This document shows positions 1 to 64,000 of a DNA stretch of 64,000 bases, piece after piece. The position numbers and the translations under genes are program-made. The notes beneath the pieces were generated by a model. That model saw only the letters and a program-made list of their open reading frames with translations, had not been told where the DNA came from and ran no database searches. The DNA comes from Rhizomicrobium sp. (GTDB lineage: Bacteria > Pseudomonadota > Alphaproteobacteria > Micropepsales > Micropepsaceae): NCBI GenBank assembly GCA_037200985.1, contig JBBCGJ010000001.1:3448756-3512755 (forward strand), in the 5' to 3' direction. How positions within the stretch are numbered: the first letter of the stretch is position 1; every line of letters starts with the position of its first letter.

Positions 1-180
1 GGGCGTCAATGCCAGCGCTTCACTGATGCGACAGCCGGTGAAGGCAAGCAACCGGCAGAAGGTGCAGGTCAGCGTATCGGCGCGGCGCGCCGCATCGAGG
101 AATCGCGGCAGTTCACTTGCGCAAAGATATTTGCGCCCGCCGTCATGATCGAACAGTGCGATCTGATTGGACCCGTTCAT
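1..180 (-). CDS. Tyrosine recombinase/integrase, N-terminal part (runs off window)
   Basis: The minus strand from the ATG at 178-180 reads without a stop to the window edge. The 60 visible residues begin MNGSNQIALFDHDGG and end in FTGCRISEALALTP. The TGCRISEALAL block is the box I motif of tyrosine recombinases and holds the first catalytic arginine. The rest of the catalytic domain (K, HxxR, Y) lies beyond base 1. Box I follows only about 48 residues after the start, so the protein lacks a large arm- or core-binding domain. It is either a compact integrase or one whose true start lies upstream. A palindromic site sits just upstream (198-224). This is the left-hand recombinase of the accessory segment. 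Confidence 0.75.
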   Translation of the reverse strand, partial: MNGSNQIALFDHDGGRKYLCASELPRFLDAARRADTLTCTFCRLLAFTGCRISEALALTP

Positions 181-197
181 CGGCCTATTCCAGGTGC

Positions 198-373
198 TGC
201 AACACTATGAGGAATAGTGTTGCAAGCCGGGGGGCCGCCGAAAGGCGCAGCCAATCTAACAAAATCGAGAATCTGCGGATCGCGCCGCTTACAGCTATCC
301 ATGGAAGGAAACATGCGTTCACTCTTGGAAGATCGCCGCCAATGGCGCAACCGAATTCCTCATAGTGTTACAA
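198..373. repeat. Inverted repeat with a third copy, upstream of the recombinase gene
   Basis: At 198-224 two 11-base arms (TGCAACACTAT / ATAGTGTTGCA) flank GAGGA. The 15-mer AACACTATGAGGAAT at 201-215 recurs in reverse orientation at 355-369. The octamer AACACTAT therefore occurs three times within 175 bp upstream of the recombinase start. Such an arrangement fits recombinase or repressor binding sites, or an att region; this role is inferred. No convincing gene lies between 181 and 407. Confidence 0.6.
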
Positions 374-407
374 ATTCCTTGCCAATTACCGGGGCGAGGA
401 CCTGCAC

Positions 408-602
408 ATGGCGCATAAATATGAAGCTCACACGAAGCACGGCAAAGTCTACGCTGTGACAACGGACCACCATCACGACGATCACACCGACGATAACTTC
501 AAGAAGTTATTGGCAAAGATCATCGAAGGCGCGGCAAGCGGCGCGGCGAGCAGCGTTGTCGGCGTCGTCGTCACCAAGTTCGTCTTCAAAGGCAAGCACT
601 AG
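408..602 (+). CDS. Small hypothetical protein, His/Asp-rich with hydrophobic C-terminal half
   Basis: This 64-aa frame starts at ATG 408, preceded by a GCGAGGA ribosome-binding site about 8 bases upstream. Residues 21-29 are His/Asp-rich (HHHDDHTDD), which could bind metal. The C-terminal half is an Ala/Gly/Val-rich hydrophobic stretch (EGAASGAASSVVGVVVTKF) that may be one membrane helix, ending in basic KGKH. The next gene begins 9 bases downstream, so the two may be co-transcribed. I do not recognise a family. It could be a small membrane peptide of the accessory region. Confidence 0.5.
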   Translation: MAHKYEAHTKHGKVYAVTTDHHHDDHTDDNFKKLLAKIIEGAASGAASSVVGVVVTKFVFKGKH

Positions 603-611
603 CGGGCGGCC

Positions 612-1007
612 ATGTCTGGAAGATTTCGAACGGCAGTGCGTATGGCTGCCCTGCCGGCGGCCTGTGCCTTTGCGCTCTGCGCGGGCACGGCCGCCGCGCA
701 GGACGACGCGGTAACCCGCGCAAATCGGATGGCATATGAGCTGGCGATGAAATGTTACGTCGCGAATGGTGTTGCGCGCGGCGACAATCTCGACGCAGGT
801 AACGCCGCCTATGCGAAGATTTTCGAGGCGGACGCACGGAAAGCCTTCGATATCGCGGTGAAGCTGGGCAACGCGCTTGGCTATTCGGGCAGCCGGCAAA
901 ATCAGGACTTCGGCATGGCGGAAGCGCAAGAGCTTGCGCGCTTCGTGAAGGACAAGGCCTACCTTAAACAGACGCTGGCGACGTGCAAAGCTGCCGGCGC
1001 GACCTAG
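612..1007 (+). CDS. Exported hypothetical protein
   Basis: This 131-aa protein starts MSGRFRTAVRMAALPAACAF and carries a Sec signal peptide: basic N-terminus, hydrophobic core, then a likely signal peptidase I site after AGTAAA near residue 29. The mature part is about 100 residues, mostly helical by composition, with one Cys near each end (MKC and ATC), which could form a disulfide in the periplasm. It follows the small gene at 408-602 by 9 bases and converges on the gene ending at 1011. The family is not recognised. Confidence 0.6.
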   Translation: MSGRFRTAVRMAALPAACAFALCAGTAAAQDDAVTRANRMAYELAMKCYVANGVARGDNLDAGNAAYAKIFEADARKAFDIAVKLGNALGYSGSRQNQDFGMAEAQELARFVKDKAYLKQTLATCKAAGAT

Positions 1008-1010
1008 AAT

Positions 1011-1859
1011 TCATCCGCGCAACGGAATGTCCGCTTGCGCGACGGCGGCGGCGGAAACGCCGTGACCCTGTCGCGCATTGTCCCCACCCGCGAGCTGCGC
1101 TGCCCGGAAAACCGCGACCACGTCGGGCGGGACCGATGACGTTGCATCCGGCGATGCGGCGTTGGCAGGGCCGGGCGGGCTGACTGCAGGCGGCTTGCCT
1201 TCCTTCGCAGGCGGCGAAGCCGCTATCAGCTGGTCGCGCGCATTCTGGAGGCCCGTCAGCCTGGACGCATAATCGGGACTGCGGTCGGCGCCATGCGCGC
1301 CGGCGTCTTTTAATTGGTCGATCGCCAATTGATTGGCCCGCAGGTTGCCTTCGGGCGTGCCCTCGGCAAGCGCCTTTTCGATGGCAAGGCGGCGTTCTTC
1401 CTCGCGGTGGCGATAGCCGTCCTCATCCTCAGCCGAGGCGAATTTGAGATAAGGATCGAAGATACGGCGACCGTAAAAGTCGCGTTCGAAGTCGGTGACG
1501 GCGCTGCGGGCCGCATCGCTCGCCTGGGCGAGCGCCGCCTGCGCCGCGCCTGCGGCCTTGTCCGCCTGCTCCTGTCGCACGAAGGCTTGCGTGGCGGCGA
1601 CACAGGCAGCCACCTCATTGCGGATGGCAGTGAGCGTGGCTGCATCGGCGGATGCGATGCGGCGCTGGAGTTGGGAGAGGCCTTGCAGTTGCGTTGTCGC
1701 GGAGATGACGGCGCTGCCGACTGCTCCCGTACTCAGCGCGCCGCGCAATTCCGAAAGCCTGTTCTCCACGTCGAACTGGGCGCTGGCGATTTTCGTGGAA
1801 AGTTCGGCGCGGAGATTGGAATCTGCCTCATGCGGCGGCTGGGCCGCATGGCGTAGCAT
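1011..1859 (-). CDS. Hypothetical Ala-rich, probably coiled-coil protein
   Basis: This 282-aa protein starts at ATG 1857-1859 with no clear ribosome-binding site. Residues about 15-125 are rich in Ala, Gln, Glu and Arg with heptad-like spacing, suggesting a long helical or coiled-coil part. A middle block with YGRRIFDPYLKF and a charged HREEERR run follows. The C-terminus is Pro/Ala-rich and probably disordered (KPPAVSPPGPANAASP). No signal peptide or membrane helix is evident. The gene is convergent with 612-1007, three bases apart. Function unknown. Confidence 0.55.
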   Translation of the reverse strand: MLRHAAQPPHEADSNLRAELSTKIASAQFDVENRLSELRGALSTGAVGSAVISATTQLQGLSQLQRRIASADAATLTAIRNEVAACVAATQAFVRQEQADKAAGAAQAALAQASDAARSAVTDFERDFYGRRIFDPYLKFASAEDEDGYRHREEERRLAIEKALAEGTPEGNLRANQLAIDQLKDAGAHGADRSPDYASRLTGLQNARDQLIAASPPAKEGKPPAVSPPGPANAASPDATSSVPPDVVAVFRAAQLAGGDNARQGHGVSAAAVAQADIPLRG

Positions 1860-1962
1860 CGAAGGCTGATCTGTACGGTCGAATGCGATGGCGCGTCCGT
1901 CTACGAGTGCATGTACTCAATTCTAGATTGCAGGCGTTAAGAACGCGTTAAGTTTTCGGCTT

Positions 1963-2649
1963 ATGCCCAGGCCGCGGCAAAGACGAAAATTCAGTCGCTT
2001 ACGCGACCAGGTCCGCACGTCGTCATCCAATCTTCTCTTTTTGGGCCCGCAGATGATCCGTATACTGATTGTACTAACGTCCTGCTTGCATGGAGACCTT
2101 ATCGGACAAGAGCGAACAGCGCACGATGCAAGGTCACTCGATGAAAAGTTCATCGAGTTTCTTCGCGAGCATGGTATCGCCGAGCCCGCCGACAAATCCA
2201 TTCTTTCGAAGTTTCTGGAACGCGAGGTGCCCGAGTTTGCGGCGCTACCGGCGATTCGCGAGTTGCGCGACCAACTCACATTGCAGAAAGTGCCGCCGCG
2301 AGCACCCTACCACGATAGTGGCGGCGCCGATCCGTTCACTCATCTGAAGGAGCAATATGGCGAGGACATTCGGCAAGGGAGGCTTGGGCCGGGTCGATTG
2401 GTCCGCCTAGACTATAAATTGTACGCGAAGTGTGCCGCCAGATTGAAAGATATGGAGCCGCCCAAATCCATGACCGAGTATTTTCAAGAGCTCGCAGATG
2501 AGGGTAAAGCCGGTTCACCATACAAGCGACGGGTCCGCGCCTGCGCTGCCATCCTCGGCACGGACGAAGAAAGGGCAAAGGCATTCTTCCATGGAATCTA
2601 CCGTGGGCGCGCGTCCCTGCCGAACGATGAGCAAGTCCCAGTCCGGTAA
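1963..2649 (+). CDS. Hypothetical protein, copy A of a duplicated family
   Basis: The open frame is 228 aa. The reliable part starts near residue 58 (SLDEKFIEFL), because from there to about residue 217 it aligns with a second copy on the opposite strand at 4313-4951. For example, EQYGEDIRQGRLGPGRL here matches EHYGDDIRGGRMGPGRL there, and YKRRVRACAAILGTDEE matches FQRRFRACAEILATDER. The start is uncertain. ATG 1963 and ATG 2053 both lack a clear ribosome-binding site, and the first 55 residues have no counterpart in the other copy. The protein is soluble and charged, with no recognised domain. Confidence 0.55.
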   Translation: MPRPRQRRKFSRLRDQVRTSSSNLLFLGPQMIRILIVLTSCLHGDLIGQERTAHDARSLDEKFIEFLREHGIAEPADKSILSKFLEREVPEFAALPAIRELRDQLTLQKVPPRAPYHDSGGADPFTHLKEQYGEDIRQGRLGPGRLVRLDYKLYAKCAARLKDMEPPKSMTEYFQELADEGKAGSPYKRRVRACAAILGTDEERAKAFFHGIYRGRASLPNDEQVPVR

Positions 2650-2747
2650 GACTCCATTTAGACACATATGATAGAGCTACGGTGCCACTGGAAGTCTGAA
2701 ATGACCCGTGAAGTTGGGGGGCGTTTTGACACTGGAAGGCATTTGCA

Positions 2748-2918
2748 ATGACAAGAAAGCAGCGCGAACGCGCGCAAAAAATTAGTGCCGCTGTCGGAGC
2801 GGTCATCGGTGCCATCGTATTTGCGCCGTTGACGCCTCTGGGCCTTGCGCTTGGCGCCAAGGCCGGATGGGCGATTTACGAAGACCCCAAAAAGCAGCGG
2901 GCTAAGAGGCGGAGATAA
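2748..2918 (+). CDS. Small membrane protein, 56 aa
   Basis: ATG 2748 is preceded by GGAAGG at a good distance and the frame ends at TAA 2916-2918. The peptide starts MTRKQRERAQK, then has a hydrophobic Gly/Ala/Val stretch (SAAVGAVIGAIVFAPLTPLG), a second weaker hydrophobic part (LALGAKAGWAIY) and a very basic tail (KKQRAKRRR). This looks like one or two membrane helices with positive ends. No family was recognised. It is the kind of short gene usually missed in accessory DNA. Confidence 0.5.
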   Translation: MTRKQRERAQKISAAVGAVIGAIVFAPLTPLGLALGAKAGWAIYEDPKKQRAKRRR

Positions 2919-3023
2919 ACGCCGACCAACGGCTATCGAATCGGCCATCGCCGTTCGATCCAGCCAACCTAGAGATTTGTCAGCTCGGCCAGCGCGTTAA
3001 GCGCAGCCGGGGAAAGGAGAGCT

Positions 3024-3503
3024 ATGGCTAAAGGGATATCCAACCGTCTGGTGAAAATTCCAACTGCGATGCAGAGAACCATCTATTGGTCGGCACTCGC
3101 CCTTGGGATTGAAGGTTTGTTTGGCGTGTTCACGGTGCATGCCGACGTACCGATAATCGTTGCGGCATGGACCGGGATGTTTGTCAAACTCGCCTCTCAG
3201 GCCGGACGCAAGATGGACAAAACCACTGCAACAAAAGTCGCGGCAGGTATTGTGGTCGGCGTCGGCGGGATCGCCTCAGGCATGAGGCTCGCCGAAACCT
3301 GGCTGGCCTATACCGGGGTTGGCACGCTCCCCGCCATGATCTGCAATGCCGGGACCAATGCTGTCTTTACCTACATGGTTGGTTGCGCCATCGCGCGCGT
3401 CTTTCTCGCGAGAGACAGGAATGCACCGGTGGCGACGATCGTCAGGGAGGTAAAGAAATTCCTTCTTATGTCGTTGGGGCATGGCGTTCATCGCCACGCG
3501 TAG
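3024..3503 (+). CDS. Hypothetical membrane protein, DUF697-like
   Basis: This 159-aa protein starts at ATG 3024 behind a strong GGAAAGGAG site. Three or four hydrophobic segments can be seen: around 19-37, 41-58, 71-88 and 100-125. The fourth contains AGTNAVFTYMVGCAIARVF, which resembles the Gly-Thr-Asn-Ala...Tyr pattern near the end of DUF697 (YcjF-type) membrane domains. That resemblance is by eye only. The C-terminus is basic and cytoplasmic-looking. The gene stands alone on the plus strand, with a divergent-reading membrane protein downstream. Confidence 0.6.
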   Translation: MAKGISNRLVKIPTAMQRTIYWSALALGIEGLFGVFTVHADVPIIVAAWTGMFVKLASQAGRKMDKTTATKVAAGIVVGVGGIASGMRLAETWLAYTGVGTLPAMICNAGTNAVFTYMVGCAIARVFLARDRNAPVATIVREVKKFLLMSLGHGVHRHA

Positions 3504-3557
3504 CAATAAAAGTGCAGTCGGACGGTCAAGCCATTAAACAATGCGGAAAGTAGCCGG

Positions 3558-4040
3558 TCACTCGCCCGGCCAGTCATAGCGCGTGCCTCTGAGACGGCGT
3601 ATTGCCTCGGCAATCCGCACAACGTGCCGGCGGCAGAATTCGGCAATCTCAATGTATGCGCAGGGATCGCCGTTACCATATGCGTCCAGCACGACTTCAA
3701 ATTCCAGCTTGCTGAGAACAGATATGCTGGCGATAAAATCGATCAGCAGTCGCTCCGCGCCCTGACGTACGTACCGCGTCAAGCGACCTTGCTTGCAAGC
3801 GCCGCTCAAATGATCTGCATAGTTCAGGAGATTGCGGAAAGATTCTTCGCGCTCGATTTGCGACGATCTGCGACCTTCCGTCGAAAGGGTATGGAAGCGT
3901 GCGGAGATTTCAGCGAGCGCCGCTAGATCTTCCCTACCGACCGAGCGAACGGCGTTAAAGATCGAAACAGCAAGGGCTACTAGCGATATGATGAGGCCGC
4001 CGCCGCTTAAGGCAAGCGAATCGAGTTGGTATTCCTGCAC
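3558..4040 (-). CDS. Hypothetical single-span membrane protein
   Basis: I chose the GTG at 4038-4040 because a GGGAGG ribosome-binding site lies 8 bases upstream. A GTG 19 codons earlier has none. The 160-aa product starts MQEYQLDSLALSGG and has one membrane helix at about residues 13-33 (LIISLVALAVSIFNAV). A soluble, helical C-terminal domain of about 125 residues follows, rich in Arg and Glu (EREESFRNLLNYADHL, AYIEIAEFCRRHVVRI). The arrangement, a short N-terminal anchor with a cytoplasmic helical domain, is common in uncharacterised island proteins. Family not recognised. Confidence 0.55.
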   Translation of the reverse strand: MQEYQLDSLALSGGGLIISLVALAVSIFNAVRSVGREDLAALAEISARFHTLSTEGRRSSQIEREESFRNLLNYADHLSGACKQGRLTRYVRQGAERLLIDFIASISVLSKLEFEVVLDAYGNGDPCAYIEIAEFCRRHVVRIAEAIRRLRGTRYDWPGE

Positions 4041-4312
4041 TTGAAAAGCCTCCCACGAATAATCACTTTCCGCCCCGCCTGTTCTGCGAGCGGGCACAGT
4101 TTGAAATCGCCATGAGATTCTTGAGTCTTAGTTGGCGGCGGGTGAGTCGCGCTCAGCGCTCGCGCGTGACGCGGAATGTCGCGCAAAACGTCGAGCAGTT
4201 CGGGAGTGGGAAATAGGCTGAACACGGCCACGACAGGGTGCTTTCAAAATATCAGGCCCCCGCCTTTAGCGATCAAAACGCGATATGTATTAAAGAGTCG
4301 TCAAAAAGCCAA

Positions 4313-4951
4313 TTACCGGCCTAGACCGTCTGTTTTTCGGATGAGGGCAGACGGCTCATCGTCAACGACGTTTTTGATTCTGGGCACGCGGATGTTCGTC
4401 AAAAAGCGCGCCGCTTCGCGCTCATCTGTCGCAAGAATTTCCGCGCAAGCGCGAAACCGCCGTTGAAACGGCGTTGTCAGGGTTTTGCCATCCGACAGCT
4501 CCGCGAAATATTCGCCGATCGAAAGGGGAGGATTGCGCCGTGCAAGCTCGAAGCCAAGGCTTACATACAGTGGGCGGTTAATGGTCTGCAGTCTGCCCGG
4601 TCCCATACGACCGCCGCGAATGTCATCGCCATAGTGCTCCAGCAGGAAATCGAATGGATCAACGCCCTCGCGTTTCCCGGGATACGGCCTTTTTGCCTCG
4701 ACCTTACCACCATGGAGTTGCCGGCGAAGCTCCGATACCGCGTCGATTGCGCCGAACTCAGGAAAGAGCTCTTTGAGATAGGTGGAGATCGGTTTGCCCG
4801 GATGCAGGGCGGCCCATTCGTCAAGCTTCTTCAGCCGCGCTTCCGCAGTACTTTCGCCGTAGGTCTTGTCTGTAGGCGGTAATTTAATAGAGCCGGGTTC
4901 AATGACGGTGTGAAGCGAATATGCGCAATTATAGCGCTCGCTGCCGAAGAT
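4313..4951 (-). pseudogene. Copy B of the duplicated family, start codon lost
   Basis: The minus-strand frame is open from the TGA at 4952-4954 down to the stop at 4313. Its residues from about KLDEWAALHPGKPISTYL onward match the gene at 1963-2649 over some 150 positions. Reading every codon from 4951 downward, there is no ATG, GTG or TTG until the ATG at 4604-4606, which lies inside the conserved block and would remove half of it. I therefore call a decayed copy. Alternatives are an unusual initiator such as ATT or CTG, or a 97-residue product from the internal ATG. The two copies are inverted and about 1.7 kb apart. Confidence 0.6.
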
Positions 4952-5010
4952 TCAACGAATAAGCGATGCGAGATGCAACGCGGAGCCAGTCGAAGCTGTA
5001 TCATCGCAGT

Positions 5011-5043
5011 CGTGGACCGGGCCGTCTTTCGGCCCGGTCCACG
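5011..5043 (-). terminator. Perfect 14-bp hairpin after the 5050-5639 gene pair
   Basis: CGTGGACCGGGCCG at 5011-5024 pairs perfectly with CGGCCCGGTCCACG at 5030-5043 around a TCTTT loop. It lies seven bases beyond the stop of the minus-strand gene ending at 5050, the expected place for a transcription end. There is no T-run after it on the minus strand, so it is an atypical terminator or an RNA-stabilising hairpin. Confidence 0.5.
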
Positions 5044-5049
5044 AGCCGG

Positions 5050-5427
5050 TCAGAAAAGGCTCAACTGCCGTGATGCCTGTTCCCGGCGCTTCCACGCGGG
5101 AGTTGCTGCTTCGGACTCCAGCCAGCGGCGCACATATGCCAGCGGACCGCCGGCCTCGTCCACGTAGACACTGCTGATGAAATGGGAACGGTAGCCGGTA
5201 TCGGTCAGCGGAATGACTGCGCCTTTCGGGCCCAGCACACGGATTTGCAGATGGGCGATGGTGTCTTTCATCCCCATCCAGTCGCGCTCGTAGGAGACTG
5301 CGAGCGTGACATCGCGCCATTGCAGCGTCTGCTCGCGGATGGCGCGCTTCTTCCGCCTGGCAACCGGTTTCGACGGCTTGCGTTTTGCGGGCTTGCACCG
5401 GCGCTTGCGAGCGGAAGAGGAGGTCAT
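5050..5427 (-). CDS. Conserved hypothetical protein with basic N-terminus
   Basis: This 125-aa protein has about 30 very basic residues at its N-terminus (KRRCKPAKRKPSKPVARRKK) and then a compact domain. That domain contains WRDVTLAVSYERDW, HLQIRVLGPKGAVIPLTDTGYRSHF and GGPLAYVRRWLE. Its start overlaps the stop of the upstream gene by four bases (ATGA at 5424-5427), so the two are translationally coupled. I have a sense that such short pairs recur in mobile and accessory DNA, but I cannot name the family. The basic tail suggests nucleic-acid contact, which is inference. Confidence 0.6.
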   Translation of the reverse strand: MTSSSARKRRCKPAKRKPSKPVARRKKRAIREQTLQWRDVTLAVSYERDWMGMKDTIAHLQIRVLGPKGAVIPLTDTGYRSHFISSVYVDEAGGPLAYVRRWLESEAATPAWKRREQASRQLSLF

Positions 5428-5639
5428 TGCTGGCCTCCCTCGGCGCGAACGGCGCGCATGACGATGCGGCCTTGCAGCGGCACGGCATCGCAGGAGAGCG
5501 AGAAGCCCTGACCGTCCTTATGGTTCCATGCTGCGCCGATGGGCGTCCAGCTTGCGGCATCGCCTTCGCCGATGACGCGGTAGAGCCGATGCGTCGGCTT
5601 GCGGCCCGGCAGCTTCGGTTGGGTTGTCGATTTAGCCAT
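5424..5639 (-). CDS. Small hypothetical protein, first gene of a coupled pair
   Basis: The start at ATG 5637-5639 is set by GAAGGAGACC just upstream, and gives 71 residues beginning MAKSTTQPKLPGRKPTHRLY. Upstream in-frame codons lack a ribosome-binding site. The body reads like a small beta-rich domain (YRVIGEGDAASWTPIGAAWN, GFSLSCDAVPLQGRIVMR). It overlaps the gene at 5050-5427 by four bases and probably forms an operon with it ending at the 5011-5043 hairpin. Function unknown. Confidence 0.55.
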   Translation of the reverse strand: MAKSTTQPKLPGRKPTHRLYRVIGEGDAASWTPIGAAWNHKDGQGFSLSCDAVPLQGRIVMRAVRAEGGQQ

Positions 5640-5878
5640 GATGGTCTCCTTCCAATTCCGCCACGGACCATTCCGCGGCTTCATGGGGAGCCAGGGGAGC
5701 GGGCCACCGAGCCGGCGGTCACACCCCGCGCGGATGCGCGCCCGAGGGAGCGGAGCTGCACGGACCCCGCACTAGTTGCGGGGGTAGGAAGCGAGCTGGG
5801 TTGATCGGCGGCGGGCCCGCTCCATAACGCTCACCCATAAGAAGCCGTGATGGTCACGGTTGCCGGCAGGAAGGGACC
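5640..5878. other. Gene-poor stretch with small hairpins
   Basis: I see no supportable gene here. The sequence contains an imperfect hairpin (ACCCCGCA 5764-5771 / TGCGGGGGT 5777-5785) and many short GC-rich palindromes. It separates the minus-strand pair ending at 5639 from the plus-strand small frames and must hold the promoter for the pair. Confidence 0.4.
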
Positions 5879-5941
5879 ATGGCGAACAGACCAACGCGCC
5901 AGGCGGCACGACCCGTCGGCTCTACGTTGCGGAATGAATGA
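5879..5941 (+). CDS. Possible 20-aa peptide
   Basis: ATG 5879 follows a very good ribosome-binding site (AGGAAGGGACC). The frame encodes MANRPTRQAARPVGSTLRNE and stops at TGA 5939-5941. That stop overlaps the ATG of a second short frame by four bases (ATGA at 5938-5941). The peptide could be a leader or a real mini-protein. Only the ribosome-binding site and the overlap support it. Confidence 0.25.
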   Translation: MANRPTRQAARPVGSTLRNE

Positions 5942-6027
5942 CCGGGCTGTGTCGGGGAAGCATATTCACAGCGGTTCAGGCGTCCTCGCAGCTCCGCGCG
6001 CCCTTTGCGGCCTGGCTTGATCGGTAG
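5938..6027 (+). CDS. Possible 29-aa peptide coupled to the previous frame
   Basis: The frame starts in the ATGA overlap and ends at TAG 6025-6027. The product starts MTGLCRGSIFTAVQASSQL and contains a mildly hydrophobic, possibly amphipathic middle. No family can be named. Support is limited to the coupling and the strong ribosome-binding site of the frame before it. Confidence 0.2.
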   Translation: MTGLCRGSIFTAVQASSQLRAPFAAWLDR

Positions 6028-6165
6028 CGCCTTCGTCGGCTTGGGGCGGCAAGTGCAGGCACTCCTCCTCTTCGTTGCGGTCGCAGGCGATGCAGCCGCC
6101 TCCTGCGGCGCGAAAACCCTCCGCGCATGGCCGCGACGGTCGCGGTCGGAAACAAAGGAGCACTT

Positions 6166-6348
6166 ATGGAACCACTGACGAATATCGATCTCAGCCGCTG
6201 CAAATGGCTTGGCGCAATCGCCATCGCCTGCGCGGTCGCCGCCGAGCTGATCGACATTGCGCAAATCCCGGCACGGCAACGCTCTACTTTCGCAAGCCGC
6301 GAGCGGCTGCGCCGCTCGGTGCGCCAGCGCAAGCTTCGCTCTCGCTAG
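6166..6348 (+). CDS. Small hypothetical protein with one hydrophobic segment, 60 aa
   Basis: ATG 6166 has AAAGGAG seven bases upstream, while an upstream in-frame ATG at 6127 has none. The peptide starts MEPLTNIDLSRCKWLGAIAI and continues with a helix-prone hydrophobic run (GAIAIACAVAAELIDIAQI), then a strongly basic tail (RERLRRSVRQRKLRSR). This layout resembles small membrane-active or membrane-anchored proteins. The next small gene begins 10 bases later, its ribosome-binding site overlapping this stop. The pair may be an operon. Confidence 0.45.
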   Translation: MEPLTNIDLSRCKWLGAIAIACAVAAELIDIAQIPARQRSTFASRERLRRSVRQRKLRSR

Positions 6349-6358
6349 GAGGCCGGTC

Positions 6359-6454
6359 ATGACCAGCACGAAATTCGCGTTATTGCTGGCTGCGCTCGCA
6401 CAGTTGATCGCAGCTCTTGCCCAACTCGTTGGAGCAATCAGGATGCCGCCGTGA
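6359..6454 (+). CDS. Tiny hydrophobic peptide, 31 aa
   Basis: ATG 6359 is preceded by AGGAGG, part of which lies over the stop of the previous gene. The product starts MTSTKFALLLAALAQLIAAL and is almost wholly one hydrophobic helix, ending in IRMPP. It resembles type I toxin or small membrane peptides in size and composition, but no antisense RNA or known family can be shown. It lies downstream of the 60-aa gene and may be co-translated with it. Confidence 0.4.
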   Translation: MTSTKFALLLAALAQLIAALAQLVGAIRMPP

Positions 6455-6746
6455 GCGCGACAAGCTCTGACATACAACGTGTGCACTTTCATTGCTTACA
6501 GTAAGATTCTGAGTAGAGGATCCTCGCACCCGTCCATCCCAGAGGCCAGCGGCCGATGGGCGTGTGCTGCGGAAGACGCCGGCAGGCGGGTCGCATCGAG
6601 GCTCGACGCGCCTTTTCCGCCTGCCGTCTTTGCGCCATGACGGCTAAGTTCGCCAGCGGCGCGCCGTCATGGCGCGGAGCCGCCCGCCGCCGGGCGCAGC
6701 GAAGCTCGCTGCTTGGTTTCCCGGCTTCGGGCGGCTCCTGAGAAGA
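6455..6746. repeat. Three successive inverted repeats between the small genes and the integrase
   Basis: This intergenic stretch carries three separate stem-loops. The first has 10-bp arms (CGGCAGGCGG 6580-6589 / CCGCCTGCCG 6617-6626). The second has perfect 13-bp arms (GCGCCATGACGGC 6632-6644 / GCCGTCATGGCGC 6663-6675). The third has 11-bp arms (GGAGCCGCCCG 6676-6686 / CGGGCGGCTCC 6728-6738). The third lies 8 bases past the integrase stop and may end its transcript. No gene is seen here. Confidence 0.55.
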
Positions 6747-8264
6747 TCAGTGAGGTTTGGTGTCCTTGCGGCGGATCGCCATCGCGCGGGCGGCCTTTGC
6801 GTCGGCCTCCGTGGGGGCGCTGGCCTTGGCGCGCGCCTTCTTGCGCGAACCGGCCTTCTTGTCCTTGAGCTCGCCATCGGTGCTGGCCGCCTCGGCATTC
6901 TGCGCCGGATCGATTGGGTCCCAGCTGCCGATGCCCTGCAACACGCGGTCGGCGTGCTTGATGGTGTTCACGTGGCCGTAGTGCTCCTCGATCATCTTGA
7001 CTGACGTGCCCATCTGCTCGGCCAGGAAATACACATCGACGCCCTCGCTCAAGCGAAGCGTGGCGTAGGTGTGGCGGAAGCAATAGGTCGAGCGCGGAAT
7101 ACCCTGCGGGCCGTCGCGCAGCTCGGCAAAGTTCAGCATCATGTCGATGAGGCGCTTATAGAGCGACTTGTCGGACTTGCCGTTGTGGGTCGAGAATACC
7201 GGATCGGCAGGCCCCGTAGCCCTGCTCAGTTTGCGAATACGGTCGAGGTAATCACCGACGCTTGCGGGAGCGACCAGCTTGCGCGACTTGCCCTTTCCGG
7301 TCACGTAGAGCACGACCAGCTCGCGCCCTTCGCGGTCCTTGGCATGGGTGACGTCCCGCCAGCGCAGATTGCGTGCCTCGGGCGGCCGCATGCCGGTGTT
7401 GCACATGACGAGCATGAAGTTATAGGCAACCTCGCGATACCATTTCGAGCGGGCGTCTGTCGCCTCCTTGATCCAATCGCGAGCCTTGGTATGCAGGCGG
7501 CGGTATTCCTCCAGCGTGAACTCGTCGCGCCGCAGCTTCTTGAGATTGAGTCTGCCTTCGAAGCGCTTTTCGGCCGACACGTAGCGTTTGCGCTGCGCGT
7601 AGGCCATGACCGCACCGAAGATGGACATCTCGAAACCGATGGTGGCGTCGCTGACGATGATCCACGGCTTGTCCTTGCCCTTGGCGGTGGCGTTGACCTT
7701 GGGAAACTTGCGCCCGTCTATTTTGGCGCGCTTTGCTTTGGCGCGGGCGGCGTCGGCCGCGTCGGCCAGTTTCTTCGACCGCTCGGCTTCCTCATCGGTG
7801 CGCGGGCGGGTAAAGCCGGGACGCGCCATGCGGCCCTCTCCATAGGCGCGGCGCCAGTTGGGGTAGTTCTCCCAGCGGTCGGACCCGATGAGGTTGATCT
7901 GAATGGAGCCAACGTAAGCGTTGAGCTTGCTTTCGATCACCGAGCGGATGCGCTTCACGCGCTCGTAGGTGATCTGGCCGGCCTTGGCCCGCAGCTCCTC
8001 CTCGGCAAGGAAGTCCTTCGCGATCTGGCGGAAAGGCCGGTTGAACAGCGGCATGTCGTGCTTGATGGCGACACGCAACTCGATTTCCTGCTCCCCCGCC
8101 ATGCGGCGCGCATCTTCGATGTACGGCGTCTTGAGGGAGACCGTCTTGTAGCGGTCCTGCTTCGGCAGCCGCATCCGGCAATACCAGTCCTTGTGATCCA
8201 CGTCAGCGCGCCGAAAGATCACGACGCCGCGCTTCACCTCCTCCTTGTCCATCATGAACGCCAT
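6747..8264 (-). CDS. Site-specific tyrosine recombinase/integrase, 505 aa
   Basis: The protein starts at ATG 8262-8264 behind GGAGG. Residues about 80-260 are an arm/core-binding region, long and lysine-rich. The catalytic domain has box I (NTGMRPPEARNLRW, Arg293), the beta-hairpin lysine (TGKGKSRK, about 324-329), box II (STYCFRHTYATLRL, Arg397) and the nucleophile in EEHYGHV (Tyr429). Two usual residues differ: Tyr394 stands where box II normally has His, and Thr420 stands where a GH/GW is usual. The C-terminal 60 residues are Ala/Lys-rich. It lies at the right end of the accessory segment and probably mobilised it. A 167-bp palindromic element lies upstream. Confidence 0.9.
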   Translation of the reverse strand: MAFMMDKEEVKRGVVIFRRADVDHKDWYCRMRLPKQDRYKTVSLKTPYIEDARRMAGEQEIELRVAIKHDMPLFNRPFRQIAKDFLAEEELRAKAGQITYERVKRIRSVIESKLNAYVGSIQINLIGSDRWENYPNWRRAYGEGRMARPGFTRPRTDEEAERSKKLADAADAARAKAKRAKIDGRKFPKVNATAKGKDKPWIIVSDATIGFEMSIFGAVMAYAQRKRYVSAEKRFEGRLNLKKLRRDEFTLEEYRRLHTKARDWIKEATDARSKWYREVAYNFMLVMCNTGMRPPEARNLRWRDVTHAKDREGRELVVLYVTGKGKSRKLVAPASVGDYLDRIRKLSRATGPADPVFSTHNGKSDKSLYKRLIDMMLNFAELRDGPQGIPRSTYCFRHTYATLRLSEGVDVYFLAEQMGTSVKMIEEHYGHVNTIKHADRVLQGIGSWDPIDPAQNAEAASTDGELKDKKAGSRKKARAKASAPTEADAKAARAMAIRRKDTKPH

Positions 8265-8396
8265 GACGCCTCCGATCCTGTGCAGATTCTGTGTAGGTTT
8301 TCCATCGTAAGTATTTGATTGATCGTGCTGTGTGGGTTTTGTGTAGATACTTTATACCAGAAATAGTTGTTTACTTCTAGTTATTTAGCTTATTAT

Positions 8397-8563
8397 TGTC
8401 ATCCCCGGCCGAGCATCACGCAGTGATGCGGGGAAGGGGACCCAGGCGCTCAAGCGTCCCCGTCGCTGCAATTCAAGTACGAACGCATCGGCATCACGCC
8501 ATGTCGAACCACCTGGGTCCCCTTCCCCTCACACCGCTTCGCGGTGTTCGGCCGGGGATGACA
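8397..8563. repeat. 167-bp nested palindromic element
   Basis: The outer arms are 16-bp perfect (TGTCATCCCCGGCCGA / TCGGCCGGGGATGACA). Inner arms GGGGAAGGGGACCCAGG / CCTGGGTCCCCTTCCCC pair over 17 bp, and small hairpins (GCATCACGCAGTGATGC and ACACCGCTTCGCGGTGT) sit between them. The TGTCATCCCCGG...GATGACA ends are typical of repeated palindromes in alphaproteobacterial intergenic DNA. It begins after an A/T-rich stretch (8310-8395) that may be the edge of the accessory segment. Confidence 0.75.
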
Positions 8564-8582
8564 AGTGGTACACAATGGCCCT

Positions 8583-9140
8583 ATGTCCGACACGCTTCGC
8601 TTCATCGCCCGCCTGATCGCCCAGCCCCGTGCCGTCGGCGCCATCGCGCCGTCGTCGAAGGCGCTGGCGCGGGCTATGGCCGGCGAGATCGACGCTGGCG
8701 GAGACGGACCCGTGTTGGAATTGGGCCCGGGCACCGGCGTGGCGACGCAGGCGCTGATCGCGCGCGGCATCGCGCCGGAGCGCATCTGGGCGGTGGAATA
8801 TGACGGCAATTTCGCCCGGCTGATCGCGGCGCGCTTCGCCGGCGTGCATGTCATCGCGGGCGACGCCTTCGACCTCGACAAGACGCTGGGCGCCCGCGCG
8901 CTTCCGCCCTTCGCCGGGGCGATCTCGGGCGTGCCGCTGCTCAACCATTCCATGGCGCGGCGGCAGGTGTTCCTCGAAGGCGTGCTGGCGCGGCTGGAAC
9001 CCGGGGCGCCCTATGTGCAGTTCTCCTACGGGATGCACGCCCCCGTCGCACCGCCGGCCGGCGTCACGGTGCACCAGTCGGCATTCGTGCTGTTCAACCT
9101 GCCCCCGGCGCGGGTGTGGGTGTATCGGCGACTTGGGTGA
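8583..9140 (+). CDS. SAM-dependent methyltransferase, PmtA-like (phospholipid N-methyltransferase family)
   Basis: The 185-aa product starts MSDTLRFIARLIAQPRAVGA. An AIAPSSKALAR segment is followed by the SAM-binding motif I VLELGPGTGV (44-53) and the acidic motif II residue in WAVEYDGNF. This order (RPRxVGAIxPSS before motif I) is typical of Rhodobacter-type PmtA phosphatidylethanolamine N-methyltransferases and their relatives. Length also fits. In that role it would methylate PE toward phosphatidylcholine at the inner membrane. Related rRNA adenine dimethylase-fold enzymes of unknown substrate share these motifs, so the substrate is not certain. Its end overlaps the convergent gene by 47 bases. 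Confidence 0.7.
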   Translation: MSDTLRFIARLIAQPRAVGAIAPSSKALARAMAGEIDAGGDGPVLELGPGTGVATQALIARGIAPERIWAVEYDGNFARLIAARFAGVHVIAGDAFDLDKTLGARALPPFAGAISGVPLLNHSMARRQVFLEGVLARLEPGAPYVQFSYGMHAPVAPPAGVTVHQSAFVLFNLPPARVWVYRRLG

Positions 9141-9396
9141 CCTGCAGGCCGAATTTTCCGGCTGCGAAATGCGCGACAAAGCCGCAGGGCGAGATCAGCG
9201 TCACCATCGGCACCAGCGGTCCGACCAGCGAGACGCGACCGTCACGCAGCAGCGGCATCGAGACGGCCAGCGATGGACCGACCTCCCATGTGTTTGCGCC
9301 GCACCACGGGCATGCGGCAGGCTTGAGCGTACCCTTCATCGCCTGGGCGATGTAGTCGCGTTCCGCCTGTGTCAGGAGACCTTTGTCGTCAGGCAT
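9094..9396 (-). CDS. Hypothetical protein with a CPWC motif
   Basis: ATG 9394-9396 follows GGGAGG. The 100-aa product has CPWC at about residues 29-32 (AACPWCGANTWEVG), like half a zinc ribbon, and only one other Cys (SPCGF near 71). The middle is hydrophobic (VSLVGPLVPMVTLISPCGFV) and may be a membrane segment. The C-terminus is Pro/Thr-rich. It lies downstream of pckA beyond a terminator and overlaps the 3' end of the methyltransferase gene convergently. Not recognised. Confidence 0.55.
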   Translation of the reverse strand: MPDDKGLLTQAERDYIAQAMKGTLKPAACPWCGANTWEVGPSLAVSMPLLRDGRVSLVGPLVPMVTLISPCGFVAHFAAGKFGLQVTQVADTPTPAPGAG

Positions 9397-9412
9397 CGAT
9401 CCTCCCTTAAGC

Positions 9413-9442
9413 AAAAGGCCCGCGACGGGTCGCGGGCCTTTC
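9413..9442 (-). terminator. Rho-independent terminator of pckA
   Basis: AAAGGCCCGCGA (9414-9425) pairs with TCGCGGGCCTTT (9430-9441) around CGGG, followed on the minus strand by TTTTGCTT. It lies about 20 bases beyond the pckA stop. Confidence 0.85.
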
Positions 9443-9460
9443 GATGTCATGATCGAGAGA

Positions 9461-11059
9461 CTACTCCGCCGCGACGGCCAGGGCGGGGGCGGCTTCCAGG
9501 ACGTCCTGGCCGACATGGGCCTCGAACTTCTCGAAATTCTTGCGGAACATGCCGACCAGCTTGGTCGCCTGCGCGTCATAGGCCGACTTGTCGGCCCAGG
9601 TGTCGCGCGGGTTCAGGATCTTCGAGTCGACGCCGTGCACCGCCACCGGCACGCGGAAGCGGAAATGCGGATCGACCCGCATCTCGGCATTGGCGAGGCT
9701 GCCGTCCAGCGCGGCGTTGAGCAGGACGCGCGTCGCCTTGATCGGCATGCGCGAGCCGGTGCCGAAGGCCCCGCCCGTCCAGCCGGTGTTGACCAGCCAG
9801 CAATCGGCCTGGTGCAGGCCGATCAGGTCGCGCAGCAGGTTGCCGTATTCGGACGGATGGCGCGGCATGAAGGGGGCGCCGAAGCAGGTGGAGAAGGTGG
9901 GCTGCGGCTCTTTCCCCAGGCCCTTCTCGGTGCCGGCGACCTTGGCGGTGAAGCCGGAGAGGAAATGGTACATCGCCTGGCTGGGCGTCAGCTTGGCGAT
10001 CGGCGGCAGCACGCCGAAGGCATCGGCCGTCAGCATGATGACGTTCTTGGGGTGGCCGGCGCGGCCGGTCTCCGACGCGTTCGGAATGAAATCGATCGGA
10101 TAGGCGGCGCGGGTGTTCTCCGCGTAATGCGCGCTGTCGAGGTCGAGGACGCGGGTCGCATCGTCCATCACCACGTTCTCGAGCACGGTGCCGAAGCGTT
10201 CCGTGGTCGAGAAGATCTCCGGCTCGGCCTCGCGGGAGAGCTTGATCACCTTGGCGTAGCAGCCGCCTTCGAAATTGAACACGCCGTGCTCGGACCAGCC
10301 ATGCTCGTCGTCGCCGATCAGCGTGCGCGAGGCGTCGGCCGACAGCGTCGTCTTGCCGGTGCCGGAGAGGCCGAAGAAGATCGCCGACTTGCCGTCCTTG
10401 CCGACATTGGCCGAGCAGTGCATCGGCATCACCCGCTTGGGCGGCAGGAGGTAGTTCAGGATCGTGAACACCGACTTCTTCATTTCGCCGGCATAGGAGG
10501 TGCCGCCGATCAGGACGAGCTTCCTGGTGAAGTTCACCGCGATGACCGTCTTGCTGGCGCAGCCATGCTTGGCCGGATTGGCCTCGAAGCTCGGCAGGTC
10601 GACAATGGTGAATTCCGGCGCGAAATCCTTGAGCTGCTCAGCGGTCGGGCGGATCAGGAGCTGGTGCACGAAGAGCGAGTGCCAGGCATATTCGGTGACG
10701 ATCCGCACCGGCAGGCGGTGCGCCAGGTCGGCGCCGCCGAACAGGTCCTTGGCGAAGAGTTCCTTGCCTTCGGCGAAGGCGACCATGTCGGCATAGAGGG
10801 CGTCGAAATGCGCCGGGGACATCGGCTTGTTGTTGTCCCACCAGATGTTCGGCTCGCTGGCGGCGTCGCGCACGACGAACTTGTCGGAGGCGGAACGGCC
10901 GGTGTGCTCGCCCGTGAGCACGACGAGCGGGCCGTCCTTGGCGAGGCGCCCCTCGCCCCGCCGGATCGCGATCTCGTAGAGCTCTGCCGGGGTCAGGTTC
11001 CACCGGACGGCTTTGAGACTGCGAAAGCCTTGCTGCTCAAGGCCATAGGCGCTGGACAT
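9461..11059 (-). CDS. pckA: Phosphoenolpyruvate carboxykinase (ATP)
   Basis: This 532-aa enzyme matches the usual length of ATP-dependent PEPCK. It converts oxaloacetate and ATP to PEP, ADP and CO2, the first committed step of gluconeogenesis, in the cytoplasm. Visible motifs are the oxaloacetate-binding [15 protein letters not shown] near residue 50, the kinase-1a P-loop [11 protein letters not shown] near 235, and the metal-binding LIGDDEHGW soon after. Also present are the PEPCK signature region upstream of the P-loop (PMHCSANVG) and the adenine-site block [14 protein letters not shown]. It is transcribed alone, divergent from moeB, and ends at a clear terminator. The 150-bp divergent promoter region is A/T-rich, but I could not fix a promoter. 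Confidence 0.97.
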
Positions 11060-11289
11060 GGACTACCTCAAGGTGAAAGCGGACCGGCGCCGGACCGGCA
11101 CAGGTTCTTTGGGACTGGCTCGCAAAATAGAGACTGGCGCCCCCGCGAGCAACGCGAGGTTCGATTCAAGGTTTCTCAAGAAATGTTACTGATTTCAAAC
11201 GGTTAATTATGACACCGGTAGCAATATCGGGCGTCACTCCGCCGCGCATGACGGTTTTGAGGCGCCCGCCAATGGGTTATGACCTGCCC

Positions 11290-12084
11290 ATGGCCCTGTC
11301 CGACGACGAGATCGACCGCTATGCCCGCCATATCGTCCTGCGCGAGGTGGGCGGCACCGGCCAGCGCAGGCTGAAGGACGCCCGTGTCCTGGTGATCGGG
11401 GCGGGCGGGCTTGGCAGTCCCGTCATCCTCTATCTGGCGGCCGCCGGGGTGGGGACGATCGGGATCGCCGATTTCGACACGGTGAGCCTTTCCAACCTGC
11501 AGCGCCAGATCGCCCATCGCACGGCGGATATCGGCCGGCCGAAGACGGAGTCGGCGCGCGCCGCCGCGCTGGCGATCAATCCGAACGTCCGGATCGAGAC
11601 CCATGACCTGCGGCTCGCCCCCGACAATGCGCCGGCGCTGATCGGCGAATACGACATCGTCGCCGACGGGTCGGACAATTTCGCCACGCGCTTCCTTGTC
11701 AACGATGCCTGCTTCTTCGCGCGGAAGACACTGGTGTCGGCCGCGGTGACGGAGTTCGACGGCCAGCTCGCGACCTTCAAGGCGCATGAGCCCGGCTGCC
11801 CCTGCTATCGCTGCCTGTTCCCCGAGGCGCCGCCGCCGGGCACCGCGCCATCCTGCTCGGAGTCCGGCGTGCTCGGCGCCGCGGCCGGCGTGATGGGGAC
11901 GCTGCAGGCGCTGGAGGTGATCAAGGAGATCACCGGGGCCGGCGAATCCATGGCCGGCAAGCTTCTGATTTACGAAGCGCTAACCACGCGCTTCCGCACC
12001 GTGCGCTTCAAGCCGGATCCGGCCTGCGCCCTGTGCGGTGCGGTGCCGACGATCCGCGCCGGATCACGCTTAACCGCGATTTAA
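11290..12084 (+). CDS. moeB: Molybdopterin-synthase adenylyltransferase MoeB (ThiF/HesA family)
   Basis: Starting at ATG 11290 gives 264 aa beginning MALSDDEIDRYARHIVLREV, the normal N-terminus of MoeB. Upstream in-frame ATGs (11209, 11272) would add an atypical leader. The nucleotide-binding motif VIGAGGLGSP is at about 35-44, and the metal Cys pairs are CPCYRC and CALC. The SCSESGVLG segment is the usual region of the second catalytic site. The enzyme adenylates the C-terminus of MoaD (or a ThiS-like carrier) before sulfur loading. No rhodanese domain is fused. The partner genes are not nearby, so a ThiF role cannot be excluded. Confidence 0.85.
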   Translation: MALSDDEIDRYARHIVLREVGGTGQRRLKDARVLVIGAGGLGSPVILYLAAAGVGTIGIADFDTVSLSNLQRQIAHRTADIGRPKTESARAAALAINPNVRIETHDLRLAPDNAPALIGEYDIVADGSDNFATRFLVNDACFFARKTLVSAAVTEFDGQLATFKAHEPGCPCYRCLFPEAPPPGTAPSCSESGVLGAAAGVMGTLQALEVIKEITGAGESMAGKLLIYEALTTRFRTVRFKPDPACALCGAVPTIRAGSRLTAI

Positions 12085-12135
12085 TTCCCGAAAATACATA
12101 GTGCCCATGCCGCCGACATCGGTCGCAGGGAGCGC

Positions 12136-13860
12136 ATGGCGCAGTCCATCCACTACGAAGTCTTTTCCCGCCAGGGCGCCAAGGGCGGCTGGAAGATGCT
12201 CGACGTCCGCACCGAGCGCGATGCGGCTATCCAATACGCCCAGAACCTGATGGCCGAGGAAAAGGCGACCGGGGTGAAGGTCGTCAAGGAGACCTATAAC
12301 GACGAGACCGGCGATTATCTCACGCTGAAGATTTTCGAGGACGGCCACAACCAGGTGAAGACCACGCCGGCGCAGGAAGACGTGCCGCATGCGCTGCCCT
12401 GCTTCAAGCCGGACGATCTTTATTCCTATCACGCGCGCGCGACGATGACCCGGCTCATTCCGGACTTCCTCAGCCGCAACAAGATCACCATCACCGAGCT
12501 CAGCCATCGCGCCGATCTTCTGGAGAAGCTCGAGGCCACCGGCACGCTCCTGCAGCACGCGATCCAGAAGATCGCGGTGGCCCAGGCGGCGTCGACCACC
12601 ACGCCGGTCGCACAGATCATCAAGAGCCTGAACGAGCTGACCACCAAGGCGTTCAATCGCGTCTATCGCGACGACCGCGCCAAGCTGTTCCCGAGCACCA
12701 AGCCGGGCGGCTTCGGCGCGCTGGCGGTCAAGCTGGCGGCGCAGCCCGACGGGCTCTATGTCCTGAACGGCGCGATCGCCAACCATCTGCGCAACGCGGG
12801 CGGCTGGGACGAGAAGGTGCTGCGCCTCCTGAAGATCATGGCCGAGGCACCGGCGGAAGGGCCGGGGCGCACCCTGCTGCTGAGCGCCATCGATTCGCTG
12901 CTGGCCGAGATCCTGACGGGATCGGCGGCGCTGCACGAGCTGATCGGCGATAGCGAGAATCTGGGCGAGGCGCTGATGAGCCTGGTCCGGCTGTTCCTCG
13001 GCCAGGAGCCGCTCGGCGCCGGGGCGCGCGCCGGATTGATCGCGCTGACCCAGAATTTCGCCGCCGACAACCTGCCCGAGGCGCGCACCGCGGTCGCGAG
13101 CCGCATCATGGCGGAGTTCAAGAGCCCCAAGCGGCTGGTGCCGACCGCGCTGGACGAGGAATTCAAGACACTGCGCCAGATCGCCAATCGCGTCGTGCTC
13201 GGGATCGGCAAATATCTCAGCCACGAAGACCTGATCGGCGCCTTCACGCTGCGCTCCAAGCGGCTGGTGACGCATGAGACGCTGGGCGAATACATGGCGG
13301 GCGCCGCCACGCCGGATGAGAAGCTGGAACGGCTTCTGTTCGTCGAGGAGAACATCATCGGGGCGGAGAACAAGCGCCAGCTCTCGACCTTCGTCCTGCC
13401 GCTCCTCACCGCGGCCAGTTTCGAGACCCATTTCACCGTCGCCCGGACGCCGGTGCTGGCGCGGCTGCAGCGCCTGGCGCAGCTTCAGGCGCGGATCCGG
13501 CGCTCTGGCTTCCAGGAGAACCAGCGCCAGGAGATGGCGGAGGTGCTCGACAAGCTCGCCTGCACGCTCGAGGCGCGCGCGAAGATCTTCGAGGCGATCG
13601 AGACCAAGCCGGGGAGCCCGTCCGACAAGGCGACCACGATCCTGAAGCTGTGCACCGGCGGGATGCTGACCGAGGGCCGCCTGTCGGGCCGCGCCCGCGA
13701 CATGGTGCTCGGCTATCTGGGCCGGCCGGGGTTCCTGAGCGGCTATATCGCGCAATCCGCGCCGCCGCGCGACGCCGACGCCGCCGTGGCCGAGCTGATG
13801 GCGATGCTGGGCAAGGCCGGCATCACGGCCGAGACCGGGCTCAAGAACATCGCCGCCTGA
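12136..13860 (+). CDS. Large uncharacterised protein, 574 aa
   Basis: The gene starts at ATG 12136 with GGGAGCGC just before it. The first 70 residues form a compact domain (VFSRQGAKGGWKMLDVRTER...LKIFEDGHNQV). The rest is almost all helical and Ala/Leu-rich, with repeated helix-turn patterns from about 110 to the end, so it resembles an alpha-solenoid scaffold. There is no signal peptide, membrane helix, Walker motif or obvious catalytic motif. It follows moeB by 51 bases and may share its transcript. I cannot name a domain. Its intact coding pattern and GC-rich codon use show that it is a real, vertically inherited gene. Confidence 0.8.
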   Translation: MAQSIHYEVFSRQGAKGGWKMLDVRTERDAAIQYAQNLMAEEKATGVKVVKETYNDETGDYLTLKIFEDGHNQVKTTPAQEDVPHALPCFKPDDLYSYHARATMTRLIPDFLSRNKITITELSHRADLLEKLEATGTLLQHAIQKIAVAQAASTTTPVAQIIKSLNELTTKAFNRVYRDDRAKLFPSTKPGGFGALAVKLAAQPDGLYVLNGAIANHLRNAGGWDEKVLRLLKIMAEAPAEGPGRTLLLSAIDSLLAEILTGSAALHELIGDSENLGEALMSLVRLFLGQEPLGAGARAGLIALTQNFAADNLPEARTAVASRIMAEFKSPKRLVPTALDEEFKTLRQIANRVVLGIGKYLSHEDLIGAFTLRSKRLVTHETLGEYMAGAATPDEKLERLLFVEENIIGAENKRQLSTFVLPLLTAASFETHFTVARTPVLARLQRLAQLQARIRRSGFQENQRQEMAEVLDKLACTLEARAKIFEAIETKPGSPSDKATTILKLCTGGMLTEGRLSGRARDMVLGYLGRPGFLSGYIAQSAPPRDADAAVAELMAMLGKAGITAETGLKNIAA

Positions 13861-13901
13861 GGCGGGCGCACAGCTTCGTCCGAATCCAGCCACATCCACG
13901 C

Positions 13902-13981
13902 CGTCATCGCCCGCGTCTGCGGGCGATCCATCTCGGCCGCTGCGTGAAAATCGGGTTGCCCGGACAAGCCGGGCAATGACG
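13902..13981. repeat. Short palindromic intergenic repeat (GTCATCGCC type)
   Basis: CGTCATCGCCCGC...GCGGGCGATCC and TTGCCCGGACAAGCCGGGCAATGACG make two hairpins with complementary outer ends (CGTCAT / ATGACG). A related copy is at 54170-54255. It fills the gap between the 574-aa gene and the ASCH gene. Confidence 0.7.
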
Positions 13982-14018
13982 ACTATTCTGGAAAGCGCAT
14001 CGCGAGTCCGACAACGCC

Positions 14019-14294
14019 ATGATGTTCACGAAGAAGCTGCGCGAGCCCGTCATGCGCGGCAAGATCACGACCAGCATTCGCATCTGGCAGAAGCCGCGCG
14101 TGAAGGTCGGCGGCACCTATGCGCTGGGGCCTGGGCGTATCCGCGTGACATCGATCAAGGAGATCGGCCTCGCCGACATCACGCCCAGGATGGCGCGGGA
14201 TTCCGGCTTCGAGGGCGTCGTCGACCTGCTGAAGACCGCCAAGCACGGGCCGGGCGAGCGGGTGTATCTGGTCGAGTTCGTGTACGAGGAATAG
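14019..14294 (+). CDS. ASCH-domain (PUA-like) protein
   Basis: The 91-aa product starts MMFTKKLREPVMRGKITTSI, then RIWQKPRVKVGGTYALGPGRIRV, and ends with GERVYLVEFVYEE. This pattern, Thr-Ser-Ile-Arg-x-Trp followed by a short beta-barrel, is that of small stand-alone ASCH proteins, a PUA-related fold proposed to bind RNA or modified nucleotides. Either of two tandem ATGs (14019, 14022) could start it, and neither has a strong ribosome-binding site. It stands alone between a palindromic repeat and the convergent toxin-antitoxin remnant. Confidence 0.7.
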   Translation: MMFTKKLREPVMRGKITTSIRIWQKPRVKVGGTYALGPGRIRVTSIKEIGLADITPRMARDSGFEGVVDLLKTAKHGPGERVYLVEFVYEE

Positions 14295-14296
14295 GG

Positions 14297-14477
14297 TCAG
14301 TCCGGCGCGAGTGTAGACAGTTCGACCGCAATATCCATTGCGCCGTGTAGGACACGTACGACCTTGACCTGCGGGCCACCCAACAAAAAATATGCAATCA
14401 AATACCGCTTGAAACGGGACGATACCCGCATCAGCCGAATATCGGGATTGGCCGTCGCGGCACGAGCGACAGGGCAC
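14297..14477 (-). pseudogene. Truncated ParE/RelE-type toxin remnant
   Basis: Downstream of the antitoxin on the same strand, the residues RFKRYLIAYFLLGGPQVKV and VRVLHGAMDIAVEL match the C-terminal third of ParE-family toxins (…RYLIFY…EIVRVLHGARD…). Only about 45 of the usual 95 residues are recognisable. The N-terminal helices that carry the hairpin and most of the substrate-contacting face are absent, and the frame instead runs back into the antitoxin gene in another frame. A deletion is the simplest reading, so the toxin is probably dead. Confidence 0.6.
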
Positions 14478-14747
14478 TCATCTGCGCCTTTTGGCGCGAT
14501 CGATACCTTCCTGAACGGCGCGATCAATCAGTTCCGGCGTCAGCTCGCCGGCATCTGGCGATGCCAGGCCTTCCTCGATCTTCTTCAGGAACCACGGCTG
14601 CCGCGCAATGGCGTCGAGTTCGTCGCGATCTTCCAGCAAGAGAGACTCGATGTACCCGTCGGTCGTCGCAAAGCCCGCCTCGGCCGCGTTTTTCGCGGCC
14701 ACCGCGAGAGCTTCCTGTGAAATCTCGATCTTCGCCTTGGCGTTCAT
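14478..14747 (-). CDS. Antitoxin-like protein, partner of a decayed ParE
   Basis: The 89-aa product starts MNAKAKIEISQEALAVAAKN. It continues with FATTDGYIESLLLEDRDELDAIARQPWFLKKIEEGLASPDAGE and ends KRRR. The start resembles the ribbon-helix-helix DNA-binding half of ParD/CopG-like antitoxins, and the acidic helical tail is the usual toxin-binding part. The toxin gene downstream is truncated, so this is an orphan antitoxin. It may still repress its own promoter or neutralise related toxins. It lies 17 bases from the polA stop on the same strand. Confidence 0.65.
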   Translation of the reverse strand: MNAKAKIEISQEALAVAAKNAAEAGFATTDGYIESLLLEDRDELDAIARQPWFLKKIEEGLASPDAGELTPELIDRAVQEGIDRAKRRR

Positions 14748-14764
14748 AAGCCCGTTCTACCACA

Positions 14765-17680
14765 TCAATGCGCCGCGTCCCAGTTCTGGGCGGCGCGGGC
14801 GTCGACGGTCAGGGGGACGCTGAGCCGGATCGCCGGCAGCGCGGCCTTTTCCATCACGCTCTTCACCGCGGCCTGGGTCTTCTCCACCTCGGCGTCCGGC
14901 GCCTCGAAGATCAGTTCGTCGTGCACCTGCAGAAGCATCTTGGCCTTCAGCTTCTTCGCCGCCAGCATGTCCGGCACGCGGATCATGGCCCGGCGGATGA
15001 TGTCGGCGGCGGTGCCCTGGATGGGCGCGTTGATCGCGGCGCGCTCCGCCCCGCCGCGATGGCCGGGCACCGGCGACTTGATCTCGCGGATGTGCACGCG
15101 CCGGCCGAACAGCGTCTCGACATAGCCGTGCTCGCGCGCGAAGGCCTTGGTGGTCTCCATATAGTCGCGGATGCCGGGGAAGCGCTGGAAGTATTTCTTG
15201 ATGTAGTCGTCCGCCTCGCCGCGCGGGATCGAGAGCTGGTTGGCGAGGCCGAACGCCGAAATGCCGTAGACGATGCCGAAATTGATCGCCTTGGCGCGGC
15301 GGCGCGTTTCGGCCGGCATGCCTTTCACCGGCACCCCGAAAATCTCCGAGGCGGTCATCGCATGGATGTCCAGCTCTTCGGCGAAGGCCTTTTTGAGCTG
15401 CGGGATGTCGGCGATGTGGGCCAGCAGGCGCAGCTCGATCTGGCTGTAATCGGCGCTGATCAGCTTCGACCCCTTGGGCGCGATAAAGGCCTGCCGGATG
15501 CGGCGGCCCTCTTCGGTGCGCACCGGGATGTTCTGCAGGTTCGGATCGGTCGAGGCGAGGCGGCCGGTCGAGGTCGAGGCCATCGCGTAGGACGTGTGCA
15601 CGCGCCCGGTCTTGGCGTTGATATAGGTCGGCAGGGCATCGGTGTAGGTGCCGCGCAGCTTGGCGAGGCCGCGCCAGTCCAGCACCTTCTTGGCGATCGG
15701 ATGGCCCTGGGCGGCGACGTCTTCCAGAACGTCGGAATCGGTCGACCAGGCGCCGGTCTTGGTCTTGCGGCCGCCTTCGAGCTTGAACTTGCCGAACAGG
15801 ATGTCGCCGAGCTGCTTGGGCGAGCCGATGTTGAAGCTCTCGCCGGCGAGCTTGTGGATTTCCGTCTCCATCTTCGCCTGTTCCTGGGCGAAATCGTTGG
15901 AGAGCCGGCGCAAGAGGTCGGGATCGATCGTCACGCCCTCGCGCTCCATGTCGGCGAGCACGGTGACGAGCGGACGTTCGAGCGTCTCGTAGACCGTCGT
16001 CTTGCCCTGGGCGGGCAGGCGCGCCTTCAGAAGGAGATAGAGACGCAGCGTGACGTCGGCATCCTCGGCGGAGTAGCGCGTCGCGGCCTGGATCGGCACG
16101 CAATCGAAGGTGATCTTGTCCTTGCCCTTGCCGGCGACGTCGAGGAACGAGATCGGCTTGTGGCTCAAATGCAATTCCGACAGCTCGTCCATGCCGTGGC
16201 CGTGCAGCCCGCCGTCGAGCACATAGGAGATCAGCATCGTGTCGTCATAGGGCGCGACGCGGATGCCGCGCTGGGCGAAGATCAGGAAATCGTATTTCAG
16301 GTTCTGCGCGACCTTCAGAATCGACGGGTCTTCCAGCAGCGGCTTCAACCGCGCCAGCACATCGGCCGCGTCCATCTGCACGAGGTCGCCCTCGCCGCCC
16401 AGGTCGAAGCCGTCGCCCTTGCGGTGGCCGCAGGGCACGTAGCAGGCCTCGCCCGGCGCGACCGCCAGCGATACGCCGCACAGGCCGGCCGTCATCGCGT
16501 CGAGGCCGGTGGTTTCGGTGTCGACGCAGACGATTCCCGCCTCGCGGGCGCGGGCGATCCAGGCGTCGAGGTCTTTCGCGGTGGTGACGGTCTTGTAGGC
16601 GTCGAGATCGACCGGCTTCACGATGGCGTCGCGCAGCGGCACCGCGCCGACATGGCTTGCGACGGGCGCCGGCGTCTCGCGGTCGGCCTGTTTCACGACG
16701 CGGTTCGCGGCGGTGGCCGAGGGCTCGACCGCGGGCGCGATACCTTCCACGTCCTCGATGCCGAAATGGGCCGCGACGCGCCGCGTGATGGAGTTGAACT
16801 CCATCCCGCGCAGGAAGGCGATCAGCTCCTTGGGCTCGGGCTCGTGCACCGCGAAGCGTTCGGGCGTCTCCGGGATCTTCGCATTGAGATCGAGCGTGAC
16901 GAGCTTCTTCGAGATGCGGGCGTTCTCGGCATTCTCGATCAGGGTCTCGCGCCGCTTGGGCTGTTTGATCTCACCGGCCTTCGCCAGCAGGGTTTCAAGG
17001 TCGCCGTACTGGTTGATCAGCTCGGCCGCGGTCTTGATGCCGATGCCGCGCACGCCGGGCACATTGTCGACGCTGTCGCCGGCCAGCGCCTGGACCTCGA
17101 TCACCTTCGACGGCGGCACGCCGAATTTCTCCATCACCTCGGCCGAACCGATGCGCTTGTTCTTCATCGTGTCGTAGAGTTCGACCTTGCCGTCCTCGAC
17201 CAGTTGCATCAGGTCCTTGTCGGAGGAGATGATGGTGCAGCGGGCGCCGGCCTCGCGCGCCAGGCGCGCATAGGTCGCGATCAGGTCGTCGGCCTCGAAA
17301 CCGTCCATCTCGACGCAGGAGACGCCGAAGGCGCGGGTGGCGTCGCGCACCAGCGGGAATTGCGGGATCAGGTCTTCGGGCGGCGGCGGACGGTTGGCCT
17401 TGTACTGGTCGTAGATCGTGTTGCGGAAGGTCACGGCGCCGGCGTCGAACACCACGGCCAGATGGGTCGGCTGGTCGGGACCTTTCATGTCCTCCAAGAG
17501 CTTCCACATCATGTTGCAGTAGCCGCTGACGGCGCCCACCGGCAGGCCGTCGGATTTGCGCGTCAGCGGCGGCAGGGCGTGATAGGCGCGGAACAGATAG
17601 CCCGAGCCGTCGACCAGATAGAGGTGATCGCCCGCCTTCAGCGCGGCTTTCTTCGTCTCTGCGGGCGCCGGCTTGCTCAA
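14765..17680 (-). CDS. polA: DNA polymerase I
   Basis: Starting at TTG 17678-17680 gives 971 aa. This TTG overlaps the stop of the zinc-finger gene by four bases (TTGA), and no ATG or GTG lies between it and the conserved start LYLVDGSGYLFRAYHAL. All three activities are present. The 5'-3' exonuclease shows VFDAG, FEADDLIATY, SSDKDLMQLV and GDSVDNVPGVRGIG. The 3'-5' exonuclease shows CVDTETTGLDAM, NLKYDFLIF and YSAEDADVTLRL. The polymerase has DYSQIELRLLAH, the O-helix RRRAKAINFGIVYG and LLQVHDELIFE. It fills Okazaki-fragment gaps and repairs DNA. Confidence 0.97.
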   Translation of the reverse strand: MSKPAPAETKKAALKAGDHLYLVDGSGYLFRAYHALPPLTRKSDGLPVGAVSGYCNMMWKLLEDMKGPDQPTHLAVVFDAGAVTFRNTIYDQYKANRPPPPEDLIPQFPLVRDATRAFGVSCVEMDGFEADDLIATYARLAREAGARCTIISSDKDLMQLVEDGKVELYDTMKNKRIGSAEVMEKFGVPPSKVIEVQALAGDSVDNVPGVRGIGIKTAAELINQYGDLETLLAKAGEIKQPKRRETLIENAENARISKKLVTLDLNAKIPETPERFAVHEPEPKELIAFLRGMEFNSITRRVAAHFGIEDVEGIAPAVEPSATAANRVVKQADRETPAPVASHVGAVPLRDAIVKPVDLDAYKTVTTAKDLDAWIARAREAGIVCVDTETTGLDAMTAGLCGVSLAVAPGEACYVPCGHRKGDGFDLGGEGDLVQMDAADVLARLKPLLEDPSILKVAQNLKYDFLIFAQRGIRVAPYDDTMLISYVLDGGLHGHGMDELSELHLSHKPISFLDVAGKGKDKITFDCVPIQAATRYSAEDADVTLRLYLLLKARLPAQGKTTVYETLERPLVTVLADMEREGVTIDPDLLRRLSNDFAQEQAKMETEIHKLAGESFNIGSPKQLGDILFGKFKLEGGRKTKTGAWSTDSDVLEDVAAQGHPIAKKVLDWRGLAKLRGTYTDALPTYINAKTGRVHTSYAMASTSTGRLASTDPNLQNIPVRTEEGRRIRQAFIAPKGSKLISADYSQIELRLLAHIADIPQLKKAFAEELDIHAMTASEIFGVPVKGMPAETRRRAKAINFGIVYGISAFGLANQLSIPRGEADDYIKKYFQRFPGIRDYMETTKAFAREHGYVETLFGRRVHIREIKSPVPGHRGGAERAAINAPIQGTAADIIRRAMIRVPDMLAAKKLKAKMLLQVHDELIFEAPDAEVEKTQAAVKSVMEKAALPAIRLSVPLTVDARAAQNWDAAH

Positions 17681-17853
17681 TGCCGATGCGCCCCCTTCTT
17701 CAGGACGAATTTGCGGTCGCAATAGGGGCACTCGACGAAATCCTTGTCGCCCATCTCCAGATAGACGCGCGGATGGCCGAGCGCGCCGCCAATGCCCTCG
17801 CACTTCACGCGGGTATCGTCGACTTCGATGATTTCGGGGGCTTCGATGGGCAT
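17677..17853 (-). CDS. Zinc-finger domain protein (zf-CHCC type)
   Basis: The 58-aa product starts MPIEAPEIIEVDDTRVKCEG, then GGALGHPRVYLEMGDKDFVE, CPYC and a basic end. One Cys (KC), one His (GHPRVYL) and the CPYC pair make the CHCC zinc site of PF10276. That family also occurs as NDUFS6-like and stand-alone alphaproteobacterial proteins. In mitochondria the homologue is a complex I subunit; here its role is not shown. It is translationally coupled to polA through a TTGA overlap. Length equals the domain, so it is complete. Confidence 0.8.
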   Translation of the reverse strand: MPIEAPEIIEVDDTRVKCEGIGGALGHPRVYLEMGDKDFVECPYCDRKFVLKKGAHRH

Positions 17854-17952
17854 TTTCTAGGGGCCTGGCTGGAAAGGCGGGCGGATATTAGCCTTGGCCC
17901 GGGGCACCGCAAGCGCCTTTGCCGGGGCTGCTGACAGGGGTTAGTTTGTCCC

Positions 17953-18516
17953 ATGGTCACGCTGAACCGCATCTATACGAAGACCGGGGATACGGGCGAA
18001 ACCGCGCTGGGGGACGGTTCGCGCCGGCCGAAATACGATCTGCGGATCGCGGCCTATGGGACCGTCGACGAGGCCAATTGCGCCGTCGGGCTGGCGCGGC
18101 TTCACACGACCGGCGAGCTCGACGCGATGCTGTCGCGCATCCAGAACGACCTGTTCGATCTGGGCGCCGATCTCTGCGCCCCGGAGGACGGGCGGCGCGG
18201 CGGCGAGCGGCTGCGCATCGCGGAGTCGCAGGTCGAGCGGCTGGAGCGCGAGATCGATGCGATGAATGAAGGCCTGGCGCCGCTCCAGTCTTTCGTCCTG
18301 CCGGGCGGGACGGCGGCGGCGGCGCATCTGCATCTGGCCCGCGCCATCGTGCGGCGCGCCGAGCGGCTGGCCGTCGAATTGGCAGAGGCGGAAAAGGTGA
18401 GCGCGGTCGCGATCCGCTATCTCAACCGGCTGTCGGATCACCTGTTCGTCGCGAGCCGCTTTGCCAATGACGGTGGCGCCAAGGACGTGCTCTGGATTCC
18501 CGGCGCCAACCGATAG
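17953..18516 (+). CDS. ATP:cob(I)alamin adenosyltransferase, PduO type
   Basis: The 187-aa protein shows the family motifs in order: RIYTKTGDTGET (ATP site) at about 6-17, YGTVDEANCAVGLAR, FVLPGGTAAAAHLHLARAIVRRAER and YLNRLSDHLFV near the end. It transfers the adenosyl group of ATP to cob(I)alamin, making coenzyme B12 for enzymes such as methylmalonyl-CoA mutase. Size and motifs fit the trimeric PduO/MMAB group, not CobA/CobO. It is divergent from the zinc-finger/polA pair and convergent with the membrane protein at 18520. Confidence 0.93.
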   Translation: MVTLNRIYTKTGDTGETALGDGSRRPKYDLRIAAYGTVDEANCAVGLARLHTTGELDAMLSRIQNDLFDLGADLCAPEDGRRGGERLRIAESQVERLEREIDAMNEGLAPLQSFVLPGGTAAAAHLHLARAIVRRAERLAVELAEAEKVSAVAIRYLNRLSDHLFVASRFANDGGAKDVLWIPGANR

Positions 18517-18519
18517 CGC

Positions 18520-18825
18520 TTAAGCGACGTCGGCGACGCGGCGGCCGAACAGGAAGGCCAGGATGATTCCGGGAACGCCCGTCACGCCCCAGCCCGGCAG
18601 GCCGAACAGCGCGGCGATGCCGTGCGCCAGGAAGCCCGGCAGGTGACGATCGCACCAGGCGTGGAAGGCGACGACGGCGGATTTGTCGAGCAGCGCCCAG
18701 ACCTGGTCGAGCGAGCGCACCATGATCTTGCCGCCGTTCTCCAGCGAAGTGACGATATCCGCGCCCAGCAGCATGATGGCCGACACGACGAGAATCAGGC
18801 TGAGCAGTCTCAGGACGACGAACAT
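18520..18825 (-). CDS. Small membrane protein, unknown function
   Basis: The 101-aa product has an N-terminal membrane helix (LRLLSLILVVSAIMLLGADIV), an amphipathic middle (WALLDKSAVVAFHAWCDRHL) and a second hydrophobic segment (FGLPGWGVTGVPGIILAFLF). The HAWCDRHLPGFLAHGI and LPGWGVTG segments look conserved in type, and I recall similar short proteins in other alphaproteobacteria without a function. It ends 4 bases from the adenosyltransferase stop (convergent). The 260 bp upstream, to the pnp terminator, hold no gene. Confidence 0.6.
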   Translation of the reverse strand: MFVVLRLLSLILVVSAIMLLGADIVTSLENGGKIMVRSLDQVWALLDKSAVVAFHAWCDRHLPGFLAHGIAALFGLPGWGVTGVPGIILAFLFGRRVADVA

Positions 18826-19084
18826 GGCGGTACCCCAACACCCCGGTAATGTACGCTAGCGAGCGGATTTCCGCGGCACAAGCAGGCCTAACCCCGGTTA
18901 ACCATCATTCCTCGCGGAAGGTTTCCCGCTGTCGTTTTTGTGCCGCCGCTTTTGCGCAATTTGGCGCCAGCCTCGCTCCGAACTTAGGCAGACGCGCAAA
19001 TTTTCGGCGGCGCCCATGCCAACATCGGTTCCGAGGCCGAGATACGGGACGCGCGCGACGACAATTTTTTAGCGATGAACAAGC

Positions 19085-19118
19085 AAAAAGCCGCCCGCGA
19101 TTTCTCGCGGGCGGCTTT
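19085..19118 (-). terminator. Rho-independent terminator of the rpsO-pnp transcript
   Basis: AAAGCCGCCCGCGA (19087-19100) pairs perfectly with TCGCGGGCGGCTTT (19105-19118) around TTTC. On the minus strand it is followed by a T-run. It lies 20 bases past the pnp stop. Confidence 0.9.
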
Positions 19119-19137
19119 GGTTCGTAGGCGTTTCGGC

Positions 19138-21276
<2,139 letters not shown>

Positions 21277-21454
21277 CTTCAGTCTTCTTTCTTCGTGCAC
21301 CGGCGCCGGATTGCGGCGGTGCTTTGCACGCCGGGCCTCATTGCCCGGTCGAGCGGATGCACCCTTGGGCCCATGCCCTCGGGTGCGCATGCGCGCAAGC
21401 CCGCGACCATCGCGGGCTCGACGCGTATTCTTTTCGTGATGGAAGGCCGGCCGT

Positions 21455-21721
21455 TCAGCGGCGAAGCCCTAGGCGTTCGATCAGCGAATTGTAGCGCGCC
21501 ACGTCGCTCGCCTTGACGTAGTCGAGCAGCTTGCGGCGCGTCGAGACCATCTTGATCAGGCCGCGGCGCGAATGGTTGTCCTTCGCGTGCTGCTTGAAGT
21601 GATCGGTCAAATTGTTGATGCGTTCGCTGAGCACCGCGACCTGGACTTCCGGCGAACCGGTGTCGCCTTCCTTGGTCGCGTATTGCGCAACGACTTCCTT
21701 CTTGCGTTCCGGGGTAATCAT
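21455..21721 (-). CDS. rpsO: 30S ribosomal protein S15
   Basis: The 88-aa product, [20 protein letters not shown] to LIERLGLRR, has the family's normal length. It contains the rRNA-contact block [16 protein letters not shown] followed by [12 protein letters not shown]15 binds helix 22 of 16S rRNA early in 30S assembly. It lies 17 bases after truB and upstream of pnp. The 178-bp rpsO-pnp gap is the usual site of mRNA processing. Confidence 0.98.
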
Positions 21722-21738
21722 GTTCGGCGTCGGGTCCT

Positions 21739-22683
21739 TCAGAGGTTGAAAACACGGAATGGCCGAAGCTCGCCCAATGCGAGTTCCGCCAGCGCCACCG
21801 GCTCGCCCTCAGAGGTCTGAAGAAAAACCGTGAGCCCTTGAAGATCGTCGGTCTCGCCCCGGCCTTCCGTGATCTGCGCGAAATGGTTCGCGCGGATCAG
21901 GATCGGATTGCCGCTTCGAAGACGGACCGCATCCGGGCCCGTGACGGCCAGCGCCGGGATGCCGTCCAGCGCGGTCGCAATGGGCCTCAAGTGCTCAAAA
22001 GCGGCGGGAATATGCACATTACCCCCCTCCCGCGCTAGGGGGATCGCCATTTCTTCGGTAAATCCGCCGACCCGGGTGCGGCGGAGCTGGCAGACATGGC
22101 CCACCGTGCCCAGGGCGAGCGCCAGGTCGCGGACCCAGGAACGGACGTAAGTCCCTTTGCCGCAACGGATTTCGAACACGGCATGGTCCGGATCGGGCTG
22201 GCCGAGCAGGCGGGACTCATAGACCTCCACCGTGCGGGGGGCGAGTTCCACGATCTCGCCTTCCCGCGCCAGGTCATAGGCCCGCTCGCCCTGGACCTTG
22301 ATCGCGGAGTAGGCCGGCGGCACCTGGACGATGGCGCCGGTGAAGCGGGGGAGCGCCGATTCGATCTCGTCTTTCGTGGGGCGCCTGCCGGACGTCCCGG
22401 TGACCTTGCCCTCGGCATCGTCGCTGTCGCGCGCCTCGCCCCAATGGGCGGTGAAGCGATAGGTCTTCTCCGAATCCATCGCGTAAGGCACGGTCTTGGT
22501 CGCCTCGCCGAGCGCCACCGCGAGCACGCCGGTCGCCATCGGATCGAGGGTTCCCGCATGGCCGGCCTTCCGGGCGTCGAAGATGCGGCGCACCGCGCCC
22601 ACGACCTGGGTGGAGGTCATGCCTTGCGGCTTGTCGATGATCACCCAGCCATTGACCGGCTGGCCCTTCTTCCTGCGTCCCAT
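21739..22683 (-). CDS. truB: tRNA pseudouridine(55) synthase
   Basis: The 314-aa enzyme begins [20 protein letters not shown] and has the catalytic loop [13 protein letters not shown], with the catalytic Asp in TLDP near residue 47. [16 protein letters not shown] and the [12 protein letters not shown] block follow, then a C-terminal PUA-like tail. It forms pseudouridine 55 in the T-loop of tRNAs. It keeps the conserved truB-rpsO-pnp order, but upstream it is separated from rbfA by three insertions. Confidence 0.96.
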
Positions 22684-22753
22684 CGAACTTCTTTCAGGAC
22701 TTAGGATTGCGGCGCGCTTCTGCCAAAGGCCGAGGCAACAAGCAAGGCGCGGG

Positions 22754-24559
22754 TCAGGACTTGCCGTCGGCCAGCACCCGTATCGCGCGCGCCCGCGCGG
22801 CCAGCCAGCGTTGATATTCCGGTCGCCGCGTCAGCGCGAGCCAACGCGGATTCTGGAAGAACGCCGGCGGCGTGGTGACGCCGGGATAAAAGCCGAAAAC
22901 CCATGCTTGCCGGTTGAAGGCTTTTTCATACCAGTCCATAGCCTGGTCAAAAGCCCCGGCATGACTCAGCATGAAGCCGGCGTCGCCGATGTATCCGATC
23001 GTCTTGCGGTCATGGGCCAGGACGTCATCGACATACGCGATCGCCGCCTTCGAGCCGTCGCTGTGCAAAGTGACAAAGAACTTGCAGTGGACGCCCATGA
23101 ACGGCGGCGTCCCCGGCTGCAACAGCTGGCTCAAGACGTCCCTCGCCTCGCCGATGCGGTTCAGATTGGCCAGCGAAACGCATTTGTATTCCAGCGTCAC
23201 CGGATCGCCGGGGTGAAGCTGGAGCGCCTTATCGCTGGCGGCGATTGCGTCCTGATACCGGCCCTGGGCGAAGAGATTGTTGGCAATCCCGTCCCATACG
23301 GATGCTGAGAACGGATCTCGCCGCGCCCCTTCCTGGTAGCTCGCCAAGGACTGGCCCAGCAGATTGAAGTCGAAATAGGCCCTCCCCAATCCTTGCGCGC
23401 CGACCGCCGTATGCGCGGCCGACCGCTTCAGCAGAACGGCGTTATCGATCACGCCGTTCCAGTCCCATATGCCTTCGGCATACTCTATCTTCACCAGCAG
23501 GGCCTGGGGGTTTCCAGGATCGATGCCGAGCGCGTGGTTTACGGCCTGCTGGATCTGCCCGTTCAATTCCGTATCATTCTGCGTCCATAGCAACGCGTGG
23601 GCCAGGGCCGCCTCTCCGTCCGCGAAATCCGGCGCCCGCGCCGCGACGCTGCGCAGCAGCGCCACGGCTTGAGCCAGGGCGTTCCGCGTCGCCGGCGTCT
23701 GGCTCTCGGACAAGCGCTGATCGAAATAGAATTGTGCCTGCAGGTAGTCGCGATAGACGTCCGGATCGATTTGCACCGGCTTTGGCGCGTGTGGCTTGGA
23801 CGCTGTGCCCGTCAGCGTCGGCGCCAGCGCTTGCGCGATGGCCTGCGCGATCTCGGCCTGCACGGCGAGGATGTCGCTGAGCGAGCGGTCATAACTCTGC
23901 GACCACAATTGATAGCCGTTCTCGGCGTTGATCAGCGCCGCTTCGATGCGCACACGCCCGCCTTGCTGGCGCACGCTGCCTTCCAGGATGGAGCGCACAT
24001 TCAGCTTTTGCGCGATGCCGCGGATGTCCTGTTCCTTGCCCTCGAAGAAGAAGGAGGACGTGCGCGCCGCGACGCGCAAGGCCGGGTTGCGCCCCAGAAG
24101 ACCGATCAGCTCGTCGGAGATGCCTTCGCTGAAATAGCGTTGCTGCGGGTCGCCGCTCATATTGTCGAACGGCAGCACGGCGACGGAGCCGGCTGGCGCC
24201 GATGCGTCTTCGCTCGGTCCCGATGGAACGATGGCCGACCAATGCCATGCCAGCTCGCCCAGCGTCAGCACCCCGACCAGCGCGATGGCAGCCAGGAAAA
24301 TCGCCTCGCTGCCCTTGAGCGATGACGGCGCGCCGACGCGCCCTTTGTTGAGGATCCAGCCGGCCGCCAAAGCGAGCGCAAAGCCGAGCACGGCCGCGAC
24401 GATCAGCCAGCGCAGCGCCCAGGCCGGCGCATCGAAGGCCGGCAGGGCGATGGAGGCCGCTTGCACCAGCAGCCAGGCGGCCACGGCATAGGCCGCGGCC
24501 AGCCGGTCGAGCCGCCGCTCGCGGGCCGTTTCCAATAGCCGCTCGATCCATCCCGCCAT
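22754..24559 (-). CDS. Membrane protein with TolB-N-like domain and TPR repeats
   Basis: The 601-aa protein has three N-terminal membrane helices (about 21-41, 50-70, 86-106). A TolB-N/FlgO-like domain follows (VAVLPFDNMSGDPQQRYFSE at about 127-146, then GISDELIGLL and RVAARTSSFFFEGK). From about 300 onward there are TPR-type helical repeats. This is the arrangement of the C-terminal part of many adenylate cyclase or CadC-like proteins, but the N-terminal cyclase or winged-helix domain is absent. It probably acts as a membrane-tethered protein-interaction platform (inference). It is inserted in the truB-rbfA interval on the same strand. Confidence 0.75.
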   Translation of the reverse strand: MAGWIERLLETARERRLDRLAAAYAVAAWLLVQAASIALPAFDAPAWALRWLIVAAVLGFALALAAGWILNKGRVGAPSSLKGSEAIFLAAIALVGVLTLGELAWHWSAIVPSGPSEDASAPAGSVAVLPFDNMSGDPQQRYFSEGISDELIGLLGRNPALRVAARTSSFFFEGKEQDIRGIAQKLNVRSILEGSVRQQGGRVRIEAALINAENGYQLWSQSYDRSLSDILAVQAEIAQAIAQALAPTLTGTASKPHAPKPVQIDPDVYRDYLQAQFYFDQRLSESQTPATRNALAQAVALLRSVAARAPDFADGEAALAHALLWTQNDTELNGQIQQAVNHALGIDPGNPQALLVKIEYAEGIWDWNGVIDNAVLLKRSAAHTAVGAQGLGRAYFDFNLLGQSLASYQEGARRDPFSASVWDGIANNLFAQGRYQDAIAASDKALQLHPGDPVTLEYKCVSLANLNRIGEARDVLSQLLQPGTPPFMGVHCKFFVTLHSDGSKAAIAYVDDVLAHDRKTIGYIGDAGFMLSHAGAFDQAMDWYEKAFNRQAWVFGFYPGVTTPPAFFQNPRWLALTRRPEYQRWLAARARAIRVLADGKS

Positions 24560-24633
24560 TGGCGGTGTTTAGCATGAAAATGGCGGCCGCCATGGCCGGC
24601 CTGCGAGGAAACCCGTCCGTCACGCGCCTGTAA

Positions 24634-24975
24634 TCAAGACGGGTACTCGTTCCCGATCACCCATTGCGCGGCACGCCTGTGGCCCGGCGAGCGGTAGGGG
24701 TGGTCCTGGATATGGGCCGCGAACATGCGATCGATCCACTGGGTGTTCTTGAAGATGCGGCGCGAGCGCGGCAGCGTGAAGGTCGCGATCTTGCGCGTTT
24801 GATTTTCCGCGTCGAACTCGGCCGCCGCGAGCAGCTCGCCGTTCGACGGATTGGCGCCGTCGACCCCGATATCGTCGAGATAGACCGGCACCAGCGGCAG
24901 ACAATTCTCCGGCGCGCCTTCGAGGATCGGCATCGCGGCCTTGGCGGCGGAATAATTGTCGACATCGACCGACAC
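24634..24975 (-). pseudogene. C-terminal fragment of an uncharacterised protein next to a methyltransferase
   Basis: The frame is open from the methyltransferase stop region to 24634 and makes sense from about GTG 24975: VDVDNYSAAKAAMPILEG, VPVYLDDIGVDG, GELLAAAEFDAENQTRKIA, HIQDHPYRSPG. It looks like the last third of a larger protein: it begins in mid-domain, has no ribosome-binding site, and its upstream frame is methyltransferase sequence in another phase. I infer a deletion remnant. If a 113-aa product is made from the GTG it would be an orphan C-terminal domain. Function unknown. Confidence 0.45.
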
Positions 24976-25025
24976 GAAGCCGAGCGGGGCATCGGGCGTG
25001 AGCGTCCTGGCGAAGGCCGGCGCGG

Positions 25026-25745
25026 CTACGCGCGCTCCAGCCGCACCGCCAGGATGCCTTCCTCGCCCTTCACATAGGGCACATTGTCCTTCATCGAGGC
25101 GTAGAGATTGTGGTCCGCGCGGACGCCGAACAGGCGGACATCGTGCGCCTTGAACTCGGGACCGAATTTGTCGGCGACGGTTTCGTCCAGCTGGTGCGGC
25201 TCGGTCGGAGTCGGCGCGTGGCCGAACTCGACAATGACCAGGATGCGGCCGTTCGGAGCGGTGACGCGCTTGAGTTCGGCGACCGTGGCATCGACGTCGT
25301 CGACATGGTCCAGGCTGTTGAAGGTCGTGACGATGTCGAAATGGCCGTCGGGATACGGAATCTTCTCCGACGGCGCGGCGCAATAGGCCATCTTCTGGCG
25401 GTCGTCCTCCACCAGCTTGCGATAGGCCTCCGCCAGCGGATCGAGCCCGACGCGCTGGCGCGTATTGTCGGCCCATTCCAGGCTGCCGCAGGGGCCGCAG
25501 CCGATGTCGAGCACCGCCTTGCCGTCATAGTCCGCCTTGGTCAGGCCGAAGAAGGTCGTGAAGAAATATTCGTAGTGGGCGCGCTCATGCGCCTGCTGCG
25601 CCGGGTTCTCGACCATGGTCGCGGCCACGCCGCGCCAATAGCGCAGTTCGTGATGTTCCTTGTATTTCAGCCGCGCCGATTGCGGCAGCAGGGACAGGGC
25701 CGCGTTGAGCACCACCTTGGCCGTGGGCTTGAGCGAAGCGAGCAT
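25026..25745 (-). CDS. Class I SAM-dependent methyltransferase
   Basis: The 239-aa product starts at ATG 25743-25745. After about 80 residues with a helical N-terminal part (NPAQQAHERAHYEYFFTTFF) it has SAM motif I VLDIGCGPCGSLEWAD, motif II VGLDPLAEAYRKL and motif IV FDIVTTFNSLDHVDDVD. These are hallmarks of the Methyltransf_11 group. The substrate cannot be told. Related genes often sit in glycan or lipid clusters, but here the neighbours are rbfA and a gene fragment. It is part of the material inserted between truB and rbfA. Confidence 0.85.
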   Translation of the reverse strand: MLASLKPTAKVVLNAALSLLPQSARLKYKEHHELRYWRGVAATMVENPAQQAHERAHYEYFFTTFFGLTKADYDGKAVLDIGCGPCGSLEWADNTRQRVGLDPLAEAYRKLVEDDRQKMAYCAAPSEKIPYPDGHFDIVTTFNSLDHVDDVDATVAELKRVTAPNGRILVIVEFGHAPTPTEPHQLDETVADKFGPEFKAHDVRLFGVRADHNLYASMKDNVPYVKGEEGILAVRLERA

Positions 25746-25822
25746 GGCAACGTCCTTCCGCGTGTTTCGAAACGGGACGAATCCCGCCGGCGGAAGAAGA
25801 CGCTGCAAGGCCGGGGCCAGGA

Positions 25823-26230
25823 CTATTCGTCGTCCTTGAGGTCCTGCCGCACGCGGGAGGATTTGAGGAGGGTCTCGATCTTCTGCGCCTCGGCGAAGGA
25901 TTCGTCTTCCATGAAGCGCAGCTCGGGGGTGAATTTCAGGGCGATCAGCCGTCCCATTTCGCCGCGCAGGAGGCCCTTGTGCTTGTTGAGCGCCGCGACC
26001 ACCGCCTTGGCGTTCTTGCCGCCGAGCGGCTCGCAGAACACCGTCGCGTGGCGCATGTCGGGCGAGGGCTTGACCTGGGTGATCGTCACCGAGACGCCGG
26101 CGAGGTCGGGATCGCGGATCTCGTCGCGGCGCAGGACGTCGGCCAGGGCATGGCGCAGCATCTCGCCGACGCGGAGCTGGCGCTGGGTGGGGCCGGAATC
26201 GCGGCCGGGCGCGGCATGACGGCGGGACAT
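25823..26230 (-). CDS. rbfA: Ribosome-binding factor A
   Basis: The 135-aa protein has the single KH-like fold signature: GEMLRHALADVLRRDEIRDP, then VSVTITQVKPSPDMRHATVF and TPELRFMEDESFAEAQKIE. It binds the 30S subunit for 16S 5'-end maturation and cold adaptation. It lies between a TPR-sulfotransferase gene (upstream, 9-base gap) and the inserted methyltransferase. Normally it would sit next to infB and truB. Confidence 0.95.
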   Translation of the reverse strand: MSRRHAAPGRDSGPTQRQLRVGEMLRHALADVLRRDEIRDPDLAGVSVTITQVKPSPDMRHATVFCEPLGGKNAKAVVAALNKHKGLLRGEMGRLIALKFTPELRFMEDESFAEAQKIETLLKSSRVRQDLKDDE

Positions 26231-26239
26231 GGACGCCTT

Positions 26240-27892
26240 CTACTCCGGATAGCCGAAGCGCGCGACCCAGGGCGCCAGCACCGGCAGGACGGGCGCGAGC
26301 TGCCCGCCATAGCGCCGCCAGGCACCGACGCCCGCCGCGCTCACGCCCGCCGCGATCTGGCGGCTGGACGGCGTGTCGACGGCGCGCGCCCGCAGGCGTT
26401 CGGCCACCACGATCATGTCGCGATTCCAGGAGAGCCCGAGATGGCCGCAGAGCGCCCGCGCCTGGCCTTCGAAATCGGCGACGAAATCCTCGTGCCGAAC
26501 GTCGCGCCAGTCGAGGCCGAGCTTCTCGCGATAGGCCGCGCAGGCGCCCATCACGGCATCGTAGTAGACCGCCGCACCTTCGAGCGTGAGGAGCTGATAC
26601 ATCTGGTCCGACATCGCGAAACGGCGGCGGAAGCTGGACAGGATCACGTCGCGCGGATCGCGCAGGGCGAACAGGATCCTGGCGTCGGGGAAAATCTTCG
26701 CCACCAGCGGCAGGAGCAGCGCGTTCAGCGGCAGCTTGTCGACGAAGACCTTGCCGGCCGCATCGAGGCCCGCCTCCGCGGTCCGCGCCCAATAAAGATC
26801 GCGGTAGCGGAGCGCCGCGTCGGGCGCGAGGGTCGAAAGCGTGTCGAGATCGGCCGGGCTGCGCGCGAAGGCCTGCGCGGCGTCGGCCAGAAGATCGCGC
26901 TCCTCGCTGGTGACGACGTCGGGATGGCCGGCGAGGGTCTGTTCGAGCAGCGTGGTGCCCGAACGCGGAAAGCCCACGAGAAAGACATGGCCGGCGGCGC
27001 GCGGATCGCGCGGCGCGTCGCGGTCGGCGGACCAGGCATCGCCCGGCGCCGTTTCGAAATAGCGCCGCAGCATCTGGGCGCTTTGCAGCGCCTCGCCGGC
27101 CCGGAAATGCGATTCATTGTCCCGGCGCTGCGCCTCGTTCGACCTCGCATAGGCATCGAAGGCGGCGTCCGCCGCGCCCTTGGCGTCGAACGCATCGCCG
27201 AGAAGGCCGAGCGCGATGACGCGATTGGCCGGGCCCAGCGCCGGATCGTTCAGCAGGGCGGTCAGCCGGGCGATGGCGGAGTCGGGACGGTCCAGCGCGA
27301 TCTCGGCCATCGCCGCCGCGATCGCGCCGAGCTGATCGCGGGCATAGGACCCGAGCGCGCGCTCGGCGAAGGCCAGCGCCGCTTCGTATTGCCCGCGCAG
27401 GGCGTCGGTATAGGCCAGGCGCGAAAGCGCTTCGGCGTAGCCGGGCTGCGATTCGACCGCGCGCAGATAATCCGCGCGGGCGCGGCCGGCATCGCCCAGG
27501 CCTTCATGGGCGAGGCCGCGGTTGTAAAGCGGCGGGGCGAAGCCCGGCACCGCGGCGAGCGCCTTGTCGAAAGCGCGGATGGCGTCCCGATACTGGCCGA
27601 GATGATTGTGCGCGACGCCGAGCTGGTTCAGCAGGTTGGCGTCGTTGGGCGCCATGACGAGGCCGTTGCGCAACAGCGCGATCGCCTCCGCGACCCGGCC
27701 TTGGCGGATGTCGAGATAGGCGATCAGGTTGAAGAAGGCCGGATGGGCGAAGCCTTCCTCCATCGCGCGCTTGGCCCAGCCGAGGGCGCGCGGGATATCC
27801 TGTGCCCGCGTGGCGGCGTCGAACTCGCGCGCCAGCACCTGGAATCGCGCGGCGCGGACGGGATCGGCGGGACCTTTTTGAATCTCGACCAT
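26240..27892 (-). CDS. TPR-repeat sulfotransferase
   Basis: The 550-aa protein has TPR repeats over roughly residues 15-280 (for example LGVAHNHLGQYRDAIRAFDK and LAYTDALRGQYEAALAFAER) and a C-terminal sulfotransferase domain. The domain's 5'-phosphosulfate loop is VFLVGFPRSGTTLLEQ (303-318), and the 3'-phosphate motif is ALRDPRDVILSSF (409-421). Such proteins transfer sulfate from PAPS to unknown acceptors; tyrosylprotein sulfotransferases are distant relatives. The acceptor here cannot be inferred. It is wedged between infB and rbfA in the same direction, so it is probably co-expressed with translation genes. Confidence 0.9.
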   Translation of the reverse strand: MVEIQKGPADPVRAARFQVLAREFDAATRAQDIPRALGWAKRAMEEGFAHPAFFNLIAYLDIRQGRVAEAIALLRNGLVMAPNDANLLNQLGVAHNHLGQYRDAIRAFDKALAAVPGFAPPLYNRGLAHEGLGDAGRARADYLRAVESQPGYAEALSRLAYTDALRGQYEAALAFAERALGSYARDQLGAIAAAMAEIALDRPDSAIARLTALLNDPALGPANRVIALGLLGDAFDAKGAADAAFDAYARSNEAQRRDNESHFRAGEALQSAQMLRRYFETAPGDAWSADRDAPRDPRAAGHVFLVGFPRSGTTLLEQTLAGHPDVVTSEERDLLADAAQAFARSPADLDTLSTLAPDAALRYRDLYWARTAEAGLDAAGKVFVDKLPLNALLLPLVAKIFPDARILFALRDPRDVILSSFRRRFAMSDQMYQLLTLEGAAVYYDAVMGACAAYREKLGLDWRDVRHEDFVADFEGQARALCGHLGLSWNRDMIVVAERLRARAVDTPSSRQIAAGVSAAGVGAWRRYGGQLAPVLPVLAPWVARFGYPE

Positions 27893-27936
27893 AGCTCGAA
27901 CCGGCGCCCCCGCGGCCGGACCATCTCAACCGCGCC

Positions 27937-30501
27937 TTACAGCGCGCGCTGGATGGTCTCGACCTCGAAGCATTCGATGACGTCGCCCTTCTTCATGTCC
28001 TGGTAGTTGGCGAACGCCATGCCGCATTCCTGGCCGGTCTGGACCTCGCGCACCTCGTCCTTGAAGCGCTTGAGGGTCGAGAGCTCGCCCTCGTGGATCA
28101 CGACGTTGTCGCGGATCAGCCGCACCTTGGCGCCGCGGCGCACGATGCCGTCGGTGACGCGGCAGCCCGCGACCTTGCCGACCTTGGAGATCTCGAACAC
28201 CTCCAGGATCTCGGCATTGCCGAGGAACTTCTCGCGGATCTCCGGCGCCAGCATGCCCGAGAGCACGGCTTTGATGTCGTCCACGACGTTGTAGATGATG
28301 TTGTAGTAGCGGATTTCGACGCCGTCGCGCTTGGCCCGCTCGCGCGCGAGCTTGTCGGCGCGGACATTGAAGCCGATCACCGCCGCGCCCGATGCGTGCG
28401 CCAGGATGATGTCGCTCTCGGTGATGCCGCCGACGCCGCCCTGCAGGACCTGCACCGCCACTTCGTCGGTGCCGATCTTGGCGAGCGCGCCCTGGATCGC
28501 CTCGGACGAGCCCTGCACGTCCGACTTGATGACCAGCGGCAGAAGCCGCTTCTCGCCGCTGTCGCGGGTCTTGAGCAGCTGGTCGAGGGTCTGGCGCGAA
28601 GACGCGGCCTGGCGCGCCTCGCGGCGCTTGCGCTCGCGGTATTCGGTGACCTCGCGGGCGCGGGCCTCGTTCTCGACCACGACCATCTCGTCGCCGGCCT
28701 CCGGCGCGCCCGAAAGGCCCAGGACCTCGACCGGCATGGCCGGCCCGGCGCTGGGGATGGTCTCGCCGCGGTCGTTCTGCAGCAGGCGCACGCGGCCCCA
28801 TTCGGAGCCGGCCACCACGATGTCGCCGACATGCAGCGTGCCGCGCTGGACGAGCACGGTCGCGACCGGGCCGCGGCCGCGGTCGAGCTTGGCCTCGATC
28901 ACCGCGCCTTCGGCGGTGCGGTCGGGATTGGCTTTGAGATCGAGGATTTCGGCCTGGAGCAGGATCGCTTCTTCCAGCTTGTCGAGATTGGTGCCCTTGG
29001 TCGCCGAGACGTCGATGGCGAGCGTCTCGCCGCCGAGCTCTTCGACCTGGATCTCGTGCTGCAGCAGTTCGGTCTTCACCCGCATGGGATCGGCCGAGCC
29101 CTTGTCGATCTTGTTGACCGCCACGATGATCGGAACATGCGCCGCCTTGGCGTGCGCGATGGCCTCCACCGTCTGGGGCATGACGCCGTCATCGGCCGCC
29201 ACCACCAGGATGACGAGATCGGTGACCTTGGCGCCGCGGCCGCGCATCGCGGTGAACGCGGCATGGCCAGGCGTGTCGAGGAAGGTGATCTTGTGGCCGT
29301 CCTTGGTCTGCACCTGATAGGCGCCGATGTGCTGGGTGATGCCGCCGGCTTCGCCCGACACGACATTGGTCTTGCGCAGCGCGTCGAGCAGCGAGGTCTT
29401 GCCGTGGTCGACATGGCCCATGACGGTGACGACGGGCGGACGCGACACCAGATGGCCGGCATCGTCCTCGCCGCCCTTCAGGCCCTCGAGCACGTCGGAT
29501 TCGGCGACGCGCTTGACCGTGTGGCCGTATTCGGCGGCGACCAGTTCGGCGGTGTCGGCGTCGATCACGTCATTGGCCGTCGCCATATGGCCGTTCTTCA
29601 TCAGGACCTTGATGATGTCGACCGAGCGGCGCGCCATGCGGTTGGCGAGTTCGGCGACCGTGATGGTCTCCGGGATCACGACCTCGCGCGGACCGGCCGG
29701 ACCGGCGGGCGCCGATTGCACGCCCTTCACGCGCTGCAGATGGCGGCGATAGGACGCGACCGAGCGCATGCGCTCGTCGTCGCCCGACAGGGCCTTCGTC
29801 ACGGTCAGCTTGCCGCGGCGGCGGCTGTCCTCGCCGATCTTCTTGGCGGGCGTGGGCTTCGCGGGGACCTTGGTGCCCTTCTTGGTGGTCGCCTCTTCTT
29901 CTTCCTCTTCCAGCGGACGGCGCACGCGCGCGGCGCCGGCCGGCGTCGCAGCGGCGGCACCCGCGGGCGCGGCGGCACCGGCAACGCCCGGCGCGGCGTC
30001 CGATTTGGGTTCGCGGCGCGCGACTTCCTCGGCGGCGTGCTTGCGCGCCAGTTCCTCGGCGGCCTTGCGGGCGTCTTCCTCGGCCTTGCGCTTCTCGGCG
30101 GCGATCCGCTCGATCTTCAGCTTTTCGTCTTCGGCGGCGCGGGTGCGTGCCTCTTCCTCGGCCCGTTTGCGGGCTTCTTCCTCATGGACGCGGGCGTCGG
30201 CCAGGGCCGCGCCGCGGCGGGCCTTTTCCTCTTCCGTGAGCTGGCGCAGCACGACGCCGCGCGGCGCCGGGGGAGGCGACGGCGCCGACGGCGCGCTCGG
30301 CGCGGGCTGGGCGGGCCTGACGGGCGCGACGGTCGTCTTGGCGGGCGGCGGGGTGGGACCCAGCGTGCGCTTCTTCTCGACCACGACCGCCTTGGTGCGG
30401 CCATGGCTGAAGCTCTGCTTGACGGTCGACGTCTCGACCTTCTTCAGCGTCAAGGGCTGGCGGCCGCCGGGCTTCTTCGTGGTGTCGTTCGTATCGCTCA
30501 T
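27937..30501 (-). CDS. infB: Translation initiation factor IF-2
   Basis: The 854-aa protein has a long N-terminal extension, Lys/Arg/Glu/Ala-rich with an alanine-proline stretch (50-190). The IF2_N domain ([19 protein letters not shown]) follows near 280. The GTPase domain has G1 GHVDHGKTS (362-370), G3 DTPGHAAF and G4 NKID. Domains II-IV end in the conserved [20 protein letters not shown] block. It delivers fMet-tRNA to the 30S subunit. It follows ylxR by 9 bases and is followed by the sulfotransferase. Confidence 0.98.
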
Positions 30502-30510
30502 TCGTCTCTT

Positions 30511-31140
30511 TCAAAGGGTCCGCGGCGCGCGAAAGCCATTCAGCCTCCCCGCGTCGAAGCTCAACCGTTCCTGCAGGCGCCCGGATTTGAGGGCTGCATG
30601 TATCACATTCTCGCGGCCCAGGGCCAAGCCCAATTCCGCGGAGCTAAGGCACTGGATCGTCTCGATTTTCAGGCCGCGGGCGTGCGCGGCGCCGAACAGC
30701 TTGCGCTTGCCGTCGGCGGCGCCGTCCGAGGCTTCGAAGATCAGCGCGGGCGGCGCGTCGGATTGCAGCGCGCGCTGGACCGTGTCGAAGCCTAAGAAAA
30801 TCTGGCCCGAGCGCCTGGCCATGCCGAGATCGGCCTGGATGCGCGCGACCAGCAGCGCCTCGACGCGGGCCGCCAGATCGGGCGCAACCCTGACGGGCGC
30901 CTTCGCGGCCTTGGCGAACAGGCTGCGTTTCACGGCGGTATCGATGGTGGCCCGCGCGGCCCCGACCCAGATGCCGCGGCCCGGCAGGACCGCCGCGATG
31001 TCCGGCGTGACCTCGCCCTCCGGCGAGACGACGAAGCGGATCAGCTTGTCCTCGGACAAGACCTCTCCGCCGACGATGCACCGGCGTTCCCGCATCGCAT
31101 CGTCCTCGTCGTTTATCCCGGTGGCGAGCGCCTGATTCAA
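30511..31140 (-). CDS. ylxR: YlxR-family RNA-binding protein with L7Ae-like C-terminus
   Basis: The frame starts at TTG 31138-31140, overlapping the nusA stop by four bases. An in-frame ATG at 31095, just before RERRCIVGGE, is the other candidate. The N-terminal half is the YlxR/DUF448 domain (RCIVGGEVLSEDKLIRFVVSPEG and GRGIWVG). The C-terminal half resembles the L7Ae/L30e fold (GLKIETIQCLSSAELGLALGRE). Length 209 aa (194 from the ATG). It lies in its usual place between nusA and infB and probably binds RNA during transcription-translation coupling. Confidence 0.88.
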   Translation of the reverse strand: MNQALATGINDEDDAMRERRCIVGGEVLSEDKLIRFVVSPEGEVTPDIAAVLPGRGIWVGAARATIDTAVKRSLFAKAAKAPVRVAPDLAARVEALLVARIQADLGMARRSGQIFLGFDTVQRALQSDAPPALIFEASDGAADGKRKLFGAAHARGLKIETIQCLSSAELGLALGRENVIHAALKSGRLQERLSFDAGRLNGFRAPRTL

Positions 31141-32750
31141 GCCTCGGCGTCCTCCGTCGCTTCGCCGTCTTCGGCCGGCGCTTCGGGCGCCGCCGCCTCT
31201 TCCTCGATCCAGCCCGCCTTGACGCGGGCCTTCATGACGATGGCGTTGGCGTCGTCATTGGTCAGGTTGAAGCCTTCCAGGGCGCCGGGGATGCGGACGC
31301 GTTCCTTTTCCTTGTTGACCTCGTAATAGCCGAGCAGATCGTCGGTGGCGCAGCCGGCCAGATCCTCCAGGCTCTTGATGCCGGCCTCGCCCAGCGCGAC
31401 CGCCATCGCCGGCGTCACGCCGTCGACCTCCAGCACGTCGTCTTCCACCCCGAGCTCCTTGCGCTTGTCGTCCATTTCCTTGTTCTTCGCCTCGATGAAT
31501 TCGAGCGCACGCTGCTGCAGCTCGGTTGCGGTTTCCTCGTCGAAGCCTTCCACGGCCGCGAGTTCGTTCAGGGGCACATAGGCCACGTCCTCGATGGTCG
31601 CGAAGCCTTCCGACGCCAGAAGCTGCGCCACGGTCTCGTCGACGTCGAGCGAGTCCATGTAGAGCTTGGTGCGTTCGGTGAATTCCTTCTGGCGGCGCTC
31701 CGATTCCTCGGCTTCCGTCAGGATGTCGAGCTGCCAGCCGGTGAGCTGCGACGCCAGGCGCACATTCTGGCCGCGGCGGCCGATGGCGAGCGAGAGTTGC
31801 TCGTCGGGCACCACGACTTCGGTGCGGTGGGTGTCCTCGTCGAGCACCACCTTGGAGACTTCCGCCGGCGCCAGCGCGTTGACGATGAAGGTCGCGGCTT
31901 CATTGTTCCACGGAATGATATCGATGCGCTCGCCCTGGAGCTCTTGCACCACGGCCTGGACGCGCACGCCGCGCATGCCGACGCAGGCGCCGACCGGATC
32001 GATGCTCGAATCCTTGGAGATCACCGCGATCTTGGCGCGGCTGCCGGGATCGCGCGCCACGGCGCGGATCTCGATGATGCCGTCATAGATCTCCGGCACT
32101 TCCTGCGCGAAGAGGCGGACCATGAATTGCGGATGGCTGCGCGAAAGAAAAATCTGCGGCCCGCGGGTTTCGCGGCGCACGTCGTAGATATAGGCGCGGA
32201 TGCGGTCGCCGGCGCGGAAGCTCTCGCGCGGGATCATCTCGTCGCGGCGGACCACGCCCTCGGCGCGGCCGAGATCGACGACGACCGAGCCGAACTCCGA
32301 GCGCTTGACGATGCCGTGGACGATCTCGCCGATGCGGTCCTTGTATTCGTCGAACTGGCGCTCGCGCTCGGCGTCGCGCACCTTCTGCACGATCACCTGC
32401 TTGGCGTTCTGCGCGTTGATGCGGTTGAAATCGACGGGGGGCAGCGTCTCGGCGATGATGTCGCCGACCTGGGCGGCGGGATTGCGGGCCCGCGCATCGG
32501 CCAGGGAAATTTCCGTCTTGTCGTTGTCGACCAGCTCCACGACGTGGAGATAGCGCGAGACATGGGTCTCGCCGGTCTTGGGGTCGATGTCGACCTTGAT
32601 GTCGTTCTCGCTGCCGTAATGGGCCTTGGCGGCGCGCTGCATCGCCTCTTCCATCGCGGTGATCACCACCTGCTTGTCGATGGACTTGTCGCGCGCGACG
32701 GCGTCCGCGATCTGCAGAAGCTCGGTGCGGTTTGCGGCAATGCTGGCCAT
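31137..32750 (-). CDS. nusA: Transcription termination/antitermination factor NusA
   Basis: Start ATG 32748-32750 has AAAGGAGAGAGAG upstream and gives 537 aa. The N-terminal RNAP-binding domain is followed by S1 ([20 protein letters not shown]), two KH domains ([40 protein letters not shown]) and two C-terminal acidic helix-hairpin-helix repeats ([20 protein letters not shown]). It modulates pausing, rho-dependent termination and antitermination. It follows rimP and overlaps ylxR by 4 bases, the universal rimP-nusA-ylxR-infB order. Confidence 0.97.
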
Positions 32751-32776
32751 GATGGTTTTCTCTCTCTCCTTTAAAG

Positions 32777-33262
32777 TCACTGCGCGCGTTTGCGCGCCTT
32801 CAGATCTTCCGCGATGAGGGCGTCGGTCAGCACCAGTTTCGCCTCCGCGATGCCGCGGAACGGGAGCGAAAGGCGCTGACCTTGGCTCTCGATTGTGACG
32901 TCCTGCCCGTCGAGACCCAGGAGGCGGCCGCGGAACCGCTTGCGCCCGTCGATGGGATTCAGAAGTTCCAGCTTCGCCTCATGGCCGGCCCAGCGGGCGA
33001 AATCGGTCAGCCGGGTCAGCGGCCGGTCGATGCCCGGCGAGGAGACTTCCAGCTCGAAATCGCCGTCGATCGGGCTTTCCTGCTCCAGGAAATCCTGCAG
33101 CGCCCGGGCCAGGATGGCGCAATCCTCGACATTCATCGTGCCGTCGGGGCGCTCGGCCATGATCTGCAGCGTCTTGGTGTGGCCGCCCATCAGGCGCAGG
33201 CGCACGAGCCGGAACCCCGCCGCTTCCACGGCGGGTTCGAGGATCGGCTCCAGATGGGCCAT
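32777..33262 (-). CDS. rimP: Ribosome maturation factor RimP
   Basis: Starting at ATG 33260-33262 gives 161 aa beginning MAHLEPILEPAVEAAGFRLV, the normal RimP N-terminus. The longer upstream frame has no matching sequence. NVEDCAILARALQDFLEQE and FELEVSSPGIDRPLT are the family's conserved parts. It acts in 30S maturation. It is the first gene of the nusA operon. Its stop lies 27 bases before the nusA start. Confidence 0.93.
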   Translation of the reverse strand: MAHLEPILEPAVEAAGFRLVRLRLMGGHTKTLQIMAERPDGTMNVEDCAILARALQDFLEQESPIDGDFELEVSSPGIDRPLTRLTDFARWAGHEAKLELLNPIDGRKRFRGRLLGLDGQDVTIESQGQRLSLPFRGIAEAKLVLTDALIAEDLKARKRAQ

Positions 33263-33413
33263 GGCAGAAATCACGCGGCGAGGAACTCCGAATGCGAATA
33301 CAAAGCCTTTTCCCGCGCGGCGGTCTTTCGACCGCCACACAACAGGACGTTCTGTTGTCTGGGATGACGGCTATGTACGCTTCGAAAGGGCCGATTTCAA
33401 GCCGCGCGGCCAA

Positions 33414-33632
33414 TTAAGGCTGCGGCTTGGCCGGATGGATCGTGCTGCCCTGGCCTACGCCGATCATCACTTCGGTGGGCTGCGCCTGTGCGGCGGCCGG
33501 CTTCTCGGACGGAACCGTGAAGGTGAAGAAGCAGGTGGCGATGCCCGCCAGGGTGAGGACGGCGGCAATGCCGACCACGCCCATGTCCCAGAAGCCGCTG
33601 GGCTGCTTGATGTCGCCGTCTTCGTCGATCAT
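33414..33632 (-). CDS. Small single-span membrane protein
   Basis: ATG 33630-33632 gives 72 aa beginning MIDEDGDIKQPSGFWDMGVV. One membrane helix follows (WDMGVVGIAAVLTLAGIATCFFTF), then a Pro/Ala/Gln-rich tail. The upstream part of the open frame is repeat sequence and was not used. The protein sits between rimP and trmB without close coupling. Family not recognised; possibly an inner-membrane protein with a periplasmic tail. Confidence 0.5.
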   Translation of the reverse strand: MIDEDGDIKQPSGFWDMGVVGIAAVLTLAGIATCFFTFTVPSEKPAAAQAQPTEVMIGVGQGSTIHPAKPQP

Positions 33633-33694
33633 GGGCCTGCGTTTAGCACAGAGGCTGCGGCCAAAAAATGGCTGACCTTGAAATCGGGGCTTGC

Positions 33695-33776
33695 TGTCAT
33701 GCCCGCGAAGGCGGGCATCCAGAGGACGAGGCGCCGCGCCGCTTGCCCTGGATTCCCCGCTTGCGCGGGAATGACA
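33695..33776. repeat. Palindromic intergenic repeat, GTCATGCCCGCG / CGCGGGAATGAC type
   Basis: TGTCATGCCCGCGAAGGCGGGCATCCAG and CTGGATTCCCCGCTTGCGCGGGAATGACA form two adjacent hairpins with matching ends. Related copies lie at 46406-46482 and 60035-60109, showing a dispersed REP-like family. It lies in the trmB-side intergenic gap. Confidence 0.8.
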
Positions 33777-33813
33777 GGTTTGGAAAGCACAATTCAAGGC
33801 CGGCCGACGTCCC

Positions 33814-34611
33814 CTAGCGCCGGACGAAGCGCAGAAACACCGGCGGGCCGTGCAATTCCTTGGCTTCGTAGCGGGTCGGCGGCCAATCGGGCGGCCGTGT
33901 TTTCCAGTCGGACGGTCCCGTCGCGGTCCAGGCGAAGGCGGGGTGCGCCATCAGCCGCTCCAGCGCATAGGCGAGATAGCCGGCGTCGTCGCTGGCGAAG
34001 CGCAATTCGGCGCCGGGCTTCAGAACACGCGCGAGACGATCGAGCATCTCCATCTGAAGGAAACGGCGCTTGTGGTGCCGCGTCTTCGGCCAAGGATCGG
34101 GAAAGAGGAGGAAGAAGCGGCCGATGCCGGCATCGGGCAGCGCATCGACGATATCGCGGGCGTCGTCTTCATAGAGCCGGATGTTGGGGAGCGGCGCGGC
34201 TTCGAGCTTCGAGAGAAGTTTCGCCGTGCCGGAAATATAAGGCTCGGCGCCGATCATCCCGATCCCGGGATGGTGCTGCGCCTGCCACAGCAGATGCTCG
34301 CCGGCGCCATAGCCGGTTTCGAGCCAGACGTCCTCGACCCCACCTCCCCGGAACGGGAAGGTCGAAAAATCGCGCAGCGATTTTTCGGGTGGGGCAGCGC
34401 AGGACGGCTCGCCACCACCCGACGCGCTGCGCGCGTCGACTTCCCCCGAAGGGGGAGGTGAGAAATAGGATCGCGGATCGGCGCCCGGCTCCAGATGCAG
34501 CAGGAACCGGGGCAGCAGCGTTTCGCGCAACCGCTCCTGATGTGCCGACAGCGCCGGACCCTTGCGCCGGCCGTAAAGCATCCGGCGCCGGCGCTCCGGC
34601 GCCGCGGTCAC
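33814..34611 (-). CDS. trmB: tRNA (guanine46-N7)-methyltransferase, carrying an in-frame repeat insertion
   Basis: I start at GTG 34609-34611, which overlaps the metK stop by four bases (GTGA). ATG 34579-34581 is the other possibility. The 265-aa product has the TrmB parts [19 protein letters not shown] motif [30 protein letters not shown] and [19 protein letters not shown], which is the tRNA-binding signature. It methylates G46 in the variable loop. Between the N-terminal part and motif I is an extra block of about 44 residues (starting about [17 protein letters not shown]), encoded by a palindromic repeat. The usual length is about 220-230 aa, so the excess is explained by the insertion. 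Confidence 0.88.
34338..34460. repeat. Palindromic repeat element inserted inside trmB
   Basis: The ends pair (CCCACCTCCCC at the left, GGGGGAGGTG at the right). Between them lie three hairpins: AAAAATCGC/GCGATTTTT (34365-34385), GACGCGC/GCGCGTC (34421-34437) and CCCCC/GGGGG (34443-34456). The element keeps the trmB frame open on the minus strand. This is like Rickettsia palindromic elements in arrangement, with no claim of relatedness. Confidence 0.75.
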
Positions 34612-35798
34612 ACCGCGTTCTTGATCGCGTCGGCGAGGTCGGTCTTCTCCCAGGAGAAGCCGCCCTCGGCATCGGGCTCGCGGCCGAAATGGCCATAGGC
34701 CGAGGTGCGCGCATAGATCGGCTTGTTGAGGCCGAGATGCTGGCGGATGCCGCGCGGCTTGAGGCTCATCAGCTCGGGCAGGATCTTCTCGAGCTTGGCC
34801 TCGTCGACCTTGCCGGTGCCGTGGGTGTCGACATAGACCGACAAGGGATCGGCGACGCCGATGGCATAGGCGATCTGGATCGTGCAGCGGTCGGCGACGC
34901 CCGAGGCGACGACGTTCTTGGCCAGATAGCGCGCCGCATAGGCGGCCGAGCGGTCGACCTTGGTCGGGTCCTTGCCGGAGAACGCGCCGCCGCCATGCGG
35001 GGCCGCGCCGCCGTAAGTGTCGACGATGATCTTGCGCCCGGTGAGGCCGCAATCGCCGTCCGGTCCACCGACCACGAAGGCGCCGGTCGGATTGACGTGC
35101 CACACCGTCTTGTCGCCGATCCAGGCGGCCGGCAAGGCCTTGCGGATATAGGGCTCGACGATCTCGCGGATGTCGGCCGAGGTCTGCTCCTCATGCATGT
35201 GCTGGGTCGAGAGCACGATCTGCGTCACCTCGACCGGCTTGCCGTTCTCGTAGCGCAGCGTGACCTGGCTCTTGGCGTCGGGACCGAGGGTCTTTTCCGC
35301 GCCCGATTTGCGCGCATGCGCCAGCAATTCGAGGATCTTGTGGCTGTAGAACAGCGGCGCCGGCATCAGCGCCGGGGTCTCGCGGCAGGCATAGCCGAAC
35401 ATGATGCCCTGGTCGCCCGCGCCTTCGTCCTTGTTGCCGGAGGCGTCGACGCCCTGGGCGATATGCGGCGACTGGGCGTGCAGCAGCACCTCGATATTGG
35501 CATTGCGCCAATGGAACCCGGCCTGCTCATAGCCGATGTCCTTGATCGCCTGGCGGGCGACTTCGACCACATCGTCGACCATGATGTGCTTGGGACCGCG
35601 GGTCTCGCCCGCGATCACGACGCGGTTGGTGGTCGCCATGGTTTCGCACGCGGCGCGGATGTCCCATTCGGACAGGCCGCTCTTGGGGCCTTCGCGGAAG
35701 AACAGGTCGACCACTTCGTCGGAAATGCGGTCGCAGACCTTGTCGGGGTGCCCCTCGGACACGCTTTCGCTGGTGAAGAGGTAGTTCGACCGCGCCAT
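34608..35798 (-). CDS. metK: S-adenosylmethionine synthetase
   Basis: The 396-aa enzyme makes SAM from methionine and ATP. It starts [20 protein letters not shown]; the ATP/Met-site motifs [31 protein letters not shown]-type [14 protein letters not shown] and [19 protein letters not shown] are all present. The enzyme supplies the SAM used by trmB, with which it overlaps by four bases. Its 118-bp leader is short. I looked for SAM-II or SAM/SAH riboswitch cores and saw no convincing match. Confidence 0.98.
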
Positions 35799-35916
35799 AT
35801 GTCAAAACCTTTATGTGTTAGAGACTGTTTTTTGCAACAAACGCCCCCCGGGTCAACTGGCGCGTCAGCGCATCGCGCATTACCCTCGCCAAAAGCGGCG
35901 TTTCAGGGGGAATCGC

Positions 35917-36333
35917 ATGGTCGCATCTTTTCAAGGCGGATGCCTCTGCGGCGCCGTCCGTTACGAAGCCAGGAGCGAGCCGATCGCCGTGATGGAATGC
36001 CATTGCCGCGATTGCCAGAAATCGACCGGCGGCGCGGCCACGGTCGCTGTCCTTCTGCCTCGGCCGGCCTTCGCCGTAACCCATGGGACGCCCAAGGGCT
36101 ACACGGTGACGGGCGACAATGGCGGCGAGGTGACGCGGTATTTCTGCGCCGAGTGCGGCTCGCCGCTTTACAGCATACCGCACGCGGCGCCGCTGACCGT
36201 CGTCAAGGCCGGGTCGATGGACGATCCGAGCTGGATCACGATCGGCGGCGCGCTCTATGTGAGCTCGGCCCAACCCTGGGCCCATATCGACCGCAACCTG
36301 CCGGCCTTCGAGAAAATGCCGCCGATGGGGTGA
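35917..36333 (+). CDS. GFA-family (glutathione-dependent formaldehyde-activating/CENP-V fold) protein
   Basis: Starting at ATG 35917 (CAGGGGGA upstream) gives 138 aa. The zinc-binding Cys set is visible: GGCLCGAVRYE (CxC), CHCRDCQKSTGG (CxCxxC) and CAECGSPLYS (CxxC). This is the standard GFA fold. Most members have no proven substrate and few actually handle formaldehyde-glutathione adducts. It is divergent from metK and converges on hslU with a 10-bp gap. Confidence 0.92.
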   Translation: MVASFQGGCLCGAVRYEARSEPIAVMECHCRDCQKSTGGAATVAVLLPRPAFAVTHGTPKGYTVTGDNGGEVTRYFCAECGSPLYSIPHAAPLTVVKAGSMDDPSWITIGGALYVSSAQPWAHIDRNLPAFEKMPPMG

Positions 36334-36343
36334 TCGGTGCGGT

Positions 36344-37651
36344 TTAGAGAATATACCGCGACAAATCCTGGTCCTTCGCCAGGTCGTCGACCCGGCTGTG
36401 GACATAGGCGCCGTCGACCGTGACCGTCTCGCCGTTGCGCTCGGATGCCGAATAGCTCACCTCGTCCAGCACGCGCTCCATGATCGTCTGGAGCCGGCGC
36501 GCGCCGATATTCTCCAGGCTGGCATTCACCTGCGCCGCGAGATCGGCGATGGCGGCGATGCCGCCCTCGGTGAAATCGAGGCTGACCTCTTCGGTCTTCA
36601 GGAGCGCTACATATTGCTTGATCAGGCTGGCCTCCGGCTCGGTCAGGATGCGGCGGAAATCCTCGCGCGTCAGCGCCTTCAGCTCGACGCGGATCGGCAG
36701 CCGGCCCTGCAGTTCGGGGAGCAGGTCCGAGGGCTTGGCGATATGGAACGCGCCGCTCGCGATGAAGAGGATGTGGTCGGTCTTCACCTGGCCGTATTTG
36801 GTCGCGACCGTGGTGCCTTCGATCAGGGGCAGGAGATCGCGCTGCACGCCTTCGCGGGAGACGTCGCCGCCGCCGCGCATCTCGCTGCGGGCGCAGATCT
36901 TGTCGATCTCGTCCAGGAAGACGATGCCGTGATTCTCCACCGTCTCGATCGCGTCGCGCACGATGCGGTCCTCGTCCAGCAGCTTGTCGGCCTCTTCCGC
37001 AACCAGGGGCTCATGCGCCTCCGTCACGGTCATGCGGCGCTTCTTGCCCTTCTGGCCGAACGCCTTGCCGAACATGTCGGAGAGGTTGAGCATGGAAATC
37101 TGCGCATTCGGCATGCCGGGGATCTCGAACATCGGGGCGCCGCCGGTGTCCTTCATCTCCAGTTCGACCTCCTTGTCGTCGAGCTCGCCGGCGCGCAGCG
37201 ATTTGCGGAAGCTCTCCCGCGTATTGCCCGAGGACGAACCGACCAGGGCGTCGAGCAGCCGCTCTTCGGCGCGGGCCTCGGCCTGGGCCTCGACCTCGCG
37301 GCGGCGCGCGCTGCGCACCTGCGCGATGCCGACTTCGAGAAGATCGCGCACGATCTGGTCGACGTCGCGGCCGACATAGCCGACCTCGGTGAACTTGGTC
37401 GCCTCGACTTTGAGGAACGGCGCCTGCGCCAGCTTCGCCAGGCGGCGGGAAATCTCCGTCTTGCCGACGCCGGTCGGGCCGATCATCAGGATGTTCTTGG
37501 GCAGCACCTCTTCGCGCAGTTCGGCACCGAGCTGCTGGCGGCGCCAGCGGTTGCGTAAGGCAATGGCGACGGCGCGCTTCGCGTCGTGCTGGCCGACGAT
37601 GTAGCGGTCGAGCTCGGAAACGATTTCGCGCGGCGTGAAGGAAGAACTCAT
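36344..37651 (-). CDS. hslU: ATP-dependent protease ATPase subunit HslU
   Basis: The 435-aa protein starts [20 protein letters not shown]. It has Walker [10 protein letters not shown] (58-66), the pore motif TEVGYVGRD, the insertion I-domain (about 110-240), Walker [11 protein letters not shown] and the C-terminal sensor-2 region [20 protein letters not shown] ending SRYIL, whose last residues dock into HslV. It unfolds substrates for HslV. Its start overlaps the hslV stop by four bases. Confidence 0.97.
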
Positions 37652-38199
37652 GTGCTCTCGAGACTTTCGATGACGATGTTTTCGTTGGTGTAGATGCAGA
37701 TGTCGGCGGCGATCTTCATGGCGCGGCGCGCGATCTCCTCCGCCGAGAGGTCGAGGCCGATCAGCGCGCGGGCGGCGGCGAGCGCGAACGGCCCGCCCGA
37801 GCCGATGCCGATCAGGCCGTCCTCCGGCTCGACCACGTCGCCGGTGCCCGACAGGATCAGCGAGGTCCTGGCATCGGCCACCGCCATCATCGCCTCCAGC
37901 CGGCGCAGATAGCGGTCGGTGCGCCAGTCCTTCGCGAGTTCGACGCAGGCGCGCGCCAGATTGCCGGGATGCTGCTCGATCTTGGCCTCCAGCCGCTCCG
38001 ACAGCGCGAAGGCGTCCGCCGTGGCGCCGGCAAAGCCGACCAGCACGTCGCCCCCCTTGCCGATGCGGCGCACCTTGCGCGCATTCGATTTCATCACCGT
38101 GGCGCCCGCCGTCACCTGGCCGTCGCCGGCGACCACCACGCGGCCGCCCTTGCGCACCGCCAGGATCGTGGTGGACCGCCATTTCTCTTTGGTTGTCAT
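37648..38199 (-). CDS. hslV: ATP-dependent protease peptidase subunit HslV
   Basis: ATG 38197-38199 gives 183 aa beginning [20 protein letters not shown]. The mature enzyme begins at the Thr of [10 protein letters not shown] after removal of a short N-terminal propeptide, and that Thr is the nucleophile. [24 protein letters not shown] and [16 protein letters not shown] are further family signatures. It forms the 12-mer threonine-protease core with HslU and is typically heat-shock induced. It is divergent from the HAD phosphatase by 46 bp. No sigma-32 promoter could be confirmed. Confidence 0.96.
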
Positions 38200-38245
38200 G
38201 AACGCGTCACCTATGCTGCGCGACGTACCCAAGGGGTTCGCGCAA

Positions 38246-39067
38246 ATGAGGAATTTGGCTATTCCGGCAAGCCTAGGCGCCCTGCTTTGGCTGGCGCAAC
38301 CGGCTCTTGCCGCACCCCTCACCTATGACTGCCAGGCCCGCATGACAAGGGTTTGGGCCATCCCGCCCGTCGCCGTGGGCGACGCCGATCCCTGGCAATG
38401 CGCCGCCCCGACCGCGAAGACGCCGGCCGGCGTGCACTGGCAGCGCAATTCGCTGGAATATTGCCGGCTGAGCGTGAACGTCTACGACGAGGCGCTCGCC
38501 GCCGCGCAGCGCCTGGCCAAGAGCCACAAGCCGCACACCTGGCTGGTGCTGATGGATGCCGACGAGACCGTGATCGACAATTCGCTGTTCGAGCGCGAGC
38601 GCCAGATCTGCGGCGGCGAATTCAAGGACGGGCAATGGCGGAGATGGGTGAAGGCCGAGATGGCGGCCGATGTGCCGGGCGCCGCGGCCTTCACGGAGGC
38701 GGTGCACCGGCTGGGCGGACTGGTGGGCATCGTCACCAACCGCGCGGTCGAGGACGACGACCTGACCAGGGCGACCCTCAAAAAAGCCGGAATCACTTTC
38801 GACTATGAGATCGGCATGACGGGCGATCATTCCGACAAGACCGAGCGCTGGCGCGGCGCCGAAACCGCGCTGACGACCAAGGCGCATGGCCGGCCGGTGG
38901 CGGTGATGTGGCTGGGCGACCAGGTCACCGACCTTGCCATCCTCGACCGGCGCGGCAAGCTGCTGCGCGCGATGAACCAGGGCGACGCCGGCGACGGCAT
39001 CGGCGACCATCTCTTCCTGCTGCCCAATCCGATGTATGGCGGCTGGCAGGACAATCCGGACCGGTGA
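38246..39067 (+). CDS. Exported HAD-type acid phosphatase (class B / lipoprotein e(P4) like)
   Basis: Start ATG 38246 (AAGGGG upstream) gives 273 aa. A Sec signal peptide ([22 protein letters not shown]) is followed by Cys-containing mature sequence; no lipobox is seen, so it is likely periplasmic. HAD motif I is [13 protein letters not shown] (Asp104, Asp106), motif II is GIVTNR, and late motif WLGDQVTDL has the acidic pair. Such enzymes dephosphorylate nucleotides or other phosphomonoesters. The next gene begins two bases after the stop, so they are coupled. Its role beside an Ntn-type hydrolase suggests nutrient scavenging (inference). Confidence 0.85.
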
Positions 39068-39069
39068 GC

Positions 39070-40092
39070 ATGGGCGAATTGCCGAGCATTCCTTACGCGG
39101 ATATTCGCGGCGGCACGTCGCTCGACCTGCTGAAGCTCTATCCCGACAAGGCACGCGCCCTGGCGCGCGCCGCAACCGGCACCTTCGGCGTCGCCTCGCG
39201 CGCCGCGGGCGCGCTGGCGCTGCCGCTCGGCGACCGCGCCTCGCGCAACTGGCTGCGGCGGGCCGACAATCCGTTCCTCTCGGAGATCGACGCGCTGGCG
39301 GCACTGCTCCAGATCCGCGGCGTCTATTTCCTCAATCTGTGCTTCGAATGGGCCTGCACCGGCGGCGTGTGGCGGAGCGATGACGGCCCGGCGATGCGCC
39401 GGGTGCTCGACTGGCCGTTTCCCGATCTGGGGACGAGCATGGTGGTGGCGCATCAATCCGGACGCGCCGGCGATTTCTACAACATCACCTGGCCGGGCCT
39501 GAGCGGAAGCTTTCAAGGATTGGCGCCGGGCCGCTTCGCGGCGGCGATCAACCAGGCGCCGATGCGCAAGGGCGGCGCGGGCTATGCCGGCGACTGGGTG
39601 AAGAACCGTGTCCGGGTGAGGGGCGAGACCGGCATGCCGCCGGCCCATCTGCTGCGCCTGGTGCTGGAAAGCGCCGCCGACTATGCCGCGGCAAGGGCGA
39701 TGCTGTGCGAGACGCGGCTTGCCGTGCCGGCGATCTTCCTTCTGTCGGGCGTGCGGGACGGCGAAGGCTGCATCGTCGAGCGCACCGAAACCGCGTTCGC
39801 CCTGCGCAAGCTGGACGGTGCGGCGGTGTGCGTCGCCAACCATTTCGAGACACCGATCGAGCGCGGCGGTGCCGGCTGGCGGGCGCGGCCGATCGACAGC
39901 CTGGGCCGCGCCGCGGCGGCGCGCGGATCGGCGCCTTGCGACGGCGGGTTCGCCTGGTTCCAGCCGCCCATCGCCAACGTCAACAGCCGGCTCGCCTTCG
40001 AGGCCAACGCAGCGACGGGATCGCTCGCGCTGATGGGCGCGGCAGGCGTGCATCCGTCGACCGGGATCTTTCGGTTGCCTCGCGCGGCTTGA
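39070..40092 (+). CDS. Putative Ntn-type C-N hydrolase (choloylglycine hydrolase/acyltransferase-like)
   Basis: The 340-aa product has no evident signal peptide. A Cys (Cys96) in NLCFEWACTGGVW is followed by RVLDWPF (about 112-118), then VAHQSGRAGDFYNITWPG and RFAAAINQAP. The order Cys-Thr, then (R)xLDW, then an AxNQ-like block resembles N-terminal-nucleophile linear amide hydrolases such as choloylglycine hydrolase, acid ceramidase-like NAAA and C45 acyltransferases. In most of these, cleavage before the Cys activates the enzyme; here about 95 residues would be removed. The assignment is by motif and order, so function is not certain. Confidence 0.6.
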   Translation: MGELPSIPYADIRGGTSLDLLKLYPDKARALARAATGTFGVASRAAGALALPLGDRASRNWLRRADNPFLSEIDALAALLQIRGVYFLNLCFEWACTGGVWRSDDGPAMRRVLDWPFPDLGTSMVVAHQSGRAGDFYNITWPGLSGSFQGLAPGRFAAAINQAPMRKGGAGYAGDWVKNRVRVRGETGMPPAHLLRLVLESAADYAAARAMLCETRLAVPAIFLLSGVRDGEGCIVERTETAFALRKLDGAAVCVANHFETPIERGGAGWRARPIDSLGRAAAARGSAPCDGGFAWFQPPIANVNSRLAFEANAATGSLALMGAAGVHPSTGIFRLPRAA

Positions 40093-40158
40093 GCCGGCGT
40101 TTCGACAGACCGCGGCGATTGGGATAAGAAACCGTCACAGAATCGGGAAGACGGCGCC

Positions 40159-40758
40159 ATGCGTACCGCCACGGTGGAACGGAAGACTCGCGAGACGGAG
40201 ATCACCGTCTGGCTCGACCTCGACGGCTCGGGCGAGACCGATATCGATACCGGCATCGGCTTCCTCGACCACATGCTGGACAGCTTCGGGCGTCATTCGA
40301 TGATCGACCTGAAGGTGCGCGCCCAGGGCGATTTGCATGTCGACTTTCACCACACGACGGAAGACACCGGCATCGTCATCGGCCAGGCGGTGAAGAAGGC
40401 GCTGGGCGATTTCGCCGGCATCACGCGCTTCGGCGCCGCCACCATCCCGATGGACGAGACGCTGACGCGCGTCGCCATCGACGTGTCGAACCGGCCCTAT
40501 CTGATCTGGCGGGTGGACATCCCCAAGCCCAAGCTGGGCGAGATGGACACCGAGCTGTTCAAGGAATGGTTCCAGGCCTTCGCGCAGAACGCCGGCATCT
40601 GCCTGCACATCGAAAACCTCTATGGCGAGAACAGCCACCACATCGTGGAGACCTGCTTCAAGGCCACGGCGCGGGCGCTGCGCCAGGCGATCGAGCCCGA
40701 CGAGCGGCTCGAAGGCGGCGTCGCCTCGACCAAGGGCTCGCTCAGCGAGAAGGCCTGA
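40159..40758 (+). CDS. hisB: Imidazoleglycerol-phosphate dehydratase
   Basis: The 199-aa product starts [20 protein letters not shown]. It has the metal-ligand motifs [15 protein letters not shown] and [17 protein letters not shown], then [18 protein letters not shown]. It makes imidazole acetol-phosphate in histidine biosynthesis. In many alphaproteobacteria hisB-hisH-hisA-hisF-hisE follow hslV; here two unrelated genes stand between and hisHAF are not downstream, replaced by a convergent serine hydrolase. Start context: GGGAAGACGGCGCCATG. Confidence 0.96.
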
Positions 40759-40768
40759 GCGGCCGGGC

Positions 40769-41851
40769 TCAGCGCGACACGGCGGCCAGGATGTGGTCGC
40801 TCACCAGCTTGTCCGACAGCGCGTGCCCGCCGGGGCCGTTGAAGTTCGTCGTCGTGATCACGGCGACGAGGTCGAGTTCGGGAAAGGCCAGGACCTTGTT
40901 GCCGCCGGAGCCGTTCATCACGGCGGCGTGCCAAGTCCTGCCGCCGGCCGTGTAGTCCTGCAGCCAGATCAGATAGCCGTAGCCGGCGCCGCTGTCGGTC
41001 TCGGCATGCGGCGTCGTCATCGCCGCGATCCAGGACGCGGAGAGGACGCGGCGGCCCTGCGATGTCCCTTTGTCCAGGATCAACTGGCCGAGGCGCGCGA
41101 GATCGCGGCTGCGCAGGCCGAGCCCGCCGCCGCCCTGCGCCAGGCCGAGCGGCGAATATTGCCATTCCGGCGCGTCGATCCCGAGCGGGTCGAACAGGAC
41201 CGCCTTGGCGAAGTCGGCCAGCTTGCGGTTCGTCGCCTGCTCGACCACCGCGCCGAGCGCCGTCGCGCCCGCGGTGCAATAGCTCCAGGCGCGGCCATAT
41301 TTGGCTTTGGCCGGCGGCGTGGCCCAGGCCGCGAAGCCCTTGATCGGCAGGTCGAGCGCGAACTTGACCCAATCCTCGATCAGATACATGCGCTCTTCGT
41401 TGCCGCGCGAATAGGAATTGGAATCGTCGCATTCCAGGAGCGAACTCATGGTGAGGAAGTCCTCGATCGTGATCGCGTCCTTGCGCGGATCGGGATTTTC
41501 GAACGGCCCCCGCGCGCCGAGATAACGCATCACCGGCGTGTCGACGCCCGGAATCGCCTTGGCGTCGATCGCGGCGCCGACCAAAAGGGCGGTGACCGTC
41601 TTGGTCGCGGAGCGCGTGTTGCGGCGGGCCTCGGCGCCGCCGTCGTCGAAATAGCGCTCATAGGCGATGCGGCCGTGGCGGACGAGGACGACGCTGGTGG
41701 TCTTCTGGAAGTCGCCGCGCAGGATCGCCGCGCTCATCGCCGCGAGCCTGCCGGGGTCGAGACCGGCCTCGGCCGGCGTGGCCGTTTGCCAGGCGGCCGC
41801 CGCCGGCGACACGAAAGCGAGCAGGGTCAGGACGGAGAGGAATTTCGGCAC
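40769..41851 (-). CDS. Exported serine hydrolase, beta-lactamase class C fold
   Basis: The 360-aa product has a signal peptide (MPKFLSVLTLLAFVSPAAAA). The class C/penicillin-binding-protein features are SATK (Ser in RSATKTVTALL), a Tyr-Cys-Thr element (WSYCTAGA) in place of the usual YxN, and GSGGNK in place of KTG. These are typical of the esterase/6-aminohexanoate hydrolase-like branch, not of true beta-lactamases. The substrate is unknown. It converges on hisB (10-bp gap) and lies 30 bp downstream of the AraC gene on the same strand. Confidence 0.85.
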   Translation of the reverse strand: MPKFLSVLTLLAFVSPAAAAWQTATPAEAGLDPGRLAAMSAAILRGDFQKTTSVVLVRHGRIAYERYFDDGGAEARRNTRSATKTVTALLVGAAIDAKAIPGVDTPVMRYLGARGPFENPDPRKDAITIEDFLTMSSLLECDDSNSYSRGNEERMYLIEDWVKFALDLPIKGFAAWATPPAKAKYGRAWSYCTAGATALGAVVEQATNRKLADFAKAVLFDPLGIDAPEWQYSPLGLAQGGGGLGLRSRDLARLGQLILDKGTSQGRRVLSASWIAAMTTPHAETDSGAGYGYLIWLQDYTAGGRTWHAAVMNGSGGNKVLAFPELDLVAVITTTNFNGPGGHALSDKLVSDHILAAVSR

Positions 41852-41881
41852 GACGCCCTCATCGATGAAGCAGCGCGGAGC

Positions 41882-42709
41882 CTAGCCCGCGCCACCGCAC
41901 GCATCTTGAACGGATCGAACCTGGCGGAACGCCGCGCGATAGCGGGCGGGCGTGGTGCGATAGGCGGCGCGGAAGGCGCGCGTCATATGGCTCTGGTCGC
42001 TGAAGCCGCTCGCATCGGCGATGCCGGCCAGCGACAGATCGGTCCGGCGCAGCCGGGCGGCGGCGCGCTCCAGCCGCAGCCGCTGGAGATAGGACGAGGG
42101 CGTGCAGCCGAAGGCCTGTCGAAAGCCGCGTCCCAGATGGACGGGATGAACGCCGGCGGCGGCAGCGAGCGTGTTCACCGTCGGCATTTTCGCGTCGCGC
42201 AGGAAAGCGAGGGCCCGCGGCATCCAGGGCAGATGCCGGTCCCGCCTGCCCGGCGCGGCGAATTGCAGGAGCGCCAGGGTCTCGCATTCGACGGCGAAGC
42301 GGTCGGCGCCGGCGATGCAATGACCCAGCATCCGCCGCGCCGCCACCATGCCGCCATGCGCCAGGACCGGCTCGCGCGGCAAGTCGAGGTCGGCGGACCA
42401 TTCCGACAGCCGCGCGCGGGCGATGGACACGGCGAGGAAATGGCAGCCCGGCCCAACATAGCGGTCGCGGTGGACGGTCTGGAGCGGATTGAAGATCAGG
42501 ACGGGCTCGGCGGAGACGACGGGAGCGTCACGGGCCGCGGTGACATAGCCCGGATCGAGCGCCAGCACGAAATGGGCGTCCTCGCCGTGGCAATGCTCGG
42601 CGACCCGGTCGGGCGGGATCGTGGCCTGGCGCAACGCCGCTTCTATTCCCGGCGCCGCGACGGCGCAGGAGCGGGAGCCGAAGAACCGGGCGGCGGCGAG
42701 ATGGAGCAT
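41882..42709 (-). CDS. AraC-family transcriptional regulator
   Basis: The 275-aa product has an N-terminal cupin-like sensing part (EHCHGEDAHFVLALDPGYVTA) and a C-terminal pair of helix-turn-helix motifs: TVNTLAAAAGVHPVHLGRGF and ...LAGIADASGFSDQSHMTRAFRAAYRTTPARYR. The second carries the family's GFSDQSHMTRAFR signature. It is divergent from the ferritin-like gene, with 135 bp between, so that gene is the obvious candidate target. It may also act on the downstream serine hydrolase. The inducer is not apparent. Confidence 0.9.
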   Translation of the reverse strand: MLHLAAARFFGSRSCAVAAPGIEAALRQATIPPDRVAEHCHGEDAHFVLALDPGYVTAARDAPVVSAEPVLIFNPLQTVHRDRYVGPGCHFLAVSIARARLSEWSADLDLPREPVLAHGGMVAARRMLGHCIAGADRFAVECETLALLQFAAPGRRDRHLPWMPRALAFLRDAKMPTVNTLAAAAGVHPVHLGRGFRQAFGCTPSSYLQRLRLERAAARLRRTDLSLAGIADASGFSDQSHMTRAFRAAYRTTPARYRAAFRQVRSVQDACGGAG

Positions 42710-42769
42710 GCCACGTCCAAGATAGGCGGGCGGCGTCCGCTGGCAAGTGTGACGCTGGCGTCATTTTCA

Positions 42770-42797
42770 TTGACTTTTAGGGGATGCCCGCTATATT
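42770..42797 (+). promoter_or_regulatory. Sigma-70 type promoter of the ferritin-like gene
   Basis: TTGACT at 42770-42775 and TATATT at 42792-42797 are separated by 16 bases, close to consensus, and lie 48 bases before the ATG. It sits in the divergent AraC interval, so AraC could bind next to it. Confidence 0.55.
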
Positions 42798-42844
42798 GAC
42801 GGGATCGTCATTCATTCCGCCCGTCGAGCCATTCGGAGATCGCC

Positions 42845-43960
42845 ATGGTCCAGATCACCAAAGACAACGCCTATGACGCGGTGGCGCCCGACGATTTCCC
42901 CGCGATGCTGAACCCCGCGCGCTACAATGTGCGCTCGACCGCCTTCGACAAGATCATCAGCGCGACCCACGACCATTTCTGGGATCCGCTCGACAAGAAA
43001 TACATCGACTTCGGCGCGCCCTATGACGCGACCGAGAAGATGATCATGCCGGAGAATTTCTTCCCGATCTTCCACACCCGCATCGGCGATACGATGACGC
43101 GCGAACAGAAGATCAAATTCGCCAACGAGGCGACGCGCTGGCAGCTTTCCGCCATCCTGCATGGCGAGCAGGGCGCACTCGCGCTCTCGGCCTCGCTTTG
43201 CCACATCCTGCGCGATCCGGGCGCCCAAGAATACGCCGCCAACCAGACGCGCGAGGAAGCCCGCCACGTCACCGCCTTCGCCGCCTATATCAAGTCGCGC
43301 TGGGGCACGCCGCTGCCCTGCGGCCCGACGCTGCAGTCGCTGCTGACCGAAATGGTCGGCGCGCCGGAGGTCTATAAGAAGATCGTCGGCATGCAGATGC
43401 TGGTCGAAGGCCTCGCCATGGGCGCCTTCGCGACGCTCTATCAGAACGCGCAGGACCCTTTGTTGGTCAAGCTATGTCAACTTGTGATGACCGACGAGGC
43501 GTTCCACCACAAATTCGGCAAGATCTGGGCCGACCGGACGATCCCCAAGCTTTCGAAGGACGAGCAGGCGCTGGTCGAGGACTGGGCGGCGCAGTGCTTC
43601 CAGACGCTGCTGTTCAACCTCATCAACGCCGAGCAGATGCAGACGGTCTATGACAGCGTCGGCATCGACTGGCAGGACGCGCGCGCCGCGATCATGGAGG
43701 CCTTCACCGACGACGACCGCCGCGAAGGCATGAAGCAGTCGGCCAACATCTTCCGCGTGCTGATCAAGACGCTGCTCAACGCCGGCATCATCACCGAGCG
43801 CACCAAGGCGTTCTACGGCATGTATGTCGACATGGACGAGCTGAAGAAGGAAGGCGACCGCATGGTCGGCGACGACATCGCCGAGGAGGGCATCAGATAC
43901 CTCCAGACCATCAACTTCGCCGACCGCTCCAAGGGCGGCGAGCTGCTCGCGGCGGAGTAA
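42845..43960 (+). CDS. Di-iron ferritin-like oxygenase-type protein
   Basis: The 371-aa protein starts MVQITKDNAYDAVAPDDFPA (GGAG upstream). It carries the carboxylate/His ligands of a four-helix di-iron site: Glu108 in HGEQGA, Glu137-Glu138-x-x-His141 in REEARH, Glu189 in VEGLAMG and Asp/Glu217-218 with His221-222 in DEAFHHKFG. The two ExxH-like pairs place it in the ferritin-like superfamily (ribonucleotide reductase R2, AurF and similar N-oxygenases). It is not R2, since the rest does not match. The substrate is unknown. The AraC gene is divergent and a terminator follows. Confidence 0.75.
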   Translation: MVQITKDNAYDAVAPDDFPAMLNPARYNVRSTAFDKIISATHDHFWDPLDKKYIDFGAPYDATEKMIMPENFFPIFHTRIGDTMTREQKIKFANEATRWQLSAILHGEQGALALSASLCHILRDPGAQEYAANQTREEARHVTAFAAYIKSRWGTPLPCGPTLQSLLTEMVGAPEVYKKIVGMQMLVEGLAMGAFATLYQNAQDPLLVKLCQLVMTDEAFHHKFGKIWADRTIPKLSKDEQALVEDWAAQCFQTLLFNLINAEQMQTVYDSVGIDWQDARAAIMEAFTDDDRREGMKQSANIFRVLIKTLLNAGIITERTKAFYGMYVDMDELKKEGDRMVGDDIAEEGIRYLQTINFADRSKGGELLAAE

Positions 43961-43984
43961 GCCGGCACATTCCAGCCATGCGCG

Positions 43985-44016
43985 AAAGGGCGGTTCGAAA
44001 GAGCCGCCCTTTTGTT
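43985..44016 (+). terminator. Rho-independent terminator after the ferritin-like gene
   Basis: AAAGGGCGG (43985-43993) pairs with CCGCCCTTT (44004-44012), followed by TTGTTTT. It lies 24 bases past the stop. Confidence 0.8.
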
Positions 44017-44029
44017 TTAGGGTCGCGCC

Positions 44030-44803
44030 ATGGACAGGCGGTTCGACGACGGCAGCGCGGGCGATGCGGATTACGGCGCCATCGGCCCCGGCTATGCGGA
44101 TTTCCGCCGGCCCGAGCCGCGCATCGCGGCATTCCTCCATGCGGCGCTGGGCGATGCGAAGACCGTGCTGAATGTCGGCGCGGGCGCCGGCTCCTATGAA
44201 CCGTCCGACCGGATCGTGACTGCCGTGGAACCCTCAGCCCAGATGCGGGCGCAGCGGCCGGCGCACCTGCCGCGCGCCATCGATGCGGTCGCCGAGAAGC
44301 TGCCCTTCGCGGACGGTGCGTTCGATGCCGCGATGACGACCTTCTCGGTGCATCAATGGCCGGACCTCGCCGCGGGCCTGAAGGAGGTGCGGCGCGTGAC
44401 GCGCGGGCCGGTGGCGGTCATGACCGGCGATCCCGAACGGCTCGATTGTTTCTGGCTGAACGACTATGCGCCGGAGGTGATCGCGACCGAGGCGCGCCGC
44501 TATCCGCCGGTCGCGGCCTTCGCGCCGCTCGGCGGCCGCATTGAAGCGATGAACATCCCCATCCCGCTCGACTGCAGCGACGGCTTCAACGAAGCCTATT
44601 ACGGGCGGCCCGAAATGCTGCTCGATCCGAAGGCGCGACGGGCCTGCTCGGCCTGGAGCTTCGTCGCCTCCGAGGCAGTGGCGCGGTTCGAGCGCGACCT
44701 GGCGCGCGATCTCGCCAGCGGCGCCTGGGACGCGAAGCATGGCGCGCTGCGCGCCACGCCGGTCTTTCACGGCTCCCTCCTCTTGATAGTATCGCGGCCA
44801 TGA
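44030..44803 (+). CDS. Class I SAM-dependent methyltransferase
   Basis: The 257-aa product has the N-terminal YGAIGPGYADFRRPEPRI block, then motif I VLNVGAGAGSYEPSD, motif II VTAVEPSAQMRAQR, and FDAAMTTFSVHQWPDLAAGL. These fit Methyltransf_11. The start is ATG 44030 in the tail of the previous terminator, and its stop overlaps the M24 gene by four bases. Substrate unknown; the coupling to a peptidase may be only positional. Confidence 0.85.
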   Translation: MDRRFDDGSAGDADYGAIGPGYADFRRPEPRIAAFLHAALGDAKTVLNVGAGAGSYEPSDRIVTAVEPSAQMRAQRPAHLPRAIDAVAEKLPFADGAFDAAMTTFSVHQWPDLAAGLKEVRRVTRGPVAVMTGDPERLDCFWLNDYAPEVIATEARRYPPVAAFAPLGGRIEAMNIPIPLDCSDGFNEAYYGRPEMLLDPKARRACSAWSFVASEAVARFERDLARDLASGAWDAKHGALRATPVFHGSLLLIVSRP

Positions 44804-45483
44804 GCATTGGAAGTGAGAGGGGGCGCCGCGCCAGGCTGGAAGAGGCCGAAGCAAAAGGACTGGCGCTGTTCGACGCCATCGAGCGCGAAGGCCTGATCGT
44901 GCCCGGCAAGCGCGAGGACGAGCTGAGCGCGGAGATCCACGCCCTCGCCCGCGACCGCTTCGGCGTGAAAGCGCATTGGCACAAGCGCATCGTGCGCGCG
45001 GGGCCGAACACGGTGTGCATCTTCTCCGACGATCCGCCGGTGCACACGATAGCGGAAGACGACCTGGTCTATCTCGATCTCGGCCCGGTGATCGCGGATT
45101 GGGAAGCCGATCTCGGCCGGACCTATGCGCTGGGACGCGATCCGCAAAAGACGGCGCTGGTCGCCGACCTGCCGCGCCTGTTCGACATCGTGGCCGCGCA
45201 CTACCACGCCGCGCCCGACATCACCTGCGAGGCGCTCTATGCCTTCGCGCAGAAGACGGCCGAGGCGGCCGGCTGGCTGTTCGGCGGCGAGATCGCCGGC
45301 CACACGATCCAGGGCCGCTTTCCGCATCCGCCGGTGCCCCGCGCCGGACGGCTGATCGCGGCGGGCAACGCCAGCCGCATGCGCGACCCCGACGCCAAAG
45401 GCGAGGAGCGGCACTGGATCCTGGAGATCCATCTGGTCGACAAGGCGCGAACCTTCGGCGGGTTCTATGAGCGGCTTTTGTAG
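44800..45483 (+). CDS. M24-family metallopeptidase-like protein
   Basis: The 227-aa product has the pita-bread fold signatures: DLVYLDLGPVIADWEADLGRTY with the two Asp ligands, IAGHTIQGRFPHP for the His, and WILEIHLVDKARTFGGFYERLL with the Glu. It lacks the N-terminal creatinase-like domain and is shorter than aminopeptidase P. The catalytic activity cannot be confirmed, since the last metal Glu before the C-terminus is not obvious. It overlaps the methyltransferase and ends 41 bp before mmcB. Confidence 0.8.
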   Translation: MSIGSERGRRARLEEAEAKGLALFDAIEREGLIVPGKREDELSAEIHALARDRFGVKAHWHKRIVRAGPNTVCIFSDDPPVHTIAEDDLVYLDLGPVIADWEADLGRTYALGRDPQKTALVADLPRLFDIVAAHYHAAPDITCEALYAFAQKTAEAAGWLFGGEIAGHTIQGRFPHPPVPRAGRLIAAGNASRMRDPDAKGEERHWILEIHLVDKARTFGGFYERLL

Positions 45484-45488
45484 GTCGA

Positions 45489-45517
45489 TTGACTCTTTCG
45501 TTCCCGAAGTGTTCCAT
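45489..45517 (+). promoter_or_regulatory. SOS box (LexA site) and promoter of mmcB
   Basis: GTTC at 45500-45503 and GTTC at 45511-45514 are separated by exactly seven bases: the direct-repeat LexA box of alphaproteobacteria (GTTCN7GTTC). It overlaps a TTGACT -35 at 45489-45494. The weak -10 TTCCAT is 17 bases further, at 45512-45517. Transcription would start near the mmcB ATG, so the mRNA could be leaderless. Confidence 0.65.
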
Positions 45518-45523
45518 CCCGAT

Positions 45524-45997
45524 ATGGCACTCGTCTCGACGGCAAATGCGGCGGAGGTGGCGCGCGGCGTCAGCCGGCTGCTGCTGCAACTGGGCTTCAG
45601 CCCGATCCTGGAATTCACCCTCGCCAACGGCCGTCGGCTCGACGTCGCCGCGCTGGGCGCCGACGGGACCCTGCTCGGCGTGGAGATCAAGGTGGCCCTC
45701 GCCGACCTGCGCGGCGACACCAAATGGCCCGACTATCTGGAGTTCTGCGAGCACTTCTATTTCGCCATCCCGCCGGATTTCCCCGACGAGCATGTGCCGC
45801 CGGGCACCGGCCTGATCGTCGCCGACAAATATGGCGGCGCCATCGTGCGGCACGCGACGCCGGCGCCGGTGCATGCCAGCCGGCGCAAGGCGGTCATGCT
45901 GCGCTTCGCCAAGGTCGCGGCCGACCGTCTCGCCACCCTGCTCGAATTCGCGGAAGACCCGCGCCAGCCTGCGGTGCTGCCCGATGCCGGTCACTAA
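45524..45997 (+). CDS. mmcB: MmcB-family DNA repair protein
   Basis: The start at ATG 45524 gives 157 aa beginning MALVSTANAAEVARGVSRLL; ATG 45467 would lie inside the previous gene and before the SOS box. It shows the family's LEFTLANGRRLDVAALG, GVEIKVALADLRGDTKWPDYLEFCEHFYFAI and IVADKYGGAIVRHA. The D-(x)n-ExK pattern (DVAALGADGTLLGVEIKV) is that of a PD-(D/E)xK nuclease fold. In Caulobacter a protein of this name gives methyl methanesulfonate/mitomycin resistance. The LexA box upstream fits damage induction. Confidence 0.88.
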   Translation: MALVSTANAAEVARGVSRLLLQLGFSPILEFTLANGRRLDVAALGADGTLLGVEIKVALADLRGDTKWPDYLEFCEHFYFAIPPDFPDEHVPPGTGLIVADKYGGAIVRHATPAPVHASRRKAVMLRFAKVAADRLATLLEFAEDPRQPAVLPDAGH

Positions 45998-46373
45998 GGC
46001 CGATCTGAAGAGGATCGCGCTGTCCTTTCCCGGCGCGCGGGAGGAACCGTCCTACGGCCGGCCCGCCTTCAAGATCGAGAAGAAATTCTTCACCCGGCTG
46101 CGCCGCGAGGACGATTCCATCGTCTGGGTCGTCGATTCGATCGACGAGCGCGACCACCTGCTCGAAATGGACCCAAAGACCTATTTCATCACCGACCACT
46201 ACAAGAACCATCCCAGCGTGCTGGTGCGCATCGCCCGCATCGACAAGCCCATGCTGCGCAAGATGCTGGAGCGCCGCTGGCGCGCGGTGGCGCCGAAGAA
46301 GCTGATCAGGGCGGTCGAAGAGGCGTCGGCGAAGACGCTTCGTACGGGCGCGGCGGCGAGGAGGAAACGTTGA
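45984..46373 (+). CDS. MmcQ/YjbR-family protein
   Basis: The 129-aa product starts MPVTKADLKRIALSFPGARE, the usual start of MmcQ/YjbR proteins. FKIEKKFFTRLRREDD, YFITDHYKNHPSVLVRI and MLRKMLERRWRAVAPKKLI follow. The fold is a double-wing CyaY-like domain, proposed to bind DNA. It overlaps the mmcB stop by 14 bases, so it is in the same SOS-linked operon and may be damage-induced as well. Its molecular role is unknown. Confidence 0.85.
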   Translation: MPVTKADLKRIALSFPGAREEPSYGRPAFKIEKKFFTRLRREDDSIVWVVDSIDERDHLLEMDPKTYFITDHYKNHPSVLVRIARIDKPMLRKMLERRWRAVAPKKLIRAVEEASAKTLRTGAAARRKR

Positions 46374-46405
46374 GGCAGTCCGTCCTTCTGGACTCGTTTC
46401 CTGAT

Positions 46406-46482
46406 TGTCATTCCCGCGCAGGCGGGAATCCAGACGCGGCTGCTCGCCCGGTCGCTGGATGCCCGCCTGCGCGGGCATGACA
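46406..46482. repeat. Palindromic intergenic repeat, GTCATTCCCGCG type
   Basis: TGTCATTCCCGCGCAGGCGGGAATCCAG and CTGGATGCCCGCCTGCGCGGGCATGACA form two hairpins. It is nearly identical in layout to 33695-33776 and 60035-60109. It separates the mmcB operon from regA (convergent genes). Confidence 0.85.
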
Positions 46483-46508
46483 GGCGTAGTTTGAGGGGCT
46501 ATCTCAGC

Positions 46509-47042
46509 CTAACGCGGGCTGCGCTTCGCCAGGATGCGCTGCAGCGTGCGGCGGTGCATGTTGAGGCGGCGTGCCGTCTCCGACACGTTGTGGCCGCACA
46601 ATTCGTAGACCCGCTGGATGTGTTCCCAGCGCACGCGATCCGCCGACATCGGATTCTCCGGCGGCTTGGGCTTGGAGCCGGGCTGCGCCATCAGCGCGGC
46701 CAGGATGTCGTCGGCATCGGCCGGCTTGGGCAGGTAGTCGATGGCGCCGTATTTCACCGCCGCGACGGCGGTCGCGATATTGCCGAAGCCGGTCAGCACC
46801 ACGACGCGGCTGTCGGGCCGCACGACATGCAGCGTCTCCACCACGTCGAGCCCGTTGCCGTCGTCGAGCTTGAGATCCACCACCGCATAGGCCGGCGGCG
46901 CTTCCTTGGCGCGCGCCTTGCCCTCGGCCACGCCCTCGGCGATCATCACGGTGAAGCCGCGCGCTTCCATGGCGCGGGCCAGCCGCTCGCGCAGAGGGCG
47001 GTCGTCCTCGACCAGGAGCAGGGTCTTTTCGTCGCCGCTCAT
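46509..47042 (-). CDS. regA: Redox response regulator, ActR/PrrA/RegA family
   Basis: The 177-aa product starts MSGDEKTLLLVEDDRPLRER. The receiver domain has the acidic pair near the start, the phosphoacceptor Asp56 (VVDLKLDDG), the Thr (VLTGFG) and the Lys (LPKPA). The C-terminal NtrC-like helix-turn-helix is HNVSETARRLNMHRRTLQRI. It controls photosynthesis, respiration, nitrogen and carbon fixation genes in relatives in response to redox. It lies downstream of regB on the same strand with a 144-bp gap that may hold its own promoter. Confidence 0.94.
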   Translation of the reverse strand: MSGDEKTLLLVEDDRPLRERLARAMEARGFTVMIAEGVAEGKARAKEAPPAYAVVDLKLDDGNGLDVVETLHVVRPDSRVVVLTGFGNIATAVAAVKYGAIDYLPKPADADDILAALMAQPGSKPKPPENPMSADRVRWEHIQRVYELCGHNVSETARRLNMHRRTLQRILAKRSPR

Positions 47043-47186
47043 ATTTTGCCTTTGATGTTGCCTTCAGGGGTTCTTGGCTGGCGGTGTCATATACCGCGCA
47101 CCCCCCTGCGACAACCGAAAGCTTCGCCGGAAGTAGTACGTTGTTATGCTTAATGTTTTAATCCTGCGCCTCGATCGGGTCGGGGC

Positions 47187-48569
47187 TCAGCCTTCGCCGC
47201 GTCCGGGAGGGGCTTCGCCGTCGATCACGTTGCGCGGCCACACCGCGCTGACGCGCGCGCCGCCGGAATCGGGATTGACCGCGGCGACCGTCGCGCCGGT
47301 CTGTTCGAGCAAGGTCTTGGCGATGAAGAAGCCGAGCCCCATGCCCTCGTGCTTGTCGAGCGTGCCGGTCGGGCCGATCTCGGTCTCGCCGAGCGCGAAA
47401 TGGCCGGGGCGCGAGGTGATGTAGGGCTCGCCAATGCGCTCGAAAATCTCCGGCGCGAAGCCCGGGCCGTCATCCTCCACCGCGATGCGCAGCAGGCTCG
47501 CATTCCAGCGCGCCTGGATGCACACCCGGCTCTGCGCGAAATCGGCGGCGTTCTCGATGATGTTGCCGAGGCCGTGCAGGAGCTCCGGCGCGCGCCACAC
47601 TTGCGGCATGGCATCACCTTCGACATCGGGCCTGATCTCGATGGCGATCTCCAAGTCTTCGCCGCGATAGGGCTCGGCGAGGTCTTCGAGGAAGGCGCCC
47701 AGCGGCAGGCGCGCGGTCTCGCCCAGAAGCGTCTCTTCCGGATTGGCGAGGCGGGCGAGGATGGCGCGGCAGCGCTCGGCCTGCTCGCGCAGCAGCGCCG
47801 CGTCCTCGGCCTCCGGCGAGCCGCGCGGCAGGGCGCGTTCGAGCTCGCGCGCCACCACCGCGATGGTGCCGAGCGGCGTGCCCAGCTCATGCGCCGCCGC
47901 GGTCGCCAGCGCGCCGATCGAGGCCAGGCGATGCTCGCGCGACAGCGCGAGCTGCGTCGCCGCCAGGCCCGCCGACATCCGCGCGCCCTCGCTCGCGATG
48001 CGCCAGGAATAGATCGAGGTGAATCCGATGCCGATCACCAGCGAGGCCCAGATGCCCGCCAAGTACAGCGTCGGCAGGACCAGCGCCTCGCCCGCCGCCC
48101 AGGGCAGCGGCTTGTGCAACACCGAGATCACGCAGACCGAGGCGAAGGCGATGCCGGCCAGGATCAGCGTATTGCCGAGATTGAGCGTCGCGGCCGCGAT
48201 CACCACCGGCGCCAGGAACATCAGCGCGAAGGGATTCATGATCCCGCCGGTCAGATAGAGCAGCGCCGCGAGCTGCAGCACGTCGAAGCCGAGATAGCCC
48301 GTCGCCTCGCGATTGGTGAGGCGGTGGCTCGCCGGATAGCGCAGCGTGAGCACGATATTGACGACCACGCTGGCCGCGATCGCGCCGGCGCATTGCAGAA
48401 GCGGGAGCGAATAGCCGAAGCCGAAATAGACGATGAACAGCGCCGCCGACTGGCCGCCCACCGCCATCCAGCGCAGATTGGACAGCGTGCGCAGCCGCAC
48501 CCGTCCGCGCGCCGCCGAGGCCGGCGTCGCGGTGAAAGTCCGAAGCCTTGCCCGGTCCGTGTCGCTCAC
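47187..48569 (-). CDS. regB: Redox-sensing histidine kinase, ActS/PrrB/RegB family
   Basis: The 460-aa protein has six membrane helices in the N-terminal 190 residues. The quinone-binding heptapeptide GGIMNPF is at 108-114. The H box has His227 (AAAHELGTPLGTIA). The redox-box Cys267 sits in REQAERCRAIL. HATPase boxes are GNIIENAADFA (N), VEDDGPGFAPEIFERIGEPY (G1) and GMGLGFFIAKTLLEQTGA (G2). It phosphorylates RegA under reducing conditions in relatives. All redox-sensing features known from Rhodobacter RegB are kept. Confidence 0.95.
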   Translation of the reverse strand: MSDTDRARLRTFTATPASAARGRVRLRTLSNLRWMAVGGQSAALFIVYFGFGYSLPLLQCAGAIAASVVVNIVLTLRYPASHRLTNREATGYLGFDVLQLAALLYLTGGIMNPFALMFLAPVVIAAATLNLGNTLILAGIAFASVCVISVLHKPLPWAAGEALVLPTLYLAGIWASLVIGIGFTSIYSWRIASEGARMSAGLAATQLALSREHRLASIGALATAAAHELGTPLGTIAVVARELERALPRGSPEAEDAALLREQAERCRAILARLANPEETLLGETARLPLGAFLEDLAEPYRGEDLEIAIEIRPDVEGDAMPQVWRAPELLHGLGNIIENAADFAQSRVCIQARWNASLLRIAVEDDGPGFAPEIFERIGEPYITSRPGHFALGETEIGPTGTLDKHEGMGLGFFIAKTLLEQTGATVAAVNPDSGGARVSAVWPRNVIDGEAPPGRGEG

Positions 48570-48657
48570 GCGCGCCGATTCGCCTCTTTCGCTCGAGGCA
48601 TCCTGCCATTATCAAACGCCCGGCGCGCGGTTCAATCGCGGCACCCCAGACGGTTCC

Positions 48658-49260
48658 ATGCGGCGCATTTCGGTCATTCTCATCCCGGTCCTTCTCCTGC
48701 TGGCGCTGCTTCTGGGCGCCGCGCTGTGGCGGGTGAGCGATACGCTGCCGGGGCTCGGCCGCGTCGTCGGAACCGGAACGCCGGCGATCGGGGCGCCCTT
48801 CGCGCTGACCGACCAGGACGGCAGGACGCGGCGCTCCGCGGAATTCCGCGGCCGCTACATGCTGATCTATTTCGGCTATTCCTATTGCCCCGATGTCTGC
48901 CCGACGACCCTGGCGATGATCGGCGAGGCGCTCGCCAAGCTCGGTAGCCGGCAGGACCGGATCGTTCCGATCTTCATCACCGTCGATCCGCAGCGCGATA
49001 CGCCGGCGCAGCTCAAGACCTATCTGAAGGCATTCGGGCCGCAGTTCGTCGGGCTGACCGGCGACGCCAGGGCGATCGCGAAAGTGGCGGGCGACTACCG
49101 CGTCTATTTCAAGAAGCAGCCCCTGCCCGGCAGCGGCTACGGCATGGATCACTCCAACGTGATCTATCTGATGGGCCCGGACGGACGCTTCGTCACCTAT
49201 TGGGACGACACCGCCATCGGCCCGGACAAACTCGCCGAAGAATTGCGCGCGCGGCTTTAG
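48658..49260 (+). CDS. SCO1/SenC/PrrC-family copper chaperone protein
   Basis: ATG 48658 gives 200 aa. A single N-terminal membrane anchor (ISVILIPVLLLLALLLGAAL) is followed by a thioredoxin-like periplasmic domain with the copper-binding SYCPDVCPT (Cys-x3-Cys) and distal His (GMDHSNVIYL). It helps assemble the CuA centre of cytochrome c oxidase and in Rhodobacter modulates RegB. It is divergent from regB, the conserved regB-senC arrangement. Its stop overlaps the convergent VOC gene by four bases. Confidence 0.92.
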   Translation: MRRISVILIPVLLLLALLLGAALWRVSDTLPGLGRVVGTGTPAIGAPFALTDQDGRTRRSAEFRGRYMLIYFGYSYCPDVCPTTLAMIGEALAKLGSRQDRIVPIFITVDPQRDTPAQLKTYLKAFGPQFVGLTGDARAIAKVAGDYRVYFKKQPLPGSGYGMDHSNVIYLMGPDGRFVTYWDDTAIGPDKLAEELRARL

Positions 49261-49676
49261 GGAATGACGGGCTTGCCGTCCTTCATCTCGACCAGGCCCA
49301 TGCCGTTGCCGGCCGGGTCCTTGAACAGGCCGATCACCGCCACGCCCTTCGCCTCGAAACGCGGTACGATGACGGTGCCGCCGGCGGCCGTCACCTGCGC
49401 CAGCGCCGCCGTCACGTCGGGCACCCCGAGATAGAGGATCTTGTCGGCCGGGTCCTTGCGCAGCGTGCCGTCCAGCCCGGCATTCTTGATCGCGCCCGAC
49501 GGATCGATGGTCCAGCCGAACACGCCGGCATAGAAGGCGTGCTGCTTGTCCTGGTCGGGGCCGGCGATATCGAAGAACACGATGGGGGCAGGGGTCACGA
49601 GTGTCTCCTTGGGATCGGCGGCGCGCGCCGCAACGGGCGCCAGCAGGATCAGGACGGCGAGCAGCGCGTTGCGCAT
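49257..49676 (-). CDS. Exported VOC (glyoxalase/bleomycin-resistance fold) protein
   Basis: The 139-aa product has a signal peptide (MRNALLAVLILLAPVAARAA), then a VOC domain: IVFFDIAGPDQDKQHAFYAGVFGWTID, YLGVPDVTAALAQVTAAGG, IGLFKDPAGNGMGLVEM. Most VOC proteins are cytosolic, so export is unusual. Only one half of the four beta-alpha-beta-beta-beta modules is present, as in many single-domain members that dimerise. Metal ligands are not clear: the first position is Phe-Phe-Asp. Role unknown. Confidence 0.8.
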   Translation of the reverse strand: MRNALLAVLILLAPVAARAADPKETLVTPAPIVFFDIAGPDQDKQHAFYAGVFGWTIDPSGAIKNAGLDGTLRKDPADKILYLGVPDVTAALAQVTAAGGTVIVPRFEAKGVAVIGLFKDPAGNGMGLVEMKDGKPVIP

Positions 49677-49691
49677 CGGTTCACCCCGGCA

Positions 49692-50576
49692 TCAGATGTT
49701 GGGCATGTCCAATCCTGCCTGAACGGCGGCGGCGATCAAGGTGTTCCGCATCAGGCAGACGATGGTCATGGCGCCGACGCCGCCCGGCACCGGCGTTATA
49801 TAGGACGCGACCGCGGCCGCCGGCTCGTAATCGACGTCGCCGACGATCTTCGTCTTGCCGCCGCCCAGATCGATCCGGTTGATGCCGACGTCGATCACCG
49901 CCGCGCCGGGCTTCACCCAATCGGCCTTCACCAGCCCCGGCTTGCCGATGGCGGCGACCAGGATGTCGGCGCGGCGCGCCAGCGCGGGCAGGTCGCGCGA
50001 GCGCGAATGCGCCATGGTGACGGTGGCGTTGGCGGCGAGCAGAAGCTGCGCCGCCGGCTTGCCGAACAACAGCGAGCGGCCGATCACGATGGCGTCCTTG
50101 CCGGCGATATCGCCGACATACTCTTTCAGCAGCATCATCACGCCCGCCGGGGTGCAGGACACCAGCGCGGCGCGCCCGCTCATCAGCAGGCCCGCATTGG
50201 TCGGCGTCAGCGCGTCGACGTCCTTCGCCGGATCGAGCGTGTCGAGCACCGCGGCTTCGCGCACCTGCGACGGCAGCGGCATCTGGACCAAAATTCCGTG
50301 TACGGATTTGTCGGCGTTGAGCGCCCGGACGCGCGCCAGAACCTCGGCCTCCGACGCGTCGGCGGGGAGGGAGAAGTGCAGCGACTTGAAGCCGATGGCC
50401 TCGGCCGTCCTGCCCTTGTTGCGGACATAGACCTCGCTCGCCGGATCGTTGCCGACCAGCACGGTGGCGAGGCCCGGCACGATGCCGTGGGCGCTCTTCA
50501 GCGCTGCGGTCTCGGCCACGATGCGCTCGCGCAGCTTCGCGGCGGCGGCTTTTCCGTCGATGATCTTGGCGGTCAC
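49692..50576 (-). CDS. folD: Bifunctional methylenetetrahydrofolate dehydrogenase/cyclohydrolase
   Basis: The 294-aa enzyme interconverts 5,10-methylene- and 10-formyl-THF in one-carbon metabolism. It has the active-site YVRNKGRTAEAIGF (Tyr and Lys), ILVQMPLPSQV, CTPAGVMMLL, the NAD(P) site VIGRSLLFGKPAAQLLL and TPVPGGVGAMTI. The first stop overlaps nothing downstream. Upstream it overlaps the DUF167 gene by four bases, so yggT-yggU-folD form one operon. Confidence 0.96.
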   Translation of the reverse strand: MTAKIIDGKAAAAKLRERIVAETAALKSAHGIVPGLATVLVGNDPASEVYVRNKGRTAEAIGFKSLHFSLPADASEAEVLARVRALNADKSVHGILVQMPLPSQVREAAVLDTLDPAKDVDALTPTNAGLLMSGRAALVSCTPAGVMMLLKEYVGDIAGKDAIVIGRSLLFGKPAAQLLLAANATVTMAHSRSRDLPALARRADILVAAIGKPGLVKADWVKPGAAVIDVGINRIDLGGGKTKIVGDVDYEPAAAVASYITPVPGGVGAMTIVCLMRNTLIAAAVQAGLDMPNI

Positions 50577-50887
50577 TTGGCAGCTCCGATGGTCTCCAGC
50601 CGCCGGATGGTGTCGGCGGCGGGCGCGGCGATGGCGATGGTCTTCAGGCGCGAGGTTTGCCCCGCGACGATTTCGATTGTGGTCTTGCGCACGTCAAGCG
50701 TCTTTGCCAGCAGCGCAATCAAAGCCGCATTGGCCTTGCCGTCCTCCGGCGGCGAAGCGACGCGGGCTTTCAGATGCTCGCTCCCATCGGCGCCCACGCT
50801 CCAGCCCTCGACGGCATCGCGGCCGCCTTTCGGCGTCAGGCGCAGCGCGAAGAGGATGCCGCCGTCCCGGGCCCGCACGCGCGCCAT
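50573..50887 (-). CDS. DUF167 (YggU-type) protein
   Basis: ATG 50885-50887 gives 104 aa. LRLTPKGGRDAVEGW, HLKARVASPPEDGKANAALIALLAKTL and VAGQTSRLKTIAI match the DUF167 pattern, whose members are small alpha/beta proteins of unknown function. It follows yggT by 5 bases and overlaps folD by 4. Confidence 0.9.
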   Translation of the reverse strand: MARVRARDGGILFALRLTPKGGRDAVEGWSVGADGSEHLKARVASPPEDGKANAALIALLAKTLDVRKTTIEIVAGQTSRLKTIAIAAPAADTIRRLETIGAAK

Positions 50888-50892
50888 CGCCG

Positions 50893-51204
50893 TCAGCGCG
50901 GGTACATCAGATAGAGGATGAGGTTGTTGAGGAAGATGCGCAGCAGCTCGACGCAGATCCACACGATGATGGGCGACAGGTCGAGGCCGCGGATCGGCGG
51001 GATGATCCGGCGCACCTGGCGGAACACCGGCTCGGTCAAGGCGTCCAGGATCTGCATGATCTGGCGCGCCACCGGATTGCGGATGTTGAGAATGCCGAAC
51101 GCGACCAGCCAGCTCGCGACCACCGCGATGATGATGATCATGATGTAGAGGTCCGCGACCGTGTTCACGAGCCACAGCAGCGGGGAGAGGAAGACGTTTG
51201 CCAT
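50893..51204 (-). CDS. YggT-family membrane protein
   Basis: Start ATG 51202-51204 gives 103 aa. Two hydrophobic blocks are seen, IMIIIIAVVASWLVAFGI and LDLSPIIVWICVELLRIFL, and between them the family's LTEPVFRQVRRIIPPIRGLD. YggT proteins are inner-membrane proteins linked with osmotic stress and cell envelope. First gene of the yggT-yggU-folD operon. Confidence 0.88.
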   Translation of the reverse strand: MANVFLSPLLWLVNTVADLYIMIIIIAVVASWLVAFGILNIRNPVARQIMQILDALTEPVFRQVRRIIPPIRGLDLSPIIVWICVELLRIFLNNLILYLMYPR

Positions 51205-51396
51205 CGAAGGAAAGAGGCCTTTCGCCAATCGCGTGAGCGCCCTTGTACTGGCTGGCTCGCCGCATTCCAAGCGCGCGGGAACCGGGCGGCGGCGTCAGAT
51301 GCGCCGATTTCCCGGTGTTTTCGCCAGCCTTGACACGCGAAGGGCCCGCTCCCTACATACCCGCCGCGCCGGGCGACCGGCGTTCAAGCGTGGTTC

Positions 51397-51472
51397 GGGG
51401 CTGTAGCTCAGTTGGGAGAGCGCCTCGTTCGCAATGAGGAGGCCAGCGGTTCGATTCCGCTCAGCTCCACCA
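51397..51472 (+). tRNA. tRNA-Ala (anticodon CGC)
   Basis: The 76-base gene folds as a cloverleaf with 7-bp acceptor arms (GGGGCTG / CAGCTCC), the G3:U70 wobble pair that identifies alanine tRNAs, and TTCGATT in the T-loop. The anticodon loop TTCGCAA at 51428-51434 has CGC at 51430-51432. CCA is encoded at the end. Confidence 0.97.
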
Positions 51473-51498
51473 ATCTACGCTGCGCAGCAGCGGAGATT

Positions 51499-51531
51499 GC
51501 CCTCCGAAGCTCCGCAGGAGCGTAGGAGGGC
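51499..51531. terminator. GC-rich hairpin after tRNA-Ala
   Basis: GCCCTCC (51499-51505) pairs with GGAGGGC (51525-51531), and inner GCTCC (51509-51513) with GGAGC (51517-51521). No T-run follows. It may end the tRNA transcript; that is inference. Confidence 0.4.
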
Positions 51532-51583
51532 CGAGCCACGGACCTGCGCAGCTTCGATTGGCAGGCCAACCGATTCCATCCGC

Positions 51584-52795
51584 CTACTTCCCCGCATAGC
51601 TCACCCGCCACACCACGTTCCCGGCATCGTCGGCGATCAGGAGGCTGCCGTCCTTGGCGACGGCGAGGCCGGCGGGGCGGCCCCAGACCTCGGCCGGGTC
51701 GCCCGGCTTGGACGCACCGTTCCAGAAGCCGGTGACGAAATTCTCGTAGCCGCCCAAGGGCCGGCCGTTCTTGAACGGCACCAGCACCACCTTGTAGCCG
51801 GTCGGCGCGCCGGCGTTCCACGAGCCGTGCAGCGCCACGAAGGCATCGCCTTTGTAGGATGCCGGGAACTGGCCGCCTTCGTAGAACACCAGGCCCAGGG
51901 GCGCGGAATGGGCGCGGAATAAAAGGTCCGGCGGAATCGCCTTGGCCACCAGGTCGGGACGCCTGCTGCCCCAATCGGGATCGGGATGCGGACCGAGCCA
52001 GGCATAGGGCCAGCCGTAGAAGCCGCCCGGCTGCAGATGGGTGAGATAGTCCGGCACCATCTGGTCGCCATAGCCGTCGCGCTCGTTGACGGTGACGAAG
52101 AGATCGTCCGTACCCGGATAGAAGGCCAGGCCCACCGGATTGCGCGTGCCGGTCGCGAAGGGCCTCAACGAACCGTCGGGCGCGATGGTCTGCACGCTGG
52201 CGCGCGTCGGCGCATCCGGCCCGACATTGTTGGAGCTGCCGATGCCGACATAGATCGTCCCCTTGGAATCGATCGCCAGATCGCGCGTCCAGTGATAGCC
52301 GTTGGGCGACAGGTCCGGCGCGGTCGTCACGCGCTCTTTCTTGCCGGCCCTGGCCGCGCCGTCGGCATAGGCGAGGCGCCACACCGCCTTCACGTCGCCG
52401 ACATAGAGCGCGCCCTTGCCCATCGCCAGGCCATGCGGCTTGTCGAAGCCGGAGGCGAAGGTGCTGACGACGACCTTGCCGCCCGCCTCGTGGAGCAGGT
52501 CGACACGGCCCGCGGATGGTTCGGCCAGGAAGACGTCGCCGTTCGGCGCCACCGCCATCCAGCGCGGATTGACGAAGCCGGACGCATAGACCGCGATCTT
52601 GAAGCCGGGCGGCACGGCGGGGACGGCGCCGGCCGGCCGGGCCACGACAGTCGATGAATTGGCCACCGCGGGCGTTGCGAAGGGTTTCGGCAAGTCCTTG
52701 ACCTGGATATCGAATTTCTGTCCGGGCCGGTCGGCGGCCGGGCTCGGCCCGGCGCTCAGCAGAAGTGCGGCGGCAAGGGCGGGCAGGCGGGCCAT
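51584..52795 (-). CDS. Exported PQQ-type sugar (sorbosone) dehydrogenase-like protein
   Basis: The 403-aa product has a signal peptide (MARLPALAAALLLSAGPSPA). The beta-propeller shows repeated NGDVFLAEPSAGRVDLL, GTIYVGIGSSNNVG, GTRNPVGLAFYP and VWGRPAGLAVAKDGSLLIADD. This matches the GSDH/L-sorbosone dehydrogenase family. Whether it binds PQQ is not shown and many family members have no known substrate. It is a lone gene, convergent with the tRNA-Ala gene. Confidence 0.85.
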   Translation of the reverse strand: MARLPALAAALLLSAGPSPAADRPGQKFDIQVKDLPKPFATPAVANSSTVVARPAGAVPAVPPGFKIAVYASGFVNPRWMAVAPNGDVFLAEPSAGRVDLLHEAGGKVVVSTFASGFDKPHGLAMGKGALYVGDVKAVWRLAYADGAARAGKKERVTTAPDLSPNGYHWTRDLAIDSKGTIYVGIGSSNNVGPDAPTRASVQTIAPDGSLRPFATGTRNPVGLAFYPGTDDLFVTVNERDGYGDQMVPDYLTHLQPGGFYGWPYAWLGPHPDPDWGSRRPDLVAKAIPPDLLFRAHSAPLGLVFYEGGQFPASYKGDAFVALHGSWNAGAPTGYKVVLVPFKNGRPLGGYENFVTGFWNGASKPGDPAEVWGRPAGLAVAKDGSLLIADDAGNVVWRVSYAGK

Positions 52796-52863
52796 GGGAT
52801 CTCCCGAAAGGAAGGCTTTACGCGCTTAGCGTAAACCAGTGGCGAGAACGTTCGAGTCCCGTC

Positions 52864-53307
52864 ATGCGATCCGTGCCCCTTGCCGCGCTGCTGCTATCGG
52901 CCGCCCTTCTGGCCGGGCCGGCGCGCGCCGCGGAGGGCGGCGACGACAAGGACGGCGACGGCAAGGCGCCCAAGCACAAGGTGACCCAATCGGATTCCTA
53001 CATGATGGTCGATCCCCTGTATCTGCCGATCTTCGAGGGCGACCGGCCGGTCGGCATGCTGATGATCGGCGTCGGCATCGACATCCCTGACCCCCGGCTG
53101 CGCGCCGAGGCGGAGCACGCCATGCCGATCCTGCGCGACGGCTTCGTGCGCAACCTGATGAATTTCAGCACGACCTCGGTGCGCTCCTGGCGCCAGCCCG
53201 ACGCGGCGGCGATCGCCGACCGCCTGCAGCGCGTGACCGATCGCGTCCTGCGCCGCAAGGGCGCCAGGCTCCTGCTCGCCCAGGTCGCGATGCGGATTTC
53301 GAAATAG
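52864..53307 (+). CDS. Exported protein, possibly FliL-like
   Basis: The 147-aa product has a signal peptide (MRSVPLAALLLSAALLAGPARA) followed by a Asp/Lys-rich linker. A domain follows with YLPIFEGDRPVGMLMIGVGI, RAEAEHAMPILRDGFVRNLM and ADRLQRVTDRVLRRKGARLL. The order of strand, helix, strand resembles the periplasmic domain of FliL, but no flagellar genes are nearby and the N-terminal anchor is cleavable. The likeness is by eye. It is followed by the convergent enoyl-CoA hydratase gene. Confidence 0.6.
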   Translation: MRSVPLAALLLSAALLAGPARAAEGGDDKDGDGKAPKHKVTQSDSYMMVDPLYLPIFEGDRPVGMLMIGVGIDIPDPRLRAEAEHAMPILRDGFVRNLMNFSTTSVRSWRQPDAAAIADRLQRVTDRVLRRKGARLLLAQVAMRISK

Positions 53308-53313
53308 CGAGGC

Positions 53314-54114
53314 TCAGCGACCGGTGAATTTCGGTTCGCGCTTTTCCAGAAAGGCCTTGATCGCCTCGCGGTAGTCCTCGCTCGTCGTGGCGAGCGCGTA
53401 CTGGTCGAGATCCATGAAGGTCGTGGCGTGGTGCAGCGCATTGGCCGCGGCGTTCACGCCCTGCTTGGACATGCGAACCGCATTCGGCGGCAGCCCGGCG
53501 ACCTTGTCCGCCCAGCGCCGTGCCGCGGCGAGCGCTTCGCCGTCCGGCACGACCTCGTCGGCGAGGCCCCAGGCGAGCGCCTGCTCCGCCTCGAGCTTCT
53601 CGCCGAAGATCACGAACTGCTTGGTGCGCGAGGGTCCGATCAGCGAGACCAGGCGCGGCACGGCGTGCCAGCTCATGTTCATGCCCAGCGGAATCTCCGG
53701 CAGGCGCATATGCGAGCCCCTGGCCATGATGCGGAAATCGCAGGCTGCGGCCAGCGCGCCGCCGCCGCCGATGCAGTATTTCTCGATGGCGCAGATGGTG
53801 ACCTGCTCCACCTTCTCCCAGGCGTCGCACAGGTCGGGACCGATGCGAGTCATATGACGGCGTTCGAGCAGGCCGGAAGCGCGGCGGCGGTCCATCGCGG
53901 GGTCTTTCAGGTCGGCGCCGGCGCTGAAAGCGCCCTTGCCGGTGAGGATCACCGCCTGGGTCTCCAGATCGTCGGCGAAGCCCCGCGCCGCCGCGGTCAT
54001 CTCCAGGATGAGCTGGCGCGACAGCGCATTGCGCCCATCGCCGCGATCCATCGTGACGGTCGCGACGGCGCCGTCGCGCTCCACCGATACGAACGCGCCG
54101 ATCTTCGTCGCCAT
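53314..54114 (-). CDS. Enoyl-CoA hydratase/isomerase family protein
   Basis: The 266-aa product has the crotonase fold signature: ALSRQLILEMTAAA, GAFSAGADL (oxyanion-hole Ala-Asp), IEKYCIGGGGALAAACDFRI, and DEVVPDGEA. The two catalytic Glu of hydratases are not both obvious (IEKYC and MRLPEIPLG), so isomerase or other crotonase activities are possible. It acts in acyl-CoA metabolism. It starts 188 bp from the palindromic repeat and has no operon partner. Confidence 0.88.
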   Translation of the reverse strand: MATKIGAFVSVERDGAVATVTMDRGDGRNALSRQLILEMTAAARGFADDLETQAVILTGKGAFSAGADLKDPAMDRRRASGLLERRHMTRIGPDLCDAWEKVEQVTICAIEKYCIGGGGALAAACDFRIMARGSHMRLPEIPLGMNMSWHAVPRLVSLIGPSRTKQFVIFGEKLEAEQALAWGLADEVVPDGEALAAARRWADKVAGLPPNAVRMSKQGVNAAANALHHATTFMDLDQYALATTSEDYREAIKAFLEKREPKFTGR

Positions 54115-54169
54115 GCGATCCCTCCGGGCGAAAACTAGAGTTTGTTACAATCGGATTTATCCAAAAAAC

Positions 54170-54255
54170 CGTCATCGCCGGCCTTGTGCCGGCGACCATA
54201 AGCACACCTGCCGCGGTTGGAAGTATGGGCGGCCGGGACAAGCCTGGCCATGACG
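54170..54255. repeat. Palindromic intergenic repeat (GTCATCGCCGGC type)
   Basis: CGTCATCGCCGGCCTTGTGCCGGCGACC and GGCGGCCGGGACAAGCCTGGCCATGACG form two hairpins with paired ends, as at 13902-13981. It lies upstream of the enoyl-CoA hydratase gene and past the end of the exported gene at 54302. Confidence 0.7.
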
Positions 54256-54301
54256 ACCTTTTCCAAACGATTCAACCCGATACGAAGCCAACCCTAGCGC
54301 A

Positions 54302-55156
54302 TCACGGCGGCGAGTTCTGCACCGCGGTCACGGTCTGGCCGGAAACCATGTAGCGGAGGACATATTCCTCCAGCTCGGCACTGCCGGCCTCGCGGTCGTG
54401 GAAGCGGAACTCTGCCTCGTCGGCGCCGGCGCTCACGCTGCCGAAATCGTCGTCCGCGACGGACAGGCTGTGGCGCCCCGCGAATATCGTTCGCGGCGCG
54501 CGCGCGGTCGGGCCCGGCCGGCGGATGGAATAGGCGATGTCCGACAGCGGCGCCTCGCACAGCGTGGGCAGGTGTTTCTCAGCCAGGAAGCGTCGCCCGT
54601 CCGCGTCGGGCGGCGAAACCGCGTAGTCGAACCGGTCGTAGGATTTGCGGCTGTCGCGATAAGGCGGCGACGCCACGCGCATGATCTCGGTCCAGCCGGC
54701 GTCGCCATGCTGGAACAGCATGAGCTCGGTATCGGTGCCGCACGGGATTCCGAAGGTCGCCGTGATGCCGAGCAGGCCGGGATCGATGCGCCGCACCTCG
54801 AAGGTCAGCTCCCATCCGCCGCGGGCGGCGCCCATCGTGACCGGTGTGTCGGTGCGCGCCCAGCCGAGACGCGACAGATCGACTTCGATGCCGTCGGCGT
54901 CGACGTTTTCCGGCTGGCAGCGCATATAGGCGAGCACGAAAGCGGCCAGGCTCGACTTCATCTCGATGATCGCGACGCCGGCCTCGCGCGACAGGAGGGT
55001 GCTTGCATCGGCGCCGGCGGGAATCGTCAGCAGCGCGCTACGGGCGTCCTGCACCAGCGAGGCGGAGGCGCTGATATCGGCCTGCGGACAATTCGCGGCC
55101 CGCGCGAGCGGCGCCGTCGCGAGAACGATGACAAGCACGAATATCGGACGCCACAC
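54302..55156 (-). CDS. Exported hypothetical protein
   Basis: The frame starts at GTG 55154-55156 and gives 284 aa with a signal peptide (MWRPIFVLVIVLATAPLARA). The mature part is acidic, with Cys at residue 23 (NCPQ) and several others (MRCQP, GIPCGTD, TLCEAP), so disulfides are likely. No catalytic motif is seen. Function unknown; periplasmic or secreted. Confidence 0.65.
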   Translation of the reverse strand: MWRPIFVLVIVLATAPLARAANCPQADISASASLVQDARSALLTIPAGADASTLLSREAGVAIIEMKSSLAAFVLAYMRCQPENVDADGIEVDLSRLGWARTDTPVTMGAARGGWELTFEVRRIDPGLLGITATFGIPCGTDTELMLFQHGDAGWTEIMRVASPPYRDSRKSYDRFDYAVSPPDADGRRFLAEKHLPTLCEAPLSDIAYSIRRPGPTARAPRTIFAGRHSLSVADDDFGSVSAGADEAEFRFHDREAGSAELEEYVLRYMVSGQTVTAVQNSPP

Positions 55157-55207
55157 AGCACTCCCCCCGAGGCGGCGCGCGGAGCATCGGTTCGCTTTGC
55201 GGCGGAT

Positions 55208-56008
55208 TTATGCCGGACTTTGCATGTTGTGCACGATGCCGAGCAGCGTGGTGCGCGGCAGGAAGGGCGCCAGCGTGGCGAGCATCCTGTTGCGCGCGCC
55301 GGTGACGACGATGCGGCGGTTCTTCTGGAAGCCGCGATAGCCCATCCGTGCCACCGTGGCCGAGCTCATCGGCGTTCCGAGATTCGACAGCTTGGTCTTG
55401 CCCGTGCCGGCGCGGGCGCGGAAATTGCTTTCTGTCGGTCCGGGACATAAGCAGCTCACATGCACGCCGGTGCCTTCGGCCTCTTTCCACAAGGCTTCGG
55501 AGAACGACAGCACGAAGGCCTTGGACGCGTAATAGACCGCCATCAGCGGGCCGGGCTGGAAGGCGGCGGTCGAGGCCACGTTGAGCACGCCGCCGCGGCC
55601 ATAGGACAGCATCCGCGGCCAGAAGGCATGCGTAAGCTCCGCGAGAGCGCGGATGTTGAGATCGATCATGCCCATCTCGTCCTTGAGGTCCGAGCCGGCA
55701 TAGGCGCCGGCGATGCCGTAGCCGGCATTGTTGACCAGAACGTCGACGCCGAGGCCGCGCGCGCGGATCGTGTCGGCGAGGACACTCGCGGCGCCGACGA
55801 CGCCGAGGTCGGCCGCGATGGCGGTGGTTTTGATCTTATGTTTGGCGGCGAGTTCGCCCGCGAGCTTTTCCAGCGCATCCGCCGACCGGGCGGTGAGGAT
55901 GAGGTCGTAGCCGCCTTCCGCGAAGCAGCGCGCCAGTTCGACGCCGATCCCCATGCTGGCGCCGGTGACGAGCGCGGTCTGTCCTTCACCCTTGCGTTTG
56001 CGAGCCAT
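55208..56008 (-). CDS. Short-chain dehydrogenase/reductase
   Basis: Start ATG 56006-56008 gives 266 aa. The Rossmann site TALVTGASMGIGVELAR, the NNAGYG block, the Ser (NVASTAAF) and the YxxxK catalytic pair (YYASKAFVLSFSEAL) are present. Cytosolic NAD(P)-dependent oxidoreductase, substrate unknown. It follows the TetR gene with an 11-bp gap, so the operon is probably controlled by that TetR. Confidence 0.93.
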   Translation of the reverse strand: MARKRKGEGQTALVTGASMGIGVELARCFAEGGYDLILTARSADALEKLAGELAAKHKIKTTAIAADLGVVGAASVLADTIRARGLGVDVLVNNAGYGIAGAYAGSDLKDEMGMIDLNIRALAELTHAFWPRMLSYGRGGVLNVASTAAFQPGPLMAVYYASKAFVLSFSEALWKEAEGTGVHVSCLCPGPTESNFRARAGTGKTKLSNLGTPMSSATVARMGYRGFQKNRRIVVTGARNRMLATLAPFLPRTTLLGIVHNMQSPA

Positions 56009-56019
56009 GATGTCCTCCC

Positions 56020-56640
56020 TCAGGTGTTGGCGATGGCGCGCCACAGCGCGTCTTCCATGGTGGCGGCGGTGACGGCGTCGAACGCGATCGCATCCTGGCC
56101 GGCGAATTTCGCGAGTCCGGCTGCGGCGCCCCACATCAGGGCGACGACGAGGGTCGGATCGATGTCGCGGATCGCGCCGGCCGCGCGCGCCTCGGCCATG
56201 AAGACCTGGGCGGTTTCGGCATAGGTGCGGCCGAGGGCGCGGGACTCCGCGTCGAGATAGGCGCCGTGATGGTGCAGGTCCATGAACCTTGCGGCGCTGG
56301 GATAGGTCCGGGCGAACGCCATCATGCGCTGCCAATAGGCGGAGAACTTCTCGCGCGCGGATAGCGACGGCGGCAGGGGCGCCAGGACGAAGGCGTTGTA
56401 GACGCCCTTCCAATGGCGGTAGAGCGCGTTGACCAGCGCCTCTTTGCTGGCGAAGTAACGGTAGACCGTGCCGATGGCGACCCCGGCCCTGGCGGCGATT
56501 TCCGGTACCGCGACGCCGTCGAAGCCCCGCGCCTCGAACAGGTCGAGCGCGGCATCGAGCAACCGGACGCGCTTGTCGCTTCCGGCGAATTTTCCTGTGT
56601 TCTCAATCGTTTCTAACGTCGTCACGTCGCGCTGACACAT
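56020..56640 (-). CDS. TetR-family transcriptional regulator
   Basis: I start at ATG 56638-56640 (206 aa). Longer frames from 56658 or 56682 run through the operator palindrome. The N-terminal helix-turn-helix is RLLDAALDLFEARGFDGVAVPEIAARAGVAIGTVYRYFASKEALVN, typical TetR. The ligand-binding C-terminus carries HHHGAYLDAE. A perfect 20-bp palindrome overlaps the start. The first start codon could also be GTG 56625. It is upstream of, and transcribed with, the SDR gene. Confidence 0.92.
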   Translation of the reverse strand: MCQRDVTTLETIENTGKFAGSDKRVRLLDAALDLFEARGFDGVAVPEIAARAGVAIGTVYRYFASKEALVNALYRHWKGVYNAFVLAPLPPSLSAREKFSAYWQRMMAFARTYPSAARFMDLHHHGAYLDAESRALGRTYAETAQVFMAEARAAGAIRDIDPTLVVALMWGAAAGLAKFAGQDAIAFDAVTAATMEDALWRAIANT

Positions 56641-56658
56641 GAATGAACGTTCATTCAT
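56639..56658. promoter_or_regulatory. Palindromic TetR operator
   Basis: ATGAATGAACGTTCATTCAT is a perfect 20-bp palindrome at the start of the TetR gene. Such ATGAAT...ATTCAT inverted repeats are typical TetR operators, so it is the probable autoregulatory site. It would block transcription of tetR-SDR when TetR is bound. Confidence 0.75.
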
Positions 56659-56706
56659 ATCGCGACCCGGTGCTTTCGGCAAGGGAGGGAGGATCGGGAA
56701 AGAAGC

Positions 56707-57195
56707 CTATTCGGCCGGGACGAAGGCGGCGCGGGCGTCGCGCAGCGCGGCTTTCAGCGTGCCTGCAAAGCTGGCCCGCTCCTCCGGCGCCAGGAACTGG
56801 CCGATGCGCAGGAACCGGCCATGGCTCCACAGGGTGAGCTGGCTGGCGTGTTCGGGCGGATCGTCCATCTCGACCCGCACCCAATAGGGATTGAACATCC
56901 ATTCCCGCGACGGGCCGTCCGGCGGGATGCGGGCGACGGTGAGCCGCGCCGGCGTCAGCGTCACCCGCTCCGCCCGCCTGGCGGCGCGGCTGCTGGCGCG
57001 GAAGGCCCAGGCCAGCAGCGCCACGTCGAGGCCCATGAACGGCGCGATCGGCCAAGCGCCCTTGAGGACGAAGCTCAGCGCGAAGACGACGTTGATGAGC
57101 CCGACCGCGATCAGGATCGCGCGCAGTGTCTGCGGCCGCAGTGGCGGACTGGGCCGCAGGACCGCGTCGAGCAGGATGTCGTCTTCGGACGCCAT
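56707..57195 (-). CDS. DUF2244 membrane protein
   Basis: Start ATG 57193-57195 gives 162 aa. Two hydrophobic segments (ILIAVGLINVVFALSFVLKG and PFMGLDVALLAWAFRA) are followed by LTPARLTVARIPPDG and EWMFNPYWVRVEMD, the DUF2244 signature. It is divergent from nth (69 bp), a common alphaproteobacterial pairing. Function unknown, inner membrane. Confidence 0.85.
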   Translation of the reverse strand: MASEDDILLDAVLRPSPPLRPQTLRAILIAVGLINVVFALSFVLKGAWPIAPFMGLDVALLAWAFRASSRAARRAERVTLTPARLTVARIPPDGPSREWMFNPYWVRVEMDDPPEHASQLTLWSHGRFLRIGQFLAPEERASFAGTLKAALRDARAAFVPAE

Positions 57196-57264
57196 GGCGA
57201 GGGCAATACTTGCGCGGCAAATCCGTTCCCGCAACAGTCCGCGTGCATCCGCATCAGGCCCGCA

Positions 57265-57966
57265 ATGCCACGCGCCTTCACGCCCGCCGAGATCGACGAT
57301 TTCTTCGCCCGGCTGAAGAAGGCGATTCCCGAGCCCAAGACCGAATTGAAATCGGTGAATCCCTACACGCTGCTGGTGGCGGTGGTGCTGTCGGCGCAGG
57401 CGACCGACAAGAGCGTGAACAAGGCGACCGAGCCGCTGTTCAAGATCGTGGACACGCCGGAGAAGATGGTCGCGCTGGGCGAGGCGAAGCTGACACAGTA
57501 CATCAAGACCATCGGGCTTTATCGCGGCAAGGCGAAGAACGTCATCGCGTTGTCGAAGCTTCTGATCGAACGCCATGGCGGGAAGGTGCCGCACACGCGC
57601 GAGGAGCTCGAAGCGCTACCCGGCGCGGGGCGCAAGACGGCGAATGTCGTGCTCAACGTCGCCTTCGGCCAGAAGACCATCGCGGTCGACACCCACATCT
57701 TCCGCGTGTGCAACCGCACCAACCTGGCACCGGGCAAGACCGTGCTCGAGGTCGAGCTGAAGCTCGAGAAGAAGGTGCCGGACAAATACAAGCTGCATGC
57801 CCATCACTGGCTGATCCTGCACGGGCGCTATACCTGCATCGCGCGCAAGCCGCTGTGCCCGACCTGCGTGGTGCGCGATCTCTGCCGCTACAAGAACAAG
57901 ACGCAGGAAGGCGAGGTCGTCAGGAAACCGGCCGCGGCGGCGCGACGCGGGCGCGCAGCGCGCTGA
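57265..57966 (+). CDS. nth: Endonuclease III (DNA-(apurinic/apyrimidinic site) lyase)
   Basis: The 233-aa enzyme excises oxidised pyrimidines. LLVAVVLSAQATDKSVN, the HhH motif LPGAGRKTANVVLNVAF (with catalytic Lys) and VDTHIFRVCNR (catalytic Asp) are present. The four-Cys iron-sulfur loop is CIARKPLCPTCVVRDLC (C-x6-C-x2-C-x5-C). The last 47 bases overlap the convergent lipoprotein gene. The start ATG 57265 has AGGCCC upstream. Confidence 0.95.
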   Translation: MPRAFTPAEIDDFFARLKKAIPEPKTELKSVNPYTLLVAVVLSAQATDKSVNKATEPLFKIVDTPEKMVALGEAKLTQYIKTIGLYRGKAKNVIALSKLLIERHGGKVPHTREELEALPGAGRKTANVVLNVAFGQKTIAVDTHIFRVCNRTNLAPGKTVLEVELKLEKKVPDKYKLHAHHWLILHGRYTCIARKPLCPTCVVRDLCRYKNKTQEGEVVRKPAAAARRGRAAR

Positions 57967-58294
57967 GGCAGGTCTCGTCGGCGGCGATGCTTCGGCCGCG
58001 CGGCGCGGTCTCGACATGCCACACCGCGGTATCGCCGGCGCGCGAATAGAGGAAGAAGAACGCCTTGCAGGACGCGCCGTCGAAGCGCCAGATCTGCGCC
58101 GTACCGTCATGGCGCACGAAGGCCGGCTGGCCGTATTGCGCCTTCAAATCCGCCTCGTGCAGGCCGGTGGTTCCCACCGGCTCGCCTTCCGGCGGCGCGG
58201 CCGGAAGCGCGACATGGTCCGGCCCGGCCGACCGCGGCGCGGCGCAGGCGCCGAGCAGGGCGCAGAGCAGAAGAACGAGGACCGGCCGGTTCAT
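57920..58294 (-). CDS. Lipoprotein of unknown function
   Basis: Start ATG 58292-58294 gives 124 aa. The signal peptide ends in a lipobox (LLGAC) with Cys17 as the acylated residue. The rest has QYGQPAFVRHDGTAQIWRFD and CKAFFFLY, like a small SmpA/OmlA-like domain (the GxPxxxrrxxxxxxWxY pattern). It overlaps EI24 by 4 bases and ends inside nth's reverse strand. Probably an outer-membrane lipoprotein. Confidence 0.7.
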   Translation of the reverse strand: MNRPVLVLLLCALLGACAAPRSAGPDHVALPAAPPEGEPVGTTGLHEADLKAQYGQPAFVRHDGTAQIWRFDGASCKAFFFLYSRAGDTAVWHVETAPRGRSIAADETCLSALRARVAPPRPVS

Positions 58295-58965
58295 GACTTT
58301 CCTTCCAGATGCGTCACGCGTTTGAACAGATGTGCCATCAAAGCGGCACCGAAAAAAGGCGCGATCAGGTCGATGCCGGGAATAAGGGTCAAGACCGCGA
58401 TCACCAGTCCGCCGGCATAGACCTTTCCCGCATGGCGGCGCCGCAACGCATCGCTTTGCTGCGACGAAAGATGGCGCAACGCCGCGAGCTCGAAGAACTC
58501 GCGCCCCAGCAGCCAGCCATTGGCGAGCAGCGCGACGGCTTCCGGAACGAACGGGATCTCGGCGTCCAGCGCCAGCGCCGCGCCGTTGATCAGCACGGCC
58601 AGCACGATCAGCTTCACGCGCTCGCCGGTGCCGCCGAGGAAGGGCGCGCCCGGCGCCTTGGGATCGTTGGGATAGAAGCGGGCATCGACCTTGGCGGCGA
58701 TGCGGTCGAGGAACAGCGAGCCGACCAGCGCCGCCACCGGGGCGCCCAGCGCGAGGACGGCGAGGAGCAGGGCCAGCGGCGCGGCGACTTCGAGCAGCGT
58801 CTTGAGCCAGGCCGGCACCGAGGCGGGAAGCTGGACGATGACGTATTCGAGGCCCACGATCAGGCCGACGAACACGAGCCCGGACACCACCAGCACCCAG
58901 AACAGCAGGCCCACGAAGTCGCGGCCGAACAGTGTCGCGACCGTCTTGCGCAAGCTTGCGAACAT
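58291..58965 (-). CDS. EI24-domain (CysZ-like) membrane protein
   Basis: The 224-aa protein has about four membrane helices (around 20-42, 60-85, 115-135, 185-210). The motifs FLDRIAAKVDARFYP, GWLLGREFFELAALRH and LIPGIDLIAPFFGAALMAHLF are shared with EI24/CysZ proteins. In enterobacteria CysZ transports sulfate, but this group's substrate is unproven. It overlaps the lipoprotein gene by 4 bases and is divergent from the PfkB kinase by 46 bp. Confidence 0.88.
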   Translation of the reverse strand: MFASLRKTVATLFGRDFVGLLFWVLVVSGLVFVGLIVGLEYVIVQLPASVPAWLKTLLEVAAPLALLLAVLALGAPVAALVGSLFLDRIAAKVDARFYPNDPKAPGAPFLGGTGERVKLIVLAVLINGAALALDAEIPFVPEAVALLANGWLLGREFFELAALRHLSSQQSDALRRRHAGKVYAGGLVIAVLTLIPGIDLIAPFFGAALMAHLFKRVTHLEGKS

Positions 58966-59011
58966 GGCCGGCGTCCTCTAACTCACTAGCGGTTATAGCG
59001 GGGAACGGCGC

Positions 59012-60001
59012 ATGGCGCACAAATTCGACGTGACGGGAATGGGCAATGCGATCGTGGACGTGCTGGCGCCCGTCGAGGAGCAATTCCTGCTCGACCATTC
59101 CATCGCCAAGGGCGTGATGACGCTGATCGACGAGCATCGCGCGGTCCAGCTGCACGGCGCGCTCCGGAACACGCGCGAGATCGCGGGCGGCTCGGGCGCC
59201 AACACCATGGCGGGCTTCGCCTCGCTGGGCGGCAACGGCGTCTTTCAGGGCAAGGTGAAGCAGGACCGGCTGGGCGAGGCCTTCCGCGCCTCGATGAAGG
59301 ACACCGGCGTGCATTTCACCACGCCGTCCGCAACGGACGGGCCCGCCACCGCGCTCTGCGTCGTCGCGGTGACGCCGGACGAGCAGCGCAGCATGAGCAC
59401 CTATCTCGGCGCGGCGCAGAAATTCTCGGTCGCCGACCTCAACGCGGAAGAAATCGCGGCGTCGGCCGTCCTTTATATCGAAGGCTATCTGTGGGACCCG
59501 CCGAGCGCGCGCGAGGCCTGCATCGCGGCGATGGACATCGCGCACAAGGCCGGCAACAAGGTCGCCTTCGCGATGTCGGACCCCTTCCTGATCGGCCGCT
59601 ATGGCGACGAATTCCGCGCCAGGCTCGACAGTTTCGACATCATCTTCGCCAACGAGGATGAGTCCAAGGCGCTGTTCGAGGTGGAGACCTTCGACGAGGT
59701 GCTGCAGGCGGCGCGCCGCCACAAGGGCATCAAGGCGCTGACGCGCTCCGAGAAGGGCTGCGTGATCGCCAGCGGCGACGAGGTGCATGTGGTGGACGCC
59801 GCGCCGGTCGCGCGCGTGCTCGACACCACGGGCGCGGGCGACCAGTTCGCCGCCGGCTTCCTCTATGGGCTGACGCACAAGAAGCATCTGGCCGATTGCG
59901 GACGGATCGCGGGTCTGTGCGCGGCGGAGGTGATCTCGCACTACGGCGCCCGCCCGGAAGTCCCGCTGCGCAAGCTCGCGGTGGAGGCGGGGTTGATCTA
60001 A
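59012..60001 (+). CDS. PfkB-family adenosine kinase-like enzyme
   Basis: The 329-aa product starts MAHKFDVTGMGNAIVDVLAP. It has the substrate block GGSGANTMAGFASLGG, the NEDESKALF segment and the catalytic loop DTTGAGDQFAAGFLYGLTHKKHL (PfkB signature 2; Asp at GAGD). The VIASGDEVHVVDAAPV region precedes it. It phosphorylates adenosine or another nucleoside/sugar with ATP. It is a common neighbour of nth in alphaproteobacteria. Substrate adenosine is by family, not by proof. Confidence 0.93.
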   Translation: MAHKFDVTGMGNAIVDVLAPVEEQFLLDHSIAKGVMTLIDEHRAVQLHGALRNTREIAGGSGANTMAGFASLGGNGVFQGKVKQDRLGEAFRASMKDTGVHFTTPSATDGPATALCVVAVTPDEQRSMSTYLGAAQKFSVADLNAEEIAASAVLYIEGYLWDPPSAREACIAAMDIAHKAGNKVAFAMSDPFLIGRYGDEFRARLDSFDIIFANEDESKALFEVETFDEVLQAARRHKGIKALTRSEKGCVIASGDEVHVVDAAPVARVLDTTGAGDQFAAGFLYGLTHKKHLADCGRIAGLCAAEVISHYGARPEVPLRKLAVEAGLI

Positions 60002-60034
60002 GACGCGCTGGTTTCGCGGAACCAATTCCAAATC

Positions 60035-60109
60035 GTCATTCCCGCGAAAGCGGGAATCCAGACCCAGCTATCCGCCCGTCACTGGATGCCCGCCTGCGCG
60101 GGCATGACA
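60035..60109. repeat. Palindromic intergenic repeat, GTCATTCCCGCG type
   Basis: GTCATTCCCGCGAAAGCGGGAATCCAG and CTGGATGCCCGCCTGCGCGGGCATGACA form two hairpins. The same family as 33695-33776 and 46406-46482. It lies between the PfkB kinase and the convergent YjbQ gene. Confidence 0.85.
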
Positions 60110-60127
60110 GAAACTTTTCTTACGCGG

Positions 60128-60547
60128 CTATTCGCCCATCACATGCGCCGCGACCTCGCGCACATGCCCGCGATCCCGGTGCTCGAACACATAGATCGCC
60201 TGCCAGGTGCCCAGCACCATCCTTCCGTCCGAGACCGGAATCGACAGCGACGTCTGCGTCAGTGCACTGCGGATATGCGCCGGCATGTCGTCGGGGCCTT
60301 CCGTCGTGTGCCGGTAGAGGCCCGGGTCGCGCGACACGGTGCGGCGCATGAAACCTTCCAGATCGGTCAGCACATCGGGATCGGCATTCTCCTGCACCAG
60401 CAGCGACGCCGAGGTGTGGCGGATGAACAGCGTCAACAATCCCTCGCGGATTGCCGACTGCGCGACGAAGCGCGCGACCTCCGCCGTGATGTCGACGAGA
60501 CCGGGACCGCGCGTGCGGATCGCGAGCGTGGCGGAGTGCTGCTTCAT
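60128..60547 (-). CDS. YjbQ/UPF0047-family protein
   Basis: The 139-aa product starts MKQHSATLAIRTRGPGLVDI. The conserved FIRHTSASLLVQENADPDV and HIRSALTQTSLSIPVSDGRMVLGTWQAIYVFEHR are of the UPF0047 family (YjbQ, thiamine-phosphate related activity). The metal-binding His (FIRHTSAS) and the GTWQ motif are present. It overlaps the Smr gene by 4 bases. Confidence 0.93.
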   Translation of the reverse strand: MKQHSATLAIRTRGPGLVDITAEVARFVAQSAIREGLLTLFIRHTSASLLVQENADPDVLTDLEGFMRRTVSRDPGLYRHTTEGPDDMPAHIRSALTQTSLSIPVSDGRMVLGTWQAIYVFEHRDRGHVREVAAHVMGE

Positions 60548-61041
60548 CGGCCCTTGCGCAGATAGACATAGAGCGCGCCCTCGCCACCGTGTTTGCGATG
60601 CGCGCCACGCGTGCCGGCGAGCAGGCCGGCGAATTCGGGCTCCTTGAGCCAGCGCGGCACCGCGGCCTTCAGCACGCCGCGCGCGCGTCCGTGCAATTCC
60701 AGGTCGAACGGCGCGTCCGCATCCATCGCCTTACCCTTTCCGGTCACCACCAGAACGAGCTTGTGCCCCCTTTGTTGCGCGCCCTTCAGAAACAGGATCA
60801 GCGCGCGATGCGCGGCATTCTCCGTCAGGCCGTGCAGGTCGAGCTTGGCCTCGGGCTCCAGGAGGCCGCGGCGCAGGCGTTCCGTGGTGCGGCCGTCGAC
60901 GCCGCTGCCGCCCTCGACGATGCGCGCGGGGCGCTTGGGCGGCGCGGGCGGCTTCAGGACGTCGGCGTGGAGCGGACGCGCCTCGGCGAAGCTCTGCACG
61001 AAGAGCTCGCGTTCCTCCTCGGTCGTCTTGCGCCGGCTCAT
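60544..61041 (-). CDS. Smr-domain protein
   Basis: The 165-aa protein has the Smr nuclease-like domain: LDLHGLTENAAHRALILFL, LVLVVTGKGK and GTRGAHRKHGGEGALYVYLRK. It is the stand-alone DUF/SmrA type, without the MutS2 parts. Such domains may nick DNA or RNA. N-terminal MSRRKTTEEERELFVQ is the usual start. It overlaps mltA and yjbQ by four bases each, in one operon. Confidence 0.92.
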   Translation of the reverse strand: MSRRKTTEEERELFVQSFAEARPLHADVLKPPAPPKRPARIVEGGSGVDGRTTERLRRGLLEPEAKLDLHGLTENAAHRALILFLKGAQQRGHKLVLVVTGKGKAMDADAPFDLELHGRARGVLKAAVPRWLKEPEFAGLLAGTRGAHRKHGGEGALYVYLRKGR

Positions 61042-62162
61042 GGCGTCGGCGCCACGCCGTCCGGCAGCAGCACGAAGAAACGCGCATGCGCCTTCATCTT
61101 GCCGGCGGTGTCCTCGGCCTCCGGCCCGAAGCCGAAGAAGATGTCGGCGCGCGCCGGCCCCCGGATCGCGCCGCCGGTGTCCTGGGCGACGAACAGGCCC
61201 TCGCCCGCGATGAACATCGGCGTCCCGAAGGCATGAATCGTCGGATCAACGGCGACGCTGGCGCGCGGCGTCAGCGCCACGCCCTCGCTGCCCGCCGGGC
61301 CCAGCGCGCGGTCGCCCACCTCTTCCTGTCGGAAGAAGATGAACGACGCGTCGGTCTCCATCACCCGCCGCCCTTCGACCGGATGCGCCGTCAGCCAGGC
61401 GCGGATCGACTGCATCGAGACGTCCGCGCGCTTGAGCGCGCCGTCGGCGATCAGCGTGCGCCCGATCGGCGTATAGGGATGGCCGTTCTGGCCGGCATAG
61501 GTGACGCGCAGCATCCGCCCGTCGTCCAGCCGGACGCGGCCGGAGCCCTGGATGTGCAGGAAGAACACCGACACCGGATCGTCGCTCCAGAACAGCACCG
61601 GCGCGGTCCGGGGCGGATGCGCGTCGATCTGGGCGCGCGTCGGATAGGGCTTGAGATAGTGGCCGTCGACGCTTCCGGCGATGCGAACACCCTTCCATTC
61701 GGGGCGGAACAGGCCGAGATCCACCATCACCAGGTCGTCCGGCACGCCATAGACCGGGGCGCGATAGGCGCCGTGACGCGTGGCGCTGCCCTTCAGCAAG
61801 GGTTCGTAATAGCCGGTGACGAGGCCGTCGCCGTTGTCGATGGCATAGGGCGTGAAGGCGCTTTCGAAGAAGCCGCGCGCGTCGCCGGTGGCGGCGGCGC
61901 AGGCTTTCTGCCAGTCCCGGGCGGTTCCCGCATAGGCCATCGGGGCGTCCGGCGGCAGCGCGGCGATCTTGGCGCAGGACCGTTTGAATGCGGCCAGGGC
62001 GGCCGTCGTGTCGGCCTCGCGCCAGCCCGGCAGATCGGCATAGGTCGCGGCGCCGAGCCGCAAATGCTCCAGCGGCGGAACGCGGACATAGCTCCACCAC
62101 ACGCCGAAACCGACGGCGGCGATCAGGACAAAGAGGAGAACTAAGAGAATCCGCGGACGCAT
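61038..62162 (-). CDS. mltA: Membrane-bound lytic murein transglycosylase A
   Basis: The 374-aa product has an N-terminal hydrophobic anchor (ILLVLLFVLIAAVGFGVWW) and no lipobox, unlike E. coli MltA. The MltA domain (GLVTGYYEPLLKGS, FFLHIQGSGRVRLDDG) and the C-terminal 3D domain (VAQDTGGAIRGPARADIFFG) are present, with the catalytic Asp usual in the last. It cleaves peptidoglycan to 1,6-anhydro products during growth. It overlaps the Smr gene and lies after timA on the same strand. Confidence 0.95.
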   Translation of the reverse strand: MRPRILLVLLFVLIAAVGFGVWWSYVRVPPLEHLRLGAATYADLPGWREADTTAALAAFKRSCAKIAALPPDAPMAYAGTARDWQKACAAATGDARGFFESAFTPYAIDNGDGLVTGYYEPLLKGSATRHGAYRAPVYGVPDDLVMVDLGLFRPEWKGVRIAGSVDGHYLKPYPTRAQIDAHPPRTAPVLFWSDDPVSVFFLHIQGSGRVRLDDGRMLRVTYAGQNGHPYTPIGRTLIADGALKRADVSMQSIRAWLTAHPVEGRRVMETDASFIFFRQEEVGDRALGPAGSEGVALTPRASVAVDPTIHAFGTPMFIAGEGLFVAQDTGGAIRGPARADIFFGFGPEAEDTAGKMKAHARFFVLLPDGVAPTP

Positions 62163-62233
62163 CGAGACACAGTAATGCGATTTCGGACTACGCTTAAACC
62201 CGTTAGGGGCGGGCCTGACCCGTCGATCTGTGA

Positions 62234-62300
62234 TTCACGCGGAGCCGCGGAGACCGCGGAGTTCTGTATTACCTCCGCGGTCTCCGCAGCTCCGCGTGAA
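62234..62300. repeat. Long inverted repeat between mltA and timA
   Basis: A 28-base arm starting TTCACGCGGAGC at 62234 pairs with its partner ending GCTCCGCGTGAA at 62300, with one mismatch in 28 and an 11-base loop. This is a very stable hairpin. It is in the 165-bp gap before timA's stop, so it could act as a terminator or mRNA stabiliser, or be a mobile palindrome. Confidence 0.8.
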
Positions 62301-62327
62301 AACGAATCCGATAGACGGACGGTCGGA

Positions 62328-63002
62328 TTAGGGCGTCCCGCCGGAGGTCGCGACCAGGAGCCAGTTGGGATCGCGGGCCTTCACGTCGCGCGTGAAGCTC
62401 CACACATCGGTGACGTCGCGCACCGATTTGGCGTCGCCCTCGATGGCCTTGCCGTCGGCGTCCACCGTCGCCGAGATGAACTGCGCCCCGATCGCCACCG
62501 TGATCTCGGCCGCGCGGTTCTTGAGCGCGGCATGCACGATCTTCACGTCCTTGAAGCCGACGAAGGTGAAATCGACCGTTTCCCTGCGCTGCTCGCGCCC
62601 GGCGATCACGCCCGCGAAGGCGGCGAACACCTCGGCGGACAGCAGTGGCTTGAGCGTCGCGCGGTCGCCCCGCGCGAAGGCGGTGACGATCGTCTCATAG
62701 GCGGCACGCGCGCCGGCGAGGAAATGCTCGGTCTCGAAGGTGCGGTCCGCCAGCTTGATGTCGAACAGGCCGCGCGCCACCGGATCGGCCGGCCGTTCGG
62801 CGATCTGCTCCGAGCGGCTCGGCAGCGTCACGACATTTTCCTTGGGCGGCGCATCGGCGGGCGGATTGCCCGACAGGCGATAGCTCTCCTGCGGCGGCCG
62901 CTCGTTTCCCGTGCGGCGGCCCAGCACGGTGTACAGACGGAACAGGATCACCGCGGCGACCACGGCGAGGACGAGGATTTCCAGATATTGCGCGTTCGGC
63001 AT
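62328..63002 (-). CDS. Tim44/TimA-family membrane protein
   Basis: The 224-aa protein starts MPNAQYLEILVLAVVAAVIL (one N-terminal anchor), then a Pro-rich linker. The Tim44-like domain follows (HFLAGARAAYETIVTAFARGDRATLKPLLSAEVFAAF and FVGFKDVKIVHAAL, DVTDVWSFTRDVKARDPNWLLVATS). Bacterial TimA homologues bind the inner membrane; their role is not settled. It lies in the conserved secB|timA-mltA-Smr order. Confidence 0.92.
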   Translation of the reverse strand: MPNAQYLEILVLAVVAAVILFRLYTVLGRRTGNERPPQESYRLSGNPPADAPPKENVVTLPSRSEQIAERPADPVARGLFDIKLADRTFETEHFLAGARAAYETIVTAFARGDRATLKPLLSAEVFAAFAGVIAGREQRRETVDFTFVGFKDVKIVHAALKNRAAEITVAIGAQFISATVDADGKAIEGDAKSVRDVTDVWSFTRDVKARDPNWLLVATSGGTP

Positions 63003-63188
63003 TGTCGTAACTTTCGCAGCGGCCCGCCCATCCGCCGAATTCCCATCCTAAACCCAGGAGGCCCGAGGGTCCAGCTTGGAGGTTCGGCGTATGGCGATGC
63101 CGCCTCGCGGAAACCAGCCCTTTGCCTTGTCACGCTTGCGCGATCCGTGGTACCCGGCGGCCCCCACAAAACCCTCTGCAAGGAACGC

Positions 63189-63683
63189 ATGATGAGCGCA
63201 ACCGGTGCCCCGCCAAGCGGCGACAATGGAGCGGGCGGCGCGCCGCGTATCCAGATCATCGCGCAATACGTCAAGGATCTGTCGTTTGAGAATCCCGGCG
63301 CCCCGGCCTCGGTGACCATCCGGCCGCAGATCGATCTCGGCGTGGACCTCCAGGCCAGGCGGCTGGAGGGGCAGCTGTTCGAGGTCGAGCTCAAGCTGCG
63401 CATCAACGCAAAATCGCCGGAGGACAAGCCGGTGTTCCTGCTGGAACTGGCCTATGCCGGGCTGCTCCAGATCGTCAACGTGCCCGACGACGTGCTGCAG
63501 CAGGTCCTTCTGATCGAGGGGCCGCATCTTTTGTTCCCCTATGCGCGGCGGATCATCTCGGACGCGGTGCGCGACGGCGGCATGCCGCCGCTGATGATAG
63601 AGCCGATCGATTTCGCCAGCCTCTACCGCTCCAAGATGGATCAGATGCAGCAGGTCCGCGGCGGATCGAACGGGCTGGCGTAG
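63189..63683 (+). CDS. secB: Protein-export chaperone SecB
   Basis: The 164-aa product (MMSATG; ATG 63189 or 63192, with AGGA just upstream) has IIAQYVKDLSFENPGAPASV, VDLQARRLEGQLFEVELKL, ELAYAGLLQIVNVP and LLFPYARRIISDAVRDGGMPPLMIEPIDFASLY. These are SecB's conserved parts. It keeps precursors unfolded and hands them to SecA. It is divergent from timA and convergent with dnaQ, sharing a hairpin with it. Confidence 0.96.
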   Translation: MMSATGAPPSGDNGAGGAPRIQIIAQYVKDLSFENPGAPASVTIRPQIDLGVDLQARRLEGQLFEVELKLRINAKSPEDKPVFLLELAYAGLLQIVNVPDDVLQQVLLIEGPHLLFPYARRIISDAVRDGGMPPLMIEPIDFASLYRSKMDQMQQVRGGSNGLA

Positions 63684-63691
63684 AATGAAAT

Positions 63692-63716
63692 CTACCCTCC
63701 CTCAAGGGGAGGGTAG
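63692..63716. terminator. Hairpin between secB and dnaQ
   Basis: CTACCCTCC (63692-63700) pairs with GGAGGGTAG (63708-63716) around CTCAAGG. It overlaps the dnaQ stop and may serve both convergent genes. Confidence 0.55.
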
Positions 63717-64000
63717 GGCCATTCCCCACAGCGGGTCCTTGCCGAGCTCCTTCGCCACGAAGGCGGCATGGGCTTCGGCTTCGGCCGCGGTCAGGCGGGT
63801 GCCGAGCGGCTCGGGACGCTGACGGGCGGCGCCGGCCATGACGGCCCCCAACGCCGCGATCGCCTCGACCGGATCCAGCGACAGCTTGCGCTGCCGCCCG
63901 CCGACGAGTTCGAGATAGACCTGTGCCGTCAACTCCGCGTCGAGCAGCGCGCCGTGCTTGGTGCGGGCCGACAGGTCGATGGCGAAACGCTTGCACAATT
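63702..64000 (-). CDS. dnaQ: DNA polymerase III epsilon subunit, C-terminal part (runs off window)
   Basis: The visible 99 residues begin mid-protein, at [20 protein letters not shown]. The exonuclease III motif H-x4-D (HGALLDAEL) and the [14 protein letters not shown] block are typical of DnaQ. The tail ([11 protein letters not shown]) is a variable region that contacts the alpha subunit. The first two exonuclease motifs lie beyond base 64000. Confidence 0.93.

Follow-up and report, generated by a model that had tools for sequence, protein, structure and literature searches.

The locus lies in a 64-kb stretch of DNA (the window) from a soil bacterium of the genus Rhizomicrobium (Micropepsaceae, Alphaproteobacteria), whose genome comprises 4.64 Mb in one contig. 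On the plus strand, mmcB (45524-45997; 157 amino acids), which encodes a PD-(D/E)XK-type nuclease-like protein of family PF06319, is followed by yjbR (MmcQ/YjbR, DUF419; 45984-46373; 129 amino acids), a member of PF04237. A sequence-only reading of this DNA had proposed that the second gene overlaps the first by 14 bases, which is the case (45984-45997). It had also placed a perfect GTTC-N7-GTTC box 10 to 24 bases ahead of mmcB, and we found this to be correct. The LexA-type SOS box, GTTCCCGAAGTGTTC, occupies 45500-45514 of the plus strand, agrees at 8/8 defined bases, and spans -24 to -10, counted from the mmcB ATG (45524), leaving a gap of 9 nt. It sits between a putative -35 element, TTGACT (45489-45494, plus strand; read from the sequence), and a putative -10 element, TTCCAT (45512-45517, plus strand), a weak one read by eye, with a 17-bp spacer. 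Position 45489 is the first base of the TTGACT that fits a -35 element, not the start of a gene. By eye, the putative -10 of relatives in the genus reads TCTAAT or TCCAAT. Given the spacer and this -10, transcription might begin at about the A of the mmcB ATG, although this is a weak prediction. No Shine-Dalgarno sequence was seen by eye ahead of that ATG; together with a start so close to it, this means that the mmcB mRNA is perhaps leaderless. A sigma-70 consensus scan and a terminator scan of 45400-46520 returned no promoter and no terminator, and no Rfam family scored above gathering in 44800-47200.

Upstream, on the same strand, is a gene for an M24-type peptidase homologue (44800-45483; PF00557, E = 1.4e-18), whose stop lies 16 bp ahead of the box. 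Downstream, on the minus strand and convergent with mmcB-yjbR, is a response regulator gene of the actR/prrA/regA type (46509-47042; NF033791, E = 5.3e-94), which is part of an actR/regB pair. The yjbR-actR intergenic region carries, at 46400-46485, the inverted repeats cattcccgcgcaggcgggaatccag ... gcccgcctgcgcgggcatgac, which by eye resemble a dispersed palindromic repeat. Elsewhere in the window, 42845-43960 encodes an AurF-like (PF11583) oxygenase homologue that also gives weak matches to the ribonucleotide reductase beta subunit.

Both proteins fall into known families. MmcB, scanned as the longer open reading frame (ORF) 45467-45994, matches PF06319 (MmcB-like) at 143 bits against a cut-off of 22 (E = 7.6e-42). 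Residues D40, E54, and K56 are invariant in 13 aligned sequences, and we read them as a candidate PD-(D/E)XK core. The MmcB structure model (mean pLDDT 89) fits SPO1766 (3dnx), with weak matches also to two nucleases, PaqCI and NucS/EndoMS; the MmcB profile also finds 3dnx by sequence, with an E value of 5.1e-39. YjbR, scanned as the longer ORF 45831-46370, has PF04237 as its only Pfam match, at 38.1 bits against a cut-off of 30.1. The protein is small, consists of one domain, and has a basic tail. Its model (mean pLDDT 90) has the predicted YjbR (double-wing) fold, and its best Foldseek matches are two members of the same Pfam family, E. coli YjbR (2fki) and Deinococcus radiodurans DR2400 (2a1v); these matches are modest, with query TM scores of 0.62 and 0.64 and E values of 6e-3 and 9e-3, respectively. 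A PDB sequence search with YjbR alone gave no match at E values up to 1, and NCBIfam held no family for either protein at E values up to 0.001. Among 14 control genomes, 7 were matched by PF04237, and the Caulobacter control genome was matched by PF06319.

The same kind of box is known from a related system. According to a review (PMC9578287), the SOS box of Caulobacter crescentus is GTTCN7GTTC, and its mmcB, which is SOS regulated and protects from mitomycin C, encodes a PD-(D/E)XK endonuclease that also mediates cisplatin resistance. Rhizomicrobium belongs to the same bacterial class as Caulobacter, and its mmcB has the same kind of box and, very likely, the same regulation.

We then considered how much a single GTTC-N7-GTTC word means in this DNA. 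The pattern occurs twice in the 64-kb window, against a shuffle mean of 1.59, which is chance level. The whole genome holds 99 exact matches, and the pattern read backwards scores 65, which makes chance the probable source of most single matches. Of these 99, 49 fall outside called genes, and next to 35 of the 49 a gene begins no more than 250 bp away in one direction or the other. The genes around the boxes were called with a home-made codon model trained on the annotated genes of the window, so that starts, and hence distances between box and gene, are approximate; at position 3785020 (L326, L366), where a minus-strand gene had been missed by the gene calling, the ORFs were read by hand. Exact boxes in either orientation precede lexA (by about 67 bp), recA (157), uvrA (173), ssb (89), and uvrD (26). 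Another adjoins an ORF of 254 amino acids without a family, which is followed by a Y-family polymerase gene, an arrangement resembling imuAB. The genome encodes RecA and gives a single LexA match over the cut-off, with LexA DNA-binding and S24 domains, and the lexA and recA genes of this organism are thus themselves boxed. Boxes at genes seemingly unrelated to repair (LytB, polyprenyl synthetase, an MFS transporter, PrkA, and a P450) are probably chance matches. The Pfam scan covered 27 of the 42 gene/box entries, mmcB included; the other 15 are in L020, L030 (two), L287 (two), L291 (an ORF of 65 amino acids), L293 (an ORF of 95 amino acids), L299, L308:5016-6230, L309 (one ORF twice), L313:1640-1966, L323 (two), and window 50896-51204. 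As a separate observation, an exact box at G000:C1:3846641-3846655 (L328; L367:2642) lies about 37 bp before the called start of a gene for a BglII-like restriction endonuclease (PF09195, E = 1.7e-43), which adjoins an MT-A70 methyltransferase gene. This restriction system is possibly under SOS control, but a longer reading frame would place the box inside the gene.

Among relatives, we read one mmcB locus per genome across the family Micropepsaceae. The gene is present in 80 of 96 family genomes, and an exact box lies within 250 bp ahead of it in 29 of the 80 (30 of 81 entries when our own locus is counted twice). Within Rhizomicrobium, the exact box is found within 130 bp ahead of mmcB in 28 of 57 loci, all at one place, and the remaining 29 loci lack it; in 4 of these 29 (L049, L062, L090, and L107), a box with a single mismatch lies at roughly that position. 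The check that the sequence-only reading had set, whether relatives keep the box, gives a mixed result: about half of the genus loci have it in exact form. The 57 loci are the 60 genus genomes with mmcB minus three with broken frames: L109 (box present, no yjbR found), L110 (without either), and L111 (yjbR present, box absent). L040 belongs to another genus, although its very long branch falls inside the genus clade, and is not among the 57; the row for the window itself, which is identical to L060, was dropped from the tree and the two-by-two count.

The spacing and the surroundings of the box are nearly fixed. A TTGA-type hexamer starts 9 to 11 bp before it in 26 of the 28 boxed genus loci, and by eye the ATG follows 9 to 10 nt after it in 27 of them and 13 nt after it in one. 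GTTC repeats with other spacers (3 to 6 and 8 to 13) are absent from the 57 loci, except for one locus with a spacer of 11. Among direct repeats with a spacer of 7, GTTC leads with 28 loci, followed by TGTT with 11 and TTCC with 9, both of which look like shifted readings of the GTTC site. As many as 21 of the 57 loci, however, share an unrelated control word pair at that distance (TGAT/TCCA), owing to the conserved start of mmcB. The count of 28 is therefore no proof by itself, and the spacer and the place carry the argument.

A chance match at mmcB, with the gene outside LexA control in this organism, is the alternative to weigh. The counts in the window and in the genome would fit it, as would the 29 genus loci without an exact box. 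What speaks against it is that, where the box occurs, it has the same place before the ATG and keeps its distance to the TTGA hexamer, that GTTC heads the list of direct repeats, that core SOS genes are among the boxed genes, and that mmcB is an SOS gene in Caulobacter according to the review text cited above (PMC9578287). An intergenic place 9 nt before a gene, the company of boxed SOS genes, and a conserved position raise this box above chance, and we regard a coincidental match as very improbable. LexA control of mmcB, as had been proposed, is well supported by the sequence and agrees with the Caulobacter work in that review (PMC9578287). SOS control of mmcB here, of the known kind, is very likely on this evidence.

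A lexA match is present in 87 of the 96 family genomes, and an exact box precedes lexA in 31 of 31 loci checked (the 30 family lexA loci returned plus our own), out of the 87 genomes with a match; the specificity of LexA in the family thus looks stable. In eight genus genomes (G022, G030, G032, G043, G048, G069, G079, and G082), lexA is boxed but mmcB has no exact box, so the LexA switch at mmcB is dispensable. In four unboxed loci (L095, L100, L102, and L104), the mmcB start by eye seemingly overlaps the end of the M24 gene, and mmcB may therefore have joined the M24 transcript there. We also noted two genus genomes, G071 and G080 (95% and 99% complete), in which a lexA match was not found; both have the mmcB-yjbR pair with no exact box (L102 and L103), and a loss of the SOS system is possible in them.

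The pairing of the two genes is more constant than the box. In 50 of the 57 Rhizomicrobium loci, yjbR lies directly after mmcB, and 28 of the 29 unboxed loci keep it. This adjacency and the overlap support the mmcB-yjbR operon that had been proposed, and we consider it very likely that the two genes form one transcription unit; our literature searches did not turn up this arrangement, and it was seen in one genus only. In a collection of named genomes, many of them the same as those above, yjbR lies within 250 bp of mmcB in 47 of 53 genus-like loci and in 0 of 27 others, and the box is present in 24 of the 53, the genus-like split having been made by identity. The cultured strain Rhizomicrobium electricum DSM 21034 has both the box and the mmcB-yjbR pair.

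Box and gene were also followed on a tree of MmcB (149 columns; 36 of 74 inner branches open). Its 77 rows comprise 22 with box and yjbR, 6 with the box only, 28 with yjbR only, 19 with neither, and 2 that are unboxed with the yjbR state unknown. Rough fewest-change counts on this tree are 9 for the box and 8 for yjbR. With the pair occurring without the box in 28 loci and the box without yjbR in 6, the two are not tied to each other. This speaks against tying yjbR strictly to the SOS response and in favour of a link between yjbR and mmcB.

The gene order around yjbR suggests how it came to lie behind mmcB. In genus loci, actR is found downstream of mmcB in 45 of 57 within the stretch covered. 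Several loci (L038, L042, L048, L054, L059, L077, and L091) have mmcB followed at once by convergent actR, with no yjbR; this is likely the older order, with actR as its marker. Most simply, yjbR would have entered the space separating mmcB from actR early in the history of the genus, with later losses in a few lineages. Among the six boxed loci without yjbR, actR comes next in L054, L059, and L081, and in L046, L071, and L079 none of the five window neighbour genes searched for was found. The yjbR slot itself holds two sequence types: of 37 other YjbR proteins aligned, 24 are 41 to 74% identical to that of the window and 13 are 23 to 36% identical. The divergent type (L050, L052, L058, L083, L087, and others) was observed in a clade of 23 rows, of which only 3 have the exact box. 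Separately, two yjbR-like stretches stand in tandem downstream of mmcB in L065, L093, and L101.

Outside the family, the survey of the class found MmcB in 181 of 387 genomes, 175 of them outside Micropepsaceae. We examined 90 of these 175 loci, the 30 best scoring plus 60 picked to spread over families, each with 1.0 to 1.5 kb upstream and 1.5 to 2.5 kb downstream where the contig allowed. YjbR was beside mmcB in 0 of the 90 loci (one of which, L197, offers only 77 bp beyond the match). Between -300 and +30 bp of the aligned-core start, 10 of the 90 had an exact box in one orientation or the other, compared with a single locus of the 90 for the reversed word; by eye, the position of the box was promoter-like only in L146, L153, L196, and L200. 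The overlapping yjbR of Rhizomicrobium mmcB is a pairing that none of these 90 loci showed.

To our knowledge, the YjbR family has no established function. The name MmcQ comes from the Streptomyces mitomycin cluster, and for this reason the name gives no support to a link with DNA damage. The MmcB of that cluster is an acyl carrier protein (PMC8621148), not the PF06319-type MmcB. YjbR has been proposed (PMC7641849) to bind DNA through the double-wing fold and to be structurally like the DNA-binding domain of T4 MotA. The same paper (PMC7641849) describes MmcQ/YjbR-EVE fusions and, as rare cases, YjbR joined to nuclease domains, much as yjbR stands beside a nuclease gene here; the EVE fusions are mostly from Firmicutes and gammaproteobacteria, whereas YjbR is the sole Pfam match in the protein of the window. 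The yjbR gene of E. coli K-12 comes after yjbQ and converges on uvrA, with 34 bp between the two (NC_000913.3:4270658-4273871, L365), and we take this closeness to uvrA as coincidence; unlike it, the Rhizomicrobium gene is in an operon behind a LexA-type box. Among genes that respond to iron, a table in PMC3751524 places a Caulobacter DUF419 gene, CC_0993, beside msrA, under oxidative stress. PMC11870441, considered as a further source on DUF419, was set aside: the match in its text is to DUF4198 only, not to DUF419. A literature search, with most subscription papers outside it, did not find YjbR with LexA or MmcQ with SOS together.

From these data, mmcB-yjbR is probably a LexA-repressed two-gene operon. 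By analogy with established SOS biology, LexA bound here would occupy the space between the -35 and -10 elements and obstruct RNA polymerase, until DNA damage freed the promoter through RecA-stimulated cleavage of LexA. The transcript would start at or next to the mmcB ATG, perhaps without a leader, and yjbR would be translated by coupling via the 14-bp overlap. The last step concerns the YjbR protein: judged by its fold and its place in the operon, its most likely role would be that of a small protein that binds DNA and assists MmcB where crosslinks or other lesions occur. We hold this helper role tentatively, at somewhat less than an even chance. The sequence-only reading had gone further and linked the MmcQ/YjbR family to DNA damage. 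This wider claim is weaker than the operon behind the box at this locus; what counts against it is the restriction to one genus, the 29 unboxed genus loci, nearly all with yjbR, and the 6 boxed loci without it. The other YjbR genes of this genome, which has five YjbR-family matches in all, count against it too: over the 400 bp ahead of their YjbR domain, the four other paralogs have neither an exact box nor one with a single mismatch. The link is therefore one of yjbR to MmcB and, through MmcB, to DNA damage in part of the genus.

Two other readings compete with the helper step only, and not with the LexA-controlled operon. One is that mmcB is the only functional SOS target and that yjbR is a passenger through the overlap whose own role lies outside DNA damage and might, for instance, be related to redox or iron. 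The pair without the box, the box without yjbR, the confinement of the pairing to one genus, and the unboxed paralogs all fit such a passenger, and so does the position of Caulobacter CC_0993 beside msrA (PMC3751524). However, yjbR stays beside mmcB in most genus loci, those without the box included, which points to joint use of the two proteins. This argument is not a strong one, since actR is also found downstream of mmcB in most of these loci, and we consider a passenger yjbR possible, though doubtful. The published likeness to the DNA-binding domain of T4 MotA (PMC7641849), together with the small, single-domain form and the basic tail of the protein, would also suit a YjbR that regulates this operon or other damage genes and stands outside the repair machine. 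No second conserved motif was seen by eye at the promoter in the genus lines, however, and a regulator of this kind appears quite unlikely. Of these readings, we favour a helper of MmcB. A role of YjbR in DNA repair is plausible as a hypothesis, but box and gene have been lost independently of each other, which weakens it. The most specific version, in which MmcB and YjbR would be the two subunits of an SOS-induced crosslink-repair module, with YjbR binding the lesion or junction and MmcB cutting, is speculative and on present evidence rather unlikely.

SOS control of mmcB was already known from Caulobacter; what is new here is yjbR as the second gene of the mmcB operon. The data also suggest that in Rhizomicrobium LexA control of mmcB is changeable and the mmcB-yjbR pair persistent, so that the conserved unit would be the pair and not its regulation. 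For the widespread YjbR family, which has solved structures, a LexA-type box and an operon with a relative of a crosslink-protection nuclease provide a concrete hypothesis. If the two-subunit module were true, it would give the MmcQ/YjbR family its first physiological role, in DNA repair.
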